Source: Pectobacterium peruviense
GTDB taxonomy: Bacteria > Pseudomonadota > Gammaproteobacteria > Enterobacterales > Enterobacteriaceae
Assembly (NCBI RefSeq): GCF_002847345.1
Contig: NZ_LXFV01000011.1
Coordinates: 186,001 to 250,000 of the forward strand
Reading direction: 5' to 3'
DNA length: 64,000 nucleotides
In this document: one piece after another, positions 1 through 64,000 of the stretch
Layout: each line of letters starts with the position of its first letter
Position numbering within the stretch: position 1 is the stretch's first letter
Program-made: the position numbers and the translations under genes
Notes under the pieces: generated by a model
Database searches by the model: none
What the model saw: the letters and a program-made list of their open reading frames with translations, nothing else
Told to the model about the DNA's origin: nothing

Positions 1-47
1 AGTTCATCTTTCGGGCTGGTGTAATACAGTGTAATGGCATAGAGCAT
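1..47 (-). CDS. YciI-like protein, 5' end only
   Basis: On the minus strand an ATG at 47-45 opens a frame that runs off the left edge and reads MLYAITLYYTSPKDEL. A GAGGTG ribosome site lies about 7 bases upstream. The start resembles YciI-family proteins (MLYxxxLxYxRPxEE), small ferredoxin-like alpha/beta proteins of mostly unknown role. Only about 15 residues are visible, so the family call rests on a short match. It would lie downstream of the azoreductase gene on the same strand. Confidence 0.4.
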   Translation of the reverse strand, partial: MLYAITLYYTSPKDE

Positions 48-86
48 GATTGCCACCTCAATAATTATTGATCGGCCATATATTTT

Positions 87-707
87 TTAAGCTATGGATG
101 TAATCACAGAATGGATAGAGGACTTCGCATTTTGGATTTCACGATTCTTGATTTCATCCCCTTTTGAAGCGCCTTCCACACGGACAAAATGAATATCGGT
201 AATACCAAGAAACCGGAAAAAGCCCTGAAGATAGCGTTCCTGGAAATCCATATCTAAAAAAGGCGGTGTGGTATAAAAACCACCGCGGGACGAAATCACA
301 ATGACCGTTCTTCCACCCGATAAACCTACTGGGCCTTTCTCTGTATATTTAAAGGTCTTCCCCGCCTGTGCAAGACGATCCAGCCACGATTTCAATTGGC
401 TCGATACGGAAAAATTATACATCGGCGCACCAATAACAATTACGTCATGCGCCAGAAATTCCGCGACCAACGTTTCAGATAATTGGTGTTCCCGCAGCGT
501 TGCCTCGTCCACTGAAGCCGATGGGATCGTACGAAATCCCGCAGCAATCGGCCCGGTTAAGTGGCGTATTTCATCCTTAACCACATCACGATAAGAGACG
601 ACAGCGTTCGGATGCTGCTGAACTAATTGATCGACAACGTCAGCTGAAATCTGTCGGGAAACGGAACCATTCTCAAGAATACTGGAGTCTATATGTAAAA
701 TGTTCAC
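87..707 (-). CDS. FMN-dependent NADH-azoreductase (AzoR family)
   Basis: A 206-residue flavodoxin-fold protein, close to the usual 200 residues of AzoR. It opens with MNILHIDSS, the FMN phosphate-binding beta-strand region, and carries GAPMYNFSVSSQLKSWLD and VISSRGGFY, the conserved flavin and dimer-interface blocks. The family reduces azo compounds and quinones with NADH in the cytoplasm by two-electron transfer, which avoids quinone radicals. It lies 34 bp downstream of the alpha/beta hydrolase gene on the same strand, so the two are probably cotranscribed and may be controlled by the divergent GlxA-type regulator. Which paralogue it is cannot be told here, so no symbol is given. Confidence 0.85.
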   Translation of the reverse strand: MNILHIDSSILENGSVSRQISADVVDQLVQQHPNAVVSYRDVVKDEIRHLTGPIAAGFRTIPSASVDEATLREHQLSETLVAEFLAHDVIVIGAPMYNFSVSSQLKSWLDRLAQAGKTFKYTEKGPVGLSGGRTVIVISSRGGFYTTPPFLDMDFQERYLQGFFRFLGITDIHFVRVEGASKGDEIKNREIQNAKSSIHSVITSIA

Positions 708-741
708 AATAACTTCTCCTACATTGAGTTTCAGAGCTCAC

Positions 742-1521
742 TCATTTAACTGCTTTAGCCGCGCTATCAATAAAATCCGCGACGACTTCCGGGTGTGACA
801 CCAGAGACATATGGCTGGACGAAATAGACTGTGTCTTTGCTCCGATATGACTCGCGATTGCTTTCTGAATTGATGGGTTTAATGCCTTGTCATTCTCCGT
901 TAGCAAATACCAGGTTGGTTTATTTTTCCATGCCGCCTGCTGAATACGATCGCCAAACGCTTTTGCGGCAATCGGCTGTTGCACCGCTACCAACGCCTGT
1001 ACTTTGTCTAGCGGTACATCGCCAGCCATAACCGCACGATACTGCTCAGGATTATCTAGCCAAATTAACCCGTTGGCATCGGGCACCATGCCTTCCATCG
1101 GCGCTTTCAGGCGCTGCAATAAATCAGAGGCGGACTCTCCGCTGTCTGGCACTAGGGCAGATAAGTAGACGATGCCGCGAACGTTGGGAGAATTACCAGC
1201 CTCAGTCACAACAGCTCCCGCCCATGAATGTCCTACCAGCAGCACATCGCCCTGCAGCCTTTGCAACACACGCTTCGTTGCTTCAACATCATCCGCTAAA
1301 GAAGTCAGCGGGTTTTGCACCGCAGTAACGTGGTATCCCATCCCTTGTAGTCGGGCCGTGACGGCAGACCAACTGGAACCATCGGCAAAAGCGCCGTGGA
1401 CCAAGACGATATTGTTAATTTTTGCCGCCTCCGCAACATTGTGAACGCTGGCAGACAGCACCAGACCTAACGCGATAGCCAGATGGCCAAGCCATTTAAT
1501 TCGGTAATGCGTCATACGCAC
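742..1521 (-). CDS. exported alpha/beta-hydrolase
   Basis: A 259-residue alpha/beta-hydrolase. Residues 1-33 form a signal peptide (basic start, hydrophobic LAIALGLVLSASV, then AEAA), so the product is probably periplasmic. The fold is marked by VHGAFADGSSWS (oxyanion region), the nucleophile elbow GHSWAG with Ser99, and a C-terminal SSHMSLVSHPEVV supplying the catalytic His. The relatives are small esterase-like enzymes of the salicylate-esterase/hydroxynitrile-lyase type; the substrate is unknown. It is first in a probable two-gene unit with the azoreductase, and divergent from the AraC/GlxA regulator. Confidence 0.8.
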   Translation of the reverse strand: MRMTHYRIKWLGHLAIALGLVLSASVHNVAEAAKINNIVLVHGAFADGSSWSAVTARLQGMGYHVTAVQNPLTSLADDVEATKRVLQRLQGDVLLVGHSWAGAVVTEAGNSPNVRGIVYLSALVPDSGESASDLLQRLKAPMEGMVPDANGLIWLDNPEQYRAVMAGDVPLDKVQALVAVQQPIAAKAFGDRIQQAAWKNKPTWYLLTENDKALNPSIQKAIASHIGAKTQSISSSHMSLVSHPEVVADFIDSAAKAVK

Positions 1522-1685
1522 TCCTCAGAAAGGTTGATACGACTGCCAATTTCCCCGATGAGTGTTGTCACTCTTTGGGTAACTAATGGTTGAATTTTAA
1601 TCGTGGTTGATATTTGTGGTAAGATGGCAAACTTGACATAGTTCATGCAAAATCCGCCAAATATTGTCTGACTGGAAAATTCACT
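1522..1685. promoter_or_regulatory. divergent promoter region
   Basis: 164 bp between the start codons of the hydrolase (minus) and the GlxA-type regulator (plus). It must hold both promoters and probably the operator of the regulator. A TTGACA hexamer is visible near 1634 reading toward the regulator, but no well-spaced -10 follows, so no exact promoter is called. Confidence 0.35.
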
Positions 1686-2711
1686 ATGCACATCTCTATT
1701 CTGGCGCTGCCGGGCAGCATGCAGTCGGCGATATCCGGGCTTTCCGATATATTCTGGATGGTCAATCAGGCACTGATTACACAACCTGACAACGCGCTTC
1801 CCTCTTCTGCACCGTCGTTTAAAACATCCATTATTAGTGTGGACGGCAAGTCAGTTCGTGATGCTCAGGGCAGGCTAATTCACGTAGACAGTTCATTCGA
1901 CACAGTTGGTAGATCGGATGTCGTATTGGCGACCGGAATGATGCTCGGGCCTGACAAATTACCGCTGTCGACGTCATCCGTCAGTGAATCCGCAATTTGG
2001 CTCAAGGAGCAATATCGGCAAGGTTCTCTGATAGGCGGTGCCTGTGCGGGTGGTTTTATTCTGGCTGAAGCTGGGCTGTTGGATGGTCGGTTTTGCACCA
2101 CGACATGGTGGCTCTACCACACTTTTAAACAGAAATACCCGAAGGCAAAACCGGTGTGGGGCAAAGCGCTAGAAGAGCAAGATGGCATTATTACCACCGG
2201 CGGACCATTATCCTGGGTGGAGCTTGCCCTGCATATTATTCGCCGCAGCGCAGGCCCTAAGATTGCCAAACTAGCGGCGGATATTGCAGTGGCGGATAGT
2301 CAGCCCCTCTCGCAACGTATTTATGCCCCGCAGGGGTTTATTAATACCGTACATCCCCTACTGCTGCGTGCTGAACAGCTTATCCGCTACGAGAACCCAG
2401 CGATCACCGCAGAAGAATTAGCCAGCGCCCTGAATTTTAGTGACCGAACGCTTCACCGAAAGCTCAAAGGACTCACCGCTGAAAGCCCGAAAAACTTTAT
2501 CACCCGCGTCAGAATCGAAATGGCCTGTCTGCTGCTTGAAAACCCGATGACCAATATCAAGCAAGTTGCCGCTGAATGTGGTTACAGTGAAGACACTGCT
2601 TTCAGACGTGCCTTCTCCCAGCAGATGGAGATGACGCCGACCCAGTTCAGAAAATGGGCGCTGTTGAGAAATAATAAACCGAACGCGTTAGATAATGAGG
2701 ATAGTGATTAA
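1686..2711 (+). CDS. GlxA-family AraC-type transcriptional regulator
   Basis: 341 residues in two parts. Residues about 1-200 form a DJ-1/PfpI (class I amidotransferase-like) domain with the nucleophile-elbow segment GGACAGGFILAEAGLL. Residues about 230-330 form a double helix-turn-helix AraC domain (ENPAITAEELASALNFSDRTLHRKL, then IKQVAAECGYSEDTAFRRAF), written here only by key blocks. GlxA-type proteins are DNA-binding activators whose DJ-1 domain probably senses a ligand. It is divergent from the hydrolase-azoreductase pair, its most likely target (inference from position). Confidence 0.85.
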   Translation: MHISILALPGSMQSAISGLSDIFWMVNQALITQPDNALPSSAPSFKTSIISVDGKSVRDAQGRLIHVDSSFDTVGRSDVVLATGMMLGPDKLPLSTSSVSESAIWLKEQYRQGSLIGGACAGGFILAEAGLLDGRFCTTTWWLYHTFKQKYPKAKPVWGKALEEQDGIITTGGPLSWVELALHIIRRSAGPKIAKLAADIAVADSQPLSQRIYAPQGFINTVHPLLLRAEQLIRYENPAITAEELASALNFSDRTLHRKLKGLTAESPKNFITRVRIEMACLLLENPMTNIKQVAAECGYSEDTAFRRAFSQQMEMTPTQFRKWALLRNNKPNALDNEDSD

Positions 2712-2740
2712 GGCTGTGGCTCTGGAAGACACGAACTACC

Positions 2741-2902
2741 GTCTTGATTTACGCCATCGCAACACATTGCTATTCACCGTTCGAACAAGCGTATAAAAAT
2801 GACGTTCGTGGTGCTGGCAACTATTTATCCCAGATGTATTACAATGGGCAGTATGTTGAAGCTGAAGGCCATCAAGCCAAAATATTACTAGGAACCAGCT
2901 AG
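2741..2902 (+). pseudogene. coding remnant, Sel1-repeat-like
   Basis: A frame open from before 2741 to TAG at 2900-2902 includes residues such as ATHCYSPFEQAYKNDVRGAG and MYYNGQYVEAEGHQAKILL. The spacing of small residues and the YYNG turn resemble a Sel1-type helical repeat. There is no start codon or ribosome site, and the product would be a tail only. I read it as the leftover 3' end of a decayed gene. Confidence 0.35.
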
Positions 2903-2999
2903 AACATCAGATGATAATTATTTTCGCCAGTGTGAAAAAGATAAGCGTGAGAGAACAGCAACACGCAGCGAATTACCGTTCTTAACGTTAAAACATGAA

Positions 3000-3197
3000 T
3001 AAAACTTTCTCGGAAGAAAGGACGTGCCGTATAAATGTGAGGTCCATTTCGTTATCTATACTAATAAATTAGGTGAAGTCGCTAATAACCTGACAGTACT
3101 CTCTATTTCGCTCAGCGATTTTTGTAATGAACAAGAGATTGAATCACTCACTCTTTTTATTGAAAAAAGAATGGGTAGTCCAAAAACAATCTCATAG
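3000..3197 (+). pseudogene. unrecognised coding remnant
   Basis: A frame with protein-like composition runs to TAG at 3195-3197 (blocks KCEVHFVIYTNKLGEVANNL, IESLTLFIEKRMG). It begins directly after a stop codon and lacks a start, so it looks like the 3' end of a lost gene. I do not recognise the family. The rest of 2903-3445 shows no supported gene. Confidence 0.25.
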
Positions 3198-3445
3198 CAG
3201 CACTCGTTGCATAATTCTGCTGTATGACAGAATCCTATAAACAAATTGCCAGTAGACTATGGCGTCTTCTCGTTTATGTTCCCTACTTCCTGCCGTCACT
3301 TCACACCTGAGTAGCGCGACGGCCACTATCACCTCTGCGCAATTTTTACGCCGAGAGGGGAAATATATTCAGGTATATTAGCCCCCTCAATCTAACTCAA
3401 CGAATAATCCCCAACCTCACAGGTAGCATTGAAATTATAAATAGA

Positions 3446-3482
3446 CAAATAAAAATTGGTGACCGCGGGCGCAATCACCAAT
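3446..3482 (-). terminator. rho-independent terminator of the KTSC-like gene
   Basis: Read on the minus strand, ATTGGTGA (3482-3475) pairs perfectly with TCACCAAT (3462-3455) across a 12-base loop and is followed by a T-rich tract (TTTTATTTG). It sits 30 bp past the stop codon of the 3512-3733 gene. Confidence 0.6.
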
Positions 3483-3511
3483 ATGTCAAATAAAAATAAT
3501 TATCATGCAAA

Positions 3512-3733
3512 TCATCTATCGTATTTGAACTTTACAAATTTATTAATGTAAGCATTTAGGCCGTCACCATTTCTTGCTAAAACCTTCATTTTCTCTACAT
3601 GGATATGACCTGCCACACCATAGCTGTATGTATAAGATTTCGCAGTATTATCAAACCATACTGTTATGCAATCACTACCTATTTCATACCCTCTAACACC
3701 AGAGTCATTATTAATGTCTTTATAAACTTCCAT
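3512..3733 (-). CDS. KTSC-like small protein
   Basis: 73 residues, start supported by an AGGGG ribosome site about 9 bases upstream of the ATG, with its own terminator. The pattern VRGYEIGSDCITVWF, then KSYTYSYG, then a C-terminal LNAYINKFVKFKYDR resembles the KTSC fold (beta-strands plus a terminal lysine-rich helix or strand). That fold occurs in small stand-alone proteins and fused to lysyl-tRNA synthetases or phage proteins, and may bind nucleic acid. The role here is unknown. It is an isolated gene in an AT-rich accessory zone. Confidence 0.55.
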   Translation of the reverse strand: MEVYKDINNDSGVRGYEIGSDCITVWFDNTAKSYTYSYGVAGHIHVEKMKVLARNGDGLNAYINKFVKFKYDR

Positions 3734-4263
3734 TTTATTACCCCTATATGAATACGCTTATACGCATCGTCATAATTAAGAGATAAACAAAAATGAGTAT
3801 TGATTGCGATCATAGATAAGACTAAAAACCATCAAGCCTAAATAGCTGTTCCGAATAGTAGATCACTTCGAGGGAACTCAGCCCGGATTGTGCGATCCGA
3901 TCAATCGCCAAACCGACCCTATCACCAACCGGACTGAGCGATACATTTATCAACTTATTCCTTTTCGGAATCAAAATTATGCTGGGGTGTGCAAGATCAC
4001 CGAATGAGCTACATAGATACGGCAAAAACGAGTGCCGCGTCGGGAACGCGTCACTAGCAGCGCCAAAAGCAGGCATAAACACCGAAGGAGTCGCGCAGCG
4101 GCATAATTTCTGCCAACAGCCTGGGTTCTCAGGACGGCGGCAACTGAATGCCCAGAGTCGGGCATGACAATTGTGCAACAGATAAATTTATTATCTATCA
4201 CGAGCGAAACTTTCCCTTTTCGTAAAAAATTCGTCCTGTAAACAAACCATGACTCCGTATCAC
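3734..4263. other. intergenic stretch without a supported gene
   Basis: 530 bp between the KTSC-like gene and the TetR gene, both on the minus strand. Short frames exist (for example one ending at 3822 with a protein-like tail SPVGDRVGLAIDRIAQSG), but none has a ribosome site or a recognisable family. It may hold gene debris. Confidence 0.4.
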
Positions 4264-4866
4264 TTAGCAAGCACCCAGTTCGGTTTTAAGACAACCAAAA
4301 TTTGCCTCAAGGTGCTCTACTAGTAGCCTCTGACATCCTTCGGCAACCCATGCATCGATCGAAAGCCGCATTGCCCCAACGCAAATCATTGCTGCAAGAC
4401 GTAGGCCGAAACGTCTCTCAACATCTGGCCAGAGCTCGCACAGACCTTCGTAGGCTGCTTGCTCCATTCGCAGAAATTTAGCCTGATTGCCCGATTGGAG
4501 TTGTTCGGTCGACTGCACAATTCTGCCAATCAACACCGCGACATCCGGGCGCATATTCACCGTCAGAGTAACCAGCGCCGCTTGAATGGTCTCGATTGGC
4601 GATGCTGCTACACCCCGCTTCAGTATCTCCGCATGTAACTCACCCGGCAGCGCATTTTGCCAAGCCAAGATGATTTCTTCCTTAGAGCCGAAGTAGTTAA
4701 AGAAGGTTCTTCGGGCGATGCCCGATGCTTCGGCAATCGCATCGAGCGTCGTGGCTTCATAGCCGTTCTCTGCGAACAACTTCAGGCCTACTTCAGTGAT
4801 GCGGTGGTACATCTCGCGGCGCTTCTTTTCGCGAACGCCGTCTTTACGTTTCAACTCATGTTCCAT
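4264..4866 (-). CDS. TetR-family transcriptional regulator
   Basis: 200 residues. The N-terminal three-helix DNA-binding domain is clear: LKLFAENGYEATTLDAIAEA, then SGIARRTFFNYFGSKEEIIL (helix-turn-helix and the F-x-Y-F-x-x-K signature). Residues about 70-200 form the helical ligand-binding half, ending in AAMICVGAMRLSIDAWVAEG. TetR proteins are dimeric repressors released by a small ligand. The gene is divergent from the oxidoreductase remnant and the aldo/keto reductase, with a double palindromic operator in the 116-bp gap, so it probably represses both directions. Confidence 0.9.
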   Translation of the reverse strand: MEHELKRKDGVREKKRREMYHRITEVGLKLFAENGYEATTLDAIAEASGIARRTFFNYFGSKEEIILAWQNALPGELHAEILKRGVAASPIETIQAALVTLTVNMRPDVAVLIGRIVQSTEQLQSGNQAKFLRMEQAAYEGLCELWPDVERRFGLRLAAMICVGAMRLSIDAWVAEGCQRLLVEHLEANFGCLKTELGAC

Positions 4867-4899
4867 ACCAAGCTCTCACATATTTTTTTCTTGAAAATT

Positions 4900-4936
4900 T
4901 GCACCAAGTGCAATATTTTATTTTGCACTTGGTGCA
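4900..4936. promoter_or_regulatory. double palindromic operator, probably for the adjacent TetR protein
   Basis: A perfect 14-bp inverted repeat, TGCACCAAGTGCAA (4900-4913) and TTGCACTTGGTGCA (4923-4936), separated by 9 A/T bases. Each arm is itself a short palindrome (TGCAC-3-GTGCA), so there are two 13-bp operator-like sites facing each other. Centre-to-centre spacing is 24 bp, compatible with two TetR dimers on nearby helix faces. It lies between the start codons of the TetR gene and the oxidoreductase remnant. Binding is inferred. Confidence 0.7.
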
Positions 4937-4982
4937 TAAATATATCATCGATACCTATTTTCCCCAACTTTGGAAATCACAC

Positions 4983-5318
4983 ATGAGAGCCATACGCATT
5001 CACAATTTCACAGAAGCACCACGCAGGGAGGATATCCCCGTACCTGATATCGGCCATGACGACGTGCGCGCGGGTGGACGCCTCATTTCTACTGTCATGC
5101 CACCCGACGAGGAAGAAGCACGAGCACATGGAGTAACGGCCAGCATCTTCTATGCTAAGCCCTTTGCCGATCGTCTCGGCGATCTCGTCGCAACGATCGC
5201 TAGTCGAAATGTAAAGGTGATCATTGATCGCACAGTTCCTTTAAATCGCTTTGACGAAGCGTGGGACTACCAGATCTACGGTCATGCACGCGGTAAGATC
5301 GTCGTACTTTCACAATAA
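4983..5318 (+). pseudogene. NADPH:quinone/zinc-type alcohol dehydrogenase, internally deleted
   Basis: An open frame of 111 residues joins the N-terminus of a medium-chain dehydrogenase/reductase (MRAIRIHNFTEAPRREDIPV) directly to its C-terminus (GGRLISTVMPPDEEEARAHG through IYGHARGKIVVLSQ). Family members have about 300-330 residues, so roughly 200, including the GroES-like barrel and the Rossmann NADPH fold, are missing. The join is in frame near position 5073. Catalysis is not expected. It is first in a unit with the aldo/keto reductase, 29 bp downstream, so promoter and polarity may still be intact. Confidence 0.75.
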
Positions 5319-5347
5319 ACCTCAACAACCCACATTAGGATAATTTC

Positions 5348-6226
5348 ATGAATACCTCGCACCTTGGTGGCACATTTACCCCGATCGGTACATCGTTGAA
5401 CCTGAAACGCATGGGCTATGGCACCATGCAATTGCCCGGCCCGCACGTCTGGGGTCCACCGCGTGACAAAGACGCTGCTCTGGCAGTACTACGCGAAGTG
5501 ATAGCTCTGGGAGCCAATCACATCGACACAGCCGAATTCTATGGCCCGGGCGTATCCAACCAGCTAATCCGCGAAGCGTTATCACCCTATTCGGGTGACA
5601 TGACGATCGTTACCAAAGTCGGTTTCGTGCGTGGTGACGATGCATCTTGGGTACCCGATCATACGCCGGGTGGGATCAAGCGTGCGGTGCATGAGAACCT
5701 CACAAGCCTCGGACTGGAAACGCTTGATGTTGTCAATCTGCGGCTGGGCGGCGCGCACGGACCGGACGATCGCTCGGTAGCCGAATCATTAGAGGTACTT
5801 GTTCAACTCCAGCGGCAAGGTCTGATTCGTCACATTGGCTTGAGTAATGTCTCACCCACGCAATTTACCGAAGCTAAGTCGATAACGACAATCGTGTGCG
5901 TCCAGAACCAGTATAATTTGGTCAAGCGTGGCGATGATGAATTCATCGATGCTCTGGCGGCACAAGGGGTAGCTTACGTTCCCTTCTTCCCGCTAGGCGG
6001 ATTTTCGTCACTGCAATCATCGATCCTCTCGCAAGTGGCTAACGAGGTCGGAGCGACGCCAAAGCAGGTTGCATTAGCATGGCTGCTACAGCGATCTCCT
6101 AATATTCTTGTCATCGCAGGAACGTCATCTACGACGCATCTCAGAGAGAATTTCGCCGCAGCAGATCTCGTATTGTCAGGCGAGCAAATCACAAAGCTTA
6201 ATAGTATTTCGCGACAGGTTGATTAA
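5348..6226 (+). CDS. pdxI: PdxI-like aldo/keto reductase
   Basis: 292 residues, a TIM-barrel aldo/keto reductase. The sequence follows E. coli YdbC/PdxI (pyridoxal reductase, which interconverts pyridoxal and pyridoxine with NADPH in vitamin B6 salvage) block by block: RMGYGTMQLPGPHVWGPPRD, NHIDTAEFYGPGVSNQLIRE (catalytic Asp and Tyr), TIVTKVGF (Lys) and YVPFFPLGGFSSLQSS. As in YdbC, the usual catalytic His position reads VVNLRLGG rather than QxHR. It lies behind the TetR operator and the deleted dehydrogenase. Physiological activity on B6 vitamers is inferred from the resemblance. Confidence 0.75.
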   Translation: MNTSHLGGTFTPIGTSLNLKRMGYGTMQLPGPHVWGPPRDKDAALAVLREVIALGANHIDTAEFYGPGVSNQLIREALSPYSGDMTIVTKVGFVRGDDASWVPDHTPGGIKRAVHENLTSLGLETLDVVNLRLGGAHGPDDRSVAESLEVLVQLQRQGLIRHIGLSNVSPTQFTEAKSITTIVCVQNQYNLVKRGDDEFIDALAAQGVAYVPFFPLGGFSSLQSSILSQVANEVGATPKQVALAWLLQRSPNILVIAGTSSTTHLRENFAAADLVLSGEQITKLNSISRQVD

Positions 6227-6281
6227 TCACGCCTTAGGTAACCGGTGTCTTTAATAAGAAACCGCCGTCTTCAAAATAGGA

Positions 6282-6303
6282 AAACCCGCAGTTATGCGGG
6301 TTT
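6282..6303. terminator. bidirectional terminator between pdxI-like gene and RIO1-like kinase
   Basis: AAACCCGCA (6282-6290), a four-base loop and TGCGGGTTT (6295-6303). It sits between convergent genes. On the minus strand the stem runs into TTTTCC, so it is the better terminator for the kinase gene. The remaining intergenic DNA (6227-6519) shows no gene. Confidence 0.6.
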
Positions 6304-6519
6304 AGATAGGCTTTTGGCTATTTAGCACAGAGTGTAGTGGGCAACAAAACTGACTGCGGTTTTAACATTTACCCAAAACGAAAATTCTGATTCATTTAGT
6401 GTAATGCCGCCATTTGTGGTGGCGCGCAATGCACTATAAATAGCATCTGGTGACTATCACGGATTCAATTTTCACTGTTTCCCTGAAAGGGCCATCAACG
6501 ACTGATGTCGCTCCAACAA

Positions 6520-7374
6520 TTATTCATCGTCGCGTTCTTTTCTTGCTCGCTGACGTTCATAGAACTCATCTTCAGCCGCAATGATTTCATCAATCAGTGA
6601 ACCCATATCCACCTCATGCGTCGCTTCGACGAAGAGACCAGTTAGCGCTGTTTCTGGTGTTAATTTTCCGTCTTCATATAACATCCAGATTTCTTGCGCA
6701 TACCGCGTTTGCAATAATTGTGGCGCGAACTGACCGTAGTAAGCGGTGATGTTATTAACATCACGTGTAAACATTGATTCAGCATGGTTGTTGGCGGCGG
6801 CGTCCACAGCTTGTGGCAAGTCGATAATTACCGGCCCCTGCGCATCGAGCAGTACGTTAAACTCCGATAAATCACCATGTACAATACCTGCACACAACAT
6901 GCGCACGATATTGCGGATCATTGTATTAAAATCAGCAACTGCAGTCTCTTCCGTGAGAGTCACATCGCTAAGGCGTGGAGCAACAGCGCCCTCAACATCT
7001 GTGACCAACTCCATTAATAGCACACCGTCAAGACAGATATAGGGCTGTGGTACGCGAACACCGGCATTAGCAAGACGGAACAGTGCATCGACTTCCGCCG
7101 TTTGCCAGGATTCCTCTTGTTGCTTGCGTCCGAATTTTGAGTTTTTTTGCATTGCACGGGCATTACGCGTGTTACGGACTTTGCGCCCTTCCTGGTACTG
7201 CACTGCCTGTTTAAAGCTACGCTGCATTGCTTCTTTGTACACTTTGGCACACTGGATTTTGTCACCACATAAAACAGTGTAAACGTCCGCTTCCTTGCCG
7301 CTTTTCAAGCGTTGGAGCACATTGTCTATCAGGCCATCATCGACCAGAGGTTGGAGTCTGTTTGGGATTTTCAT
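6520..7374 (-). CDS. RIO1-like serine protein kinase (PA4780 family)
   Basis: 284 residues, the normal length of the bacterial PA4780/RIO1-like family. Kinase landmarks are present: GKEADVY glycine-rich segment, ATP-anchoring Lys44 in QCAKVYK, catalytic loop HGDLSEFN (Asp168, Asn173) and metal-binding IIDLPQ (Asp185). RIO-type kinases lack the activation loop and substrate lobe of classical kinases. The acidic-basic tail (AAEDEFYERQRARKERDDE) is typical. Substrates in bacteria are poorly known. The gene stands alone, ending toward the pdxI-like gene. Confidence 0.88.
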   Translation of the reverse strand: MKIPNRLQPLVDDGLIDNVLQRLKSGKEADVYTVLCGDKIQCAKVYKEAMQRSFKQAVQYQEGRKVRNTRNARAMQKNSKFGRKQQEESWQTAEVDALFRLANAGVRVPQPYICLDGVLLMELVTDVEGAVAPRLSDVTLTEETAVADFNTMIRNIVRMLCAGIVHGDLSEFNVLLDAQGPVIIDLPQAVDAAANNHAESMFTRDVNNITAYYGQFAPQLLQTRYAQEIWMLYEDGKLTPETALTGLFVEATHEVDMGSLIDEIIAAEDEFYERQRARKERDDE

Positions 7375-7469
7375 GCGGCTTTACACCTTATTTCAGCCGC
7401 TTTTCGTATCAATAACAAAGACGGTGATACTGGAAAAAATGGCAGAGTCTGAAGAAAGATTTTAATTTT

Positions 7470-7820
7470 ACCAATAATCACCGGATTTTGCTTGCCTACT
7501 CCCCGTTGAAATCCTCTTCTTTGCTTCATTCGGCCATTCATGTGCCTCTGAACGAGTCATCCCGTCAACACCATATCGATAAATGGTGCTGGTTTCTTGT
7601 CTACCGTGGATCGAGTCGTTGTAGCGAAACGAGATCTCTTTGGGGCGTTTATTTAACGCTTCAGTGATCAGACGTTCACCTTTCGGCCAGTACTGCGAGC
7701 GCGTTTGCCAATGTGGATGATGCCAGCCCTACAGCTCTGGAAACGGCCGCCAGCGTCATCTCTTTTTCCTTAATCCCGCGATAATATCCGCCGGGTGCCA
7801 GTCAGTGTGATCTATTCCAT
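7470..7820 (-). pseudogene. Ner/Nlp (SfsB)-type DNA-binding protein, frameshifted
   Basis: Minus-strand translation in shifting frames matches the Ner-like/Nlp winged-helix family: DHTDWHPADIIAGLRKK, then TLAAVSRAVGLASSTLANAL, then WPKGERLITEAL and RPKEISFRYND, followed by a tail SIHGRQETSTIYRYGVDGMT. At least two frameshifts are needed, one before TLAAVS and one at ANAL/SQYWPK. The ATG at 7820 is followed two codons later by TAG. The conserved IWPSRY block is changed to ISFRY. The gene is clearly dead; the intact family includes the Mu Ner repressor and E. coli SfsB. Confidence 0.65.
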
Positions 7821-8435
7821 TTCCCTCCACCTATCAAAAATCATTTTTGATTTCCCGTGTGGATAGGATCATTTTTTGTGATGAGTAAGACCACAGACGA
7901 TGAGTCACATCTTTAACGGATTAGCCTGTGTCTAGCTAAACCGCTGCCGTATTTTAGGCCGGCGCACGAGGATGGGGCAAACGCTTAGGGCATATCAAAT
8001 CACAGTAGCCCCATGTATCTAGGGATGTAAAACAACATGGAAAACTGACGTTAGACTATAACTATTATTCTGGAGATACCCTATATTACTTGAGTACATA
8101 ACGTGACAAAGGACCTACGAATACTCCAGTAATACCCCATCCCCCAAGAGGCAAAAATTCTTTCTAATATTAGAATGGTTTTAATATCTTGAAAATTTCT
8201 AAAACTGTGACATTCTAGGTAAGGTTAATTTGTAAAAAACGTATCTTGTACGCCCAAACTTAAACAACAGATCGGTTCGTCCAAGGAAAGAAGGTTAAGT
8301 CAAATTCAAGAAATGTTGCTTTGCTGACCTAATGCCGAACCAAAACTAAACCTCGTGGTCTCCTGCTGATTGGTTTAAATATTGGGTAAATTTCTGCTAC
8401 AGAGTATGATTACCACTTTGAGAAAAGGACTCGCT
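7821..8435. other. intergenic stretch without a supported gene
   Basis: About 615 bp that turn AT-rich toward the membrane-protein gene. No open frame of note and no recognised repeat. It presumably contains the promoter of the membrane protein-TIR unit. Confidence 0.4.
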
Positions 8436-8918
8436 ATGCATGACACGACGTCTGGATATAAAAAAAGCTGTGCTGATGAACTAGATTTTTCATCTATCAA
8501 TCAATATCATGAATCGACAATGCAAATTAGCAATCAGTGTTTCGAATATAAAAAATTATGTGTTGGCGCTCTTGGCATAATTATAGCAGCAATGTTGAAA
8601 ATTGGACCAGAAACAAGTCTGGTACAACTTTCTCTGACCTGCCTTTTTATTACCATCGGATTTTGGATGTGTGATACTACAGCATATTATTATCAAAGAG
8701 TGAATCGGCAAAAAATCCATGATATTCAAAAGAAAATTTCAAATAGAAATTCTGGGCAGAATGAAGTAGCAACTCAGCTTAAAAATTCTTGGGCTGTAGC
8801 TATTTTTAACAAATCAATGATACTTTACATATACTGCACAGCAGTATTTATATTTACTTTTTCAATCTCCATAATTATTTTTTTATTAAAAAACTGCATT
8901 AACAGTTACTCAGCATGA
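8436..8918 (+). CDS. three-helix membrane protein paired with a TIR protein
   Basis: 160 residues from the ATG at 8436, chosen over an upstream ATG at 8382 because AAAAGGA lies at ribosome-site distance. There are three hydrophobic segments at about residues 41-57, 62-86 and 127-151, with a charged linker (QRVNRQKIHDIQKKISNRN) between the second and third. No family is recognised with certainty; the layout recalls small SLATT-like membrane effectors. Its last codons overlap the TIR gene by four bases (ATGA), implying translational coupling. The gene is markedly AT-rich compared with the flanking core genes, which suggests transfer. Confidence 0.65.
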   Translation: MHDTTSGYKKSCADELDFSSINQYHESTMQISNQCFEYKKLCVGALGIIIAAMLKIGPETSLVQLSLTCLFITIGFWMCDTTAYYYQRVNRQKIHDIQKKISNRNSGQNEVATQLKNSWAVAIFNKSMILYIYCTAVFIFTFSISIIIFLLKNCINSYSA

Positions 8919-9268
8919 AAATATTCATTAGCTACACAACTAGAGATAATGTAATAACAAACGATTTTCTTGTTGAATTAGAATCAAAAATATCAGATCT
9001 AGGATATTTATATATTGATCTTTTGCATAATAACTCTGAGGATAAACAAGCAAGGGTTGAAAATGAACTTCAACAAGCAGATATTTTCCTCCTACTGAAT
9101 ACAGCCTCTACTGGCATTTCACCATGGGTGAAATGGGAGATAGAAACGGCAAAGTCGAATAACATCTACAATATAAAAATCAACATCCCCACTTCAAACA
9201 AAAACATCATCTTCAATGAAATTCGTTTAGCCATTACAAATGCAATTAATCGGAAAAGTAAGCTGTAA
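8915..9268 (+). CDS. TIR-like domain protein
   Basis: 117 residues, a stand-alone TIR-like domain. It opens with MKIFISYTTRDN (strand A plus the F-I-S-Y...D box), has IDLLHN and ADIFLLLNTAS core strands, and ends the active region with SPWVKWEIETAKS. The W-V-x-x-E pattern (Trp71, Val72, Glu75) fits the conserved helix that carries the catalytic glutamate in TIR NADases. In bacteria such domains cleave NAD+ or make cyclic ADP-ribose signals in anti-phage systems (Thoeris and others). Enzyme activity is not proven here. It overlaps the membrane-protein gene by 4 bp. Confidence 0.7.
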   Translation: MKIFISYTTRDNVITNDFLVELESKISDLGYLYIDLLHNNSEDKQARVENELQQADIFLLLNTASTGISPWVKWEIETAKSNNIYNIKINIPTSNKNIIFNEIRLAITNAINRKSKL

Positions 9269-9330
9269 AAATAAATTGGGTTCCCAGGAAAACCCCATAA
9301 TTTAAAAACCTGTAATATTAATAATATATT

Positions 9331-9353
9331 ACTCACCAATGTGAGTATAATTT
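9331..9353 (+). terminator. probable terminator of the membrane protein-TIR unit
   Basis: ACTCAC (9331-9336), loop CAAT, GTGAGT (9341-9346), then ATAATTTTCTT. A short stem with a modest T-rich tail 60 bp after the TIR stop codon. Confidence 0.4.
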
Positions 9354-9357
9354 TCTT

Positions 9358-9393
9358 ATAAAAAAGCACCAGCAGCAACAAAGCATGCTGGTG
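9358..9393 (-). terminator. guaA terminator
   Basis: On the minus strand CACCAGCA (9393-9386) pairs with TGCTGGTG (9374-9367), followed by CTTTTTTATA. It lies 30 bp past the guaA stop codon. Confidence 0.75.
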
Positions 9394-9422
9394 TTTTCAC
9401 TGGTACAAAAATTAGAAAGAAC

Positions 9423-11000
9423 TTATTCCCACTCAATCGTTGCCGGTGGCTTGCCCGATACGTCATAAACAACGCGGGAGATGCCGTCGACTTCGTTGAT
9501 GATGCGGTTGGATACACGGCCGAGGAAATCGTATGGCAGATGTGCCCAGTGCGCGGTCATAAAGTCGATGGTTTCTACCGCGCGCAGCGCGACGACCCAA
9601 TCGTATTTACGGCCATCACCCATCACGCCTACAGAGCGAACTGGCAGGAAGACGGTGAATGCCTGGCTAACCTTGTTGTACAGGTCAGCTTTGTGCAGTT
9701 CTTCGATAAAGATTGCATCTGCACGACGCAGCAGGTCACAGTATTCTTTCTTCACTTCACCCAGTACGCGGACGCCCAAACCTGGGCCAGGGAACGGATG
9801 GCGGTACAGCATGTTGTACGGCAGACCCAATTCCAGACCGATCTTGCGCACTTCGTCTTTGAACAGCTCTTTCAGCGGCTCAACCAGACCCAGCTTCATC
9901 TCTTTCGGCAGGCCACCCACGTTGTGGTGTGACTTGATTACGTGTGCTTTGCCAGTAGCAGACGCCGCAGATTCGATCACGTCCGGGTAGATGGTGCCTT
10001 GCGCCAGCCATTTCACTTCGGCTTGCTTGTTAGCTTCTTCATCGAACACTTCAACAAACACGCGGCCAATGATTTTACGCTTGGCTTCTGGCTCATCTTC
10101 ACCAGCCAGCTCGTTCAGGAAGCGATCTTCAGCCGCCACATGAACAATGTTCAGACCAAAATTATCGCCGAACATTTCCAGAACCTGATCGGCTTCGTTC
10201 AGGCGAAGCAGGCCGTTGTCGACAAACACGCAGGTCAGGCGGTCACCAATCGCACGGTGCAGCAGCATCGCGGTAACGGAAGAATCCACACCGCCAGACA
10301 GACCTAGAATCACGTGGTCGTTACCCACCTGCTCGCGAATACGGTTCACCGCATCGTCGATAATCTTGGCTGGCGTCCACAAAGCTTCACACTGGCAAAT
10401 ATCAAGGACAAAACGCTCTAACATGCGCTGACCTTGACGCGTGTGCGTCACTTCCGGGTGGAACTGTACGCCGTAAAAACGTTTTTCTTCGTTAGCCATG
10501 ATAGCGAACGGACAGGTATCCGTGCTGGCAACGGTCTCAAACCCTTCAGGGATCGCCGTTACTTTGTCGCCGTGGCTCATCCAGACATCCAGCAGCGGTG
10601 CGCCCGTGGCGCTCAACGCATCCTGAATATCACGCACCAGCGCGCTATTAGTTTTTACTTCGACCTGCGCATAACCAAACTCGCGCTCATTGGAACCTTC
10701 AACGTGGCCACCCAACTGCATCGCCATCGTTTGCATGCCGTAGCACACGCCTAATACCGGTACACCAGCGTTGAAAACGTATTCTGGCGCGCGCGGGCTG
10801 CCAAATTCGGTGGTGCTTTCCGGGCCACCGGACAAGATGATCCCGTTCGGATTAAACCCGCGAATCTGCGCTTCCGTGACATCCCATGCCCACAGTTCAC
10901 AGTAAACGCCCAGTTCACGCACGCGACGTGCGACCAGTTGCGTATACTGCGAGCCGAAATCCAGAATAAGAATGCGGTGTTGATGAATGTTTTCAGTCAT
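9423..11000 (-). CDS. guaA: GMP synthase (glutamine-hydrolysing)
   Basis: 525 residues from the ATG at 11000, the E. coli length; the longer frame upstream adds 22 non-conserved residues and was rejected. The N-terminal class I glutaminase has [15 protein letters not shown], the nucleophile elbow LGVCYGMQ and FHPEVTH. The ATP-pyrophosphatase domain starts with the P-loop [11 protein letters not shown]. The C-terminal dimerisation domain ends in KPPATIEWE. It converts XMP to GMP with ATP and glutamine. It follows guaB in the guaBA operon, 107 bp apart. Confidence 0.98.
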
Positions 11001-11032
11001 GAGGAGCGTGTTCCAAAAAGCTAAAAAATAAG

Positions 11033-11080
11033 TAAACCCGGCGAATAGCCCTAAAAAGGTAGGCAATAGTACCGGGTTTA
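11033..11080. other. hairpin in the guaB-guaA spacer
   Basis: TAAACCCGG (11033-11041) pairs with CCGGGTTTA (11072-11080) over a 30-base loop. No T tract follows, so it is more likely an mRNA stability or processing element than a terminator. Confidence 0.4.
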
Positions 11081-11107
11081 TCGGGTTAAATCAGCCCGCA
11101 AATTACC

Positions 11108-12574
11108 TTATGAACCCATACGGTAGTTTGGTGACTCTTTAGTAATGGTAACGTCGTGAACGTGGCTTTCCTGAATGCCAGCGCCGCTGATGCGCACAAA
11201 CTCAGCCTGCGTACGCAGCGCGTCGATAGTGGCACAACCGGTCAGCCCCATACAGGAGCGCAAGCCGCCCATCTGCTGGTGAACGATCTCTTTCAGGCGA
11301 CCTTTATAGGCTACGCGACCTTCGATACCTTCCGGCACCAATTTGTCAGCAGCGTTATCGGTCTGGAAGTAACGGTCTGATGAGCCTTTGGACATCGCGC
11401 CCAGTGAACCCATACCGCGATAAGATTTGAATGAACGACCCTGATACAGTTCGATTTCACCCGGTGATTCTTCCGTACCTGCCAGCATAGAACCGACCAT
11501 GACACAGGCTGCGCCTGCTGCGATGGCTTTAGCGATGTCGCCGGAGAAGCGGATACCGCCGTCGGCGATGACCGGAATGCCCGTGCCTTCCAGCGCTTCA
11601 ACTGCATCGGAGATCGCAGTAATCTGCGGTACGCCCACGCCAGTAACGATACGGGTCGTACAGATAGAGCCAGGGCCGATACCGACTTTCACCGCGCTAA
11701 CGCCTGCTTCAACCAGTGCTTTCGCCCCTGAGCCCGTCGCAACGTTGCCGCCGATGATTTCGAGGTTCGGGTATTTAGCGCGTGTTTCACGAATACGCTG
11801 CAATACGCCTTCGGAATGACCGTGTGAGGAGTCGATCAGCAGTACGTCAACGCCTGCGGCAACCAGCGCATCAACACGCTCTTCGTTACCTGCGCCAGCA
11901 CCAACTGCCGCGCCTACACGCAAACGACCGTGTTCGTCTTTACAGGCGTTCGGTTTACGTTCTGCTTTCTGGAAATCTTTTACGGTGATCATGCCGATCA
12001 GGTGGAATTGATCGTCAATCACCAGCGCTTTTTCAACGCGTTTTTCGTGCATTTTTTGCAGCACGACATCACGCGCTTCGCCTTCTTTAACGGTGACCAG
12101 ACGCTCTTTCGGCGTCATGAACGCGCTAACCGGTTTTTCCAGATCGGTAACAAAACGCACGTCACGACCGGTAATGATACCGACCAGTTCGTTGTCTTTT
12201 GCTACAACCGGGTAACCCGCAAAGCCGTTACGCTCGGTCAGTTCTTTCATTTCACGCAGCGTCGTTTCTGGCGTGACTGTTTGTGGATCAACCACAACGC
12301 CGCTTTCATGTTTTTTCACGCGGCTAACTTCTTCAGCCTGACGTTCAATCGACATGTTTTTGTGAATAAAGCCCAAACCGCCTTCCTGCGCCAGCGCAAT
12401 AGCGAGGCCGGATTCGGTAACGGTATCCATTGCTGCGGACAGCATAGGAATATTCAGGCGAATGTTTTTCGTCAACTGCGTAGACAGATCGGCAGTATTA
12501 GGCAGAACAGTAGAATGAGCAGGAATCAGGAGGACGTCGTCAAACGTCAGTGCTTCTTTAGCGATACGTAGCAT
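11108..12574 (-). CDS. guaB: IMP dehydrogenase
   Basis: 488 residues from the ATG at 12574 ([20 protein letters not shown]), matching E. coli; the 18-residue upstream extension is not conserved. A TIM barrel carries the active loop [18 protein letters not shown] with the catalytic Cys. Two CBS domains (about residues 90-205; [27 protein letters not shown]) are inserted for nucleotide regulation. It oxidises IMP to XMP with NAD+, the committed step to GMP. It is first in guaBA, with a PurR-like site upstream. Confidence 0.98.
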
Positions 12575-12636
12575 GGGCAATATCTCACCAAGGTGGATGT
12601 AAGAATAGATAAAATATTGCCGTGGCATTATACAGA

Positions 12637-12652
12637 GCGTAATCGGTTGCCT
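12637..12652 (-). promoter_or_regulatory. PurR-like operator upstream of guaB
   Basis: Read toward guaB the site is AGGCAACCGATTACGC, 11 of 16 matches to the PurR consensus ACGCAAACGTTTGCGT including the central CG. guaBA is a known PurR target in E. coli. It lies about 65-80 bp upstream of the guaB start. Confidence 0.45.
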
Positions 12653-12745
12653 CCAGCATTATTTTACTAAAATGCTTGATTACCTGTTTCAGGTAGGTAG
12701 TATCGATCAATTAAGTGACTGTTTTAAAATTTGATCTGGCTCACA

Positions 12746-14134
12746 ATGTCTCAATTTCCCTCCTCTGCAATTTTTACCGTTAGCCGCCTGAATCAGACGG
12801 TTAGACAACTGTTGGAAATGGAAATGGGCCAGATTTGGCTCTCCGGCGAAATTTCCAACCTTTCTCAGCCCTCATCCGGCCACTGGTATTTCACGCTAAA
12901 AGACGAACGGGCACAGGTGCGCTGCGCGATGTTCCGCACTAGCAACCGTAAAGTAACGTTCCGCCCGCAAAATGGTCAGCAGGTTCTTATTCGCGCGAGC
13001 ATTACGCTGTATGAACCCCGTGGCGACTATCAGCTACTGGCGGAAAGCATGCAGCCCGCTGGCGACGGCCTGTTACAGCAACAATTTGAACAGCTCAAGC
13101 AGCGCCTCGCCGCCGAAGGGCTGTTCGACCAGCAGTTTAAGCAAGTGCTTCCCTCTCCCGCCAAACAGGTCGGAGTGATTACGTCAGCCAGCGGTGCCGC
13201 CCTGCACGATATCTTGCAGGTGTTACAGCGTCGCGATCCATCGCTGCCGGTTATCGTGTATCCCACGTCGGTGCAAGGGGCGGAAGCGCCGCTACAGATT
13301 GTCCGCGCCATCGAACTGGCTAACCGGAGAGATGAGTGTGACGTATTAATTGTTGGGCGCGGCGGCGGTTCGCTGGAAGATCTCTGGAGCTTTAACGACG
13401 AACGCGTAGCTCGCGCTATCTTCGCCAGCCGCATTCCAATCGTCAGCGCCGTCGGCCATGAAACCGATGTCACCATTGCCGATTTCGTCGGTGACCTGCG
13501 CGCACCTACGCCGTCCGCCGCTGCCGAGTTAGTGAGTCGTAACCAACTTGAGCTGTTGCGCCAGATCCAGTCCCAGCGCCAGCGTCTGGAAATGGCGATG
13601 GACTACTACCTTGCCCAGCGCAATCGAGAGTTTACCCGCCTGCACCATCGCTTACAGCAGCAGCATCCACAGCTCAGGCTGGCACGCCAGCAGGCTCAGT
13701 TGGTCAAACTGCGCCAACGGCTGGATGATGCCATGCAGCAGCAACTTCGGCAGACCTCGCGCCGGAGTGAACGCTTACAACAGCGTCTGATGCAACAGCA
13801 ACCGCAGACCCGAATTCATCGTGCACAGCAACGTTTGCAGCAACTTAGCTATCAGATGCAGAGCGCGGTCGAACGTCAGTTGAATCAGAATAAGCAGAAG
13901 CTGGGCATAGCCTGTTCGCGACTGGAAGGCGTTAGCCCGCTGGCAACGCTGGCACGCGGCTATAACGTCACCACAGCACCGGACGGTAAAGTGCTGAAAA
14001 ACGTCGCGCAAATTACCCCCGGTGAAACATTGAAAACCCGTTTGCAGGACGGTTGGGTGGAAAGTCAGGTCACGACGCTGGTTCCAAATCCTAGTTCGGT
14101 GAAAAAGCGGCGAAAACCCTCATCTCAGTCATAA
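12746..14134 (+). CDS. xseA: exodeoxyribonuclease VII large subunit
   Basis: 462 residues from the ATG at 12746 ([20 protein letters not shown]); a TTG five codons upstream is a weaker start. The N-terminal OB fold ([20 protein letters not shown]) is followed by the catalytic domain with [31 protein letters not shown] and [17 protein letters not shown], then a long Gln/Arg-rich coiled coil (about 290-400) and a C-terminal segment with LARGYNV. With XseB it degrades single-stranded DNA into short oligonucleotides. It is divergent from guaB, as in E. coli. Confidence 0.97.
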
Positions 14135-14253
14135 AAATCACGCGATTAGCATAAAATATACAGTATGGGGATTTATCCTAAAACGACGGCGATCCCCCAT
14201 TCTTACCCCTGACATCTGAACTATACTCATTTCCAGCTCACTAAAATTTATGC

Positions 14254-14275
14254 CCGCCATACTTCAAGCCGCATG
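14254..14275. repeat. remnant of an ERIC end
   Basis: CCGCCATACTTCAAGCCGCATG matches the inverted end of the ERIC elements found elsewhere in this window (compare 56231-56252 in reverse, given here by position). The other end and the core are absent. It lies in the 229-bp gap before the protealysin gene, which otherwise holds the protease promoter and an AAGGAGATGAGG ribosome site. Confidence 0.5.
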
Positions 14276-14363
14276 TTCGCGGTGAAGCAGGTGGGATAAC
14301 AATACAGTGAGCTTTATTGATCGTCTGTGTTACCCCTGATGAGTGTTTTCAAGGAGATGAGGT

Positions 14364-15407
14364 ATGAAGTCCAGACCGATTTGTAGTGTGATCCCCCCTT
14401 ATATTCTGCATCGTATTATCGCAAACGGTACCGACGAGCAGCGCCACTGCGCGCAACAAACGCTGATGCACGTTCAATCATTAATGGTCAGCCACAATCC
14501 GCGCCCTGAACCTCATGAGAAATTGCCCGCTGGGCAGGCAAATCGTCACATACACGATGCCGAACAGCAGCAACTGTTGCCTGGCAAGCTAGTACGTGGT
14601 GAAGGTCAATTGAGCAATGGTGATGTCGCCGTAGATGAGGCCTATGACTATCTAGGCGTAACCTATGACTTCTTCTGGAAGGTTTTCCAACGTAACTCGC
14701 TGGACGCTGAAGGTCTGACGCTAGCTGGCACAGTACATTACGGCCAGGATTACCAGAATGCCTTCTGGAACGGACAGCAGATGGTGTTTGGGGACGGCGA
14801 CGGGAAAATATTCAATCGCTTCACGATTGCGCTTGATGTGGTTGCGCATGAACTCGCTCACGGCATCACCGAACATGAAGCAGGGCTGATTTATTTCCGT
14901 CAGTCCGGTGCACTCAATGAATCGCTGTCCGACGTCTTTGGTTCCATGGTCAAACAGTATCATTTAGGGCAAACCGCTGAGCAGGCCGACTGGTTTATCG
15001 GTGCTGAGCTTCTGGCAGAGGGTATCCATGGCATGGGGCTACGCTCTATGTCTCATCCAGGCACAGCGTATGATGATGAGCTGTTGGGTATCGATCCCCA
15101 ACCCTCCCACATGAATGAATATGTGAACACGCGTGAAGACAACGGCGGCGTACATTTGAATTCAGGTATTCCCAACCGAGCGTTCTATCTGACAGCCATC
15201 GCGCTAGGCGGTCATTCCTGGGAAAAAGCGGGCCGAATCTGGTACGACACGCTGTGTGACAAAACGCTACCACAAAATGCGGATTTCGAGATTTTCGCAC
15301 GCCACACGATTCAACATGCAACCCAACGCTTTAACCACACCGTTGCTGACATCGTCCAGCAATCGTGGGAAACCGTGGGCGTGGAGGTACGGCAGGAGTT
15401 CTTATGA
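14364..15407 (+). CDS. protealysin-type M4 metalloprotease
   Basis: 347 residues, a thermolysin-family zinc protease of the short protealysin type. The zinc site is HELAH (His162, Glu163, His166) with the third ligand in GALNESLSDVFG (Glu186); an active-site His lies in the C-terminal half. The N-terminal about 50 residues resemble the short protealysin propeptide (CSVIPPYILHRI), not the long thermolysin propeptide. No signal peptide is visible, as in Serratia protealysin, which has been linked to bacterial entry into host cells. The stop codon overlaps the ATG of the inhibitor gene. Confidence 0.92.
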   Translation: MKSRPICSVIPPYILHRIIANGTDEQRHCAQQTLMHVQSLMVSHNPRPEPHEKLPAGQANRHIHDAEQQQLLPGKLVRGEGQLSNGDVAVDEAYDYLGVTYDFFWKVFQRNSLDAEGLTLAGTVHYGQDYQNAFWNGQQMVFGDGDGKIFNRFTIALDVVAHELAHGITEHEAGLIYFRQSGALNESLSDVFGSMVKQYHLGQTAEQADWFIGAELLAEGIHGMGLRSMSHPGTAYDDELLGIDPQPSHMNEYVNTREDNGGVHLNSGIPNRAFYLTAIALGGHSWEKAGRIWYDTLCDKTLPQNADFEIFARHTIQHATQRFNHTVADIVQQSWETVGVEVRQEFL

Positions 15408-15748
15408 AAACGCTACCGGATCTCAACGACGACGCCACTATTGAACTGGCGCGTGAAGGAGGTTTTGCCTGGATCCCTAAACTGGCGGGGACGCGACACT
15501 TCGCGCTCGCCAGCGTCCCTTCATCCGAACGGGCGCGTATTTGTAATGCGATCCGTGATGCTTTCCCTCAGGCTCGCGAACCCGGCGAACCTGACGGTCC
15601 AGGCCGTGGCGACCAATTTTATTACCGTATCAGTATTCGCTACAGTCACCCGCAGCAGAATCAGTATGCCGATATTATCTTGCTGATCCCTGAAGACAGC
15701 GCGCCGCCGGAGTTGGCTGATTTGTGGCGCAATGGCCTACCGCAGTAA
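15404..15748 (+). CDS. emfourin, protealysin inhibitor
   Basis: 114 residues from the ATG at 15404, overlapping the protease stop (ATGA), the usual protealysin-inhibitor arrangement. The sequence has the emfourin pattern: N-terminal IELAREGGFAWIPKL, a central Pro/Gly-rich GEPDGPGRGDQFYYRI and C-terminal APPELADLWRNG. Emfourins bind and block protealysin-like M4 proteases and are thought to protect the producer. Coupled translation would keep the inhibitor level tied to the protease. Confidence 0.88.
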   Translation: MKTLPDLNDDATIELAREGGFAWIPKLAGTRHFALASVPSSERARICNAIRDAFPQAREPGEPDGPGRGDQFYYRISIRYSHPQQNQYADIILLIPEDSAPPELADLWRNGLPQ

Positions 15749-15773
15749 CAGCGGATTAGTAGTAACGCTGAAT

Positions 15774-15998
15774 TTAATCGGCAAGCGTGTAGCTAAACAC
15801 TACCCGTCGCTTAGAAATCATCCCGTGCTGCTGGCAGAAATAATCCACCGCGCCGCAGGCTTTCAATTCCTGAAGCAAGTGCTTACATTCAGGACAGGCA
15901 GCCTCACGCAGATAACGCAGCTGGCAGGCCTCGCACAGGAAAGCCCCATCAGTCTGCCACATCATCGTGTTGTGACAATCAGGACAAAGCACATCCAT
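15774..15998 (-). CDS. yfgJ: zinc-ribbon protein YfgJ
   Basis: 74 residues with two zinc-ribbon halves: CPDC and CEAC, then CPEC and a final Cys-x5-Cys region (KACGAVDYFC). Length and order match E. coli YfgJ (DUF1407). Function unknown; the cysteines suggest a structural zinc rubredoxin-like knuckle. E. coli also has it between xseA and der. It is convergent with emfourin and separated by 25 bp. Confidence 0.88.
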   Translation of the reverse strand: MDVLCPDCHNTMMWQTDGAFLCEACQLRYLREAACPECKHLLQELKACGAVDYFCQQHGMISKRRVVFSYTLAD

Positions 15999-16046
15999 AT
16001 TTTCCCCCGTTGCGGTTATCAGTGGCTCACTAATCGCTATCAGGCA

Positions 16047-17006
16047 TTAGATAACGCTGAGCGAACGCAGCACATACAGCCCAATGGCAATCATGAAAAA
16101 TGCACCAACCGTCGTCAGTCCAATGATATTCGCCGCCAGCGTCGCATTTCCGCCCATCGCACGCGTCATGGCATAACTACCTGCTGCGGTTGGCGTTGAG
16201 GAAAACAGAAAAATAATTCCCAGCTCAACACCGCGAAAACCAACAAGCCATCCACCCACGGTGAGCAACCCCGGTACAACGAATATCTTCGCAACGGAAG
16301 ACAACACAGCAACATTGGATGAACGGAACATGCTACGCCACTCCAGACTGGCACCCGCACACAGCAGCGCCAACGGTAAGGCCATAGAGGAGATAAAGCC
16401 GCCAGTTTGCTTAATCACACTTGGCATCGGCAGGTGGCTTTGCCCATATGCTGCCCCGAGAAGCAGACCAATAATCAGCGGGTTTGTCACAATTCCCCGC
16501 AGCAGTTGGCTTACGGGGATTTTTTGCTCAGGGGATTGCCGCTGCAAGCTACGCGTTAACGTGATAACGGACAGCGCATTGAACATAATTACTGTCACCA
16601 TCAGATACATTGACCCGACAGCAACGCCCTCTTCACCATAGGCGCTCATCGCAAAAGCCAGCCCCATGACACCCGTATTCGAACGGAATCCCCCTTGCAC
16701 AAAGATGCCACGTTCCTTTGGATCCTTGACTAGCCTCACCGCCGCGATTTCCAGCAGCAGAAACGTCGCTAATGTCCCTATCGTCCCATAAACCACCAGT
16801 GGCCACTGGCTTGCGAAAGACGTGTGATTACCTGCAACACTAAAAAACAACAGACAGGGAAGAGAAAGGTTGAATACAACCCGCATTGCCGTATCACAAA
16901 ACGCATCATTAAGGAGATTAAACTTGCGTAATGCAATACCTATCAACAACATAAGTACATTAGGCATCGTGACGTTGAATGCAAAACTCCAAGTTTCCCA
17001 GGACAT
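16047..17006 (-). CDS. AEC-family transporter
   Basis: 319 residues with about ten hydrophobic segments in two five-helix halves. The N-terminal PNVLMLLIGIALRKF and the central GGFRSNTGVMGLAFA (the N-x-G-x-x-G motif of auxin efflux carrier-family proteins) place it in AEC; the second half has LLCAGASLEWRSM and TPTAAGSYAMTRAMGG. These carriers export or exchange organic acids or amino-acid-like anions; the substrate cannot be read. It stands between yfgJ and der, where E. coli has no such gene. Confidence 0.88.
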   Translation of the reverse strand: MSWETWSFAFNVTMPNVLMLLIGIALRKFNLLNDAFCDTAMRVVFNLSLPCLLFFSVAGNHTSFASQWPLVVYGTIGTLATFLLLEIAAVRLVKDPKERGIFVQGGFRSNTGVMGLAFAMSAYGEEGVAVGSMYLMVTVIMFNALSVITLTRSLQRQSPEQKIPVSQLLRGIVTNPLIIGLLLGAAYGQSHLPMPSVIKQTGGFISSMALPLALLCAGASLEWRSMFRSSNVAVLSSVAKIFVVPGLLTVGGWLVGFRGVELGIIFLFSSTPTAAGSYAMTRAMGGNATLAANIIGLTTVGAFFMIAIGLYVLRSLSVI

Positions 17007-17043
17007 GACTTTCCTTAATTATTATTCGTTTCGTCTCTGACAA

Positions 17044-17073
17044 AACGGGGCGAATATTGCTATTCGCCCCGTT
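17044..17073 (-). terminator. der terminator
   Basis: A perfect 13-bp stem, AACGGGGCGAATA (17044-17056) with TATTCGCCCCGTT (17061-17073) and loop TTGC, directly after the der stop. On the minus strand it runs into TTTTG. Confidence 0.8.
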
Positions 17074-17079
17074 AATAAA

Positions 17080-18567
17080 TCACTTACTTTTTTTAAGATG
17101 CGACATCAACCGCTTGCGCTTGCGTAGCTGAGTTGGCGTCAGCTTGTTGCGCTTGTCTGCAAAGGGGTTTTCCCCTTCTTTAAACTGAATACGAATCGGC
17201 GTGCCCATCACTTCCAGCGAACGGCGATAGTAGTTCATCAGGTAGCGCTTGTAGGAGTCCGGCAGGTCTTTCACCTGATTACCGTGGATCACCACAATCG
17301 GTGGGTTATAACCCCCAGCGTGAGCATATTTCAGCTTCACGCGACGACCGCGCACCAACGGCGGTTGGTGATCGTCTGATGCCATTTGCATGATACGGGT
17401 CAACATGGCCGTACTCACGCGGCGGGTGGCGCAAGAGTACGCTTCGGTAACAGATTCAAACAGGTTACCTACGCCGCTACCGTGTAGCGCAGAAATAAAG
17501 TGAATACGGGCAAAATCGATAAAGCCGAGGCGCAGATCCAGCGTATCTTTCACTTGGTCACGAACTTCCTGCGACAGGCCATCCCATTTGTTCACCACGA
17601 TCACCAGTGAGCGCCCACTATTGAGGATAAAGCCCAGCAGCGAGAGATCCTGATCGGAAATGCCTTCACGCGCATCGATGACCAGCAGCACTACGTTGGC
17701 ATCTTCAATCGCCTGCAACGTCTTGATGACGGAGAATTTTTCTACCGTTTCCGTGACTTTTCCGCGCTTACGTACCCCAGCGGTATCAATCAGAATATAT
17801 TCACGTTCATCGCGCACCATCGGGATGTAGATACTGTCACGCGTCGTGCCCGGCATGTCGTATACCACCACACGCTCTTCACCCAGAATACGGTTAGTCA
17901 GCGTAGATTTACCCACATTCGGACGCCCGACAATCGCCAGTTTGATCGGCAAATCTTCAGGATTGAAATCGTCTTCCGCTTCTTCTTCGCTGGCCTGCTC
18001 TTCCGCTTCTAACGCTGCCCAATAAGCCGCGTTCTCTTCTTCTTCGGTTAGCTCGACCGGCTCTTCTATTTCATCTTGTACGAACGGCAGCAGAACCGTT
18101 TCCAGCAGCGATGTCACACCACGGCCATGAGATGCAGCGATAGCGTAAACTTCGCCCATACCGAGTGAATAAAAATCTGCCGTGACCATATCTGGGTCAA
18201 GACCATCAGTTTTGTTAGCAACCAGCACCGTCGTCTTTTCGCGGCTGCGTAAATGCTTGGCAATGCCTTCATCCGCAGGCATCAACCCCGCGCGAGCATC
18301 GACCATGAACAGCACGATGTCCGCCTCTTCAATCGCCACCAGCGATTGACCGGCCATACGCGTTTCCACACCGTCTTCCGTACCATCGATACCACCAGTA
18401 TCGACGATAATAAATTCATGCCCTTCCACTTCTGCACGACCATACTTGCGGTCACGAGTCAGCCCAGGGAAATCCGCCACCAATGCATCACGAGTGCGCG
18501 TTAAGCGGTTAAATAGCGTGGATTTCCCCACATTCGGGCGCCCGACCAGCGCGACGACAGGTATCAT
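17080..18567 (-). CDS. der: ribosome biogenesis GTPase Der (EngA)
   Basis: 495 residues with tandem GTPase domains: GRPNVGKST appears at about residues 8 and 213, each followed by its DTGG or DTAG switch II and NKxD (NKTDGL, NKWDGL). An acidic linker rich in Glu separates the domains, and a C-terminal KH-like domain ends in a basic tail ([15 protein letters not shown]). Der is essential for 50S subunit assembly. It is last in the hisS-yfgM-bamB-der run. Confidence 0.98.
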
Positions 18568-18634
18568 TGTTACAACCTCATTACTTATATTTCAATACGT
18601 TACAGCGAAACACTCGCTGACGATAAAAAGACGA

Positions 18635-18664
18635 AACGGCCCCTGATAATGTCAGGAGCCGTTA
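18635..18664 (-). terminator. hairpin between bamB and der
   Basis: AACGGC(C)CCTGA and TCAGGAGCCGTT pair around a short loop; on the minus strand the stem is followed by TTTCGTCTTTTT. It could attenuate read-through from bamB into der. Confidence 0.55.
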
Positions 18665-18711
18665 TGGGAACGCATCCAAAAGCGCTGCGCTCCAAATCAA
18701 TACGGGGTTAC

Positions 18712-19893
18712 CTAGCGAGTGAACGCGTAGACATCACCGTTTTTCGCCTGAATCAGCAGCTTGTCGCTGGCAACTACAGGCTTGCTCAGGAAACCAGAGC
18801 TATCCACTTTTTGTTGCGCCACAAAGCGGCCATCTGCCGTATTCAGCCAGTGCAGGTACCCTTCGGCATCACCCACAACCAGATAACCGTTATACAGCGC
18901 CGGAGCCGTTAGGTTACGGTGCAACAGATCGCTTTGGCGCCACAGGCTCACGCCGCCGTTGGTGTTCAACGCCACAACGCGATCGTCCTGATCGACCAGA
19001 TAGATGCGGTCGCCGTCAATGAGGAAATCATGCACTGAACCCAGTTCACGCTTCCACAGAACCTGACCAGAACGCAGATCCAGCGCGGTCATGTTGCCAT
19101 TGTACCCTAGTGCGTAAACCACTTCGCCCGCGACAACTGGCGTCGTGTCGACATCATTTAGACGATCGATTTCGGTTGCGCCACTCGGCTGTGAAATACG
19201 CTGTTGCCAGATGAGCTGGCCCTGATTGATCATTACAGCATTCACACGACCGTTGTCACCGCCGACAATCGCCGCACCAAATGCGGTTGTCGGTGCAGAT
19301 TCACCACGCAGAGACAGCGTCGGCATATCGAGGTTAACGCTCCACTTGATTGCGCCATCGGCTTCATTCAAGGCCTGCAACATACCGTTGCTGGTGTGAA
19401 TCAACACGACACCATCGCTAACGACAGGACGAGACAGCGCTTCACCTGCCACTTTCGTCTGCCATACTGGCGTACCATCTTCCGCATTCAGCGCATAGAC
19501 CTGCGCCTTTTCGCTGCCGACATAGACATGGTTACCAGAAACCGTTACCCCACCAGACAGCAGCGCCGGGTTATTGCGAGAGAAGAAATTGGTCTTCTCT
19601 GACAGATCCGCGCGCCAAATCTCTTTGCCGTCACTCAGATCCATCGCTTTCACCGTGCCACGACGATCGGCGGCAAAAACGCGATTATCCTGCCACGCAG
19701 GATGAAGGTTGGAATAAAACTCACCAATCCCACTTCCCACCGAGCTGTTCCACACCTTGGTTGGCGTGAACTGGTTTTCCACCTGCGGCAGTGGAGACAT
19801 AGTGACGACATCTTCTTCGCTGTTAAACAGCGAGCATCCGCTCAGCAGGGCAACAGAAACCAGTCCTACCAACAGTGTTTTACGCAATTGCAT
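18712..19893 (-). CDS. bamB: outer-membrane assembly lipoprotein BamB
   Basis: 393 residues. A lipoprotein signal peptide ends in the lipobox LLSGC (Cys20). The remainder is an eight-bladed beta-propeller with PQQ-like repeats (YALNAEDGTPVWQTKV, MTALDLRSGQVLWKREL, VVALNTNGGVSLWRQ). BamB is a scaffold of the BAM complex that inserts beta-barrel proteins into the outer membrane. It lies 10 bp downstream of yfgM, as in E. coli. Confidence 0.98.
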   Translation of the reverse strand: MQLRKTLLVGLVSVALLSGCSLFNSEEDVVTMSPLPQVENQFTPTKVWNSSVGSGIGEFYSNLHPAWQDNRVFAADRRGTVKAMDLSDGKEIWRADLSEKTNFFSRNNPALLSGGVTVSGNHVYVGSEKAQVYALNAEDGTPVWQTKVAGEALSRPVVSDGVVLIHTSNGMLQALNEADGAIKWSVNLDMPTLSLRGESAPTTAFGAAIVGGDNGRVNAVMINQGQLIWQQRISQPSGATEIDRLNDVDTTPVVAGEVVYALGYNGNMTALDLRSGQVLWKRELGSVHDFLIDGDRIYLVDQDDRVVALNTNGGVSLWRQSDLLHRNLTAPALYNGYLVVGDAEGYLHWLNTADGRFVAQQKVDSSGFLSKPVVASDKLLIQAKNGDVYAFTR

Positions 19894-19903
19894 GGAATTC
19901 CTC

Positions 19904-20524
19904 TTAGCTGGACAGGTTATTCAGTTTCATGCGCAGTAACGCTTGCTGTGCCTGCGATGGATTGGAAGACAACCCTTTGTTGTAGGCATCGCGCGCAGCC
20001 TGATTATCCCCTTTGCTAGCCAGGATATCGCCACGCACTTCAGCAGCCTGTGATGCCCAGCCTTCCAGCTTGATGGCATCCAACGTTTTCAGTGCGTCAT
20101 CCGCTTTGTTTTCCTGTAGCTGAACCCGCGCCAAACGCAGATTCACCACCGCCAGCAAATCGGCATCTTTAGTTTGCGACTGTGCCTGTACCAACTGCTG
20201 TGCTGCTTTAGCAAAATCTTTCTGATCAACGTAATGACGAGCCAGTTCCAGAGAAGCGAGCGCACCATAGGTATTCTTATTCTCGGCCGTAAATTTCTCT
20301 GTTGAAGCAATTGCTTCAGCTTTACCTTCGGCCAATTGTTCCGTTACCTGCTGATAAGACGCAGATGCTGCCTGCACGCTGTCATTTTGATGACTTTGCC
20401 AGAAACGCCAGCCAACCAGTGCACCGACGCCCAACACAACACCGACAACTAACGCCTTTCCGTTCTCCGCGAGGAAACGACGTAGTGCATCAACCTGTTC
20501 ATTCTCTGTGGTATAGACTTCCAC
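19904..20524 (-). CDS. yfgM: YfgM, SecYEG-associated ancillary translocon factor
   Basis: 206 residues from a GTG at 20524 with a strong GAGGAGAG ribosome site; a longer upstream frame was rejected because it overlaps hisS and is not conserved. One N-terminal membrane helix (ALVVGVVLGVGALVGWRFW) anchors a periplasmic TPR-like domain. E. coli YfgM links SecYEG with periplasmic chaperones and affects Rcs signalling. Between hisS and bamB. Confidence 0.94.
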   Translation of the reverse strand: MEVYTTENEQVDALRRFLAENGKALVVGVVLGVGALVGWRFWQSHQNDSVQAASASYQQVTEQLAEGKAEAIASTEKFTAENKNTYGALASLELARHYVDQKDFAKAAQQLVQAQSQTKDADLLAVVNLRLARVQLQENKADDALKTLDAIKLEGWASQAAEVRGDILASKGDNQAARDAYNKGLSSNPSQAQQALLRMKLNNLSS

Positions 20525-20537
20525 GGTGTCTCTCTCC

Positions 20538-21812
20538 TCAATCCAGTAACGTTGCCAGCCGCGATGCGACGTCGGCCTGTGCCAATGTATCCTGCTCGCC
20601 ATTACTCAGGTTTTTAACCACAACCTGACCGGCCGCCACTTCATTTTCACCTAATACCAATGCGACGCGTGCGCCCCATTTATCAGCGCGAGCGAATTGT
20701 TTCTTAAAGTTGCCACCACCGTAATTGGTCATCAGTTTCAACTGCGGCAGCGCATCACGTAATTTCTCCGCCAGTTGCATTGCGGCAACCTGCGTTCCCG
20801 CACCGGAAGAAATCAGATAAGCATCTACGCCTGACGGTGCTTTGAAATCCGGGTTCACAGACTGAACCAACAGAACCAAACGTTCCAGTCCCATCGCAAA
20901 ACCAACCGCTGGCGTCGCGTGTCCGCCCAGTTGTTCCACCATACCATCATAACGCCCACCGGCACAGACCGTGCCCTGAGCACCCAGACTGGTCGTCACC
21001 CACTCAAATACGGTGCGGTTATAGTAATCCAAACCACGGACCAGACGCGGATTAACGGTATATGGGATACCGGACTGCGTTAAAAGTTCACACAGCGTTT
21101 CAAAGTGTGCTCGCGATTCGTCATCCAGATAGTCCGTCAGCACTGGAGCCTCATTCAGCAATTCTTGAATCTGTGGATTTTTCGTATCCAGAACGCGCAA
21201 CGGATTGGTGTACATCCGGCGCAGGCAGTCTTCATCGAGCTGATCTTTATGCTGTTCGAGGAACGCCACCAGCGCGTCGCGATAGCGGGCACGCGCGTCT
21301 AACGAACCAATCGAATTCAGTTCCAGTTTTACATGATCGGAGATGCCCAGCACTCGCCACCAGCGAGCCGTCATCAGGATCAGTTCGGCATCAATATCCG
21401 GCCCTTGCAAACCAAAAACTTCACAGCCTAACTGATGAAACTGGCGATAACGCCCTTTCTGCGGACGCTCGTAGCGGAACATCGGGCCGACATACCACAG
21501 CCGCTGTTCCTGATTGTAGAGAATACCGTGCTCAATACCGGCGCGAACACAGCCTGCTGTCCCTTCTGGGCGCAGCGTCAGGCTATCGCCATTGCGATCG
21601 TCAAAGGTATACATCTCTTTTTCAACGACGTCAGTCACTTCACCGATAGCGCGCTTAAACAGCGGTGTTTGCTCGACAATCGGCAAACGAATTTCATTAT
21701 AGCCGTAGCCACTGAGCACCTGTTTCAGGCTGTTTTCAATACGCTGCCACAATGCCGTTTCGGCTGGCAGGTAATCGTTCATGCCGCGAATGGCTTGAAT
21801 ATTTTTTGCCAC
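20538..21812 (-). CDS. hisS: histidyl-tRNA synthetase
   Basis: 424 residues, the E. coli length. It is a class II aminoacyl-tRNA synthetase with motif 2 ([14 protein letters not shown]), the two histidine-specific signature blocks ([29 protein letters not shown]) and motif 3 ([13 protein letters not shown]), followed by the anticodon-binding domain. It charges tRNA-His in the cytoplasm. It follows ispG after a 137-bp spacer containing a GTGACGG/CCGTCAC hairpin (21922-21939). Confidence 0.98.
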
Positions 21813-21949
21813 GTCAGTTCTCTATGCGTTTTTCAAAAAATAAACCCGATTATAGAGGGATTGTCGTCGCATCTTCAATGCGGGGCATCCCCATCGGGTT
21901 CAGGAATCGTGAATTATGCGGGTGACGGCATACCGTCACGCCGTCAGGG

Positions 21950-23071
21950 TTACCTATCCACCAGATTGACGGTAATACGCTGATTTTCGTCCATCATGGA
22001 GGCTTTCGCACGGATCTTGGCTTCTAACTGATCGATCATCTGTTCGTTATCGAAGCGCTCTCTCTGCCGCACGCCGTCTTCATAGAAGCCGCTCTTATTG
22101 TGCCCACCCGTTACACCAATGGTAGACACCAGCGCTTCACCGGGGCCATTCACCACGCAACCGATAATCGAGACATCCATCGGCGTGATGAGATCTTCCA
22201 GCCGTTGTTCTAGGGCGTTCACCGTACCGATCACGTCAAATTCCTGACGAGAGCAAGTCGGACAAGCAATGAAGTTGATTCCACGTGCACGAATACGCAG
22301 TGACTTCAGAATATCGAAGCCGACTTTCACTTCTTCAACCGGATCGGCCGCTAATGAGATACGCAGCGTATCGCCAATACCTTCAGACAGCAGTAAACCG
22401 AGGCCGATAGCCGATTTCACCGCACCGCTGCGCGCCCCACCGGCTTCGGTGATACCAAGGTGCAGAGGCTGATCAATACGTGATGCCAGCAGACGATAGG
22501 ATTGCACCGCAAGGAAAACATCCGAGGCTTTAACGCTGACTTTAAACTGATCGAAGTTCAGGCGATCAAGGATATCAACATGGCGCATCGCCGATTCCAG
22601 CAATGCTTCCGGCGTTGGTTCACCATATTTTTCCTGTATATCTTTTTCCAGCGAACCGCCGTTCACACCAATGCGGATCGGGATATTGTTGTAACGTGCA
22701 CAGTCGACAACCGAGCGAATACGCTCTTCGTTACCAATATTGCCGGGATTGATACGCAGACAGTCGACGCCATATTCCGCGACTTTCAGCGCGATGCGGT
22801 AGTCAAAATGAATGTCAGCAACTAACGGGACATTCACCTGCTGTTTGATAAGCTTAAAGGCTTCCGCCGCGTCCATAGTCGGCACAGAAACGCGGACGAT
22901 ATCGACGCCAACACGTTCCAGCGCTTTGATTTGATTGACGGTTGCTTCAACGTCGGTGGTTCGGGTGTTGGTCATGGATTGCACCGCAATCGGCGCACCA
23001 TCACCAACAGGCACCTTGCCGACGTAAATCCGTGTTGATTTTCGACGGGTTATGGGTGCAGCGTTATGCAT
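21950..23071 (-). CDS. ispG: 4-hydroxy-3-methylbut-2-enyl-diphosphate synthase (IspG/GcpE)
   Basis: 373 residues. The N-terminal TIM barrel ([20 protein letters not shown]) precedes the iron-sulfur domain, whose cluster ligands are in IACPTCSR and [12 protein letters not shown]. It reduces methylerythritol cyclodiphosphate in the non-mevalonate isoprenoid pathway and needs a [4Fe-4S] cluster, presumably supplied through the Isc system further right in this window. It lies between rodZ and hisS. Confidence 0.98.
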
Positions 23072-23111
23072 TACTTCATCTCCAACATTGCAGTCTTACC
23101 TGAACAACACG

Positions 23112-24104
23112 TTATTCTGCAGTCAACGTCAGGCGTGCAACCTGACTGCTGCGCACGAATCGGGTTAAATCGACTGGCTTACCTTGAAATTGAATCTGTA
23201 CCGCAGCAGGTGCACCAATTTTTAGCTTATAGGGTGACTGACCATCCAGATTCAGCGTGCCGCCATTACGCTGCATGCCGCTAAACAGTTTCTTACCGCT
23301 GGCATCCGTGACTTCCAACCAGCAATCGGCAGTAAAAGTCATCACCAATGCATGCGCTGCCGAGACTGGATTGCTATCCGCTACCGTAGCAGTCGGTGCA
23401 ACTGCCCCAGCGCCTAACAATGCGTTACCCACAGCCTGCAGCTGTGTGGCGTTCGCCTGTGAAGGTGATTGGCTGGACAGTGCAGCAGAGGATGCGATTG
23501 TAGAAGAAGGAGACGTTGTCGCCGCGATAGTAGCGGACAGATCGACTGGCGTTGAAGGCGGTGTCGCTACGGAACCCGGTGCCGCCGTTTCCTGCGGAGC
23601 ACTGTTATCCATCAGCGGAACTGACTGCCCTTCCGTTTGCGCCTGCATCGAACTAGCGTGATCGACCATGCTATTGATCTCAGCCTGTTGAGCCTGATGG
23701 TTTTGCCACCACCACGCGCCTGTCAGTCCAAGAACAACCAGCACGACCAGCCAGGTGATTGTCATCAACCAGCCATCACGCTTTTTGCGGCTTTTTTTCA
23801 GCGAAAAACTCTGCATCGGCGAAACCGAGATCGTTTTAGGCGCAGCTTGTTTATCCACTACGGGAAGCAGGTCACCTTCAGGCAAATGAACCAGCTTGGC
23901 ATAAGAACGGATATAGCCGCGCAGAAAGGTCGGCGCTAAATCAGCAGGAGTCGTACCGTCTTCAATATCACGGACGGTGGTGATTTTAAGGCACAAACGC
24001 TCGGCAATAGTTTGCTGAGTCAGACCAAGGCGTTCACGCGCCTCACGCAGACGTTCGCCGGGTAGTTTTGCTTCTGTTGTATCTTGGGTGGTTTCAGTAT
24101 TCAT
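23112..24104 (-). CDS. rodZ: cytoskeletal protein RodZ
   Basis: 330 residues: N-terminal Xre-type helix-turn-helix ([20 protein letters not shown]), a single membrane helix ([20 protein letters not shown], about residues 116-135), a Ser/Thr/Ala/Pro-rich periplasmic linker, and a C-terminal beta domain ([19 protein letters not shown]). RodZ links MreB to the cell-wall elongation machinery and sets rod shape. It overlaps pilW by 11 bp. Confidence 0.97.
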
Positions 24105-24891
24105 TAGCTAAGAAATGCTGGTACTGTTTAGATTGTGGAAAACTTCGCGCCAGCACGTTGCCATAACGTTCTTTATCGCCATCATGGCCCGCTAACGCGG
24201 CGAAACGAATCTGTAACCATAAACTTTCGGCACTGGCCGGAAGACTATGCTGATAAACATCAAGCAGCAACCGCGTTTGCTCATTTTTCCCGGCAGAAAA
24301 CTGTTTGTTTGCTTCTGCCAGCAAAGCACTGCCTTTCGTCGGGTCATATTTCAGCGCCCGACTTAATAAATTGCGCGCGTCTTCAGTCTGTCCAGCATTG
24401 AAAAAGCAGTATCCCGCATTTTCCAACGCATCAGCAACCTGACTGTAATCAGGAAGTTGTGCAGCCGCACTAAACTGTCGCTGAGCCGCTACATACTGCC
24501 CTAAACTACACAGAAACGCACCGTAATTATTCATGACGCTGCCATTTTCCGGTGCCCTATTCAACACATGCTGATAACGCTGTTCAGCCAAACGGTTTTC
24601 ACCTATCCGCTGCTCGTAAAGCGCCATCCCCAATTGTGTTCGATAATCCTGCGGGGCAATCGCCACCGCCTTCTCAAGATTCTGCCGAGCCGAATCCAGA
24701 TTATTGTGCGCCAGATACGCCAACCCCAGCTGTAAGCGGGTTTGGGCGACAGCTGGATTTGTCGTCTGCTGAGGCGAATGTACACACCCCGCCAGCAGCA
24801 ACATCGCAAACAGGCTACTCAGCCAATACATTCCCTGCGTTAACGCTATTCCGTGTAATAAAGACAGTCCCTGCACTAGAGGCTTTGCCAT
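24094..24891 (-). CDS. pilW: type IV pilus biogenesis/stability lipoprotein PilW
   Basis: 265 residues with a lipobox (LLLAGC) after a hydrophobic stretch, then tandem TPR repeats ([40 protein letters not shown]). A shorter start at 24831 ([10 protein letters not shown]) would put the lipobox at a more typical distance; the longer start has the better GAGGGAG ribosome site. PilW/PilF helps assemble the secretin of type IV pili. Its position before rodZ matches E. coli (yfgA-yfgB region). Confidence 0.9.
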
Positions 24892-25083
24892 CCCTGTTCT
24901 CCCTCATTTGTCATCCTTGCCAAAGAGGTTACCTGAATATGCGCAGAGTGCGCCGTCCTACCTGACAACAACGCGGCACGCTTCGCAGTTTGTCCGTATT
25001 TGCCCTGCAACTTGCGTTGGTGAAACGACATCGGCGACAAGACGTCGGGTTAGCGCTGCCGCGTTAACCCACGCCATTCGTTA

Positions 25084-26328
25084 TCAGACCGCTTTCACCG
25101 TGATAGGTTCACCCGCCATTTTCTTCTTCAGCGTACGCTTGGTTCTGTCCACGACTTCACCCGCCAACTGACCGCAGGCAGCATCAATGTCATCCCCACG
25201 GGTTTTACGTACAATCGTCGTGAAACCATATTCCATCAGCACTTTGGAGAAACGGTCAACGCGGCTATTTGAGCTACGGCCATACGGCGCGCCAGGGAAC
25301 GGGTTCCACGGAATCAGGTTGATCTTGCACGGCGTATCTTTCAGGCATTCAGCCAGTTGATGCGCATGTTCAGTGCCATCATTGATATGATCCAGCATCA
25401 CATACTCAACGGTCACGCGGCCCTGATTGGCATTGGATTTTTCCAGATAGCGGCGCACCGCACTCAGGAACATCTCGATGTTATATTTTTTGTTGATCGG
25501 CATGATTTCGTTGCGGATGTCGTCAGTCGGCGCATGCAGTGAAATCGCCAATGCAACATCAATCATATCGCCCAGTTTATCCAATGCAGGCACGACGCCT
25601 GACGTGGACAGCGTCACGCGACGCTTGGACAAACCAAAGCCGAAATCATCCAGCATGATTTCCATCGCTGGCACCACATTAGTCAGGTTCAGCAGCGGTT
25701 CGCCCATGCCCATCATTACCACGTTGGTGATCGGGCGCTGACCGGTAACTTTAAAAGCACCGATGATCTTCGCTGCACGCCACACCTGACCAATGATTTC
25801 CGATACGCGCAGGTTGCGGTTAAAGCCCTGCTGCGCCGTTGAACAGAATTTGCACTCCAGCGCACAGCCGACCTGAGACGATACGCACAGCGTGGCGCGA
25901 TCTTCTTCTGGAATATAAACCGTTTCAACCCGTTGGCCGCCCACCAGAATCGCCCACTTAATAGTGCCGTCGGAAGAGCGCTGTTCGTCTACCACTTCAG
26001 GTGCGCGAATTTCAGCGATCGCCTGCAATTTGGAACGAAAGACTTTATTGATATCCGTCATCTGGTTGAAGTCATCACAGCAGTAGTGATACATCCACTT
26101 CATGACCTGATCGGCGCGGAATGGTTTCTCTCCCATCGACATGAAGAGGTCACGCATTTGCTGACGATTAAGATCCAGCAGGTTAATTTTTTCCGCACTG
26201 GCTTTGACGGATTGAGGGGCATCAGCAGACGCCGGAGAGAATTCAGACACGGTTTGCTCGGATACAGTAGTTGTTGTAGATGGAGTCGTTTCAGACACGA
26301 TGATTTCAGACGCGATTTGCTTAGACAT
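25084..26328 (-). CDS. rlmN: dual-specificity RNA methyltransferase RlmN
   Basis: 414 residues against 384 in E. coli. It is a radical-SAM enzyme with the cluster motif [16 protein letters not shown] (SAM binding) and the catalytic Cys in DIDAACGQL near the C-terminus. It methylates C2 of A2503 in 23S rRNA and of A37 in some tRNAs. The extra length is an N-terminal stretch of about 45 residues rich in Ser, Thr and Val before [12 protein letters not shown], where homology begins. An internal start there is possible but no strong ribosome site was seen. Confidence 0.96.
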
Positions 26329-26404
26329 TGTAAATCCTGGCCTCGTTGTTACACGTTATGGCGCTAAAAAAGAAGGTGGAGTTCGATGGTGATAACCAAA
26401 GAAA

Positions 26405-26436
26405 CGCCCCGGGCAAGTGCAGGCTCATCCGGGGCG
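26405..26436. other. GC-rich hairpin between ndk and rlmN
   Basis: CGCCCCGG (26405-26412) and CCGGGGCG (26429-26436) pair over a 16-base loop. No T tract on either side; possibly an attenuator or mRNA-stability element. Confidence 0.4.
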
Positions 26437-26600
26437 CAGCATTGTACAAAGTTTAAAACAGGTAAGCTACCATCACCGCTTTTTTTCTGTGTCATCGCTT
26501 CAGTGTCGCACACTGACTCGGTAAAAAGGGCAACATCACAGGTGCTCATCTGTTATTACGCATAAAAACCAATCATGCGTAACAGGGCACACACGCAGAA

Positions 26601-27029
26601 TTACGCGCGCGGGCAGATTTCGTCGTCGCTGAAGAAATAAGCGATTTCACGTTGAGCAGATTCAATAGAATCTGAACCGTGCACCGCGTTCGCCGTGAAG
26701 CTGTCCGCGTAGTCAGCACGCAGCGTTCCCGCCAGCGCGTTGGCTGGGTTCGTAGCACCCATGATGTCACGGTTACGTTGAACGGCGTTTTCACCTTCCA
26801 GCGCCTGCACCATGATCGGGCCAGACATCATGAATTCGACCAGACCATCAAAGAACGGCTTACCTTTATGCTCAGCGTAGAAGCCTTCCGCTTGCTCGCG
26901 GTTCAAGCGCAGCATTTTAGCCGCAACGATGGTAAAACCGGCGCTTTCAAAGCGTGCATAAATCGCACCGATGGCATTCTTGGCAACCGCATTAGGTTTT
27001 ACGATGGAGAAGGTACGTTCTATCGTCAT
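26601..27029 (-). CDS. ndk: nucleoside diphosphate kinase
   Basis: 142 residues with the family signature: [14 protein letters not shown], the catalytic histidine in [12 protein letters not shown], and the C-terminal [14 protein letters not shown]. It balances NTP pools by phosphate transfer through the histidine. Lies upstream of rlmN, the E. coli order. Confidence 0.98.
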
Positions 27030-27386
27030 ATTGACCTCATTAACTAAACTGTCAGATTGCAGCCGGATTATAAGAATTGTATACCCGGCCGGTGAAAGTG
27101 GCGCAAATTATAGGGGTACTGACCTTTGTTGCCTACCAAGTAGATAACATTTTATTAAAAAATATTACCTCTCATTTTCTCTTCATTAACGATTACGCAT
27201 CGCGTTTTTTCGTTCCCCACCGCTCCTGTACGGAATGTAACAAATCATCAGCGATCACAGTTCTGAAGGTTACTTGTAACGTTATAGGTTATTTGTTTTT
27301 AAAACAATAAGATAACTGGAATCTCGTTGTCATTCACTGCTAGCCTGCTGCTGTACCCACCATAATGGCCAGTAAGAGGGCTGATA
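27030..27386. promoter_or_regulatory. divergent ndk / aglA promoter region
   Basis: 357 AT-rich bp between divergent genes. GTTAC-TT-GTAAC (27269-27280) is a small palindrome about 107 bp before aglA, followed by GTTATAGGTTATTTG; it could be an operator for the RpiR-type regulator encoded at 31383-32171. No clear CRP site was found. Confidence 0.3.
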
Positions 27387-28967
27387 ATGAAAAGAGCGGT
27401 CAACGCATTACAAAATTTCGGCAAGTCCCTTTATGGGCCAGTGCTGATACTCCCGATTGTCGGGTTATTCATCGCATTTGGGAACGTGTTCGGTAACGGC
27501 AATTTAGCAGGCTATGTCCCTTTACTTAATCACCCCTTAATTCAAGATTTTGGTCAACTGGTTTCCAAATCTGCCGTGGCGATTCTGGCTAATTTGGCGC
27601 TGGTGTTCGCCGTCGGGATTCCTATCGGGCTGGCGAAGCGTGATAAGGGCTATGCCGCATTGATCGGCCTGGTGATGTTCATCATCTTCATTAATGCCAT
27701 GAATATCACACTGCAATTACAGGGCAAACTCGTGCCAGCCGCCGAGATGCGCCCCGCTGGGCAGGGAATGGTGCTGGGCGTTCAGGTGCTGGAAATGGGC
27801 GTTTTCGCCGGTATTCTGATCGGTGGATTCGCAGGCTATCTGTATAACCGCTACTCCAGTAAACAGTTTAACGGTGTCATGGCGATCTATTCCGGCCACT
27901 GCTTCGTCGCTATTCTGGTGATTCCGTTAGCGATTGCACTGGGCTTTGTAATGAGCACCGTTTGGCCTTTTGCTCAGCACGGCATTACTTGGCTGGCCTT
28001 CGCCATCAAAGGTGCGGGTCCTGTTGGCATCGCGATTTATGGCTTTCTGGAACGCATTCTGATCCCCACCGGGCTGCATCATCTGGTCTATACCCCGTTC
28101 TTGTACACCGAACTGGGCGGCACCGCCGAGGTGTGCGGCAAGCTGTATCAGGGCGCACGCAACATCTACTTTGCTGAAATGGCCTGTCAGGACGTCAAAC
28201 AGCTGAGTTCAACCGTGGTCTGGGATGCACGCGGCATCAGTAAAATGTTTGGTCTGACTGCCGCGGCGCTGGCAATGTACGTCACGGCGAAGCCAGAAAA
28301 ACGACTGGCAGCGAAAGCCATTCTGATTCCGGCGGCTTTTACCTCTTTCTTACTGGGCGTCACCGAACCGCTGGAGTTCTCCTTCCTGTTCGTCGCGCCG
28401 ATGCTGTTTGCCGTTCACGCGGTGCTCACCGGCATAGGCATGATGCTGTTCTCCATCATGGGCGTGCATGCGATTGGTGCCAATGGCGTCATCGACTTCC
28501 TGCTCTATAACCTGCCGCTGGGCATCGAGAAATCCAACTGGCCGATGTATATCGCGGTCGGGCTGATCATGTCGGTGATTTACTTCTTCGTCTTCCGCTT
28601 CCTGATTCTGTATTTCGACATGCCAACACCAGGGCGTGAAACCGATGAGGAAGAAACGAAGCTTTACTCCAAAACCGAATATCAGTCCAAGACCGAGAAT
28701 CAGGCGAAAACGCAAGACGCAGTGAAAGGTGATGCTCAGCTTGTCGGAGCCACCATCATCGCGGGGCTGGGCGGCAAACCCAATATTGAGGTGGTGGATA
28801 ACTGCTACACCCGCCTGCGGGTCACGCTCATCGACCCAGCTTTGGTAGACGAACAACAGCTTAAGAACACCGGTGCGAAAGCCGTTATCCGACAGGGTAA
28901 CAACGTACAGGTGGTTTACGGACTTCACGTCAAAACTATACGCGAAGCAGTTGAAAACGCGCTTTAA
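27387..28967 (+). CDS. aglA: alpha-glucoside PTS transporter, EIICB
   Basis: 526 residues. Residues about 1-420 form the membrane EIIC domain of the glucose/maltose PTS class (KSLYGPVLILPIVGLFIAFG; GVTEPLEFSFLFVAPMLF). A Gln/Lys/Thr-rich linker leads to the EIIB domain with the phosphorylated cysteine in DNCYTRLRV (Cys473). It imports and phosphorylates alpha-glucosides; no EIIA is fused, so a glucose-type EIIA (Crr) is presumably borrowed. It is followed 13 bp later by a GH4 6-phospho-alpha-glucosidase, which fits AglA/AglB of Klebsiella. Exact sugar unknown. Confidence 0.85.
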   Translation: MKRAVNALQNFGKSLYGPVLILPIVGLFIAFGNVFGNGNLAGYVPLLNHPLIQDFGQLVSKSAVAILANLALVFAVGIPIGLAKRDKGYAALIGLVMFIIFINAMNITLQLQGKLVPAAEMRPAGQGMVLGVQVLEMGVFAGILIGGFAGYLYNRYSSKQFNGVMAIYSGHCFVAILVIPLAIALGFVMSTVWPFAQHGITWLAFAIKGAGPVGIAIYGFLERILIPTGLHHLVYTPFLYTELGGTAEVCGKLYQGARNIYFAEMACQDVKQLSSTVVWDARGISKMFGLTAAALAMYVTAKPEKRLAAKAILIPAAFTSFLLGVTEPLEFSFLFVAPMLFAVHAVLTGIGMMLFSIMGVHAIGANGVIDFLLYNLPLGIEKSNWPMYIAVGLIMSVIYFFVFRFLILYFDMPTPGRETDEEETKLYSKTEYQSKTENQAKTQDAVKGDAQLVGATIIAGLGGKPNIEVVDNCYTRLRVTLIDPALVDEQQLKNTGAKAVIRQGNNVQVVYGLHVKTIREAVENAL

Positions 28968-28980
28968 CAGGAGACTGACC

Positions 28981-30342
28981 ATGACGAAACCCCCATTCAT
29001 TCTGACGATTGCCGGTGGCGGCAGCACCTATACCCCAGGCATCGTAAAAAGTCTGATGGTACATCTTGCGGATTTCCCGCTGGCAGAGATTCGTTTGTAT
29101 GACATCGACGGCCAGCGGCAGGACATCATCGCGCCAGTGGTAGAAAAGGTGATTCGCGACCACAGTGACAGCATCGTCTTTACTGTCACGACCGACGCAG
29201 AAACCGCGTTTACCGGTGCTCACTTTGTCTTTGCACAGATGCGCGTCGGCCAGTACAAAATGCGCGAACAGGACGAGAAAATTCCACTACGCCACGGCGT
29301 CGTCGGGCAGGAAACCTGTGGCCCCGGCGGTCTGGCTTACGGCCTGCGCACAATTCTGCCGATGGCTGAATTGATCGATCTGGTTGAACGCTATGCGCAC
29401 AAAGAAGCATGGATCGTCAATTACTCGAACCCTGCCGCGATTGTTGCCGAAGGCGTTCGTCGTCTGCGACCTAACGCCCGCGTGCTGAATATTTGCGACA
29501 TGCCAGTTGCCGCGATGCGTAACATCGCAGCCGTGCTGGGCGTCGATCGCCACGACATCACGGTGGATTATTTCGGGCTGAATCACTTTGGCTGGTTTAC
29601 CCGCGTGCTGGTCGACGGCGTCGATCGTATGCCGGAACTGCGCGAACATATCGCCCGCTACGGTCTGTTGACCGCCGATGCCGCCGACACCGATCCGCAA
29701 CACGCCGATCCGTCGTGGGTGAAAACCTGGCGCAATATCAAACCGATCATGGATCATTTCCCAGAATTCGTGCCGAATCCGTATTTGCAGTACTACCTGA
29801 TGCCGAACCAGATCGTTGAACATCAGGATCCAGATTACACTCGTGCCAACGAAGTGATGGACGGACGTGAGAAGAAACTGTTTGCGGCCGCCGCCAGCTA
29901 CAAGGAAACCGGTATTCTGCCGGATGCGTTCCACGTTGGCGTACACGGTTCGTTCATCGTTGATGTCGCCTGCTCGCTGGCGTTCGATCTCCGCCAGCGT
30001 CATCTGGTCATCGTCGAGAATAAAGGTGCCATCGCCAATCTGCCTTACGACGCAATGGTGGAAGTCCCGGCTTATATCACCGCCCAAGGGCCGGAACCCG
30101 TGCGCATGGGGAATGTCCCGCAGTTCCATCGTGCCTTGCTGGAGCAGCAGTTGGCGTCTGAGCAATTACTGGTCGAAGCTACGTTGGAAGGCAGCTACGA
30201 GAAGGCGTTGCAGGCATTTACCCTGAACCGTACCGTGCCGACCATGCAGCACGCCAAAGCGATTCTGGACGACATGATTGAGGCCAATCAGGATTACTGG
30301 CCGCAATTAAAACAAGCATATAGAGACGGTATTGCCCAATAA
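28981..30342 (+). CDS. aglB: 6-phospho-alpha-glucosidase (GH4)
   Basis: 453 residues from the ATG at 28981 with GGAGAC ribosome site; an upstream frame start at 28873 lies inside aglA. GH4 hallmarks: NAD-binding LTIAGGGSTYTPG, metal-ligand cysteine in NICDMP and FGLNHFGWF. GH4 enzymes hydrolyse phospho-glycosides by an NAD+ and Mn2+ dependent redox-elimination mechanism. It would split the phosphorylated disaccharide delivered by AglA into glucose 6-phosphate plus a sugar. Confidence 0.9.
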   Translation: MTKPPFILTIAGGGSTYTPGIVKSLMVHLADFPLAEIRLYDIDGQRQDIIAPVVEKVIRDHSDSIVFTVTTDAETAFTGAHFVFAQMRVGQYKMREQDEKIPLRHGVVGQETCGPGGLAYGLRTILPMAELIDLVERYAHKEAWIVNYSNPAAIVAEGVRRLRPNARVLNICDMPVAAMRNIAAVLGVDRHDITVDYFGLNHFGWFTRVLVDGVDRMPELREHIARYGLLTADAADTDPQHADPSWVKTWRNIKPIMDHFPEFVPNPYLQYYLMPNQIVEHQDPDYTRANEVMDGREKKLFAAAASYKETGILPDAFHVGVHGSFIVDVACSLAFDLRQRHLVIVENKGAIANLPYDAMVEVPAYITAQGPEPVRMGNVPQFHRALLEQQLASEQLLVEATLEGSYEKALQAFTLNRTVPTMQHAKAILDDMIEANQDYWPQLKQAYRDGIAQ

Positions 30343-30379
30343 TCTGCGACTTGTCGGATTAAGGAAAATCGCTGACAAT

Positions 30380-30431
30380 GAATCTATCATTGCACATCAA
30401 TGGTAGATTCGGGGTCGAATTCGTCGACCCC
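30380..30431. other. two abutting hairpins between aglB and sseA
   Basis: GAATCTATCATTG (30380-30392) pairs with CAATGGTAGATTC (30398-30410) with one wobble, and directly next GGGGTCGA (30411-30418) pairs with TCGACCCC (30424-30431). No T tract follows. They fill the space before the sseA ribosome site, so they may cap the aglAB message, attenuate, or shield sseA translation. Confidence 0.55.
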
Positions 30432-30445
30432 AACGTGGAGGATCT

Positions 30446-31315
30446 ATGTCAGCATCGTCTTCTGATTTGCCCGTTTCTCATGAGCGGTTTGTTTCCGCAG
30501 ACTGGCTTTCCAGCCACCTGAACGACAGCAGCACCACGCTCATTGACGCCCGAATGTTGCCACCGGGTAACGATACCCGTGATATTCATGCCGAATACCG
30601 CGCCGCTCATCTGCCTGGCGCGGTTTTTTTTGATATTGAAACCCTGTCCGATCACAGCATCGATCTGCCGCATATGATGCCGACTCGCGAAGACTTCGCA
30701 CGCGCGATGAGTGAGCTAGGTATCGATAACCAACAGCATTTGGTGATTTACGATGAAGGCAACCTCTTCTCCGCCCCCCGCGCATGGTGGATGCTGCACA
30801 CCTTCGGCGCGACATCCATTTCAATTCTGAGTGGTGGTTTGGCTGGCTGGAAAGCGCAGAATCTGCCGCTGGAACAGGGAGATGTGACGCGTAATCCCGT
30901 CACGTTTCACGCTACATTGGATGAAAAAGCCATTCGCTCACGCGACGACGTGCTCTCAATCAGCCGAGATAAATCAGAGCAGATTGTCGACGCCCGCCCC
31001 GCCTCGCGCTTTCATGCCGAAGTAGACGAGCCGCGTCCCGGCCTGCACCGTGGTCATATCCCCGGCAGCCTGAATGTGCCGTGGACCGATTTGGTGAACA
31101 ACGGTGCGCTGAAACCCAATGCCGAACTGGCGACCATTCTGCATAAGCACGGCGTGGATTTCACTCGCCCCATCGTCGCCAGCTGTGGTTCCGGCGTAAC
31201 GGCATCCGTCGTGGTGTTGGCGCTAACGCAATTAAATGTGCCAAATGTGACGCTGTACGACGGATCCTGGAGCGACTGGGGCAGCCGCGATGATGTCCCA
31301 ATTGCGCGCGATTAA
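30446..31315 (+). CDS. sseA: 3-mercaptopyruvate sulfurtransferase SseA
   Basis: 289 residues with two rhodanese domains. The first (about 15-150) is catalytically silent; the second holds the active cysteine in ASCGSGVTASV, the CGSGVTA loop typical of mercaptopyruvate rather than thiosulfate sulfurtransferases. It transfers sulfur from 3-mercaptopyruvate to thiols or cyanide. In E. coli sseA also sits just before sseB; here an RpiR regulator lies between. Confidence 0.93.
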   Translation: MSASSSDLPVSHERFVSADWLSSHLNDSSTTLIDARMLPPGNDTRDIHAEYRAAHLPGAVFFDIETLSDHSIDLPHMMPTREDFARAMSELGIDNQQHLVIYDEGNLFSAPRAWWMLHTFGATSISILSGGLAGWKAQNLPLEQGDVTRNPVTFHATLDEKAIRSRDDVLSISRDKSEQIVDARPASRFHAEVDEPRPGLHRGHIPGSLNVPWTDLVNNGALKPNAELATILHKHGVDFTRPIVASCGSGVTASVVVLALTQLNVPNVTLYDGSWSDWGSRDDVPIARD

Positions 31316-31382
31316 CCCCGCACGGTATTGTGTTGTCAGTCTATTTATTCCTTGTCTATCAGGAATCGCTCAGGAGTAGCAG

Positions 31383-32171
31383 GTGGATAATCGGCTGGCA
31401 TCGCTAATGCAGCACGGTCAGGCGCTGACGCGCGCGGAATATCGCGTGCTGGCTTTTATCGCCGAACATTCATCGCTGATCGGCAAAATCACGGTGCGGG
31501 AACTGGCGCAGAAAACCTATGTGTCCACGGCGACTATCATGCGCCTGTGCCAGAAAATCGGCTTTAGCGGCTACAGTGAATTCATTTATCACTGCAAAAC
31601 GCTGCTCACGGACAATCCGCGTCTCGCTCCCTCACCTGTCGTCACGCCCGATGATGCTTTGCTACCAGATGCTTTCCAGCATTTTATCGACAATTATCAG
31701 CGCACATTTGCCTACATTAGCCATAAGGATAGAGCAGCCTTCGGCGCTATCCTGCGGCAAGAAAGTCACTTTTTTCTGTACGGCGCCGGGTTTTCCCATT
31801 TGTTTGCCGAATATTTGGCGAAGAAGCTTCAGGTGCTGGGGAAAGATGCGTTCTCTTCCGGGTTAGGCGACAGTCGAGGCATTTTTCTCAATAACGCGCC
31901 GAAGTATCAGGTGTTTATCGCGATCTCCCGCAGTGGGGAAACCGAGCAGGTGCTGGATAAGGCACGTATCGCCAAAAACATTGGTATGAAGGTGATTGCC
32001 TTTACCCGCGCGTCGTTGAACTCATTAGGTGAGTTGGCCGATCTACATTTCCGGCTCTACGATGATGCGGTTCACTATGCGGCGGAAGCGGGCGAGATTA
32101 GCTCATTTGAATCGAATCTGGTGATGCTGATCGATTTACTGTTGTTACAGGCAACAGCGGAAAAATCGTAA
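31383..32171 (+). CDS. RpiR/MurR-family transcriptional regulator
   Basis: 262 residues starting at a GTG preceded by CAGGAGTAGCAG. An N-terminal helix-turn-helix (ITVRELAQKTYVSTATIMRL) is joined to a SIS phosphosugar-binding domain (about 100-240; FLYGAGFSHLFAEYLAKKL, AISRSGETEQVLDKA). RpiR regulators respond to sugar phosphates; with a phospho-alpha-glucosidase and PTS just upstream it is the likely controller of aglAB, though sseA is between them. Confidence 0.9.
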   Translation: MDNRLASLMQHGQALTRAEYRVLAFIAEHSSLIGKITVRELAQKTYVSTATIMRLCQKIGFSGYSEFIYHCKTLLTDNPRLAPSPVVTPDDALLPDAFQHFIDNYQRTFAYISHKDRAAFGAILRQESHFFLYGAGFSHLFAEYLAKKLQVLGKDAFSSGLGDSRGIFLNNAPKYQVFIAISRSGETEQVLDKARIAKNIGMKVIAFTRASLNSLGELADLHFRLYDDAVHYAAEAGEISSFESNLVMLIDLLLLQATAEKS

Positions 32172-32207
32172 TCCGCCGTTGCCTTCATAAAACGTATACC
32201 CACGGTA

Positions 32208-33002
32208 TTACGCGTTGCCGCTTCCCTTAAACTCTCTCAGGAAACTCCCCCACTTGCGCTCGTAGAACGGAGTGGTGTGCTTAATCATGTAATGGCTGAT
32301 GCCCGACTCGCCTTCCTTCACCAGACACAGATCGACAGGACGCTCGTCCGGTAAAGTATCGCTGGCGACGCTGCCCGCTTCGCGAATGATAGTTTCCTCA
32401 TCCTGATCGGCATCAATACCAATCAGCAGATGCGGCTGTTCTTCACCTGGTTCCTGAATCTGTGCCAGAAACGCCCGTTTTACATGGCGATGCTTGGTAA
32501 ACAGCTGTGTCAGGGAATCAATCATCTGTGCTGGCATCTCGGCTGGTTGACTCAGCATGACCTGCATATCGTCTTCAACAACGCGCTGCTGAACAAAGCC
32601 GTTACCTTCGCCAGACAGAATATGTTCAATTTCCTGCGGCAAAAACTCTTTGCCATACGGCAGCTTAGGATTGAAGAACAGCGTGACGCCCTGCGTCATT
32701 TCAAACAGCGAACGTACTGGCAGCGCCAAAAAAGACGCTTCTTCCGTAATCACGCTCTGTAATGCTTCCAGAGAAGAGAAGAAAGGAATGGCGGATGAAC
32801 CATCGTCTTTTTCCCAGTGCTGAATGTTCACATTGCTGCCCGCATGCAACACCGTCTCACCGGATTGATCCCCGTCATCAGTCGTGCCCAGCACGAACAC
32901 CGTGGCTCCCATCAGCTCGCTGAAAAACTCAGGGCGATGAGCTGGCTCCGTGGCGGCCAGAATCAGCACTTCTTCCAGTTTATTACGTGGCGAAAACTCC
33001 AT
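32208..33002 (-). CDS. sseB: SseB protein (enhanced serine sensitivity)
   Basis: 264 residues, full E. coli-like length. Recognised by N-terminal NKLEEVLILAATEPAHRPEF, the VFVLGTTDD strand and the C-terminal HTTPFYERKWGSFLREF. Overexpression in E. coli gives serine sensitivity; the molecular role is unknown. It follows pepB on the same strand, the usual order. Confidence 0.93.
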   Translation of the reverse strand: MEFSPRNKLEEVLILAATEPAHRPEFFSELMGATVFVLGTTDDGDQSGETVLHAGSNVNIQHWEKDDGSSAIPFFSSLEALQSVITEEASFLALPVRSLFEMTQGVTLFFNPKLPYGKEFLPQEIEHILSGEGNGFVQQRVVEDDMQVMLSQPAEMPAQMIDSLTQLFTKHRHVKRAFLAQIQEPGEEQPHLLIGIDADQDEETIIREAGSVASDTLPDERPVDLCLVKEGESGISHYMIKHTTPFYERKWGSFLREFKGSGNA

Positions 33003-33144
33003 ACTTCCCTCAACATGATTACGTTAAAAACCAGCGTTTTGAGACCTGGATAAAATGAATGACAACAGCCATAAATTTCAAACGGGTCTCAGCGCGGCTT
33101 TAATTCTCAACACATTCTGTAAATAGCGGACAACCCTGAACCGA

Positions 33145-34455
33145 CTACTTGGCGTTGCTCAGCAGGAGATTCGCTAGCGTACGCACGCCGAGTCCCGTTG
33201 CGCCCGTCGCCCACTGATCTACGGCACCTTTGCGATACGTTGCCGAACAGTCGATATGCAGCCAGCCCTGCTGGTAATTTTTCACAAAGTGCGACAAGAA
33301 CGCGGCTGCCGTGCTGGCACCGGCGGTGTGTGCACCACTGGCAATATTGTTCAGATCGGCAAAGCTGGACGGCAGATGGCTGCGGTGGAACTCTTCCAGC
33401 GGCAGACGCCAGAACGGCTCATTTTCTTCTTTCGCGCTTTCCTGCAATGCCGCAACCAGCTCATCATCAAAGCTGAACAGTGCGTGATAATCGTTGCCCA
33501 GCGCCATTTTCGCTGCACCCGTCAACGTCGCACAGTCAATAATCCACTGCGGATTCTGCTCGGAGGCATCAATCAAACCATCCGCCAGCACCAGACGCCC
33601 TTCCGCATCGGTGTTCATCACCTCAACCGTTTTACCATTGCGGTAGCGAATGATATCGCCCAGACGGAATGCATTGCCGCTCACCATGTTATCTGCACAG
33701 CACAGATATAGTTTCACACGCTGTTGCAAACCGCGTGACGCCGCCAGCGCCAGTGCGCCCGTCAGAGTGGCCGCACCGCCCATGTCTGACTTCATGGAAT
33801 CCATTGATCCACTCGGTTTCAGGCTGTAGCCACCGGTATCAAACGTAATACCTTTACCGACCAAACAGGCGAACACAGGCGCATCTGGATTACCCGTCGG
33901 GTTATAGTCCAGTGCCAGCAGCACTGGCTGACGTTCAGAACCGCGACCGACCGTATGCAGACCGGCATAATTCTGTTCACGCAGATCTTCACCTTTGGTG
34001 ATACGGTAGCTGACAACATCACAGGCCACGTCACACAGCAGATCGACCGCACGGGTTGCCAACTGCTCTGGCCCTAAATCTTCGGCAGGCAGATTGATGG
34101 TGTCACGCACCCAGTCAACAATCTTCAGACGGTCGTTCAGCTCTTTCTTGTCGGCGTCGTTCAGTTCCGCCCATTCAACCGTTCTTTGCCCTTTCGGACC
34201 ACGATAGCCCTGCCAGAATGCCCAGCTGTTTGCCAGATCCCAGCCTTCATCCGCTAACGTAACGTGTTTAATCCCCTGCCCATCGATTTTACGGGCGGCA
34301 CGCTGGATCGTTGCCAGTGCAGCTTTGCCATTCAGTGACGTCGTGCCAACATGAATGGTAAAACCCTGCTCATTCACACTCAGCGTCGCTTTTTCTCCCC
34401 AGCGCGCGTCAGCAGGTTGAGTGGAGAGTGAAATCAGCATGGTATTGTTCGTCAT
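33145..34455 (-). CDS. pepB: peptidase B (leucine aminopeptidase family M17)
   Basis: 436 residues from the ATG at 34455, which has a CGGAGAAG ribosome site; a longer frame was rejected. M17 metal site and active-site blocks are present: [20 protein letters not shown] (Lys/Asp ligands) and [16 protein letters not shown] (the family NTDAEGRL signature). A di-metal aminopeptidase that clears cytoplasmic peptides. It follows the isc operon after 273 bp. Confidence 0.95.
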
Positions 34456-34626
34456 AGTGCTTCTCCGATAATGGATATTCCTGCCACTTTTCATGTTTGC
34501 AGGTGCTTTTCATATTTGCAGATACATAAACCGTGCATCATGACATGAAAATGTTACGAATTTTGGCACGAAAATAAAATGGTCCACCAGCCTAATACTG
34601 GTCACGTAAGTCTCATACCAGGAGAA

Positions 34627-34665
34627 ACGTGGGGATGAGGTTCCCGCAGGGATACCTCGCCCCGT
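34627..34665. other. strong hairpin between iscX and pepB
   Basis: GGGG (34631-34634) with CCCC (34660-34663), and within it GAGG...CCC (34637-34645) with GGG...CCTC (34649-34658), loop GCA and one bulged T. The 273-bp gap (34456-34728) has no gene; the hairpin may stop or process the isc transcript before pepB. Confidence 0.45.
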
Positions 34666-34728
34666 GGTTACTCCATGTATCTCGGTTCTCAAACGCTCGG
34701 CATTAACCTGGTAGCCCCGTCATATTAC

Positions 34729-34929
34729 TTAGTCGGCTTCATCTAACCAGACCAACAGGATCGCTTCCAGAATTTTTTCATTGGAGGCATCCGGCCGATC
34801 GTCAAATTCATCCAGCTCGCAGATCCACTGGTGCATATCGGTGAAACGCACGGTTTTCGGATCGAGATCGGGAAACTGGTCGTAAAGTGCTTCACCAATA
34901 GCCCGGCTGTCTGTCCATTTTAATCCCAT
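34729..34929 (-). CDS. iscX: IscX (Fe-S cluster assembly accessory)
   Basis: 66 residues, standard size. [20 protein letters not shown] and the acidic face ([26 protein letters not shown]) match IscX, a small acidic protein that binds IscS and iron and slows or tunes sulfur transfer. It is the last gene of isc, after fdx. Confidence 0.97.
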
Positions 34930-34950
34930 AACGGTTCCTCCCTATTCAGA

Positions 34951-35286
34951 TCAATGCTCACGCGCGTGGTTGATCGTATAGCGCGGGATCTCAACAACGA
35001 GATCGTCTCCGGCGACACGCGCCTGACAGCCCAGACGACTTTCCGGTTCCAGCCCCCAGGCCTTATCCAGCATATCGTCTTCTTCTTCTGTGCTTTCTGC
35101 CAGCGAGTCAAAGCCTTCACGCACGATGCAATGGCAGGTGGTGCAGGCACAGGATTTCTCGCAGGCATGCTCAACGTCAATACCGTTACGCAGGGCGACT
35201 TCCAGTATACTTTCACCGCGTTCCGCTTCCAAAACCGCGCCTTCAGGACACAAATCCTGATGCGGTAAAAAGACTATCTTAGGCAT
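34951..35286 (-). CDS. fdx: [2Fe-2S] ferredoxin of the Isc system
   Basis: 111 residues from the ATG at 35286. Cluster ligands are in HACEKSCACTTCHC and near SRLGCQARV, the adrenodoxin-like pattern. It donates electrons for cluster assembly on IscU. The ATG starts 1 bp after the hscA stop, so translation is coupled. Confidence 0.97.
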   Translation of the reverse strand: MPKIVFLPHQDLCPEGAVLEAERGESILEVALRNGIDVEHACEKSCACTTCHCIVREGFDSLAESTEEEDDMLDKAWGLEPESRLGCQARVAGDDLVVEIPRYTINHAREH

Positions 35287-35287
35287 G

Positions 35288-37138
35288 TTACACCTCATCC
35301 ACAGAATGGCCTGCCAGCGCACGACGGATAGAGGCATCCATACGACGGGCGGCGAATTCCTGGGTTTGTTGATCGACTGTTTTAATCGCGGCTTCAATTG
35401 CCACGGGATCGCTTCCCTGCATCATCGTATGCAGGTGTTCGGATGCCGCGACAATGATACCTTTTTCGTCATTACTCAATAACGCTGCGTCGGCCACCAG
35501 TGCGCTTTGCAAGCTTTCCAGCACGCGTGCCGCCTCCACTTTTTGCTCTGCCAGACGACGCGCCCCGACATCTTCCTTCGCATTCAACATCGAGTCGGTG
35601 ATCATCGTGGCAATTTCCGTATCGCTCAAACCGTATGACGGTTTAACCTGAATAGAAGCCTCGACGCCCGTCGATTTTTCCATCGCCGTAACACTCAACA
35701 AGCCATCCGCATCGACCTGAAAAGTCACGCGAATGTGAGCCCCTCCCGCAGGCAACGGCGGCAGACCGCGTAGCGAAAAGCGGGCAAGCGAGCGGCAATC
35801 CGCGACCATTTCACGCTCGCCTTGCAAGACGTGGATCATCATGCCGCTCTGGCCGTCTTTGAACGTTGTGAATTCTTGCGCACGAGCGACGGGGATCGTG
35901 GTATTGCGCGGAATGATTTTTTCCACCAGCCCGCCCATCGTTTCCAACCCGAGCGACAAGGGGATCACATCCAGCAGCAGCATTTCACTGTCCGGCTTGT
36001 TGCCTACCAGAATATCCGCCTGAATTGCCGCGCCGAACGCCACGACCTTGTCGGGATCGATAGACGTCAGCGGTGTACGACCAAAAAATGTCCCCACCTG
36101 CTCACGCACCAATGGAACACGCGTCGAGCCGCCGACCATCACCACTTCCTGCACGTCTTCTGCCGTCAGTTCCGCGTCTTTCAGCGTACGACGACAGGAC
36201 AGCAGCGTGCGTTTCACCAACGGGGCAATCAGTACATCAAGCTGTTCGCGGGTAATAGTTCCCTGCCAGCCAGCAACATCCACATCGATCGTATCGGCGC
36301 TGCTGAGTGCAATCTTGGCTTTCACCGCCGCATCACGAAACGCATGATCCAACTGGCGATCGTTCCGATCGTGAACACCTGCCTGCTCACGCAGCCACTC
36401 CGCCAGCAGATGATCGAAATCATCACCGCCCAGCGCAGAATCACCGCCGGTTGCCAGCACTTCAAAGACGCCACGGCTTAAACGCAGAATGGAAATATCA
36501 AAAGTGCCGCCACCCAGATCGTAAATGGCGATCACCCCTTCTTTACCGGAATCCAGACCATAAGCAATCGCCGCAGCGGTTGGCTCGTTGAGCAGACGTA
36601 ATACGTGCAGCCCAGCCAGACGCGCCGCGTCTTTGGTACCCTGACGCTGTGCATCATCGAAATACGCAGGAACGGTAATCACCACGCCATCAGGCACGCC
36701 GCCTAACGCCGCTTCCGCGCGCGCAGCCAGCGCAGACAAAATATCCGCAGACACCTGAACGGGATTCAGGCTACCAGCAGAGGTCTGAATCAGCGGTAGG
36801 CCATTATCACTGGCGTGAAAACGGTAGGGTAAATGAGGATAACGCAGTTGAATGTCGGCCAGAGAACGCCCCATCAGGCGTTTGACTGAACTGACGGTGT
36901 TTTCAAGATCGTGGGCAGCATTGTCGCGCGCGTGCCAGCCGACGCTGTGACCATCGTGGCGATAGTGGACAACTGACGGCAGCAGATCGCGCCCGTCGCT
37001 GTCCATCAGCGTTTGAGCTTCGCCGCTGCGCACGGTGGCAACAAGAGAATGGGTGGTGCCTAAATCAATACCAACAGCCAGACGTCGCTGGTGCGGTGCC
37101 GCACTGAGTCCTGGCTCACTAATTTGTAATAAGGCCAT
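35288..37138 (-). CDS. hscA: Hsp70-type chaperone HscA
   Basis: 616 residues. ATPase domain blocks [27 protein letters not shown] and [15 protein letters not shown] are followed by the substrate-binding domain and helical lid. HscA with HscB releases the nascent cluster from IscU by binding its LPPVK loop. It is 74 bp downstream of hscB. Confidence 0.98.
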
Positions 37139-37212
37139 ATTGAGCTTCCATCAATTGGCTGGCGAAAAACCTGAATGGCAATCACCATCGGCTTTCCCAC
37201 CGGATTAACGAG

Positions 37213-37731
37213 TTATCTGTCCAGCAATTGTTCTTCGAGTTCTTCAACCTGTTGCTGGAGCTTGTCTAAAAAGCGTAGCTTGCGCACGGTGTCCACGGCG
37301 TCTGCCCACGTCTCATTATTCAGTTCACCACGCATGTGAGAACGACGAGTGGCAATCGTTGCCTGCAACCGCTCAGCGAAGGCCGTCAACGCATCATCAG
37401 CATCAGACCGTTGTGAGATCGCCTCCAACTCTTCGCGCAGTTCAAGCTGTTCCATCAGGAATGCGGTGTCACGCATCGTATGCTGCTCGTTGTTCACATC
37501 AAAACCGTGCAACGACAGCATGTACTCCGCGCGTTTCAGCGGATGTTTTAACGCCTGATAGGCGTTATTGATCGTCGCCGCCTGCTGTACCGCCAGCATA
37601 CGCTCGCGCTCTGGGCTGGCAGCATAACGGTCAGGATGGAACTGCCGTTGCAAGTCTTGAAAACGGGATGCAAGCAGGCCACCATCCACATCATAGCGAA
37701 TAGGCAGCCCGAATAACGTAAAGTAATCCAT
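37213..37731 (-). CDS. hscB: J-domain co-chaperone HscB
   Basis: 172 residues from the ATG at 37731 ([20 protein letters not shown]). J-domain with the HPD triad in [12 protein letters not shown], then a helical C-terminal IscU-binding domain ([18 protein letters not shown]). It delivers IscU to HscA and triggers ATP hydrolysis. Confidence 0.97.
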
Positions 37732-37802
37732 AGTGGTACTCTGGGAGTTCTGAGTAGCAGCGCGTGTCATGAATCGATCGCACGCTCACTACCCAAGAGG
37801 GG

Positions 37803-38126
37803 TCAGACGTTGAAACTTTCGCCGCAACCACATTCGCCGGAAATGTTAGGATTATTGAACTTAAAGCCTTCGTTCAGCCCTTCTTTAACGAAATCCAATT
37901 CGGTTCCGTCAAGATAGACCAGACTTTTTCCGTCCACGATGACTTTGACGCCTTTGTCTTCAAAGACGGTGTCACCGTCGTTCAAATCATCAACAAACTC
38001 CAACACATACGCCATACCGGAGCAGCCGGATGTCCGTACGCCAAGACGCAGCCCAAGACCTTTACCTCGGTTTGCGATAAAAGCGCTCACGCGTTGTGCC
38101 GCACTTTCGCTCAGAGAAATCGACAT
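37803..38126 (-). CDS. iscA: A-type iron-sulfur carrier IscA
   Basis: 107 residues from the ATG at 38126 ([20 protein letters not shown]). The three conserved cysteines lie in [15 protein letters not shown] and the C-terminal [10 protein letters not shown]-type carriers pass clusters to apo-proteins such as IspG. It lies between iscU and hscB. Confidence 0.98.
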
Positions 38127-38206
38127 ACTGTTACCTCGATCGTTCGCCAGCTCGACGGAATCAGGCACCGATAACCACGGTGCCCCGACGAGTTCAGCCG
38201 CAGAGA

Positions 38207-38593
38207 TTACTGCGCGTCGCGTTTACTTTTGTAATCCGCAATCGCTGCCTTGATAGCGTCTTCCGCCAGAATGGAGCAGTGAATCTTCACTGGCGGTAGC
38301 TCAAGCTCTTCGGCAATCTGCGTGTTCTTAATCGCTTCAGCTTCATTAAGCGATTTGCCTTTTACCCACTCTGTGACCAGCGAGCTGGAGGCAATGGCAG
38401 AACCACAACCGTATGTCTTGAAGCGGGCATCTTCGATGATACCCTCGTTGTTGACTTTTATCTGCAACTTCATCACATCGCCGCACGCTGGCGCGCCGAC
38501 CATGCCGCTGCCAATAGAAGGATCGGCGTTGTCAAATGAACCCACGTTGCGTGGATTTTCATAGTGATCAATTACTTTTTCGCTGTAAGCCAT
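38207..38593 (-). CDS. iscU: iron-sulfur cluster scaffold IscU
   Basis: 128 residues. Cluster cysteines are in [22 protein letters not shown] and [11 protein letters not shown]; the HscA recognition loop LPPVK is intact. Scaffold on which IscS-derived sulfur and iron are built into clusters. Length and spacing to iscS are normal. Confidence 0.99.
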
Positions 38594-38617
38594 GATAGTC
38601 GTCCCCGCTCTGGTGAA

Positions 38618-39832
38618 TTAATGATGCGCCCATTCGATGCTGCTGATATCCACACCCTGCTTGAACATTTCCCACAGCGGAGAAAGATCGCGCAGACGGC
38701 CGATAGATTTACGCACCAGCTCGATGGTGTAGTCGATCTCTTCTTCGGTGGTAAAACGCCCCAGCGAGAAACGGATCGAACTATGTGCCAGCTCATCATT
38801 CATACCCAACGCACGTAGCACGTAGGAGGGCTCCAGACTGGCCGACGTACAGGCAGAACCGGACGATACCGCCAGATCCTTGAGTGCCATAATCAACGAT
38901 TCACCTTCAACATAGTTGAAGCTGACGTTCAGGATGTTGGGCACACCTTGTTCGATATCACCATTCAGATAGACTTCTTCAATATCATTAATACCGTTCC
39001 ACAGACGATCGCGCAGCATACGCAGGCGATCCATTTCTGCAGTCATCTCTTCTTTCGCGATGCGGTAGGCTTCGCCCATACCGACAATCTGGTGCACAGG
39101 CAAGGTGCCAGAACGCATACCGCGCTCATGTCCGCCACCGTGCATCTGCGCTTCGAGGCGGATACGGGGTTTACGGCGAACATACAGTGCTCCGATCCCT
39201 TTCGGCCCATAGATTTTATGGCCGGAGAAAGACATCAGATCCACTTTTAACTGGCTGAGATCGATAGGCAGTTTGCCTACGCTCTGCGTGGCATCGACAT
39301 GGAACACGATGCCGCGGCTACGGCACATGTCGCCGATGGCTGCGATATCCTGCACAACGCCGATTTCATTATTGACGTGCATGATGGAAACCAGAATGGT
39401 GTCCTCACGCATCGCAGCTTCAAGTTCAGCCAGGTCAATAATGCCGTTGCGCTGCGGTGCCAGATAAGTGACATCGAAGCCTTCACGTTCGAGTTGACGG
39501 CAGGTATCCAGCACGGCTTTGTGTTCGGTCTTACTGGTGATGATGTGCTTGCCTTTCTTCTGGTAGAAGTTGGCAGCACCTTTAATGGCGAGGTTATCGG
39601 CTTCGGTCGCGCCTGACGTGAAGACGATCTCACGCGGGTCGGCACCAACCAGCTCAGCAATTTGGTTACGGGCGATATCAACCGCCTCTTCCGCCTGCCA
39701 GCCAAAACGGTGTGAACGGGAAGCCGGATTACCGAACGTACCGTCCAAAGTCAAACACTGCATCATTTTCTCAGCGACGCGCGGGTCAACCGGCGTGGTA
39801 GCTGAATAATCGAGATAGATAGGTAACTTCAT
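38618..39832 (-). CDS. iscS: cysteine desulfurase IscS
   Basis: 404 residues, E. coli length. PLP lysine in [18 protein letters not shown], substrate-activating His region [12 protein letters not shown], and the persulfide cysteine in [13 protein letters not shown] on the mobile loop. It supplies sulfur to IscU, tRNA thiolation and other acceptors. Confidence 0.99.
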
Positions 39833-39996
39833 TGCTCATAAACTCCGTACATCACTTCAAAACGTACAATGCGTTTTGTTTTATTGACAGGCTGTTTATA
39901 CCCGCAACCTCTCGGGCCAATGCAAAAAATTTGACGATGTTATAGTCGGAACAATTTATCGTCAGAATACGCCGTGACAGTCGGATTAACGCCAAC

Positions 39997-40072
39997 ACCA
40001 CATTGGGTAATGTGGTCAGGATTATGCGGCTATCAGAAAGGCAAAACGTGACGAGTAATGGTTCCTCGTCAC
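39997..40072 (-). other. paired hairpins in the iscR-iscS spacer
   Basis: ACCACATT (39997-40004)/AATGTGGT (40009-40016) and GTGACGAG (40048-40055)/CTCGTCAC (40065-40072) lie between the iscR stop and iscS. In E. coli this spacer is where the iron-responsive sRNA RyhB splits the fate of iscR and iscSUA; a structured element that protects the iscR 3' end fits the same logic. RyhB pairing itself was not tested. Confidence 0.5.
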
Positions 40073-40098
40073 AAAGAGCCTGTCACATTGAAGGTATA

Positions 40099-40593
40099 TC
40101 AGGCGCGCAGGTTAACGTTGATCGTTTCCTGGATACGTCCATTTGCGGTGCGACGCGTGTCAGCATCCTGACGATCCGCAACGTTCAGTACTTCCTTATT
40201 ATTCACCAGCTCATCCAGCGTGATGTTATTCAGGAAGTCAGTAATACGGTCGCTCAGATCGCGCCACAGCGTGTGCGTCAGGCAGCGATCGCCACCCTGG
40301 CAGCCTTCGCGGCCCTGGCAACGCGTTGCGTCAACAGACTCATCGACGGCAGAAATAACCATACCAACAGCGATTTCATTCGCGTTTTTACCCAGCAGGT
40401 AACCGCCGCCTGGGCCACGAACGCTGGCAACCAGTCCGTTCTTACGCAAGCGCGAAAATAGCTGCTCCAGATAAGACAGTGAAATGCCTTGGCGTTCGGA
40501 AATATCCGCCAATGGAACTGGCCCTTCCTGGGAGTGCAGAGCCACATCGAGCATGGCGGTAACGGCGTAACGGCCTTTGGATGTCAGTCTCAT
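40099..40593 (-). CDS. iscR: Rrf2-family iron-sulfur regulator IscR
   Basis: 164 residues from the ATG at 40593 ([20 protein letters not shown]); an upstream extension is not conserved. Winged helix-turn-helix [20 protein letters not shown] and the three cluster cysteines in [14 protein letters not shown]. Holo-IscR represses isc through type 1 sites; apo-IscR acts on type 2 sites. First gene of the operon, preceded by two type 1-like sites. Confidence 0.98.
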
Positions 40594-40663
40594 GATAGTG
40601 GTACCTGTAGGTAAAACATGTATTATGAAAACATGTATTGGCAGAACATACCGCGAGTCTGAC

Positions 40664-40713
40664 ATTCCCGAGTATTTTAGTCAACTATTTAACCGAGTAA
40701 AACACTCAAGTAT
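40664..40713 (-). promoter_or_regulatory. two abutting type 1 IscR sites at the isc promoter
   Basis: Read toward iscR, the site at 40688-40664 (ATAGTTGACT AAAATACTCGGG then AAT, split here) matches 23 of 25 positions of the type 1 consensus. The site at 40713-40689 (ATACTTGAGT, TTTTACTCGG core) matches about 21 of 25. They are contiguous, the arrangement known at the E. coli iscR promoter. TTGACT inside the first site can also act as the -35 box. Confidence 0.75.
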
Positions 40714-40716
40714 TAT

Positions 40717-41438
40717 TCGTCGTGTGTTTTTTGTACCGAGCTGAGTATTCCACGCAGGATGTTAAGTTCCTGAGCTTCAGGTCTGGCGCGGGTAAACAGG
40801 CGACGCAGCTTGTTCATCACCTGCCCTTGATGTGCCGGTCGGATAAATCCGGTTTGCAGCAATGTCTGCTCAAGATGCTGATAAAAACGTTCCAGATCGT
40901 CGACCAGCGGATACGGCGATTCTTCATGCTCAGGCTGCCCGGTCTGTAACCGATCCAAATGCGCGATACGTACTTCATAAGCGATGATCTGTACCGCCAT
41001 CGCCAGATTTAGCGAGCTGTATTCTGGATTAGCAGGAATCGCCACGTGGTAGTGACATTTTTGCAGTTCATCATTCGTCAGCCCCACACGTTCACGCCCA
41101 AACACCAGCGCTACCGGCGCGTGCTCCGCTTCCTGTGCGCTACGAACACCGCACTCACGCGGCTCCAGCATCGGCCAAGGCAAAGTTCGGGAACGCGCAC
41201 TGGTGCCAACCACCAGACTACATCCTTCGAGCGCCTGATCGAGCGAATCAACCAAGGTGGCATTGCCGATAACATCGCTGGCGCCTGCGGCCAACGCAAT
41301 GGCCTGCGAATCAGGCTTAACCAATGGATTGACCAAATAAAGTTTGCTTAACCCCATGGTTTTCATCGCCCTGGCCACTGATCCCATATTGCCAGTGTGC
41401 GACGTTTCAACCAGAACAATGCGAATATTGTCTAACAT
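40717..41438 (-). CDS. trmJ: tRNA (Cm32/Um32) 2'-O-methyltransferase TrmJ
   Basis: About 241 residues from the ATG at 41438 ([20 protein letters not shown]); the frame's upstream [10 protein letters not shown] was rejected. SPOUT-class knot: [34 protein letters not shown] and [15 protein letters not shown]. It methylates ribose 32 of several tRNAs. Stop codon lies near 40713. Upstream of iscR and divergent from suhB as in E. coli. Confidence 0.96.
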
Positions 41439-41502
41439 TATGTACTCTGTTGTGCGAAAGGAAGTCATGCGAAAAGGAAACCGCCATACCTTAACACAAA
41501 CT

Positions 41503-41629
<127 letters not shown>

Positions 41630-41699
41630 GATATTTTACTTTCCTGCTGCTATACTCTGCGCCGCTTTCCGTTCTTTAACATTCCAGTGGACCGATACC

Positions 41700-42503
41700 A
41701 TGCATCCGATGCTCAACATCGCTATACGCGCTGCGCGTAAAGCCGGTAATTTGATTGCCAAAAACTATGAAACGCCAGACGCCGTCGAAGCTAGCCAGAA
41801 AGGCAGCAATGATTTTGTGACCAACGTCGATCGGGATGCAGAACGTCTGATCATTGAAGTCATCCGCAAGTCTTACCCACAGCACACCATCATTGGTGAA
41901 GAATGTGGCGAGCTGGCAGGTGAAGATCCGGCAGTACAATGGGTTATCGATCCTCTGGATGGCACCACCAACTTCATCAAACGTTTACCCCACTTCGCTG
42001 TTTCTATCGCGGTTCGCATTAAAGGCCGTACCGAAGTTGCCGTTGTTTACGATCCTATGCGCAATGAACTGTTTAGTGCCACCCGCGGTCAGGGCGCACA
42101 ACTGAACGGCTATCGTCTGCGTAGCAGCACTGCCCGCGATTTGGAAGGCACCGTACTGGCAACAGGCTTCCCCTTCAAATTAAAACAACACAGCAAAAGT
42201 TATATCAACGTCGTTAGCGCACTGTTCACCCAGTGTGCGGATTTCCGTCGCACGGGTTCTGCCGCGCTGGATCTGGCCTATGTGGCCGCAGGTCGCGTTG
42301 ATGGTTTCTTTGAGATCGGTCTGAAGCCGTGGGATTTTGCGGGTGGCGAACTGCTGGTACGTGAAGCTGGCGGGATCGTGACGGACTTCGTTGGCGGCCA
42401 TAACTATCTGGCATCCGGCAATCTGGTTGCTGGTAACCCGCGTGTGGTGAAAGCTATTCTGGGTACCATCCGCGAAGAACTGAGTGACGCGCTGAAGCGC
42501 TAA
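41700..42503 (+). CDS. suhB: inositol-1-monophosphatase SuhB
   Basis: 267 residues. Metal-site motifs of the inositol monophosphatase family: GEECGELAG, WVIDPLDGTTNFI and LKPWDFAGGELLVREAGG. Beyond its phosphatase activity, E. coli SuhB is part of the rRNA antitermination complex with NusA. Preceded by its own promoter region after the ERIC element. Confidence 0.97.
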   Translation: MHPMLNIAIRAARKAGNLIAKNYETPDAVEASQKGSNDFVTNVDRDAERLIIEVIRKSYPQHTIIGEECGELAGEDPAVQWVIDPLDGTTNFIKRLPHFAVSIAVRIKGRTEVAVVYDPMRNELFSATRGQGAQLNGYRLRSSTARDLEGTVLATGFPFKLKQHSKSYINVVSALFTQCADFRRTGSAALDLAYVAAGRVDGFFEIGLKPWDFAGGELLVREAGGIVTDFVGGHNYLASGNLVAGNPRVVKAILGTIREELSDALKR

Positions 42504-42512
42504 TCTCGGCCC

Positions 42513-42562
42513 ACTCCGGCCCATTCTCATAAAAATGAAATCGGGTCGGAGTTGTTATTTTT
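42513..42562 (+). terminator. suhB terminator
   Basis: ACTCCGGCCC (42513-42522) pairs with GGGTCGGAGT (42543-42552) with one wobble, then TGTTATTTTTCTTT. Confidence 0.65.
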
Positions 42563-42598
42563 CTTTACATATGAATCCTGTATACGCATTGTTTATCA

Positions 42599-42617
42599 TT
42601 ATACGATAATAATTATC
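42599..42617 (+). promoter_or_regulatory. Fur box of the iron-chelate ABC operon
   Basis: The 13-bp palindrome GATAATAATTATC (42605-42617) is extended leftwards by TTATAC to a 19-bp Fur-like box (consensus GATAATGATAATCATTATC). It is about 60-75 bp before the binding-protein gene. Confidence 0.75.
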
Positions 42618-42675
42618 AAACTCATTACACTGATAACTTCATCACATTGATAAATTGTGAATTAGGATCGCCACC

Positions 42676-43794
42676 ATGTTAAGAAAATCAGTAAGATCGT
42701 TCCTCCTAACTGCATTACTCTCCGCTCCACTCTTCAGCTACGCGACCCAATACCCTCTCACCGTTACCGATTTCGACGGCAGAAGTGTCACCATTAAACA
42801 AGAGCCGCAGCGCATCATTCTTCAAGACGGCCGCGATATTATGACGATGGCATTACTTGACCGCGATAATCCCTTTCAGCGTCTGGTCGCCTGGAACAAT
42901 TTAGCGAAAAAACAGGACACGGCAACCTGGGACATGCTGAAAGGAAAATGGCCTCAGTCCGTCGGCATTCTGGATATGGGTTTCAGTGACAAAGGCAACG
43001 TCGATTTGGAAAGTGTGCTGTCAAAACAGCCCGATCTGATGATTGCCCAGTTACGAGCCAAACCGGCACTAAAGGAAAGCGGTGTGATTGACAAGCTCAG
43101 CGCGCTGAATATTCCCGTACTGTTTGTCGATTATGAAGTAAATCCGGCTAAAGATACCGCCCCCAGTGTCGATCTGTTAGGCAAGGTTCTGAACCGCGAA
43201 GCCAACGCCAAAGCATATACCGATTTCTACCGTAAGCACCTTGATGCTATTCAGCAGAAAACCGCCACGATAACCCCAAAACCTAGCGTTTTTATTGAGC
43301 CGATTGCCGGAAATTCGGATTCCTGCTGCTTCACGCACAGCAGCAGCGGCTGGGGCGGATTGGTGGAAGCCGTCGGCGCGACAAATATTGGTTCGGGTTT
43401 GCTGCCAGGTGCATCAGGCTTTGTCTCGCTCGAAAAAATCATCAGCATGAAACCTGACGCCTACATCATGACAGGCTCTAAACGTGGTAACAGTCAGGTA
43501 CTGCCGTTAGGCTATGGCGCAACTGTCGAAGACGTTCGCACTCAGGCGAATGTGCTGCTAAGTCGCACCGGTATTAGCCAGATCCCAGCGGTTCAAGCTA
43601 AGCGCGTCTATGGCGTTTACCACCATTTCTACAACCATCCCTACAACATTGTCGGTATGGAATATCTGGCAAAAGATATTTATCCTCAGGCATTTGCCAG
43701 CCTGAATCCTGATGACACGTATCACCATATTATTCAAAATTTTACCTCGCTGCCTGACAGCGACTTTATCTTTGCCTGGAAACAAGGTGAGTAA
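42676..43794 (+). CDS. iron-chelate ABC transporter, periplasmic binding protein
   Basis: 372 residues. Signal peptide (MLRKSVRSFLLTALLSAPLFSYA) and a class III (BtuF/FecB-type) binding fold: YPLTVTDFDGRSVTIKQEPQ, LESVLSKQPDLMIAQL, SLEKIISMKPDAYIMTGS. It carries a vicinal cysteine pair, Cys217-Cys218 (NSDSCCFTHSS). Fur control and FecCD-type partners point to a siderophore or haem; the ligand is not identifiable. About 40 percent similar by eye to the second binding protein at 48461-49588. Confidence 0.85.
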   Translation: MLRKSVRSFLLTALLSAPLFSYATQYPLTVTDFDGRSVTIKQEPQRIILQDGRDIMTMALLDRDNPFQRLVAWNNLAKKQDTATWDMLKGKWPQSVGILDMGFSDKGNVDLESVLSKQPDLMIAQLRAKPALKESGVIDKLSALNIPVLFVDYEVNPAKDTAPSVDLLGKVLNREANAKAYTDFYRKHLDAIQQKTATITPKPSVFIEPIAGNSDSCCFTHSSSGWGGLVEAVGATNIGSGLLPGASGFVSLEKIISMKPDAYIMTGSKRGNSQVLPLGYGATVEDVRTQANVLLSRTGISQIPAVQAKRVYGVYHHFYNHPYNIVGMEYLAKDIYPQAFASLNPDDTYHHIIQNFTSLPDSDFIFAWKQGE

Positions 43795-43800
43795 TTTTTC

Positions 43801-44883
43801 ATGAGTACAACCACTGAACCGGGTATCCGCAGTACTACCGCGGATGCCAACACCATTATGGACAACTATCGCGGCATCATCCGACGCCGCGTGGGTGTGA
43901 TGGCGATACTGCTGTTGATCATCATCGGCTCGTTGTTGCTGGATTTCACGATGGGACCGTCGGGACTCACGCTTGATGTGCTCTGGAACACGCTGACCGA
44001 CCCGGCCAGCGCAGATGCAGGCACACGCGTGATCGTCTGGGATATTCGTCTGCCTTATGCGTTGATGGCCATTATCGTCGGGCTAGCGCTCGGCCTGGCT
44101 GGCGCAGAAATGCAAACGATCCTGAACAACCCGCTGGCCAGCCCGTTTACGCTTGGCGTTTCCTCCGCCGCCGCATTCGGCGCGGCGTTGGCTATCGTCC
44201 TAGGAATCGGCATCCCCGGCATTCCGGCTCAGTGGTTTATTTCTGCAAACGCCTTTATCTTTGCTCTGCTGGCAGCGTTGCTGCTTGATGGCATTACGCG
44301 CTGGACGCAGGTCGCCACCTCCGGGGTCGTGCTGTTCGGTATCGCGCTGGTGTTCACCTTCAATGCGCTGGTTTCCATGCTCCAGTTCATCGCCAACGAA
44401 GACACGCTGCAAGGTCTGGTGTTCTGGACGATGGGCAGTCTGGCTCGCGCCTCGTGGGAAAAGCTGGGCGTCCTGCTGTTGGTGCTGGTCATCGTTATGC
44501 CAATTTCACTGATGAGTTCATGGAAACTGACCGCACTGCGGTTGGGTGAAGATCGCGCCGTTAGTTTTGGCATTAACGTACGCCGTTTGCGTCTGGCGAC
44601 GCTGCTGCGTATCAGTATCTTGTCTGCCATTTCGGTCGCGTTTGTCGGCCCGATCGGCTTTATCGGTCTGGTTGCTCCGCATATCGCACGTATGATTTTC
44701 GGTGAAGATCACCGTTTCTATCTGCCTGCCAGTGCATTAACGGGTGCGCTGGTGCTATCGATGGCATCTGTTGCCTCGAAAAACCTCATTCCCGGCGTCA
44801 TTATCCCGGTCGGCATCGTCACCTCACTGGTTGGTGTGCCCTTCTTCCTGAGTATCATCCTGCGTCACAGAGGGAACGTATGA
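43801..44883 (+). CDS. iron-chelate ABC transporter permease (FecCD family)
   Basis: 360 residues with about ten membrane helices. FecCD-type signatures: IRLPYALMAIIVGLALGLAGAEMQ, NPLASPFTLGVSSAAAFGA and GFIGLVAPHIARMIFGEDHR (the EAA-like contact loop for the ATPase). A single gene suggests a homodimeric permease. It starts 6 bp after the binding-protein stop and overlaps the ATPase gene by 4 bp. Confidence 0.93.
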   Translation: MSTTTEPGIRSTTADANTIMDNYRGIIRRRVGVMAILLLIIIGSLLLDFTMGPSGLTLDVLWNTLTDPASADAGTRVIVWDIRLPYALMAIIVGLALGLAGAEMQTILNNPLASPFTLGVSSAAAFGAALAIVLGIGIPGIPAQWFISANAFIFALLAALLLDGITRWTQVATSGVVLFGIALVFTFNALVSMLQFIANEDTLQGLVFWTMGSLARASWEKLGVLLLVLVIVMPISLMSSWKLTALRLGEDRAVSFGINVRRLRLATLLRISILSAISVAFVGPIGFIGLVAPHIARMIFGEDHRFYLPASALTGALVLSMASVASKNLIPGVIIPVGIVTSLVGVPFFLSIILRHRGNV

Positions 44884-45680
44884 GCCAGCAAACCGCTTCT
44901 GGATTACGACTTTCCCACTTTCGCGCGGGTTATCCTAAACGTCAGGTAATCCGCGATCTGTCCGTACCGCAATTACCACGCGGAAAGATAACGGTGCTAC
45001 TCGGCCCTAACGGCAGTGGAAAATCAACGCTGTTACGCGCTATGGCGGGTCTGAACGCTTCCGAAGGCGAACTGTGGTTGGATGACACCAACCTGATGAC
45101 ACTCCCGTTCGCTCAGCGGGCGGAAAAAGTCGTTTATCTGCCGCAGTCCTTGCCCGCTGGCGTTCACCTGCACGTGCTGGAATCTATTATCGTCGCACAG
45201 CGCGCGTCCGGCGGCATGCATAACGCCGAAAAACAGGATGAAGTCATGACCCTGCTGCGTCAGTTGGGTATCGAGCATCTGGCGTTGAGCTATCTTGATC
45301 AGCTCTCTGGCGGACAGAAACAGCTGGTTGGGCTGGCGCAATCGCTGATCCGTCAGCCCTCGTTGCTTTTACTAGATGAGCCGCTCAGTGCGTTGGATCT
45401 GAATTATCAATTCCACGTAATGGATTTGGTACGAAAGGAAACGCGTAAGCGCAACATCATCACTGTTGTGGTGGTGCATGACATCAATATTGCTTTGCGT
45501 CATGGCGACCACGTACTGATGCTGCAAAACGGTAATTTGATTGCCGATGGCGCACCGGCCGAGGTCATTAGCCCAGAAAGCCTGTCAGCAGTCTATGGCG
45601 TACGCGGACGTATTGAGCGTTGTTCGCAGGGCGTACCGCAGGTGATTATCGACGGGTTGGTCAGCGAGCCCACTATCTAG
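44880..45680 (+). CDS. iron-chelate ABC transporter ATP-binding protein
   Basis: 266 residues: Walker A LLGPNGSGKSTLLRA, Q-loop VYLPQSLP, signature LSGGQKQLVGLAQSL, Walker B LLLLDEPLSALD and switch His in VVVHDINIAL. FepC/BtuD-type ATPase. The ATG overlaps the permease stop (ATGA), so the three genes form one translationally coupled operon. Confidence 0.95.
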   Translation: MSQQTASGLRLSHFRAGYPKRQVIRDLSVPQLPRGKITVLLGPNGSGKSTLLRAMAGLNASEGELWLDDTNLMTLPFAQRAEKVVYLPQSLPAGVHLHVLESIIVAQRASGGMHNAEKQDEVMTLLRQLGIEHLALSYLDQLSGGQKQLVGLAQSLIRQPSLLLLDEPLSALDLNYQFHVMDLVRKETRKRNIITVVVVHDINIALRHGDHVLMLQNGNLIADGAPAEVISPESLSAVYGVRGRIERCSQGVPQVIIDGLVSEPTI

Positions 45681-45699
45681 GTAATTGACCGCTCAAATA

Positions 45700-45727
45700 G
45701 CCTCCGGTAAGCGAATGCCCCGGAGGC
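45700..45727. terminator. hairpin between convergent genes
   Basis: GCCTCCGG (45700-45707) pairs with CCGGAGGC (45720-45727) between the ABC operon (plus) and the small gene at 45737 (minus). It lacks a good T tract; it may still block convergent transcription. Confidence 0.45.
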
Positions 45728-45736
45728 ATAAGATCG

Positions 45737-46060
45737 CTAGTGTAAACGCTCAGTTCCCATCATATCGCGCATGTTCGTCAGCATGTTCTCAAATAAACGT
45801 AATGCCAACCCAACACTGTTTACGTTGTAGTAAAGCGCCGCATCATGATGTTTTAAATAATCCTCAAACTCTGGCTTACCGATCAATTTATAAATAGCCG
45901 TAAATCGCAAAATCAGATGACTGCAATTATTGAGATACAGATCAAGCGTGCGGTAATCGCTGTTCATTAATTGAGTCAGTAACGTCGTCATATGCTCGAA
46001 CTCCGTCAGCAACGACGCATAATTCCCCAGATTTTCCGCACTATGTTCGGTCAACTCCAT
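45737..46060 (-). CDS. hypothetical protein, all-helical
   Basis: 107 residues, not recognised. An AAGGGAG ribosome site about 8 bases before the ATG supports it. The sequence is helical with Leu and Asn-rich segments (ASLLTEFEHMTTLLTQLMNS, LYLNNCSHLILRFTAIYKLI), no signal peptide or membrane helix. It lies 70 bp downstream of the chemoreceptor gene on the same strand, so it may have been cotranscribed with it. Confidence 0.6.
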   Translation of the reverse strand: MELTEHSAENLGNYASLLTEFEHMTTLLTQLMNSDYRTLDLYLNNCSHLILRFTAIYKLIGKPEFEDYLKHHDAALYYNVNSVGLALRLFENMLTNMRDMMGTERLH

Positions 46061-46129
46061 ACCGTCATCTCCCTTGGTCTTCTCTTTTCTCCATCCGTCA
46101 TCGACTCCTTTGGCACGTGGCTTTATAGA

Positions 46130-47803
46130 TTAAAAACGCTGCCAGCCCGCGTCATCCTGAGCAAGTGCATTTTTTTTCTTCGCGGAGGCGAGACGAGGTG
46201 TAGATAGGCCAGACGGCGCAGAAGCAAGGGCTGGAATCAACGTCGATGAAGCGATTTGTCCCACAATGAACTGCCCTACCAATTGGCTCAATGTGCTCGC
46301 CTGTTCCTGCAATGACTGCGAGGCAGCAGAAGCCTCTTCGACCAATGAGGCATTTTGCTGAGTCACATCGTCCATCTGGTTAACCGCCAGATGTACCTGG
46401 CTGATACCCTGACTTTGTTCTTCCGTCGCCGCAGCGATTTCATTGACTAAATCCGTCACCTGCTGGATCGCGTCTTTCATCGCCGACATGTTTTTCCCTA
46501 CATCACTAGCTTGTTCAACACCCGCCGACACCAGCGAGTTTGAAGCACCAATCAAGTCCTTGATTTCACGTGCAGCCGTAGACGAACGCTGCGCCAACGT
46601 GCGCACTTCACCTGCTACCACCGCAAAACCACGGCCCTGCTCACCCGCACGTGCCGCTTCCACCGCCGCATTGAGGGCGAGGATATTAGTTTGAAACGCT
46701 ATCCCTTCGATGAGCGCAATGATGTCGGTAATCTTGCCTGAGCTAGTACGAATATGTTCCATCGTACTCAACATCGTACTGACTGAATCGGCACTATTGA
46801 TAGAAATCCGGCTGGCATTGCCCGCCAATAGACTAGCCTGCTGCGTGTTTTCCGCATTTTGGCGTACCGTTTCACTGATTTCCGTCATACTGGCCGCAGT
46901 TTGTTCCAGCGAAGCAGCCTGTTCCTCAGTACGCGCAGACAGATCCTCATTACCTGCCGCAATCTGCGTTGCCGCACTGCTTACCGACTGCGATGAAGCA
47001 TTCACCGAAGCCAGTGCCGAAGAGACGCGATGCATCAGGCTATTAAAGGCACGGGCAGTATTCCCAATCTCGTCTTTTCTGCGATCGTCGGCTTGAATCG
47101 TCAAGTCGAGACTGGTACTGGCCATCGTCATCGCTCGGCTCATGTGATTGAGGCTCTTTCTAATGCCCAATATCGTACTGACAGCAAACAGGCCAGTAAG
47201 CAAGAGTGTCAAGAGGCCGCCAGCCAGCAATCCCGTGAACGTCATGTCATAGATGCGTGTATTCTCATCGCGTAACACATCTCCCAGTTTGAGGTTAAGC
47301 GAAATTTGTTCTCGATAGCCATCAATCAACTTACGAATATTGGCCCCCACACCATTTTGTCCCTGGATCAAATCGAGGGAAATCAGGTCCTGATAGGCTA
47401 CAGAGGCTGCCAAAAAAGCAGGTAGCGCCGCACGAATCGCTTTAACACTGTCAAAACCAGCCAGGGTCAAACGTTTATCGTTTTCTTCATTTTCCGAAAC
47501 GTTATTTTTCAGATAATACTCATTAAGTTCGTTGATTTCATTGAGTGTTTTGGCGATATCCTGTTCGATAGGCGGTAAATAGCTATTATCTGTTGTACTC
47601 TGATGTTTATAGAGCAGAAGGGATAGTGCATTCGCTTTATCCACTTGAGCATTGAGATCCCGAATACTGGGAATTGCATTATCCTGAACATATTCAAAAC
47701 GAGACTGGAACCCTGATAATAATCATAAAGTAACGATAACCAATGAGATAAGTGCTAGCGACATTAACGAAAACGTCAACAGCAGGCGTTGCGTGATATT
47801 CAT
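46130..47803 (-). pseudogene. methyl-accepting chemotaxis protein interrupted by an in-frame TGA
   Basis: The full frame starts at the ATG at 47803 (ribosome site GGAG) and reads MNITQRLLLTFSLMSLALIS, a first membrane helix, to a TGA at codon 27 (47725-47723). It then continues in the same frame as a normal receptor: ligand domain, second helix ([20 protein letters not shown]), HAMP and the signalling hairpin with [23 protein letters not shown] to TGA is the simplest change. Total 557 codons. Translation from an internal GTG at 47644 would give 504 residues lacking the first membrane helix. Confidence 0.8.
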
Positions 47804-47817
47804 AACCGCTCCATTTT

Positions 47818-48196
47818 TGAGTTTTTATACTGCATCTTTCTTCCTGATTCCGGTATGTCAAAATAAACACCCTCGTCCTCCAGACATGGCATTTTGAGTA
47901 AAAATCAGACATACCTTTATCACGCTCAATTATCGACACAGAAGCGAACAGCTTGATAGCAATGATCGCTTAAACCATTCAATAATCTCAAATAAATAGC
48001 CAAAAACTATCAAACAAAGATAATCGATCGTCAGAAACATCCATTCATCGGTAATGAAATAAAGTGAAAGAAAAACGTTTGCGTGGCTACCTCGGTGGGC
48101 GAACGATCTGGCGGCACAGAACACCAGTTATATTGTGATGAACGGTAGATATCTCTTTGCGTCGTGCATGTCGCGGAACGATCGATAAAATGCATA
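47818..48196. other. intergenic stretch upstream of the chemoreceptor gene
   Basis: About 380 AT-rich bp. It should contain the chemoreceptor promoter (a TTGACA lies near 47860 on the minus strand), but no sigma-28 promoter consensus was identified and no gene is supported. Confidence 0.35.
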
Positions 48197-48232
48197 AAAA
48201 AAGCACTGACCAATAAGGTTCAGTGCTTTTTT
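48197..48232. terminator. strong terminator beyond the second binding-protein gene
   Basis: AAAAAAGCACTGA (48197-48209) pairs perfectly with TCAGTGCTTTTTT (48220-48232). A/T flanks make it work in both directions. On the minus strand it would end the binding-protein message only after that message crosses the ERIC element at 48255-48457. Confidence 0.8.
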
Positions 48233-48254
48233 ATTATCTGACCAGCTACCTAAT

Positions 48255-48457
<203 letters not shown>

Positions 48458-48460
48458 GCG

Positions 48461-49588
48461 TTATTTCTTCGCAGGCAGCGTGACCCAATAGCCTGGCTGA
48501 TAAGGCAGCGGCAGGAACTTCTCATGGAAGGTACGGAATGTAGCATCAGGATCGAGGTCTTTAAACAGTTCAGGGTGCATCCATTTCGCTAATACCTGAA
48601 TCGCCACAAACTGATACGGGCTGTCATAGAACTGATGCCAAATAGCATGAGCGTTGCCATTGGTTGCGACCGGCAGCGTTTTAAATGCTGAGCGTTCCAT
48701 CAGTTTTTGCAGGCGTTGCAGCGCTTCTTTCTGATCGGCTCCCGGTCCGACGCCAACCCAGCCATTCGCCGTGTTGTAGTTTTTCCAGTTAGCGCCAGTC
48801 ACCACCACTACATCCGGGCGAGAGCTGATAATCTGCTCAGGGTTCAGCGTACCAAAGGTACCAGGGATGATGTTCTTGGCAATGTTGTCACCGCCAGCAG
48901 CCTCGACCATGCGGCCAAAGTTCTCATCACCGAATGACATGCAGCATTCTTCGTCATAGCCACCCGCGCGATCAATCATCACTTTAGGACGTGGCCCCTG
49001 ATAGTTTTTCAACCGATCGGTGACGATCTCAATCTGCTCACGGCGGAATTTAATAAGCGCTTCTGCACGCTCAGGTTTGCCCACCAGTTGCCCCATGATG
49101 TGAATACTTTTCTCTGCATTCTCAAACGGCTTCTCGCGGAAATCGATAAACACCACAGGAATACCCAGCGAACTGAGTTTTTCAATCAATTTGCCTTCAT
49201 CTGTTGCGGCCTTGGACTCCAGATTCATCAACACCAAATCGGGTTTCAGCGTTAATGCTTGCTCAACGTTAAACGTGCCGTCTTTCGCACCACCAAAGGT
49301 TGGCAGTTTTTTGATTTCTGGGTATTTATTTTCATAGGCCAGATAGCCGTCATAATCGGCTTTCGGCAGGTCATCACGCCAGCCAACCACACGTTGGAAT
49401 GGTGCTTCGGTATCAAAGGCAGCCAGCAGATAAATCTGTCGACCTTCCCCTAAAATAATCCGCTTCACTTCGGATTTGATTTCTACCTTCCTGCCACTAA
49501 CGTCTTCAATAACAATTGGGTTAGCGCTGGCAACAACGCTCGCACTCAACCCCAACAGAACAACGACTGAGAACAGCCATTTTTTCAT
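48461..49588 (-). CDS. second iron-chelate ABC-type periplasmic binding protein
   Basis: 375 residues, signal peptide MKKWLFSVVVLLGLSASVVASA, then the same fold and motif order as the protein at 42676-43794 (PIVIEDVSGRKVEIKSEVKR; VEQALTLKPDLVLMNL; LNPEQIISSRPDVVVVTGAN), including a vicinal Cys215-Cys216 (YDEECCMSF). It has its own Fur-like box but no permease or ATPase beside it, so it probably shares the transporter 4 kb away or a distant one. Confidence 0.85.
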   Translation of the reverse strand: MKKWLFSVVVLLGLSASVVASANPIVIEDVSGRKVEIKSEVKRIILGEGRQIYLLAAFDTEAPFQRVVGWRDDLPKADYDGYLAYENKYPEIKKLPTFGGAKDGTFNVEQALTLKPDLVLMNLESKAATDEGKLIEKLSSLGIPVVFIDFREKPFENAEKSIHIMGQLVGKPERAEALIKFRREQIEIVTDRLKNYQGPRPKVMIDRAGGYDEECCMSFGDENFGRMVEAAGGDNIAKNIIPGTFGTLNPEQIISSRPDVVVVTGANWKNYNTANGWVGVGPGADQKEALQRLQKLMERSAFKTLPVATNGNAHAIWHQFYDSPYQFVAIQVLAKWMHPELFKDLDPDATFRTFHEKFLPLPYQPGYWVTLPAKK

Positions 49589-49616
49589 TATTATTCCCTT
49601 CTGCGATTATGGTTAT

Positions 49617-49639
49617 AGATGATAATAGTTATCATTATT
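49617..49639 (-). promoter_or_regulatory. Fur box of the second binding-protein gene
   Basis: GATGATAATAGTTATCATTA is a Fur-type inverted repeat (GATAAT/ATTATC units) about 30-50 bp upstream of the ATG. Confidence 0.7.
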
Positions 49640-49706
49640 GAAATGATATCCCGCCGTGATTATCGGAGGCAATGGGTTTTTAATGCGAGGTTAATAAAAA
49701 GTGAAA

Positions 49707-50795
49707 TCAGCCGGAGAATGGCCGAATACCGCCCATCATCGCGGGCTGTGCGCTGAGGTAAAGCAGGATACCGGAGCCAACTAAAATCATCCCGCCAGCA
49801 AGAGCCAGAAGAGAAAAAGTCGCACGCTGCCACACGGGCGATGCGCGATTCGCACCTAACCGTTCAATGACGCGACGGCAGTAAAAGACCAGCATGGCCA
49901 GTGCTGAGATCGTAATTGCTGTTCCGGCGGCCATCACCAGCGCAGAAGCTACGCCCCACAGGTAAACGCCGATCACTTTAGAGAAAAGCAGCACCAGAAT
50001 GGCACCTGAGCACGGGCGCATCCCCATTGCCAGCACAATCATCAGACGTGTACGCCAGCTGCTATCGCGCCCAAGCTCTTCATTACTAGGGAGATGGCGG
50101 TGCCCGCAGCCGCAGTCGGCATCGTGCTGATGAAGGGAGTGAGACGGTGCAGAAATCGGACGAAGCGTCATACGTCCATGAGCTGGCACGTTACGCTGGG
50201 TTACAGGTAAAGGAATAACGCGCAAAATAGTCGCAGGCTTAGGTTGTCGCACTAATACGATATACAGCTGTTTCAGCGCACGGAAACAGAGCAGCAGCCC
50301 CAGCCCCGCCACCAGCACGAAGCTTCCTTTTTCCATCCAGAAACTGCTGTTATGCAGCGTTCGGCTCGACAGTTGCAAGATCCCGAGTACGACAGTCACC
50401 AGCGCTACCGCCATCAGACCCTGAATCAGCGAGGCCGCGAGCGTTAACTTCAGGCTACTTTTCAGCTTCGACGGATGTGTCGCCAAATAGGTCATGATGA
50501 CGACTTTGCCGTGCCCCGGCCCGACAGCATGGAGCACGCCATAGACCAGACTGAACATCATTAAACTCAGCCCAGCTTGATGCGGCTGCTGTTCTACCAT
50601 CTGCAACAGATGCGACATCTGCTGGTGCAGCGACTTCTGCCAGATCGCACTTTGTAGCACGATCTGCGGCCAGTATCCCACGATGTAATGCAGTGCCGAG
50701 GCAAACAGCGCCAAAAATAGCCACAGCGGCCATAGATCGCGCAGTCGGTTCGACAGCGAACGTGGGCGCGGCAGCGAGCCAAGGTTCACTGACAT
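49707..50795 (-). CDS. ZevB/NicO-family zinc or nickel transporter
   Basis: 362 residues, about six to seven membrane helices. The NicO/RcnA-family hallmark HAVGPGHGKVV is in the second helix region, followed by a His/Cys-rich metal loop (HSLHQHDADCGCGHRHLP) and GMRPCSGAILVLLFSKVIG. With the DUF1007 partner that overlaps it by 10 bp this matches the ZevAB zinc system of Haemophilus. Metal assignment is inferred and nickel or cobalt is possible. Confidence 0.85.
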   Translation of the reverse strand: MSVNLGSLPRPRSLSNRLRDLWPLWLFLALFASALHYIVGYWPQIVLQSAIWQKSLHQQMSHLLQMVEQQPHQAGLSLMMFSLVYGVLHAVGPGHGKVVIMTYLATHPSKLKSSLKLTLAASLIQGLMAVALVTVVLGILQLSSRTLHNSSFWMEKGSFVLVAGLGLLLCFRALKQLYIVLVRQPKPATILRVIPLPVTQRNVPAHGRMTLRPISAPSHSLHQHDADCGCGHRHLPSNEELGRDSSWRTRLMIVLAMGMRPCSGAILVLLFSKVIGVYLWGVASALVMAAGTAITISALAMLVFYCRRVIERLGANRASPVWQRATFSLLALAGGMILVGSGILLYLSAQPAMMGGIRPFSG

Positions 50796-51457
50796 TGCAA
50801 CGTCACCCGCTGTGCAAACTGTTTCCCCAGATCCATGTCTTCATCAGGCGCATCATTCTTATCTAACGACAGTGCATAAGATTGCAATTCAGCGTTAGGT
50901 TTAGGCGTGACGAGCGTGGTTTTACAACGTGACGCCAGCGCGGGTGCCAGCTTAACGGCCTTGTCGTTCTGATAGGACATATCGACAAAGTAGGTAGGAT
51001 CGTAAGTAGAAATTAGCAACGGCTTTCCGGCCAGTGGCTGTGGATGTGCCAGCGGCAGCACAAATTCCAGTACCGCCTGATTACCTTTGCGGGAAAGGTG
51101 ATACTCGGTTGGCAGCAGCGTATATTTCACGGGCTGATTGTCACGATAAATATCGGTGAAATAGTGCTGCCCCCAGACATTAGCCATGACTTCCGCCGCC
51201 AGTTTTTTCCAGATTTCAGAATCGGTTTTTGCCTTTCCAGCGTCATACAACAGGTCGGCCGACGTGATGGGATCCATCGTCCATTGCATACGTAAACCGG
51301 TGATGTTGTCGTTCTGACTCTCGACTGTCGTCTGCATATCAATAAAACTGTGTGGGTGAGCGAAAACGGGCTGACCAAACGCCAGACCTGCCATGAGCCA
51401 CGTTATCCGTCCGGACCACCCGTTAAAAGCGTTATAATGTAACATTATTTTTACCAC
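50786..51457 (-). CDS. DUF1007 (ZevA-like) periplasmic metal-binding protein
   Basis: About 220 residues. A signal peptide ends near PVFA; the mature start HPHSFIDMQTTVE is the DUF1007 hallmark, with histidines likely to bind metal. The annotated start could be the GTG at 51457 or the ATG at 51445. Four-residue overlap with the transporter gene shows coupling. A Zur-like palindrome overlaps the start region. Confidence 0.82.
   Translation of the reverse strand: MVKIMLHYNAFNGWSGRITWLMAGLAFGQPVFAHPHSFIDMQTTVESQNDNITGLRMQWTMDPITSADLLYDAGKAKTDSEIWKKLAAEVMANVWGQHYFTDIYRDNQPVKYTLLPTEYHLSRKGNQAVLEFVLPLAHPQPLAGKPLLISTYDPTYFVDMSYQNDKAVKLAPALASRCKTTLVTPKPNAELQSYALSLDKNDAPDEDMDLGKQFAQRVTLQCQ
51431..51447 (-). 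promoter_or_regulatory. Zur-like box over the zevA start
   Basis: GTTATAATGTAAC (51431-51443) reads toward the gene as GTTACATTATAAC, one mismatch from the Zur core GTTATANTATAAC, with AAT flank as in Zur sites. Its position across the translation start would block transcription or translation. Confidence 0.45.
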
Positions 51458-51489
51458 GATACGTTATATTGACAGTACGCGCTATTTGC

Positions 51490-52650
51490 TTACGCTTTTT
51501 CGACAGCACGATGGTGGCTGACAGAGGGCCGGATAAACAGTGCAGGAACCGCCAATAGCGCCATCACCCAAAACGTGCCGCCCTGCAAATGCTCAAACAG
51601 GAAACCGGACACCATTGTCATCACAGCAATACTCCCGCCCATCGCCAACGCAGAGTACACCGCCTGTAACCGCAATACGTCACCACCGCTGCGAGCCGCA
51701 ATAAAGCGCATGGCGGCCAGATGGCAAACGGTGAACGTACCACAGTGCAATATCTGTATCACAATCAGCCACGGCAGAGCCACCGTCGCCCCCATCAACC
51801 CCCAGCGCACCACGCCGCATACGGCAGAAAGCAGTAAAAGCTGTCTGGCACTCCAGCGTCGGAACAGACGCTGGCTGAAGGTGAAAATGACAATCTCCGC
51901 AACGACGCCCAACGACCAGAGATAGCCGATAATCGAGGCGGAATAGCCTGAATCCTGCCAATAAATCACGCTGAAACCATAGTAAGCCGCGTGTGCGCCC
52001 TGTAACAGAGACACGCAAAGCAGGAAACGCCATACCGCCGGTTCACTCAGCAACGTTTTCCACGGCGTGACGCTGGCCGAGTGCGCTGTCGATTCTGCTG
52101 CCTGCGGCATCACGCTGGGCCGAAGCAACATGCCTAACAGCATGACAGCCAGCCCGGCGCTGAGGATTGCCAGAATCGCGGCATGCCCCCAGATAGCAAC
52201 CAGTTCGCCCGTCGCCGCCGAGGCAATAACAAATGCGATCGATCCCCAAACCCGTACCTTGCCATAATCCATCACCACCTGCCGCTGCCAGGTCGCCGCT
52301 AACGCATCGGTTAGTGGCACCAACGGTGCAAAAAACAGGTTAAACCCGATCATGACGATCATCAGCCACAGCCAGGCATTGCCCAGCCAAAAACCGACGG
52401 CCAGCGCCAGTGACAACAACGCCAGTCCACGTAATACCGTAATCAGTTTGGATGGATCTTTCACGCTAGGCGTAATTACCAGACTGCCGACGAAGCGCGC
52501 CACCAGCCCAGCCCCCAACAGCATACCAATCGACTCTGCCGAGAGCCCTTCACCTTTCAGCCATCCGCCCCAAAACGGCAGGAAAACGCCATAACAAAAA
52601 AAGTATGTGAAATAGCTCAGCGCCAGCCAGCGCGTCGATTGCAACACCAT
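51490..52650 (-). CDS. hcaT: HcaT-like MFS transporter (3-phenylpropionate family)
   Basis: 386 residues from the ATG at 52650 (MVLQSTRWLALSYFTYFFCY); the frame's longer start was rejected. Twelve membrane segments. The N-terminus and helices (GGWLKGEGLSAESIGMLLGA; LFFAPLVPLTDALAATWQRQ) closely follow E. coli HcaT, thought to import 3-phenylpropionate. In E. coli hcaT also lies upstream of glyA. Confidence 0.88.
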   Translation of the reverse strand: MVLQSTRWLALSYFTYFFCYGVFLPFWGGWLKGEGLSAESIGMLLGAGLVARFVGSLVITPSVKDPSKLITVLRGLALLSLALAVGFWLGNAWLWLMIVMIGFNLFFAPLVPLTDALAATWQRQVVMDYGKVRVWGSIAFVIASAATGELVAIWGHAAILAILSAGLAVMLLGMLLRPSVMPQAAESTAHSASVTPWKTLLSEPAVWRFLLCVSLLQGAHAAYYGFSVIYWQDSGYSASIIGYLWSLGVVAEIVIFTFSQRLFRRWSARQLLLLSAVCGVVRWGLMGATVALPWLIVIQILHCGTFTVCHLAAMRFIAARSGGDVLRLQAVYSALAMGGSIAVMTMVSGFLFEHLQGGTFWVMALLAVPALFIRPSVSHHRAVEKA

Positions 52651-52884
52651 GATTTCTCCCTTTCGACGGCGAACACACCCGTTCACCACCCTACGAACCG
52701 TCGCAAACACGGCGTTGATAATTTTTCACTGAAAATGCACCCACGTTTTTTGCTGGCGATTCTTTTTACCAGTGACTTTTTTGCCGATTACTTTTTTTTG
52801 CTGGTTACTGTGTCAGAGTGCATGCAGCGGCGCAACGCGTTATTCGTTATTAAACGCGAATGAAGGTATCAGCTTGATCAACAG
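52651..52884. other. intergenic stretch upstream of hcaT
   Basis: 234 bp with no supported gene. It should contain the hcaT promoter on the minus strand. Confidence 0.35.
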
Positions 52885-52889
52885 GCATA

Positions 52890-53038
52890 AAAAATTTCCG
52901 GGAGAAATTTTTAACATTGTGTCAGCAACGGCCCGTAAGGGTGGTGGCTAGGGATTGCACGCCATAAAAAAACGTGGGGAACGTTTTTCAACGTCGCTTG
53001 CGACGGCCCGCAGGGTGGCGGCCAGGGATGGCACGCCA
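52890..53038. repeat. tandem pair of hairpin cassettes
   Basis: Two units of about 77 bp. Shared skeleton: A-rich hairpin, AAC, second hairpin, GCCCG-(2-3)-AGGGTG, then GGnnGCACGCCATAAAA. Unit 1 (52890-52965) has AAAAATTTC/GAAATTTTT; unit 2 (52968-53038) has AAAAACGT/ACGTTTTT, CGTCGC/GCGACG and CCC/GGG. The stems differ in sequence but are conserved as pairs. Confidence 0.75.
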
Positions 53039-53043
53039 TAAAA

Positions 53044-53068
53044 AACGCCAGCACACAGGCTGGCGTTT
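53044..53068 (-). terminator. glyA terminator
   Basis: AACGCCAGC pairs with GCTGGCGTT around ACACAG; on the minus strand the stem is followed by TTTTTATGG, 40 bp after the glyA stop. Confidence 0.75.
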
Positions 53069-53108
53069 GAGACATTTTACGACAGTGATGTCAGAGAAAA
53101 ATGCCGAA

Positions 53109-54362
53109 TTATGCGTAAACCGGGAAGCGGGCGCAGATATCCAGAACTTTTTGCTTCACGCGCTCGATGGTCGCTTCGTCGTTGATGTTATCTAACACAT
53201 CACAGATCCAGCCAGCCAGTTCACGCACTTCCGCTTCTTTAAAGCCACGACGCGTTGCCGCTGGCGTACCGATACGGATACCAGAAGTCACGAACGGGCT
53301 CTTCGGATCGTTAGGCACGCTGTTTTTGTTCACGGTGATATTCGCACGACCCAGTGCTGCATCGGCTTCTTTACCCGTCAGGTTTTTGCTGACCAGATCC
53401 AGCAGGAACAGGTGGTTGCTGGTCGCGCCAGACACCACGTTGAAACCACGTGACAGGAAGACTTCTACCATTGCTTTGGCGTTTTTCGCAACTTGCTGCT
53501 GGTAGACTTTGAACTCAGGCTCCATCGCTTCTTTCAGTGCGACAGCTTTACCCGCGATAACGTGCATCAACGGGCCACCCTGACCGCCAGGGAAAACAGC
53601 AGAGTTCAGCTTTTTATACAGCTCTTCGTCGCCGCCTTTCGCCAGAATCAGGCCACCGCGTGGGCCAGCCAGCGTTTTGTGCGTCGTCGTGGTCACGATG
53701 TGAGCATGAGGAACCGGGTTAGGGTAAACATCTGCAGCAATCAGACCGGCAACGTGCGCCATATCAACAAACAGGTAAGCACCGATGCTGTCAGCGATTT
53801 CACGCATTTTCGCCCAGTCAACCACGCCAGAGTAAGCAGAAAAACCGCCGACAATCATTTTTGGCTGGTGCGTACGCGCCAGTTCAGCCATTTCGTCGTA
53901 GTCGATTTTACCGCTTTCATCGATGCCGTAAGGGATGACTTTATACAGTTTACCGGACAGGTTAACCGGAGAACCGTGCGTCAGGTGACCACCGTGTGCC
54001 AGGTTCATACCCAGAATGGTGTCGCCCGGCTGCAGCAGCGCGGTGTAGACGGCAAAGTTAGCCTGAGAGCCGGAGTGCGGCTGCACGTTGGCATAATCTG
54101 CACCGAACAGCGCTTTAGCACGATCGATCGCCAATTGCTCAACGATGTCCACATACTCACAGCCACCGTAGTAGCGTTTGCCCGGATAGCCTTCAGCATA
54201 CTTGTTCGTCAGCTGAGACCCTTGAGCCTGCATAACGCGTGGGCTGGTGTAGTTTTCTGATGCAATCAGTTCAATGTGCTCTTCCTGACGCACCACTTCT
54301 TGCTCCATTGCTTGCCACAGGTCGGCATCATAATCGGCAATGTTCATTTCACGCTTTAACAT
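53109..54362 (-). CDS. glyA: serine hydroxymethyltransferase
   Basis: 417 residues, the E. coli length and start ([20 protein letters not shown]). PLP lysine in [15 protein letters not shown], plus [14 protein letters not shown] and [10 protein letters not shown]. It converts serine to glycine and loads one-carbon units on tetrahydrofolate for purine and methionine synthesis. Divergent from hmp, as in E. coli. Confidence 0.99.
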
Positions 54363-54498
54363 CCGGATCTCCTGACTCAGCTAACATAAATATACTGGGA
54401 ATTAATGGCCCATTTGGGAATTGGGCTACCCTTTTGGGGAATGGCGTATAGTGTAAACCGTTTTTCCCTAATGAAGATAGGTCTTGACAGAGGTTTTT

Positions 54499-54514
54499 AC
54501 GCAAACGATTAGCT
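54499..54514. promoter_or_regulatory. PurR-like site in the glyA-hmp gap
   Basis: ACGCAAACGATTAGCT matches 12 of 16 positions of ACGCAAACGTTTGCGT, with an intact left half. glyA is a known PurR target in E. coli. The 360-bp gap holds both promoters and no gene. Confidence 0.45.
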
Positions 54515-54670
54515 ATAGGCAGCACAAGGCCTCAGCAGATATAAGCTGCGTGACGGCAAACAGATTTTTCTTCATTCTCAACCTGCTATTTCTTCATGTT
54601 ATTCCCGCTAACTCACGCTAGAAAACCCCTACCACCAAAAAGGTAATTTACAGCAACGGACAAACTCAAT

Positions 54671-54693
54671 AAGATGCATATAAAATACAACTT
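54671..54693 (+). promoter_or_regulatory. NsrR operator upstream of hmp
   Basis: AAGATGCATAT (54671-54681), one base, AAATACAACTT (54683-54693): an 11-1-11 site close to the known hmp NsrR site of enterobacteria (AGATGCATTTAAAATACATCT). It is about 30-50 bp before the start codon, so nitric-oxide-sensing NsrR probably represses hmp. Confidence 0.8.
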
Positions 54694-54722
54694 ATAAGTA
54701 GCATCAATAAATAGGAGTCACC

Positions 54723-55913
54723 ATGCTCGATAACCATACTATCGCCATCGTTAAATCAACCATTCCTCTACTGGCGGAAACCGGCCCGAAACTGACCGCA
54801 CATTTCTACGATCGCATGTTTACGCATAACCCCGAGCTCAAAGATATTTTTAACATGAGCAACCAGCGCAATGGCGATCAGCGGGAAGCGCTGTTCAATG
54901 CCATTTGTGCTTATGCGGCGAATATTGAAAACCTGGCCGCGCTGCTGCCTGCGGTTGAGCGTATCGCCCAGAAACATGCCAGCTTTAATATTCAGGCAGA
55001 TCAGTATCAGATTGTAGGTAGTCACTTATTGGCCACGCTGGATGAAATGTTTAGCCCCGGCCAAGATGTACTGGATGCCTGGGGTAAAGCCTATGGCGTG
55101 TTGGCAAATGTCTTCATCCAGCGCGAAGACGATATCTATCGCAGCACCGAAGCGAAAAATGGCGGCTGGAGCGGCGTGCGACCTTTCCGTATTGTGAACA
55201 AGCAGCCGCAAAGCTCTGTGATTACCAGCTTCACACTGGAACCCACCGACAGCCAACCTATCGCAGACTTTCAACCGGGTCAGTATCTGGCGATTTATAT
55301 CAAGCATGACAGTTTCGCCAATCAAGAGATTCGCCAATACTCTCTGACCCATGCACCGAATGGAAAATCCTATCGAATTGCGGTTAAACGTGAAGTACAA
55401 GGCACTGTTTCCGGCTATCTGCATGATACCGCTCGCGAAGGCGATATTGTTCATCTGGCGGCTCCACACGGCGACTTCTTCCTTGATATTCCAACCGACA
55501 CACCGGTTGCCCTGATTTCCGGCGGCGTAGGGCAAACCCCTATGCTGGGCATGCTACATACGCTAAAACAGCAGGATCATCAGGCGAAGGTGTTATGGCT
55601 CCACGCGGCAGAAAACGGTACAGCACACGCGTTTGCTGATGAAATCAAAAAAACGGGACAGTCGCTGCCACAGTTCGAGCAGCATATTTGGTATCGAGAG
55701 CCTCAACAGGCCGATCGTCCGGGCGAAGATTATCATCATAGCGGACTGATGCAGTTGGCCTCGCTAAAAGGCGAATTAACCACGCCCGCTATGCACTATT
55801 ACCTGTGTGGCCCTGTGATTTTTATGCAGTTTGCCGCACAACAGCTGCTGGCAATGGGCATACCCGCAGAACAGCTACATTACGAATGTTTTGGTCCACA
55901 TAAAGTCGTCTAA
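54723..55913 (+). CDS. hmp: flavohemoglobin, nitric oxide dioxygenase
   Basis: 396 residues, E. coli length. Globin domain (1-140) with the proximal haem His in [12 protein letters not shown], the FAD-binding block [16 protein letters not shown] and the NAD-binding [14 protein letters not shown]. It oxidises nitric oxide to nitrate using O2 and NADH, a defence relevant in plant infection, where hosts release NO. Confidence 0.98.
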
Positions 55914-55938
55914 CCCTCATTGGTGACGGATCGAACCC

Positions 55939-55963
55939 AAAGGTCGCTTTTGCGACCTTTTTT
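55939..55963 (+). terminator. hmp terminator
   Basis: AAAGGTCGC (55939-55947), loop TTTT, GCGACCTTT (55952-55960), then TTT, 26 bp after the stop codon. Confidence 0.85.
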
Positions 55964-55986
55964 CATCTTTCAGAAAACCACCAACA

Positions 55987-56256
55987 TATACCCTAAATAA
56001 TTCAAGTTGCATGACAAAACGTTAGCGTTTTGAACAACGCTCTGCGTTGACCCTTTAGGGCAAGGCCCATTTTTGGCCTTGTAACGCGGCAACTGCGCGA
56101 AAAATCGGTCTTAGACCGATTTGAACAGCGCTAGCGCTGGCCCGAAGGGTGAGTCTCATTTATGAGACTCATTAATCCCCAAGAGCTTACTTAGGTAAGT
56201 GACTGGGGTGAGTAAGGGCGGCCAACGCGCAAGCAGCTTGAAGTATGACGGGTATA
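55987..56256. repeat. ERIC element expanded to 270 bp by two hairpin cassettes
   Basis: Ends TATACCCTAAATAATTCAAG and TTGAAGTATGACGGGTATA and the core CCCCAAGAGCTTACTT / GTAAGTGACTGGGG are ERIC. After the left end lie two four-hairpin cassettes, 56015-56081 and 56102-56170 (stems CAAAACG, CAACGC, CCCT, CAAGGCC; then AAATCGGTC, CAGCGC, CCC, GAGTCTCAT). Confidence 0.85.
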
Positions 56257-56339
56257 AAACACCTTATTGATCACAAATCTACATGCCAATACGGCAGTGC
56301 TCCGCTAAAAAAGAGGTGGGTCACAAAAACCCAAGCCTT

Positions 56340-56358
56340 ATTAAAATAACATTTCATT
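56340..56358 (+). promoter_or_regulatory. KdgR operator for paeY-pemA
   Basis: ATTAAAATAACATTTCATT matches 18 of 19 positions of the KdgR consensus AATRAAAYRNYRTTTYATT (only position 2 differs). KdgR is the pectin-degradation repressor of soft-rot bacteria, released by 2-keto-3-deoxygluconate. It lies about 330 bp before paeY, and a repeat element (56396-56536) lies between it and the gene. Confidence 0.8.
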
Positions 56359-56395
56359 TTTAATGAATGGTTATTTCACCACAAGAGCCTGCGTT

Positions 56396-56536
56396 TATAG
56401 CCTAAATAATTCGAGTTGCAGGACAAAACGTTAGCGTTTTGAACAACGCAAAGCGTTGACCCGTCAGGGCGAGGCACACGCCAGCGTGCCGAGTATCGCA
56501 GCTAACGCACATGCAACTTGAAGAATGACGGATATA
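56396..56536. repeat. ERIC-like element whose core is replaced by a hairpin cassette
   Basis: The ends (TATAGCCTAAATAATTCGAG; TTGAAGAATGACGGATATA) are ERIC, but the core AGCTTAC / GTAAGTGA hairpin is absent. In its place is one cassette (56424-56493: CAAAACG/CGTTTTG, CAACGC/GCGTTG, CCC/GGG, GGCAC/GTGCC), nearly identical in its first half to the one at 56015. Confidence 0.8.
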
Positions 56537-56690
56537 GGCATCGCCCTTGAATCGGCTTGGGTGCACAATGAAAGCCCCAGATGTTTTCTCTGAAGGCCGT
56601 GACAAGAACGATAAAAAACAGCGACCTTCCTTTGATAACGCTTGGATTCATTAACCGTTTTCGATTAACCAACAAGGGATATGTCTGACC

Positions 56691-58349
56691 ATGGCAAAAC
56701 GTTTTTCAGAAAGTGTAGCTTTAGCTCTGATACTTTCCGCCCCTTTCACACTGGTACACGCTAAAACGCCAGCAGCTGCGCATCAGACCGCCGCGCCAGA
56801 GAGCGTTAAATTACTGTCGAGTTCAACGCTGGGTGAAAAAACCGGATTATCCGGCAATGTCACCGCACGGGATATTCATCTACCCGCCACCATCATTATC
56901 AGAGACCAACAGGGCCAGAAGCGACAGACACAGAGTGATGTTCAAGGTAAATATCACCTTGATATCTCTGGCCTAACACCGCCGTTACGCCTTTTAGCCA
57001 TCGAGTCCGGCGGCAATAACTGCCTGCTGAATAATATTTCTCGTGCAATTTGTCTGTCCGCCGTCGCCCCTTCATTGCATGACGGCAAAGAAAATATCGC
57101 CAATATCAACCCGCTGACTGACCGCATTACCTCAGATATCGCGGTGGCAGCAGGCTACATTGGCCCACAGCAGTTAACGGATGATACTGCATCACCAAAA
57201 CTGGACGCCGCAGCATGGAAAGCAGCCTATGCAGATTTCCATGCTGGCTTTAATAGTGCGTTAAAACAGGCGGGTATCAGCACCCCTACACGCTTCGATC
57301 CCCTTACCTACCCCGTAGGCCAACAGGAAGCCGTCACCAAAATCGTCAACGTCATTAACCATAACCGCAACTATCACAACAATACAGGTTACTCCGGCCA
57401 CACCGTGCTGACTGACAGCGCATTTCACCCGATTGTCGGCCTGAATGATAAAGGCGACTATGAACCGTTAGACTATCGCTCTGCCCGCCAGAGTCTGGAT
57501 GCCGTCCAGAAAGCACAAACCCGCATTTTCCTCGTTGGCGATTCAACGGCAGCAACCTATGAAAAAATGCGTTTCCCGCGTATGGGATGGGGTCAGGTTT
57601 TTGAACAGCAGTTCAGTAAAAACAGTAGTGTGAAGGTCGTCAATGGCACGCGCGCAGGACGTAGCTCACGCGACTATTTTTACGAGGGCTGGTTCCGCCA
57701 GATGCAGCCATTGATGAAGGAAGGTGACTTCCTGTTTATACAAATGGGACATAACGATCAAAATTGCAACGGTGCGAAAGAAGTACGTGGCCCCGCTGAC
57801 GTCGCGAACTTGTGTACTTATCCGAACGATGCCGCAGGGAAAAAGCAGGCACCGCAGGGGAAAGCCGATATGTCATTCCAGACTTCTCTGGAACGCTATA
57901 TCACTTTCGCTCGTCAGCACAAACTCACTCCAGTTCTGCTTACCCCGACCACTCGAGTGAAAACAGCTGAAGGGAAAAACGGCACACCTGCCGTACATAG
58001 CCATTTCACCAAACAAAATGCAGACAACGGTTATGCCTTCGTTGGCGATTACAGCCAGACCATCAAGGACACCGCTGAGGATAATAAAGTCATTTTGCTG
58101 GATGTTGAGTCCGCCACTATTGCATTGGCAAATCAGGGCAACAGCGACCATTGGAAACAATACTGGCTGGTGATCGATCCCAAGAAATACCCTTACTATC
58201 GCGATCAGGCAGGTAGCCTGAGCAAACCGGACACCACCCATTTCCAGCAAAAAGGCGCTATTGCCGTGGCAGAGATTGTCGCTAACGCCATTCGGCAAGA
58301 ACCCGCTTTAGCAGCACTGGCGGAGAAAACCGTCAGCAAACACAAGTAG
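56691..58349 (+). CDS. paeY: pectin acetylesterase PaeY
   Basis: 552 residues, the length of Dickeya PaeY. Signal peptide to about residue 24 (LALILSAPFTLVHA). Residues about 50-270 are a beta-rich domain of unclear role. The C-terminal SGNH/GDSL hydrolase has VGDSTA (Ser285), GHNDQN (Asn355) and DTTHF (Asp514, His517). It removes acetyl groups from pectin, opening it to pectate lyases and methylesterase. First in a pair with pemA and downstream of a KdgR box. Confidence 0.92.
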   Translation: MAKRFSESVALALILSAPFTLVHAKTPAAAHQTAAPESVKLLSSSTLGEKTGLSGNVTARDIHLPATIIIRDQQGQKRQTQSDVQGKYHLDISGLTPPLRLLAIESGGNNCLLNNISRAICLSAVAPSLHDGKENIANINPLTDRITSDIAVAAGYIGPQQLTDDTASPKLDAAAWKAAYADFHAGFNSALKQAGISTPTRFDPLTYPVGQQEAVTKIVNVINHNRNYHNNTGYSGHTVLTDSAFHPIVGLNDKGDYEPLDYRSARQSLDAVQKAQTRIFLVGDSTAATYEKMRFPRMGWGQVFEQQFSKNSSVKVVNGTRAGRSSRDYFYEGWFRQMQPLMKEGDFLFIQMGHNDQNCNGAKEVRGPADVANLCTYPNDAAGKKQAPQGKADMSFQTSLERYITFARQHKLTPVLLTPTTRVKTAEGKNGTPAVHSHFTKQNADNGYAFVGDYSQTIKDTAEDNKVILLDVESATIALANQGNSDHWKQYWLVIDPKKYPYYRDQAGSLSKPDTTHFQQKGAIAVAEIVANAIRQEPALAALAEKTVSKHK

Positions 58350-58451
58350 TCATCAGTCAGGCAAAACGATAAGACAGAACCACGCGCGGCGTTATTTACG
58401 CCACGCGTTATAGACCTTCCTCTTTCTCTTACCGATTACAGGACTCTGGAC

Positions 58452-59558
58452 ATGATAAACGCCCCACGCCTCTGCAAGACGCTGACCTTAGCCATGTTAA
58501 TTTCCTCACCCTGGGCGTTAGCACAGGCAGCCGACTACAATGCGCTGGTTTCCGCCAATGCAACAGACGCCAAAGCCTACAAAACCATTACCGAAGCTAT
58601 CGCCAGCGCCCCGGCAGACAGTTCTCCGTTTGTTATCTATGTGAAAAATGGTGTGTACCATGAGCGCCTGACCATTACGCGTCCCAACATCCATCTCCAG
58701 GGCGAAAGCCGCGACGGTACCGTCATCACCGCAACCACCGCCGCAGGGATGCTCAAAGCCGATGGCAGCAAATGGGGAACCTATGGCAGCAACACGGTGA
58801 AAGTCGATGCCCCCGATTTCAGCGCCCGTTCGCTGACCATCAGCAACGATTTCGATTACCCAGCCAATCAGGCAAAAGCCAATGAAGATCCAACCAAATT
58901 AAAAGACTCGCAGGCCGTTGCATTATTAGTTGCCGAAAATAGCGATCGCGCGTGGTTCCACGATGTTAGCCTGACAGGCTATCAGGACACGTTGTATGTG
59001 AAAGGTGGGCGCAGCTTCTTCTCGAAATGCCGAATCAGCGGCACCGTTGATTTTATCTTTGGCAACGGTACTGCGCTGTTTGACGATTGCGACATCGTCG
59101 CGCGTAACCGTACCGACGTGAAAGATCAGCCTCTTGGCTATCTCACCGCGCCCAGCACCGACATTAAGCAAAAATATGGTTTGGTCATTATCAATAGCCG
59201 GGTGATTAAAGAGAAAGACGTCCCTGCGAAAAGCTATGGCCTGGGCCGCCCTTGGCACCCGACGACCACCTTTGAGGATGGCCGCTATGCCGATCCTAAC
59301 GCTATCGGCCAGACTGTCTTCCTGAACACCAGTATGGATGACCACATCTATGGCTGGGACAAAATGTCAGGCAAGGATAAACAAGGTGAGAAAATCTGGT
59401 TCCATCCGCAGGACTCACGCTTTTTCGAGTTTAAATCCAGCGGGGCAGGGGCAGAGAAAAACGATCTGCGCCGTCAGTTGAGCGAGGCGGAAGCAGCAGA
59501 ATACACCGCAGACAAGGTACTGGCGGGTTGGGTTCCAACTGCACCTAAAGGGAAGTAA
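58452..59558 (+). CDS. pemA: pectin methylesterase PemA
   Basis: 368 residues (Dickeya PemA 366). Signal peptide MINAPRLCKTLTLAML to AQA. Right-handed beta-helix with catalytic residues in GYQDTLYV (Asp179), GTVDFIFGNG (Asp200) and GLGRPW (Arg266). It demethylates pectin to pectate for the lyases. 102 bp after paeY, probably cotranscribed. Confidence 0.96.
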   Translation: MINAPRLCKTLTLAMLISSPWALAQAADYNALVSANATDAKAYKTITEAIASAPADSSPFVIYVKNGVYHERLTITRPNIHLQGESRDGTVITATTAAGMLKADGSKWGTYGSNTVKVDAPDFSARSLTISNDFDYPANQAKANEDPTKLKDSQAVALLVAENSDRAWFHDVSLTGYQDTLYVKGGRSFFSKCRISGTVDFIFGNGTALFDDCDIVARNRTDVKDQPLGYLTAPSTDIKQKYGLVIINSRVIKEKDVPAKSYGLGRPWHPTTTFEDGRYADPNAIGQTVFLNTSMDDHIYGWDKMSGKDKQGEKIWFHPQDSRFFEFKSSGAGAEKNDLRRQLSEAEAAEYTADKVLAGWVPTAPKGK

Positions 59559-59566
59559 ATGTAACG

Positions 59567-59595
59567 AAGCCAGCCTGATGAGGGCTGGCTTTCTG
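59567..59595 (+). terminator. pemA terminator
   Basis: AAGCCAGCC (59567-59575) pairs with GGCTGGCTT (59583-59591), then TCTG. It stands between pemA and the convergent glnB. Confidence 0.65.
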
Positions 59596-59648
59596 AAACT
59601 CGAACTATTTAGAGTATGCAGCGGTATTGACGGAGTGAGGCGAAACGA

Positions 59649-60002
<354 letters not shown>

Positions 60003-60145
60003 TTATCTATGTTGCGGCCAAAGCCGAGCGTCAGCGAGTCAACAGCATGTCAGAACTTAGGCAGACAATCTATATCCGTATACTTTACGCTGCTTGTGAG
60101 TTGGGTACTTAACTCTTCCGCATCACACTGCCTGTTCTCTCAGCA

Positions 60146-61483
60146 CTAGTCTTTAAAATCGTTGGCATCCAGCTCGTGACGGCCCAACAGTTTATAAAAT
60201 TCGGTTCGGTTACGCCCTGCCATTCGCGCCGCCTGCGTCACGTTACCTTTTGCAATCTGTAATAATTTTCGCAAGTAATTAAGTTCAAACTGATGCCGCG
60301 CTTCAACAAACGTCGGCAACGCGGTGTTTTCACCTTCCAGCGCCTGCTCAACCAGCGCATCGCTGATCACTGGTGCGCTGGTCAATGCCACACACTGTTC
60401 GATGACATTCACCAACTGGCGCACGTTACCCGGCCAGCTTGCCGTCATCAAGCGCTTCATCGCATCGGTTGAAAAGGTGCGCACAAAAGGCTTGTGACGA
60501 TTGGCGGATTCGCGCAGCAGATGGTTTGCCAGCATCGGGATATCTTCGGCACGTTCATGCAGCGCTGGCAGCTTCATATTCACGACGTTGAGCCGATAAT
60601 ACAGATCTTCGCGGAATTCGTTCTTTTCCATCGCCTTCGGCAAATCACGGTGCGTGGCAGAAATAATCCGCACATCAATGTCCAGATCGCGGTTACTCCC
60701 CAGCGGGCGGACTTTTCGCTCCTGCAAAACACGCAGCAGCTTAACCTGCAAAGACAGCGGCATATCGCCGATTTCATCTAAAAACAGCGTACCGCCTTCT
60801 GCCGCCTGAAAAAGCCCTTCACGGCTGCTGACAGCGCCAGTAAAGGCCCCTTTCGCATGACCAAACAGCTCCGACTCCAACAGGGGTTCCGGCAGCGCAC
60901 CGCAGTTAATCGCGATAAAGGCTTTCTTCGCTCGCGGGCTTGCCGCATGAATCGCCTGAGCCAGCACCTCTTTCCCGGTTCCGCTCTGGCCATTAATCAG
61001 TACACTGACGTCCGACTGTGCGACCATTCTGGCCTGCTCCAGCAGGCGCAGCATGATTGGGCTGCGCGTTACAATCGTTTCACGCCAGCTTTCATCACCC
61101 GCTGGCGCAGACAGCGCCATCGCGTCATCTATCGCTTTGTAGAGTGCATCGCGATCAACGGGCTTCGTGAGGAAACTGAATACCCCTTGCTGCGTCGCTG
61201 CAACCGCATCGGGAATAGAGCCGTGAGCGGTCAAAATGATCACCGGCATTCCTGGCTGATAACGCTGGATTTCGGAAAACAGCGCCATGCCATCCATCTC
61301 GTCCATACGAAGATCGCTGATAACCAGATCGAATGTCTCACGCGTTAACAGACGCAGTGCCTCTTGGCCACTCTCCGCCGTCATCACGCTAAATCCTTCG
61401 CTGGTCAGACGCATTCCCAGTAGTTTTAGCAGGCTAGGGTCATCATCCACGAGCAATAAACTCGCCGTTTTTCTGGCTGTCAT
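60146..61483 (-). CDS. glrR: sigma-54-dependent response regulator GlrR (QseF)
   Basis: 445 residues. Receiver domain with phospho-acceptor Asp57 (VISDLRMDEMDG), AAA+ domain with NGQSGTGKEVLAQ, the sigma-54 contact loop KGAFTGAVS and GTLFLDEIGDM, and a Fis-type helix-turn-helix (QAARMAGRNRTEFYKLL). In E. coli it activates glmY transcription. It overlaps qseG by 4 bp. Confidence 0.97.
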   Translation of the reverse strand: MTARKTASLLLVDDDPSLLKLLGMRLTSEGFSVMTAESGQEALRLLTRETFDLVISDLRMDEMDGMALFSEIQRYQPGMPVIILTAHGSIPDAVAATQQGVFSFLTKPVDRDALYKAIDDAMALSAPAGDESWRETIVTRSPIMLRLLEQARMVAQSDVSVLINGQSGTGKEVLAQAIHAASPRAKKAFIAINCGALPEPLLESELFGHAKGAFTGAVSSREGLFQAAEGGTLFLDEIGDMPLSLQVKLLRVLQERKVRPLGSNRDLDIDVRIISATHRDLPKAMEKNEFREDLYYRLNVVNMKLPALHERAEDIPMLANHLLRESANRHKPFVRTFSTDAMKRLMTASWPGNVRQLVNVIEQCVALTSAPVISDALVEQALEGENTALPTFVEARHQFELNYLRKLLQIAKGNVTQAARMAGRNRTEFYKLLGRHELDANDFKD

Positions 61484-62289
61484 TGTCTTGTTGACTCCTT
61501 CTTGGTCGGCGGCGTGTAGGTGTCATCCGCATCCACGGATTCATTTCTAGATTTCGTTGCCGAATTACGCGAGCCGTCTCTATTCGTAGCCGCACCACTG
61601 CGACGCTCAGCATCATTATCTGGCATCTCTCCCGACAATTGCTTACGGGACGACAGTTGACGCTCAATATCCGTCAGATTTTCCAGTTTCTGTGTGGTTG
61701 TTTCTAACTGGTATTGCAGGTGACTTTGCTGCACTCGTAACGCATCTAGCTGTTTATCGCTGGATTCCTGTAAACGCTTATAGCGCAGACGTTCATCCGA
61801 TAGCGCCAGAAACAGCGTTTGTCTGTCACGCCAGGTTTGCATCAGCGGGCGCAGCGCCGCAGGGAAAGCCAGACGATATAAATTGATCTGTGCCAACACC
61901 TGACGCCGCTCAGCCTGGGTAATACCGGCGTTATCCAACAGAATGCCCTGCTTAAACACGCTCTCCCATCCGTCACCTGCAACCTGTCCGGCTTCCTCAC
62001 GGGCCTGAAATTGCGTCAAACGCCCAGCACAGTCCATCGCCCGCAGCCAGTACAGCGCGTTGTTCATGGATTCACGATCGTCTATCTGCCAGAGATGCTC
62101 GCATTGTGCGATACGGAAATCGGCAACCTGCTCTTTCGGCGGTATTGCTTCTGCTTCTAGCAACGCAGTGCCGCTGTTCACATGACTATTACACGCAGCC
62201 AAAACGAGCGGCGACGACGTCACCACCGTTTTCAACAGACGGTAAAACCCTCTATTTGCAAACCATCCCTTCATAAATCCTATATTCAT
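61480..62289 (-). CDS. qseG: QseG outer-membrane lipoprotein
   Basis: 269 residues (start at 62289; a second ATG five codons on is possible). Lipobox LVLAAC, then a periplasmic helical domain and a disordered tail rich in Arg, Asn and Asp (DNDAERRSGAATNRDG). QseG sits between the kinase and regulator genes and modulates the GlrK system in enterobacteria. Confidence 0.9.
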   Translation of the reverse strand: MNIGFMKGWFANRGFYRLLKTVVTSSPLVLAACNSHVNSGTALLEAEAIPPKEQVADFRIAQCEHLWQIDDRESMNNALYWLRAMDCAGRLTQFQAREEAGQVAGDGWESVFKQGILLDNAGITQAERRQVLAQINLYRLAFPAALRPLMQTWRDRQTLFLALSDERLRYKRLQESSDKQLDALRVQQSHLQYQLETTTQKLENLTDIERQLSSRKQLSGEMPDNDAERRSGAATNRDGSRNSATKSRNESVDADDTYTPPTKKESTRQ

Positions 62290-62324
62290 TATCTATTCAT
62301 TCTCGGAATTTATTTATTCTCGGA

Positions 62325-63761
62325 CTATTCGTTATCAGGCAATAAGGGTAACTCGATGCGGAAACACACATCAGCATAATCCACGGTAATTAGGCTAAGC
62401 TCACCACGCATACGACGAATGCAATCACGTGCAATACTCAGCCCCAACCCACTTCCTTTTACTGCGCCACGGCGTTGATGGCTTCCCTGATAAAAGGGCT
62501 CGAAAATCATGCCTCGTTCTGCATCAGGAATGGGCGTACCACTGTTTGCGACATCAATCTGAACGCGATTGCCAACCTGACGGCTATAAACCCAAATGTT
62601 ACCGGATTCCTTACCGTAGTGCACCGCATTGGAATAGAGATTATCAATCACTCGCATTAACAACGTCGTCTCCGCCCAACAGTGTTCGACGGCCAGCGTC
62701 ACATCGGTGTGAATCATTTTGGCACGGGCAGGCAGACTGTGGGATGAAACAACAATATCGACGATCTCTTCGATTTCAACCCGCTCCAGTTCGGTCGGTG
62801 TATCCGCCAGCTTGCGGTTATAATCGAGCAGTTGATCGATCAGCTGTAGCAGGTGGCGGCTGCTGCTATCGAGGATATCAACAACCTCTTTCTGATCGGC
62901 AGTTAGCGGACCAACCACCTCATCGGCAAGCAGTTCAGTGCCTTCCCGAAGACTCGCAAGCGGTGTCTTGAGTTCGTGGGAAATATGACGCAAAAATTCA
63001 TGCCTCTGCGACTCCAGCCACGACAGACGCTCACTCAGCCAGATAATGCGCTGCGCCAGTGTCCTAATCTCACGCGGCCCCTTGAAGGTGCTGGTGTTAC
63101 CCAACGAGCGCCCTTCCCCGAGGCGATTAATCATCCGCTCTACGCCATTCACTGGACCGATAATCATCCGCGTAAAGAGAACCACCAGCAGTACGCTGAC
63201 CAGGAATAAAAGCAGAGCCTGCCAGCCAAAGAACTGGCCGCGTTCAGAAATGGCCTGCTGGAGCTGTTGCCCACGGGAGAAAACGACGTCACGCGTCACC
63301 TGAACCATCTGTCCGTTGGCACGGGAGAACCCTTCCAGCAGGCTGGATGCCGTTTGTTCTGGGCCGCTGTTGTGGCAGCGTATTTCACCGAGCTGAGTAA
63401 GGAGTTGACGTAACGTCTGGTAATAACGGGGATCGGGCAGTACCTGCGCGTGAGAGTCCAGCATTTGCGAATACTGTTTACGCTGGTTCTGATAGAGCGT
63501 CGCCAGCGTCTGATCGTCCAATACGCAGTATTGCCGATAACTGCGTTCCATCGCCAACGCGACGCTGGTCATCGCCTCACTGCGGCGGGCATCCGTCAGC
63601 GTTGTCCGGTTAATATCCGCAGCCTGTTCACTCAGCATGCTCAGGCTCTGATAAGCCTGATAGGCCAGAACCAACAGCGGCAGCAGCACCAACAAGAACG
63701 CCATAATTACTAATTGCCGCAAAGAACGCGGGAATAAACGCCATCGTTTCAAAGAAATCAT
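62325..63761 (-). CDS. glrK: sensor histidine kinase GlrK (QseE)
   Basis: 478 residues. Membrane helices at about 15-35 and 173-193 bound a periplasmic sensor; HAMP follows. The phospho-acceptor His is in FLRHISHELKTPLASL, the N box in NLYSNAVHYG and the G box in GSGLGLSIAR. Senses envelope or amino-sugar stress with QseG. First gene of glrK-qseG-glrR. Confidence 0.97.
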   Translation of the reverse strand: MISLKRWRLFPRSLRQLVIMAFLLVLLPLLVLAYQAYQSLSMLSEQAADINRTTLTDARRSEAMTSVALAMERSYRQYCVLDDQTLATLYQNQRKQYSQMLDSHAQVLPDPRYYQTLRQLLTQLGEIRCHNSGPEQTASSLLEGFSRANGQMVQVTRDVVFSRGQQLQQAISERGQFFGWQALLLFLVSVLLVVLFTRMIIGPVNGVERMINRLGEGRSLGNTSTFKGPREIRTLAQRIIWLSERLSWLESQRHEFLRHISHELKTPLASLREGTELLADEVVGPLTADQKEVVDILDSSSRHLLQLIDQLLDYNRKLADTPTELERVEIEEIVDIVVSSHSLPARAKMIHTDVTLAVEHCWAETTLLMRVIDNLYSNAVHYGKESGNIWVYSRQVGNRVQIDVANSGTPIPDAERGMIFEPFYQGSHQRRGAVKGSGLGLSIARDCIRRMRGELSLITVDYADVCFRIELPLLPDNE

Positions 63762-64000
63762 CTCGTTACCTATCGAATCCGCTCTGATGCTAACTGAGTC
63801 TTATAAAAGTTCAACGTTTTCCCTTACGGCATGCGTAACGCTTCGCAATACGGCATGAATACCGATGTAATACTGTAGAAAGTAATACTGTAAAAAATAA
63901 CGCTGTAGACAGTAACGCCGTAAAAAGCAATCAGGGGGATTTTCTGGAGGGGATGTGGTGATAATAAAGCATCACGCGGCCAGAAGAATCGCTCCCTCTG
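63762..64000. other. intergenic DNA upstream of glrK with a small tandem repeat
   Basis: In E. coli the sRNA gene glmY lies just upstream of glrK. No clear GlmY-like hairpin with a T tract was recognised before the window ends. At 63867-63926 four degenerate units of about 15 bp (GTAATACTGTAGAAA, GTAATACTGTAAAAAA, TAACGCTGTAGACA, GTAACGCCGTAAAAA) stand in tandem. Confidence 0.45.

Follow-up and report, generated by a model that had tools for sequence, protein, structure and literature searches.

In Pectobacterium peruviense, two small overlapping genes, one for a membrane protein (here M) and one for a stand-alone TIR protein, lie between a rio1-like kinase gene and guaA (gene names read by eye from the translations). 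Do they form a functional unit, and is that unit a phage defence system? The DNA analysed, referred to below as the window, is a stretch of 64,000 nt. It is of enterobacterial chromosomal type, carrying rio1-like kinase, guaA, guaB, xseA, der, hisS, ispG and rlmN genes (by eye). Further along, at 14364–15748, an M4 metalloprotease-like gene is followed by a short ORF, which by eye we take to be perhaps a protealysin-type pair.

The gene pair and its locus

The M gene (8436..8918, plus strand) is an intact open reading frame of 160 aa. The TIR gene (8915..9268, plus strand), also intact, encodes 117 aa, and the stop codon of the one and the start codon of the other share the sequence ATGA (8915..8918, plus strand), a 4 nt overlap. 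A ribosome-binding-like AAGGA can be read at 8425..8429 (plus strand), 6 nt 5′ of the M start codon; this motif and the alignment of relatives favour the ATG at 8436 as the start, making the upstream TTG at 8382 less likely. Downstream of the pair, a pattern scan gave a terminator-like hairpin at 9330..9347 (plus strand) and a second at 9373–9390 (strand not given). Across 7950–9430, both strands, six hairpin patterns were found against 0.7 expected, an excess that is not evidence of function. As had been noted at first pass, the overlapping genes are far more AT-rich than the core genes, with a GC content of about 32% (31.7% for M, 31.6% for the TIR gene); the window as a whole has 51.0%, guaA 53.8% and guaB 53.0%.

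The first-pass annotation had placed the pair in a gap of decayed accessory genes. In part this is confirmed. A remnant at approximately 7632–7956 has matching DNA near guaA in 15 of the 24 further genomes compared from the genus; the stretch containing the pair (7957..9422, no strand assigned) was matched in none of them (blastn, E up to 0.001, against stretches of about 6.5 kb near guaA, and likewise with shorter ones). Hence the window's lineage probably gained the pair at a site that varies. The TIR protein was found in one of 98 related genomes (E up to 0.001), namely the window's own, so that the other 24 members of the genus all gave no match.

The rio1–guaA interval itself (7375–9422) varies within the genus, with HigB/HigA-like or TetR-like ORFs in some genomes (by eye). 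In six of the 24 genomes the 6.5 kb fetched next to guaA included rio1, at gaps of 318–1949 bases; in the other 18 it was not found there. Two of the six carry both HigB/HigA-like ORFs and one an HTH ORF only (by eye).

The TIR and membrane proteins

The predicted structure of the TIR protein has a TIR fold, as the first-pass annotation had proposed. Its match to the Pfam family ThsB_TIR (PF08937) scores 25.5 bits, over the cut-off of 21.2, while that to TIR_2 (25.8 bits) falls just below the cut-off of 28. The PADLOC ThsB model also matches it (2.7e-8), making it a ThsB-type TIR in the sense of Thoeris. Glu75, proposed earlier as the catalytic residue, lies within W71-x-x-x-E75, and both W71 and E75 are invariant in all ten aligned TIR proteins, in keeping with that assignment. 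The WxxxE motif and the likeness to ThsB together support a predicted NAD-using enzyme.

The membrane protein had been read as having three helices, and both further analyses agree: hydropathy shows three peaks (residues 41–59, 61–79 and 132–150), and the AlphaFold2 model has three long helices (pLDDT 81, pTM 0.63, from an alignment of three sequences). The predicted layout is an N-terminal helix (about residues 4–40), TM1 (about 41–59), TM2 (about 61–83), a charged loop (about 87–124) and TM3 (about 126–156), with the cytosolic side assigned by inference. No Pfam family matched M over its cut-off; weak matches to Holin_2-3 (0.014) and SieB (1.7) were both below cut-off. In the same Pfam scan, no match to SIR2, SLOG or macro domains was seen at E up to 10, and the DUF4231 profile, by which SLATT membership was judged, did not match. 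With no recognisable ligand-binding domain in Pfam, and no convincing match in the PDB by fold or by sequence, M has no visible receptor for a small signal.

Conservation within M is concentrated in the N-terminal helix, where Q23, E26, T28, I31, S32, C35, F36, E37, K39 and K40 are invariant in seven proteins. Across 14 proteins of the M family, K39, F76 and D80 are invariant and R91 nearly so. The M alignments left out the interrupted proteins of loci L019 and L099; in some, the M proteins of L051, L096 and L108 were begun at inner codons. Rows for L057, L060 and L061 (broken or partial) were dropped from alignments A4 and A16, and those for L059 and L109 also from A16.

Conservation of the pair in other genomes

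If the two genes form a unit, relatives of M would be expected to keep their partner; the first-pass annotation had named a missing TIR fold or a lack of conserved pairing as refuting its reading, and neither was seen. Close relatives, 35–46% identical to the M of the window, occur in Enterovibrio sp. ZSDZ42 (L002), Vibrio ezurae (L003), genome G236 (L005), two copies in genome G755 (L017, L019), and three IMG/VR viral contigs (L096, L097, L099). Counting the window, a TIR gene lies directly downstream of M in all nine of these loci, and the retention of the same partner in the same place at such identities suggests more than chance association. The spacing between M and TIR in the seven intact pairs is −4, −4, −4, −1, −1, +5 and +1 nt. 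In the remaining two M is interrupted: a Mutator-family transposase gene cuts that of the second G755 copy, and that of L099 has a frame break. In that second copy (L022, 9680–11844) the TIR frame is open, and the TIR DNA is identical in both G755 copies. Distances among the M and among the TIR proteins agree over the seven intact pairs (Mantel r 0.75, equalled or exceeded in 4 of 5040 permutations; L019 and L099 excluded), a result that shared descent of the pair alone would also give.

When genome contigs were searched, the TIR query returned no confirmed relative and the M query two (L002, L003). At E up to 0.01, M matched in 9 of 295 genomes of the order, of which only the window's genome and G236 were clear. 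A second sample of the order gave 4 of 394 (the window's genome, G236, G755 and G068), the class 3 of 369 (the window's genome, G567 and one match with four stops), and the family of G236 one of 12; these genome samples overlap. Plasmids (blastn, tblastn) and phage records (tblastn) contained nothing that matched the window pair or those relatives' proteins that were tried, and E. coli genomes (blastn, DNA only) nothing that matched the pair. Scans of IMG/VR contigs gave either no confirmed relative or only the three viral loci above.

Integron cassettes and prophage accessory loci

The G755 contig with both copies carries an integron integrase over its family cut-off (506 bits), and a 17-kb stretch of it (L021) has many repeats of about 120 bases with the form of attC sites. 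An attC model was built from 19 of these repeats, so the sites in L021 match by construction. Two of them (8484–8580 and 9440–9564) flank the first pair (TIR 8496–8915, M 8915–9376), and on the evidence of these bordering sites the pair alone is one integron cassette. The second copy likewise lies between attC sites (L022, 9668–9764 and 11926–12052). In the Enterovibrio and V. ezurae loci the model found a site at the TIR end (L002, 8771–8892, E 9.7e-21; L003, 8762–8872, E 1.6e-11), bringing to three the genomes with attC at the pair, in one of which (G755) both copies are flanked. In G236 (L025) matches at 10179–10303 and 12015–12138 are near the pair (10565–11400) without abutting it. No attC match was found in the 64-kb window (E up to 0.1), and the window copy is therefore not recognisable as a flanked cassette.

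Seven genomes were searched for an integron integrase. It was found over cut-off in four, namely G755, G068, G567 and the Enterovibrio genome (G805, on another contig), and not in the window's genome (G000), G236 or the V. ezurae genome (G806). In two loci the TIR frames enter the attC site (L021 8484–8580; L002 8771–8797), meaning that the last residues of the TIR protein come from the cassette end. In L002, a gene for a DUF4062 protein (2.2e-30) comes next (9115–10128). A review treats integrons as reservoirs of defence cassettes (PMC12409362).

The three viral copies occupy accessory loci among structural and replication genes. In L096, a baseplate spike gene and tail gene S enclose the pair and, beside it, a Septu pair (PtuA 1.3e-141, PtuB 1e-85). 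In L099, a PARIS-like AriA ATPase (3.5e-29) and an AriB DUF4435 protein (4.6e-14) precede the pair by about 0.9 kb, and tail-tip gene J is about 1 kb away. In L097, the pair adjoins a HEPN protein just over its cut-off, and lies between replication gene A (PF05840) and the portal gene (PF04860). This interval is the P2 gpA–gpQ hotspot, which Rousset et al. (PMC9122126) describe as a defence hotspot of P2-like phages. A known defence system is thus close to two of the three viral pairs, and the remaining one occupies a known hotspot. Taken with the attC sites, the Septu and PARIS-like neighbours and the P2 hotspot bear out the expected association with mobile elements and defence loci.

A wider membrane protein family and comparison with known systems

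Two distant relatives of M strongly match the PADLOC model PDC-M50A (7.5e-50 and 5.6e-36), and a profile comparison joins the close and distant M proteins (E 8.3e-9). With more sequences, hhalign aligned M to PDC-M50A at E 8.9e-8 and 94.4% probability. The direct PADLOC matches, taken as bare E values, are weak (window 0.0064, L003 1.3e-5, L005 3.4e-6, L002 2.4e-6, L096 0.0012); the L017 protein matched a CARF model better (0.00018) than PDC-M50A (0.00063), and nothing matched in L097 at E up to 0.01 or in the window's own genome at E up to 1e-6. From its profile, M appears to be a distant relative of PDC-M50A.

The PDC-M50A model, with a limit of E 1e-6, matched 10 of 274 genomes of the class and 4 of 299 of the phylum, and none of 14 controls in either scan; with L018 these make 15 distinct loci. 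A ThsB-type TIR lies beside it in nine of the 15 (L018, L051, L053, L054, L056, L106, L107, L108 and L109), with an M–TIR gap of about 0.25 kb in L106 and M itself split in L109. L052 has a sub-threshold TIR match only (0.0054). In five (L055, L057, L058, L059, L060), no TIR was found in the fetched DNA; some of these loci are interrupted, incomplete or close to the end of a contig. Repeats also flank the L018 pair (genome G068; L024), and its contig carries an integrase over cut-off (447.6 bits). Two loci (L107, 275–1908; L108, 447–1938) have one PDC-M50A gene beside two unlike ThsB-type TIR genes, resembling Thoeris loci with several ThsB. In L055 (548–1746), the stretch without a TIR has XisH (PF08814, 6.9e-56) and a possible XisI (by eye) beside PDC-M50A, perhaps another kind of partner.

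Since M is related to a family so often found beside ThsB-type TIRs, the candidate system is, on this profile evidence, already catalogued (PADLOC-DB 2.0.0, PDC-M50A plus PDC-M50B), and the window pair is a divergent, compact variant of it. PDC is short for phage defence candidate (PMC12548924). PDC-M50 resembles the window pair in joining a small, related membrane protein to a ThsB-like TIR. It differs in that the window TIR does not match the PDC-M50B model PDLC04688 (E up to 10; the G755 TIR scores 0.00024), in the length of the TIRs (107–151 aa in the close clade, 138–269 aa in the partners of PDC-M50A), and in gene order, which is M then TIR in nine of nine close-clade loci whereas the wider family has both. 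A literature search found nothing on PDC-M50 or the M–TIR pair; most subscription papers lay outside it, so absence is unproven.

The AC1 three-gene system, which we take to be the one named 2TM-1TM-TIR, is the second precedent. Encoded by the P2-like phage AC1, this TIR and transmembrane system protects E. coli against lambda, LF82_P8 and P2, according to PMC9122126. By its description there, it combines a TIR with membrane proteins at the gpA–gpQ hotspot, the same interval as the L097 pair, but has three genes and more than one membrane protein compared to the single membrane gene of the window. The earlier statement that no named system has exactly this pair was therefore half right: PDC-M50 is a distant relation through M, and the AC1 system is protective.

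Thoeris is similar in its ThsB-type TIR and two-gene form, and in the two TIRs per partner seen in some distant M relatives. It is unlike the window pair in the partner, which here has 160 aa and three membrane helices and matches no SIR2, SLOG or macro domain. A DUF4231 (SLATT) protein beside a TIR is similar in pairing a small membrane protein with a TIR, but shows no relation to M by profile (hhalign 0.7%, from only two SLATT sequences). Parallel pairings of DUF4231 membrane genes beside TIR-like genes were seen in L111 (1034–1902) and L112 (1393–3006).

Function and alternative explanations

Because the pair recurs as a mobile unit, in integrons and in viral contigs near anti-phage genes, it is probably a small phage-defence system, still a candidate one, and our confidence in phage defence of some form is high. 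The initial reading of a defence or signalling module is upheld in part, by the TIR fold, the placed glutamate, the two-gene pairing and the mobile, defence-associated context, and is to be corrected as to named systems.

How the pair would act, and which of the two proteins would sense, signal or kill, is more conjectural. The best explanation, about which we are evenly divided, is a mobile Thoeris-like anti-phage module with M as membrane effector. Upon infection, the TIR protein would become active as an NAD-consuming enzyme and make an NAD-derived signal; M, the three-helix effector, would assemble and perturb the inner membrane, and the damaged cell would stop yielding phage. NADase activity, the signal, the effector role of M and abortive infection are all steps that we infer. 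For an effector driven by a TIR-made product there is an analogous precedent: according to PMC12847820, type II ThsA has a TM and a macro domain (type IV has a caspase-like protease), and His-ADPR makes the TM-macro ThsA perturb membranes. The two unlike TIRs that accompany a single M in L107 and L108 favour M as a shared effector. Against this explanation are the lack of a ligand domain or PDB match in M, the five of 15 PDC-M50A loci without a TIR and one with a sub-threshold match, the weak direct PDC-M50A scores, and the absence of attC at the window copy.

A doubtful but serious alternative is that M is a membrane sensor or anchor that clusters the TIR protein, which would itself kill by depleting NAD, the two acting as a complex with no diffusible signal. 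The overlapping or nearly overlapping genes and the correlated M and TIR distances fit a complex, as do the strong conservation of the N-terminal helix and the lack of a ligand-binding domain, the last favouring direct contact between M and TIR. The single M with two unlike TIRs, and the several ThsB subfamilies found as partners, are less easily squared with a tight, dedicated complex than with a shared effector.

It is improbable that the pair is a toxin–antitoxin cassette stabilising integrons, with the TIR an NAD-consuming toxin restrained at the membrane by M, and phage defence absent or incidental. Toxin–antitoxin cassettes are common in integrons, and both the small, overlapping two-gene form and the integron location would suit one; the placing of the three viral copies in accessory loci, with known defence systems close to two of these copies, does not. 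The broken M beside an open TIR in L099 and the second G755 copy argues weakly against M as antitoxin, weakly because an intact M is present elsewhere in G755 and the L099 pair may not be expressed.

Very unlikely is a superinfection-exclusion or holin-like M with the TIR as an unrelated neighbour, since the Holin_2-3 and SieB matches that suggest it are both below cut-off and every close relative found has a TIR partner. Scarcely credible, finally, is a true Thoeris system with a lost or distant ThsA and an incidental M: the TIR does match ThsB models and ThsA was sought at the locus only, but M is conserved beside the TIR in nine of nine loci, and there is no ThsA (SIR2, SLOG or macro) in the operon, where M has no such match (E up to 10) and the next genes are rio1- and guaA-like (by eye).

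Returning to M as effector, a more specific form can be put forward tentatively. The pair may be a Thoeris-type system pared down to a minimum: a TIR of some 110–150 aa would switch on a bare three-helix effector without a ligand domain, either through an NAD-derived signal read by the helices (with the conserved K39, F76, D80 and R91) or by the TIR acting on M directly. The unit would move among chromosomes, integron cassettes and both P2-like and lambda-like prophages, and the PDC-M50A family would be a new class of TIR-controlled membrane effectors. The loci found show a single module that travels by integron cassettes as well as by prophage accessory loci. If true, this would be a very small TIR immune system, with an uncharacterised membrane family tied to TIR signalling, and its size of about 0.9 kb would allow direct tests of how a TIR controls a receptor-less membrane protein.
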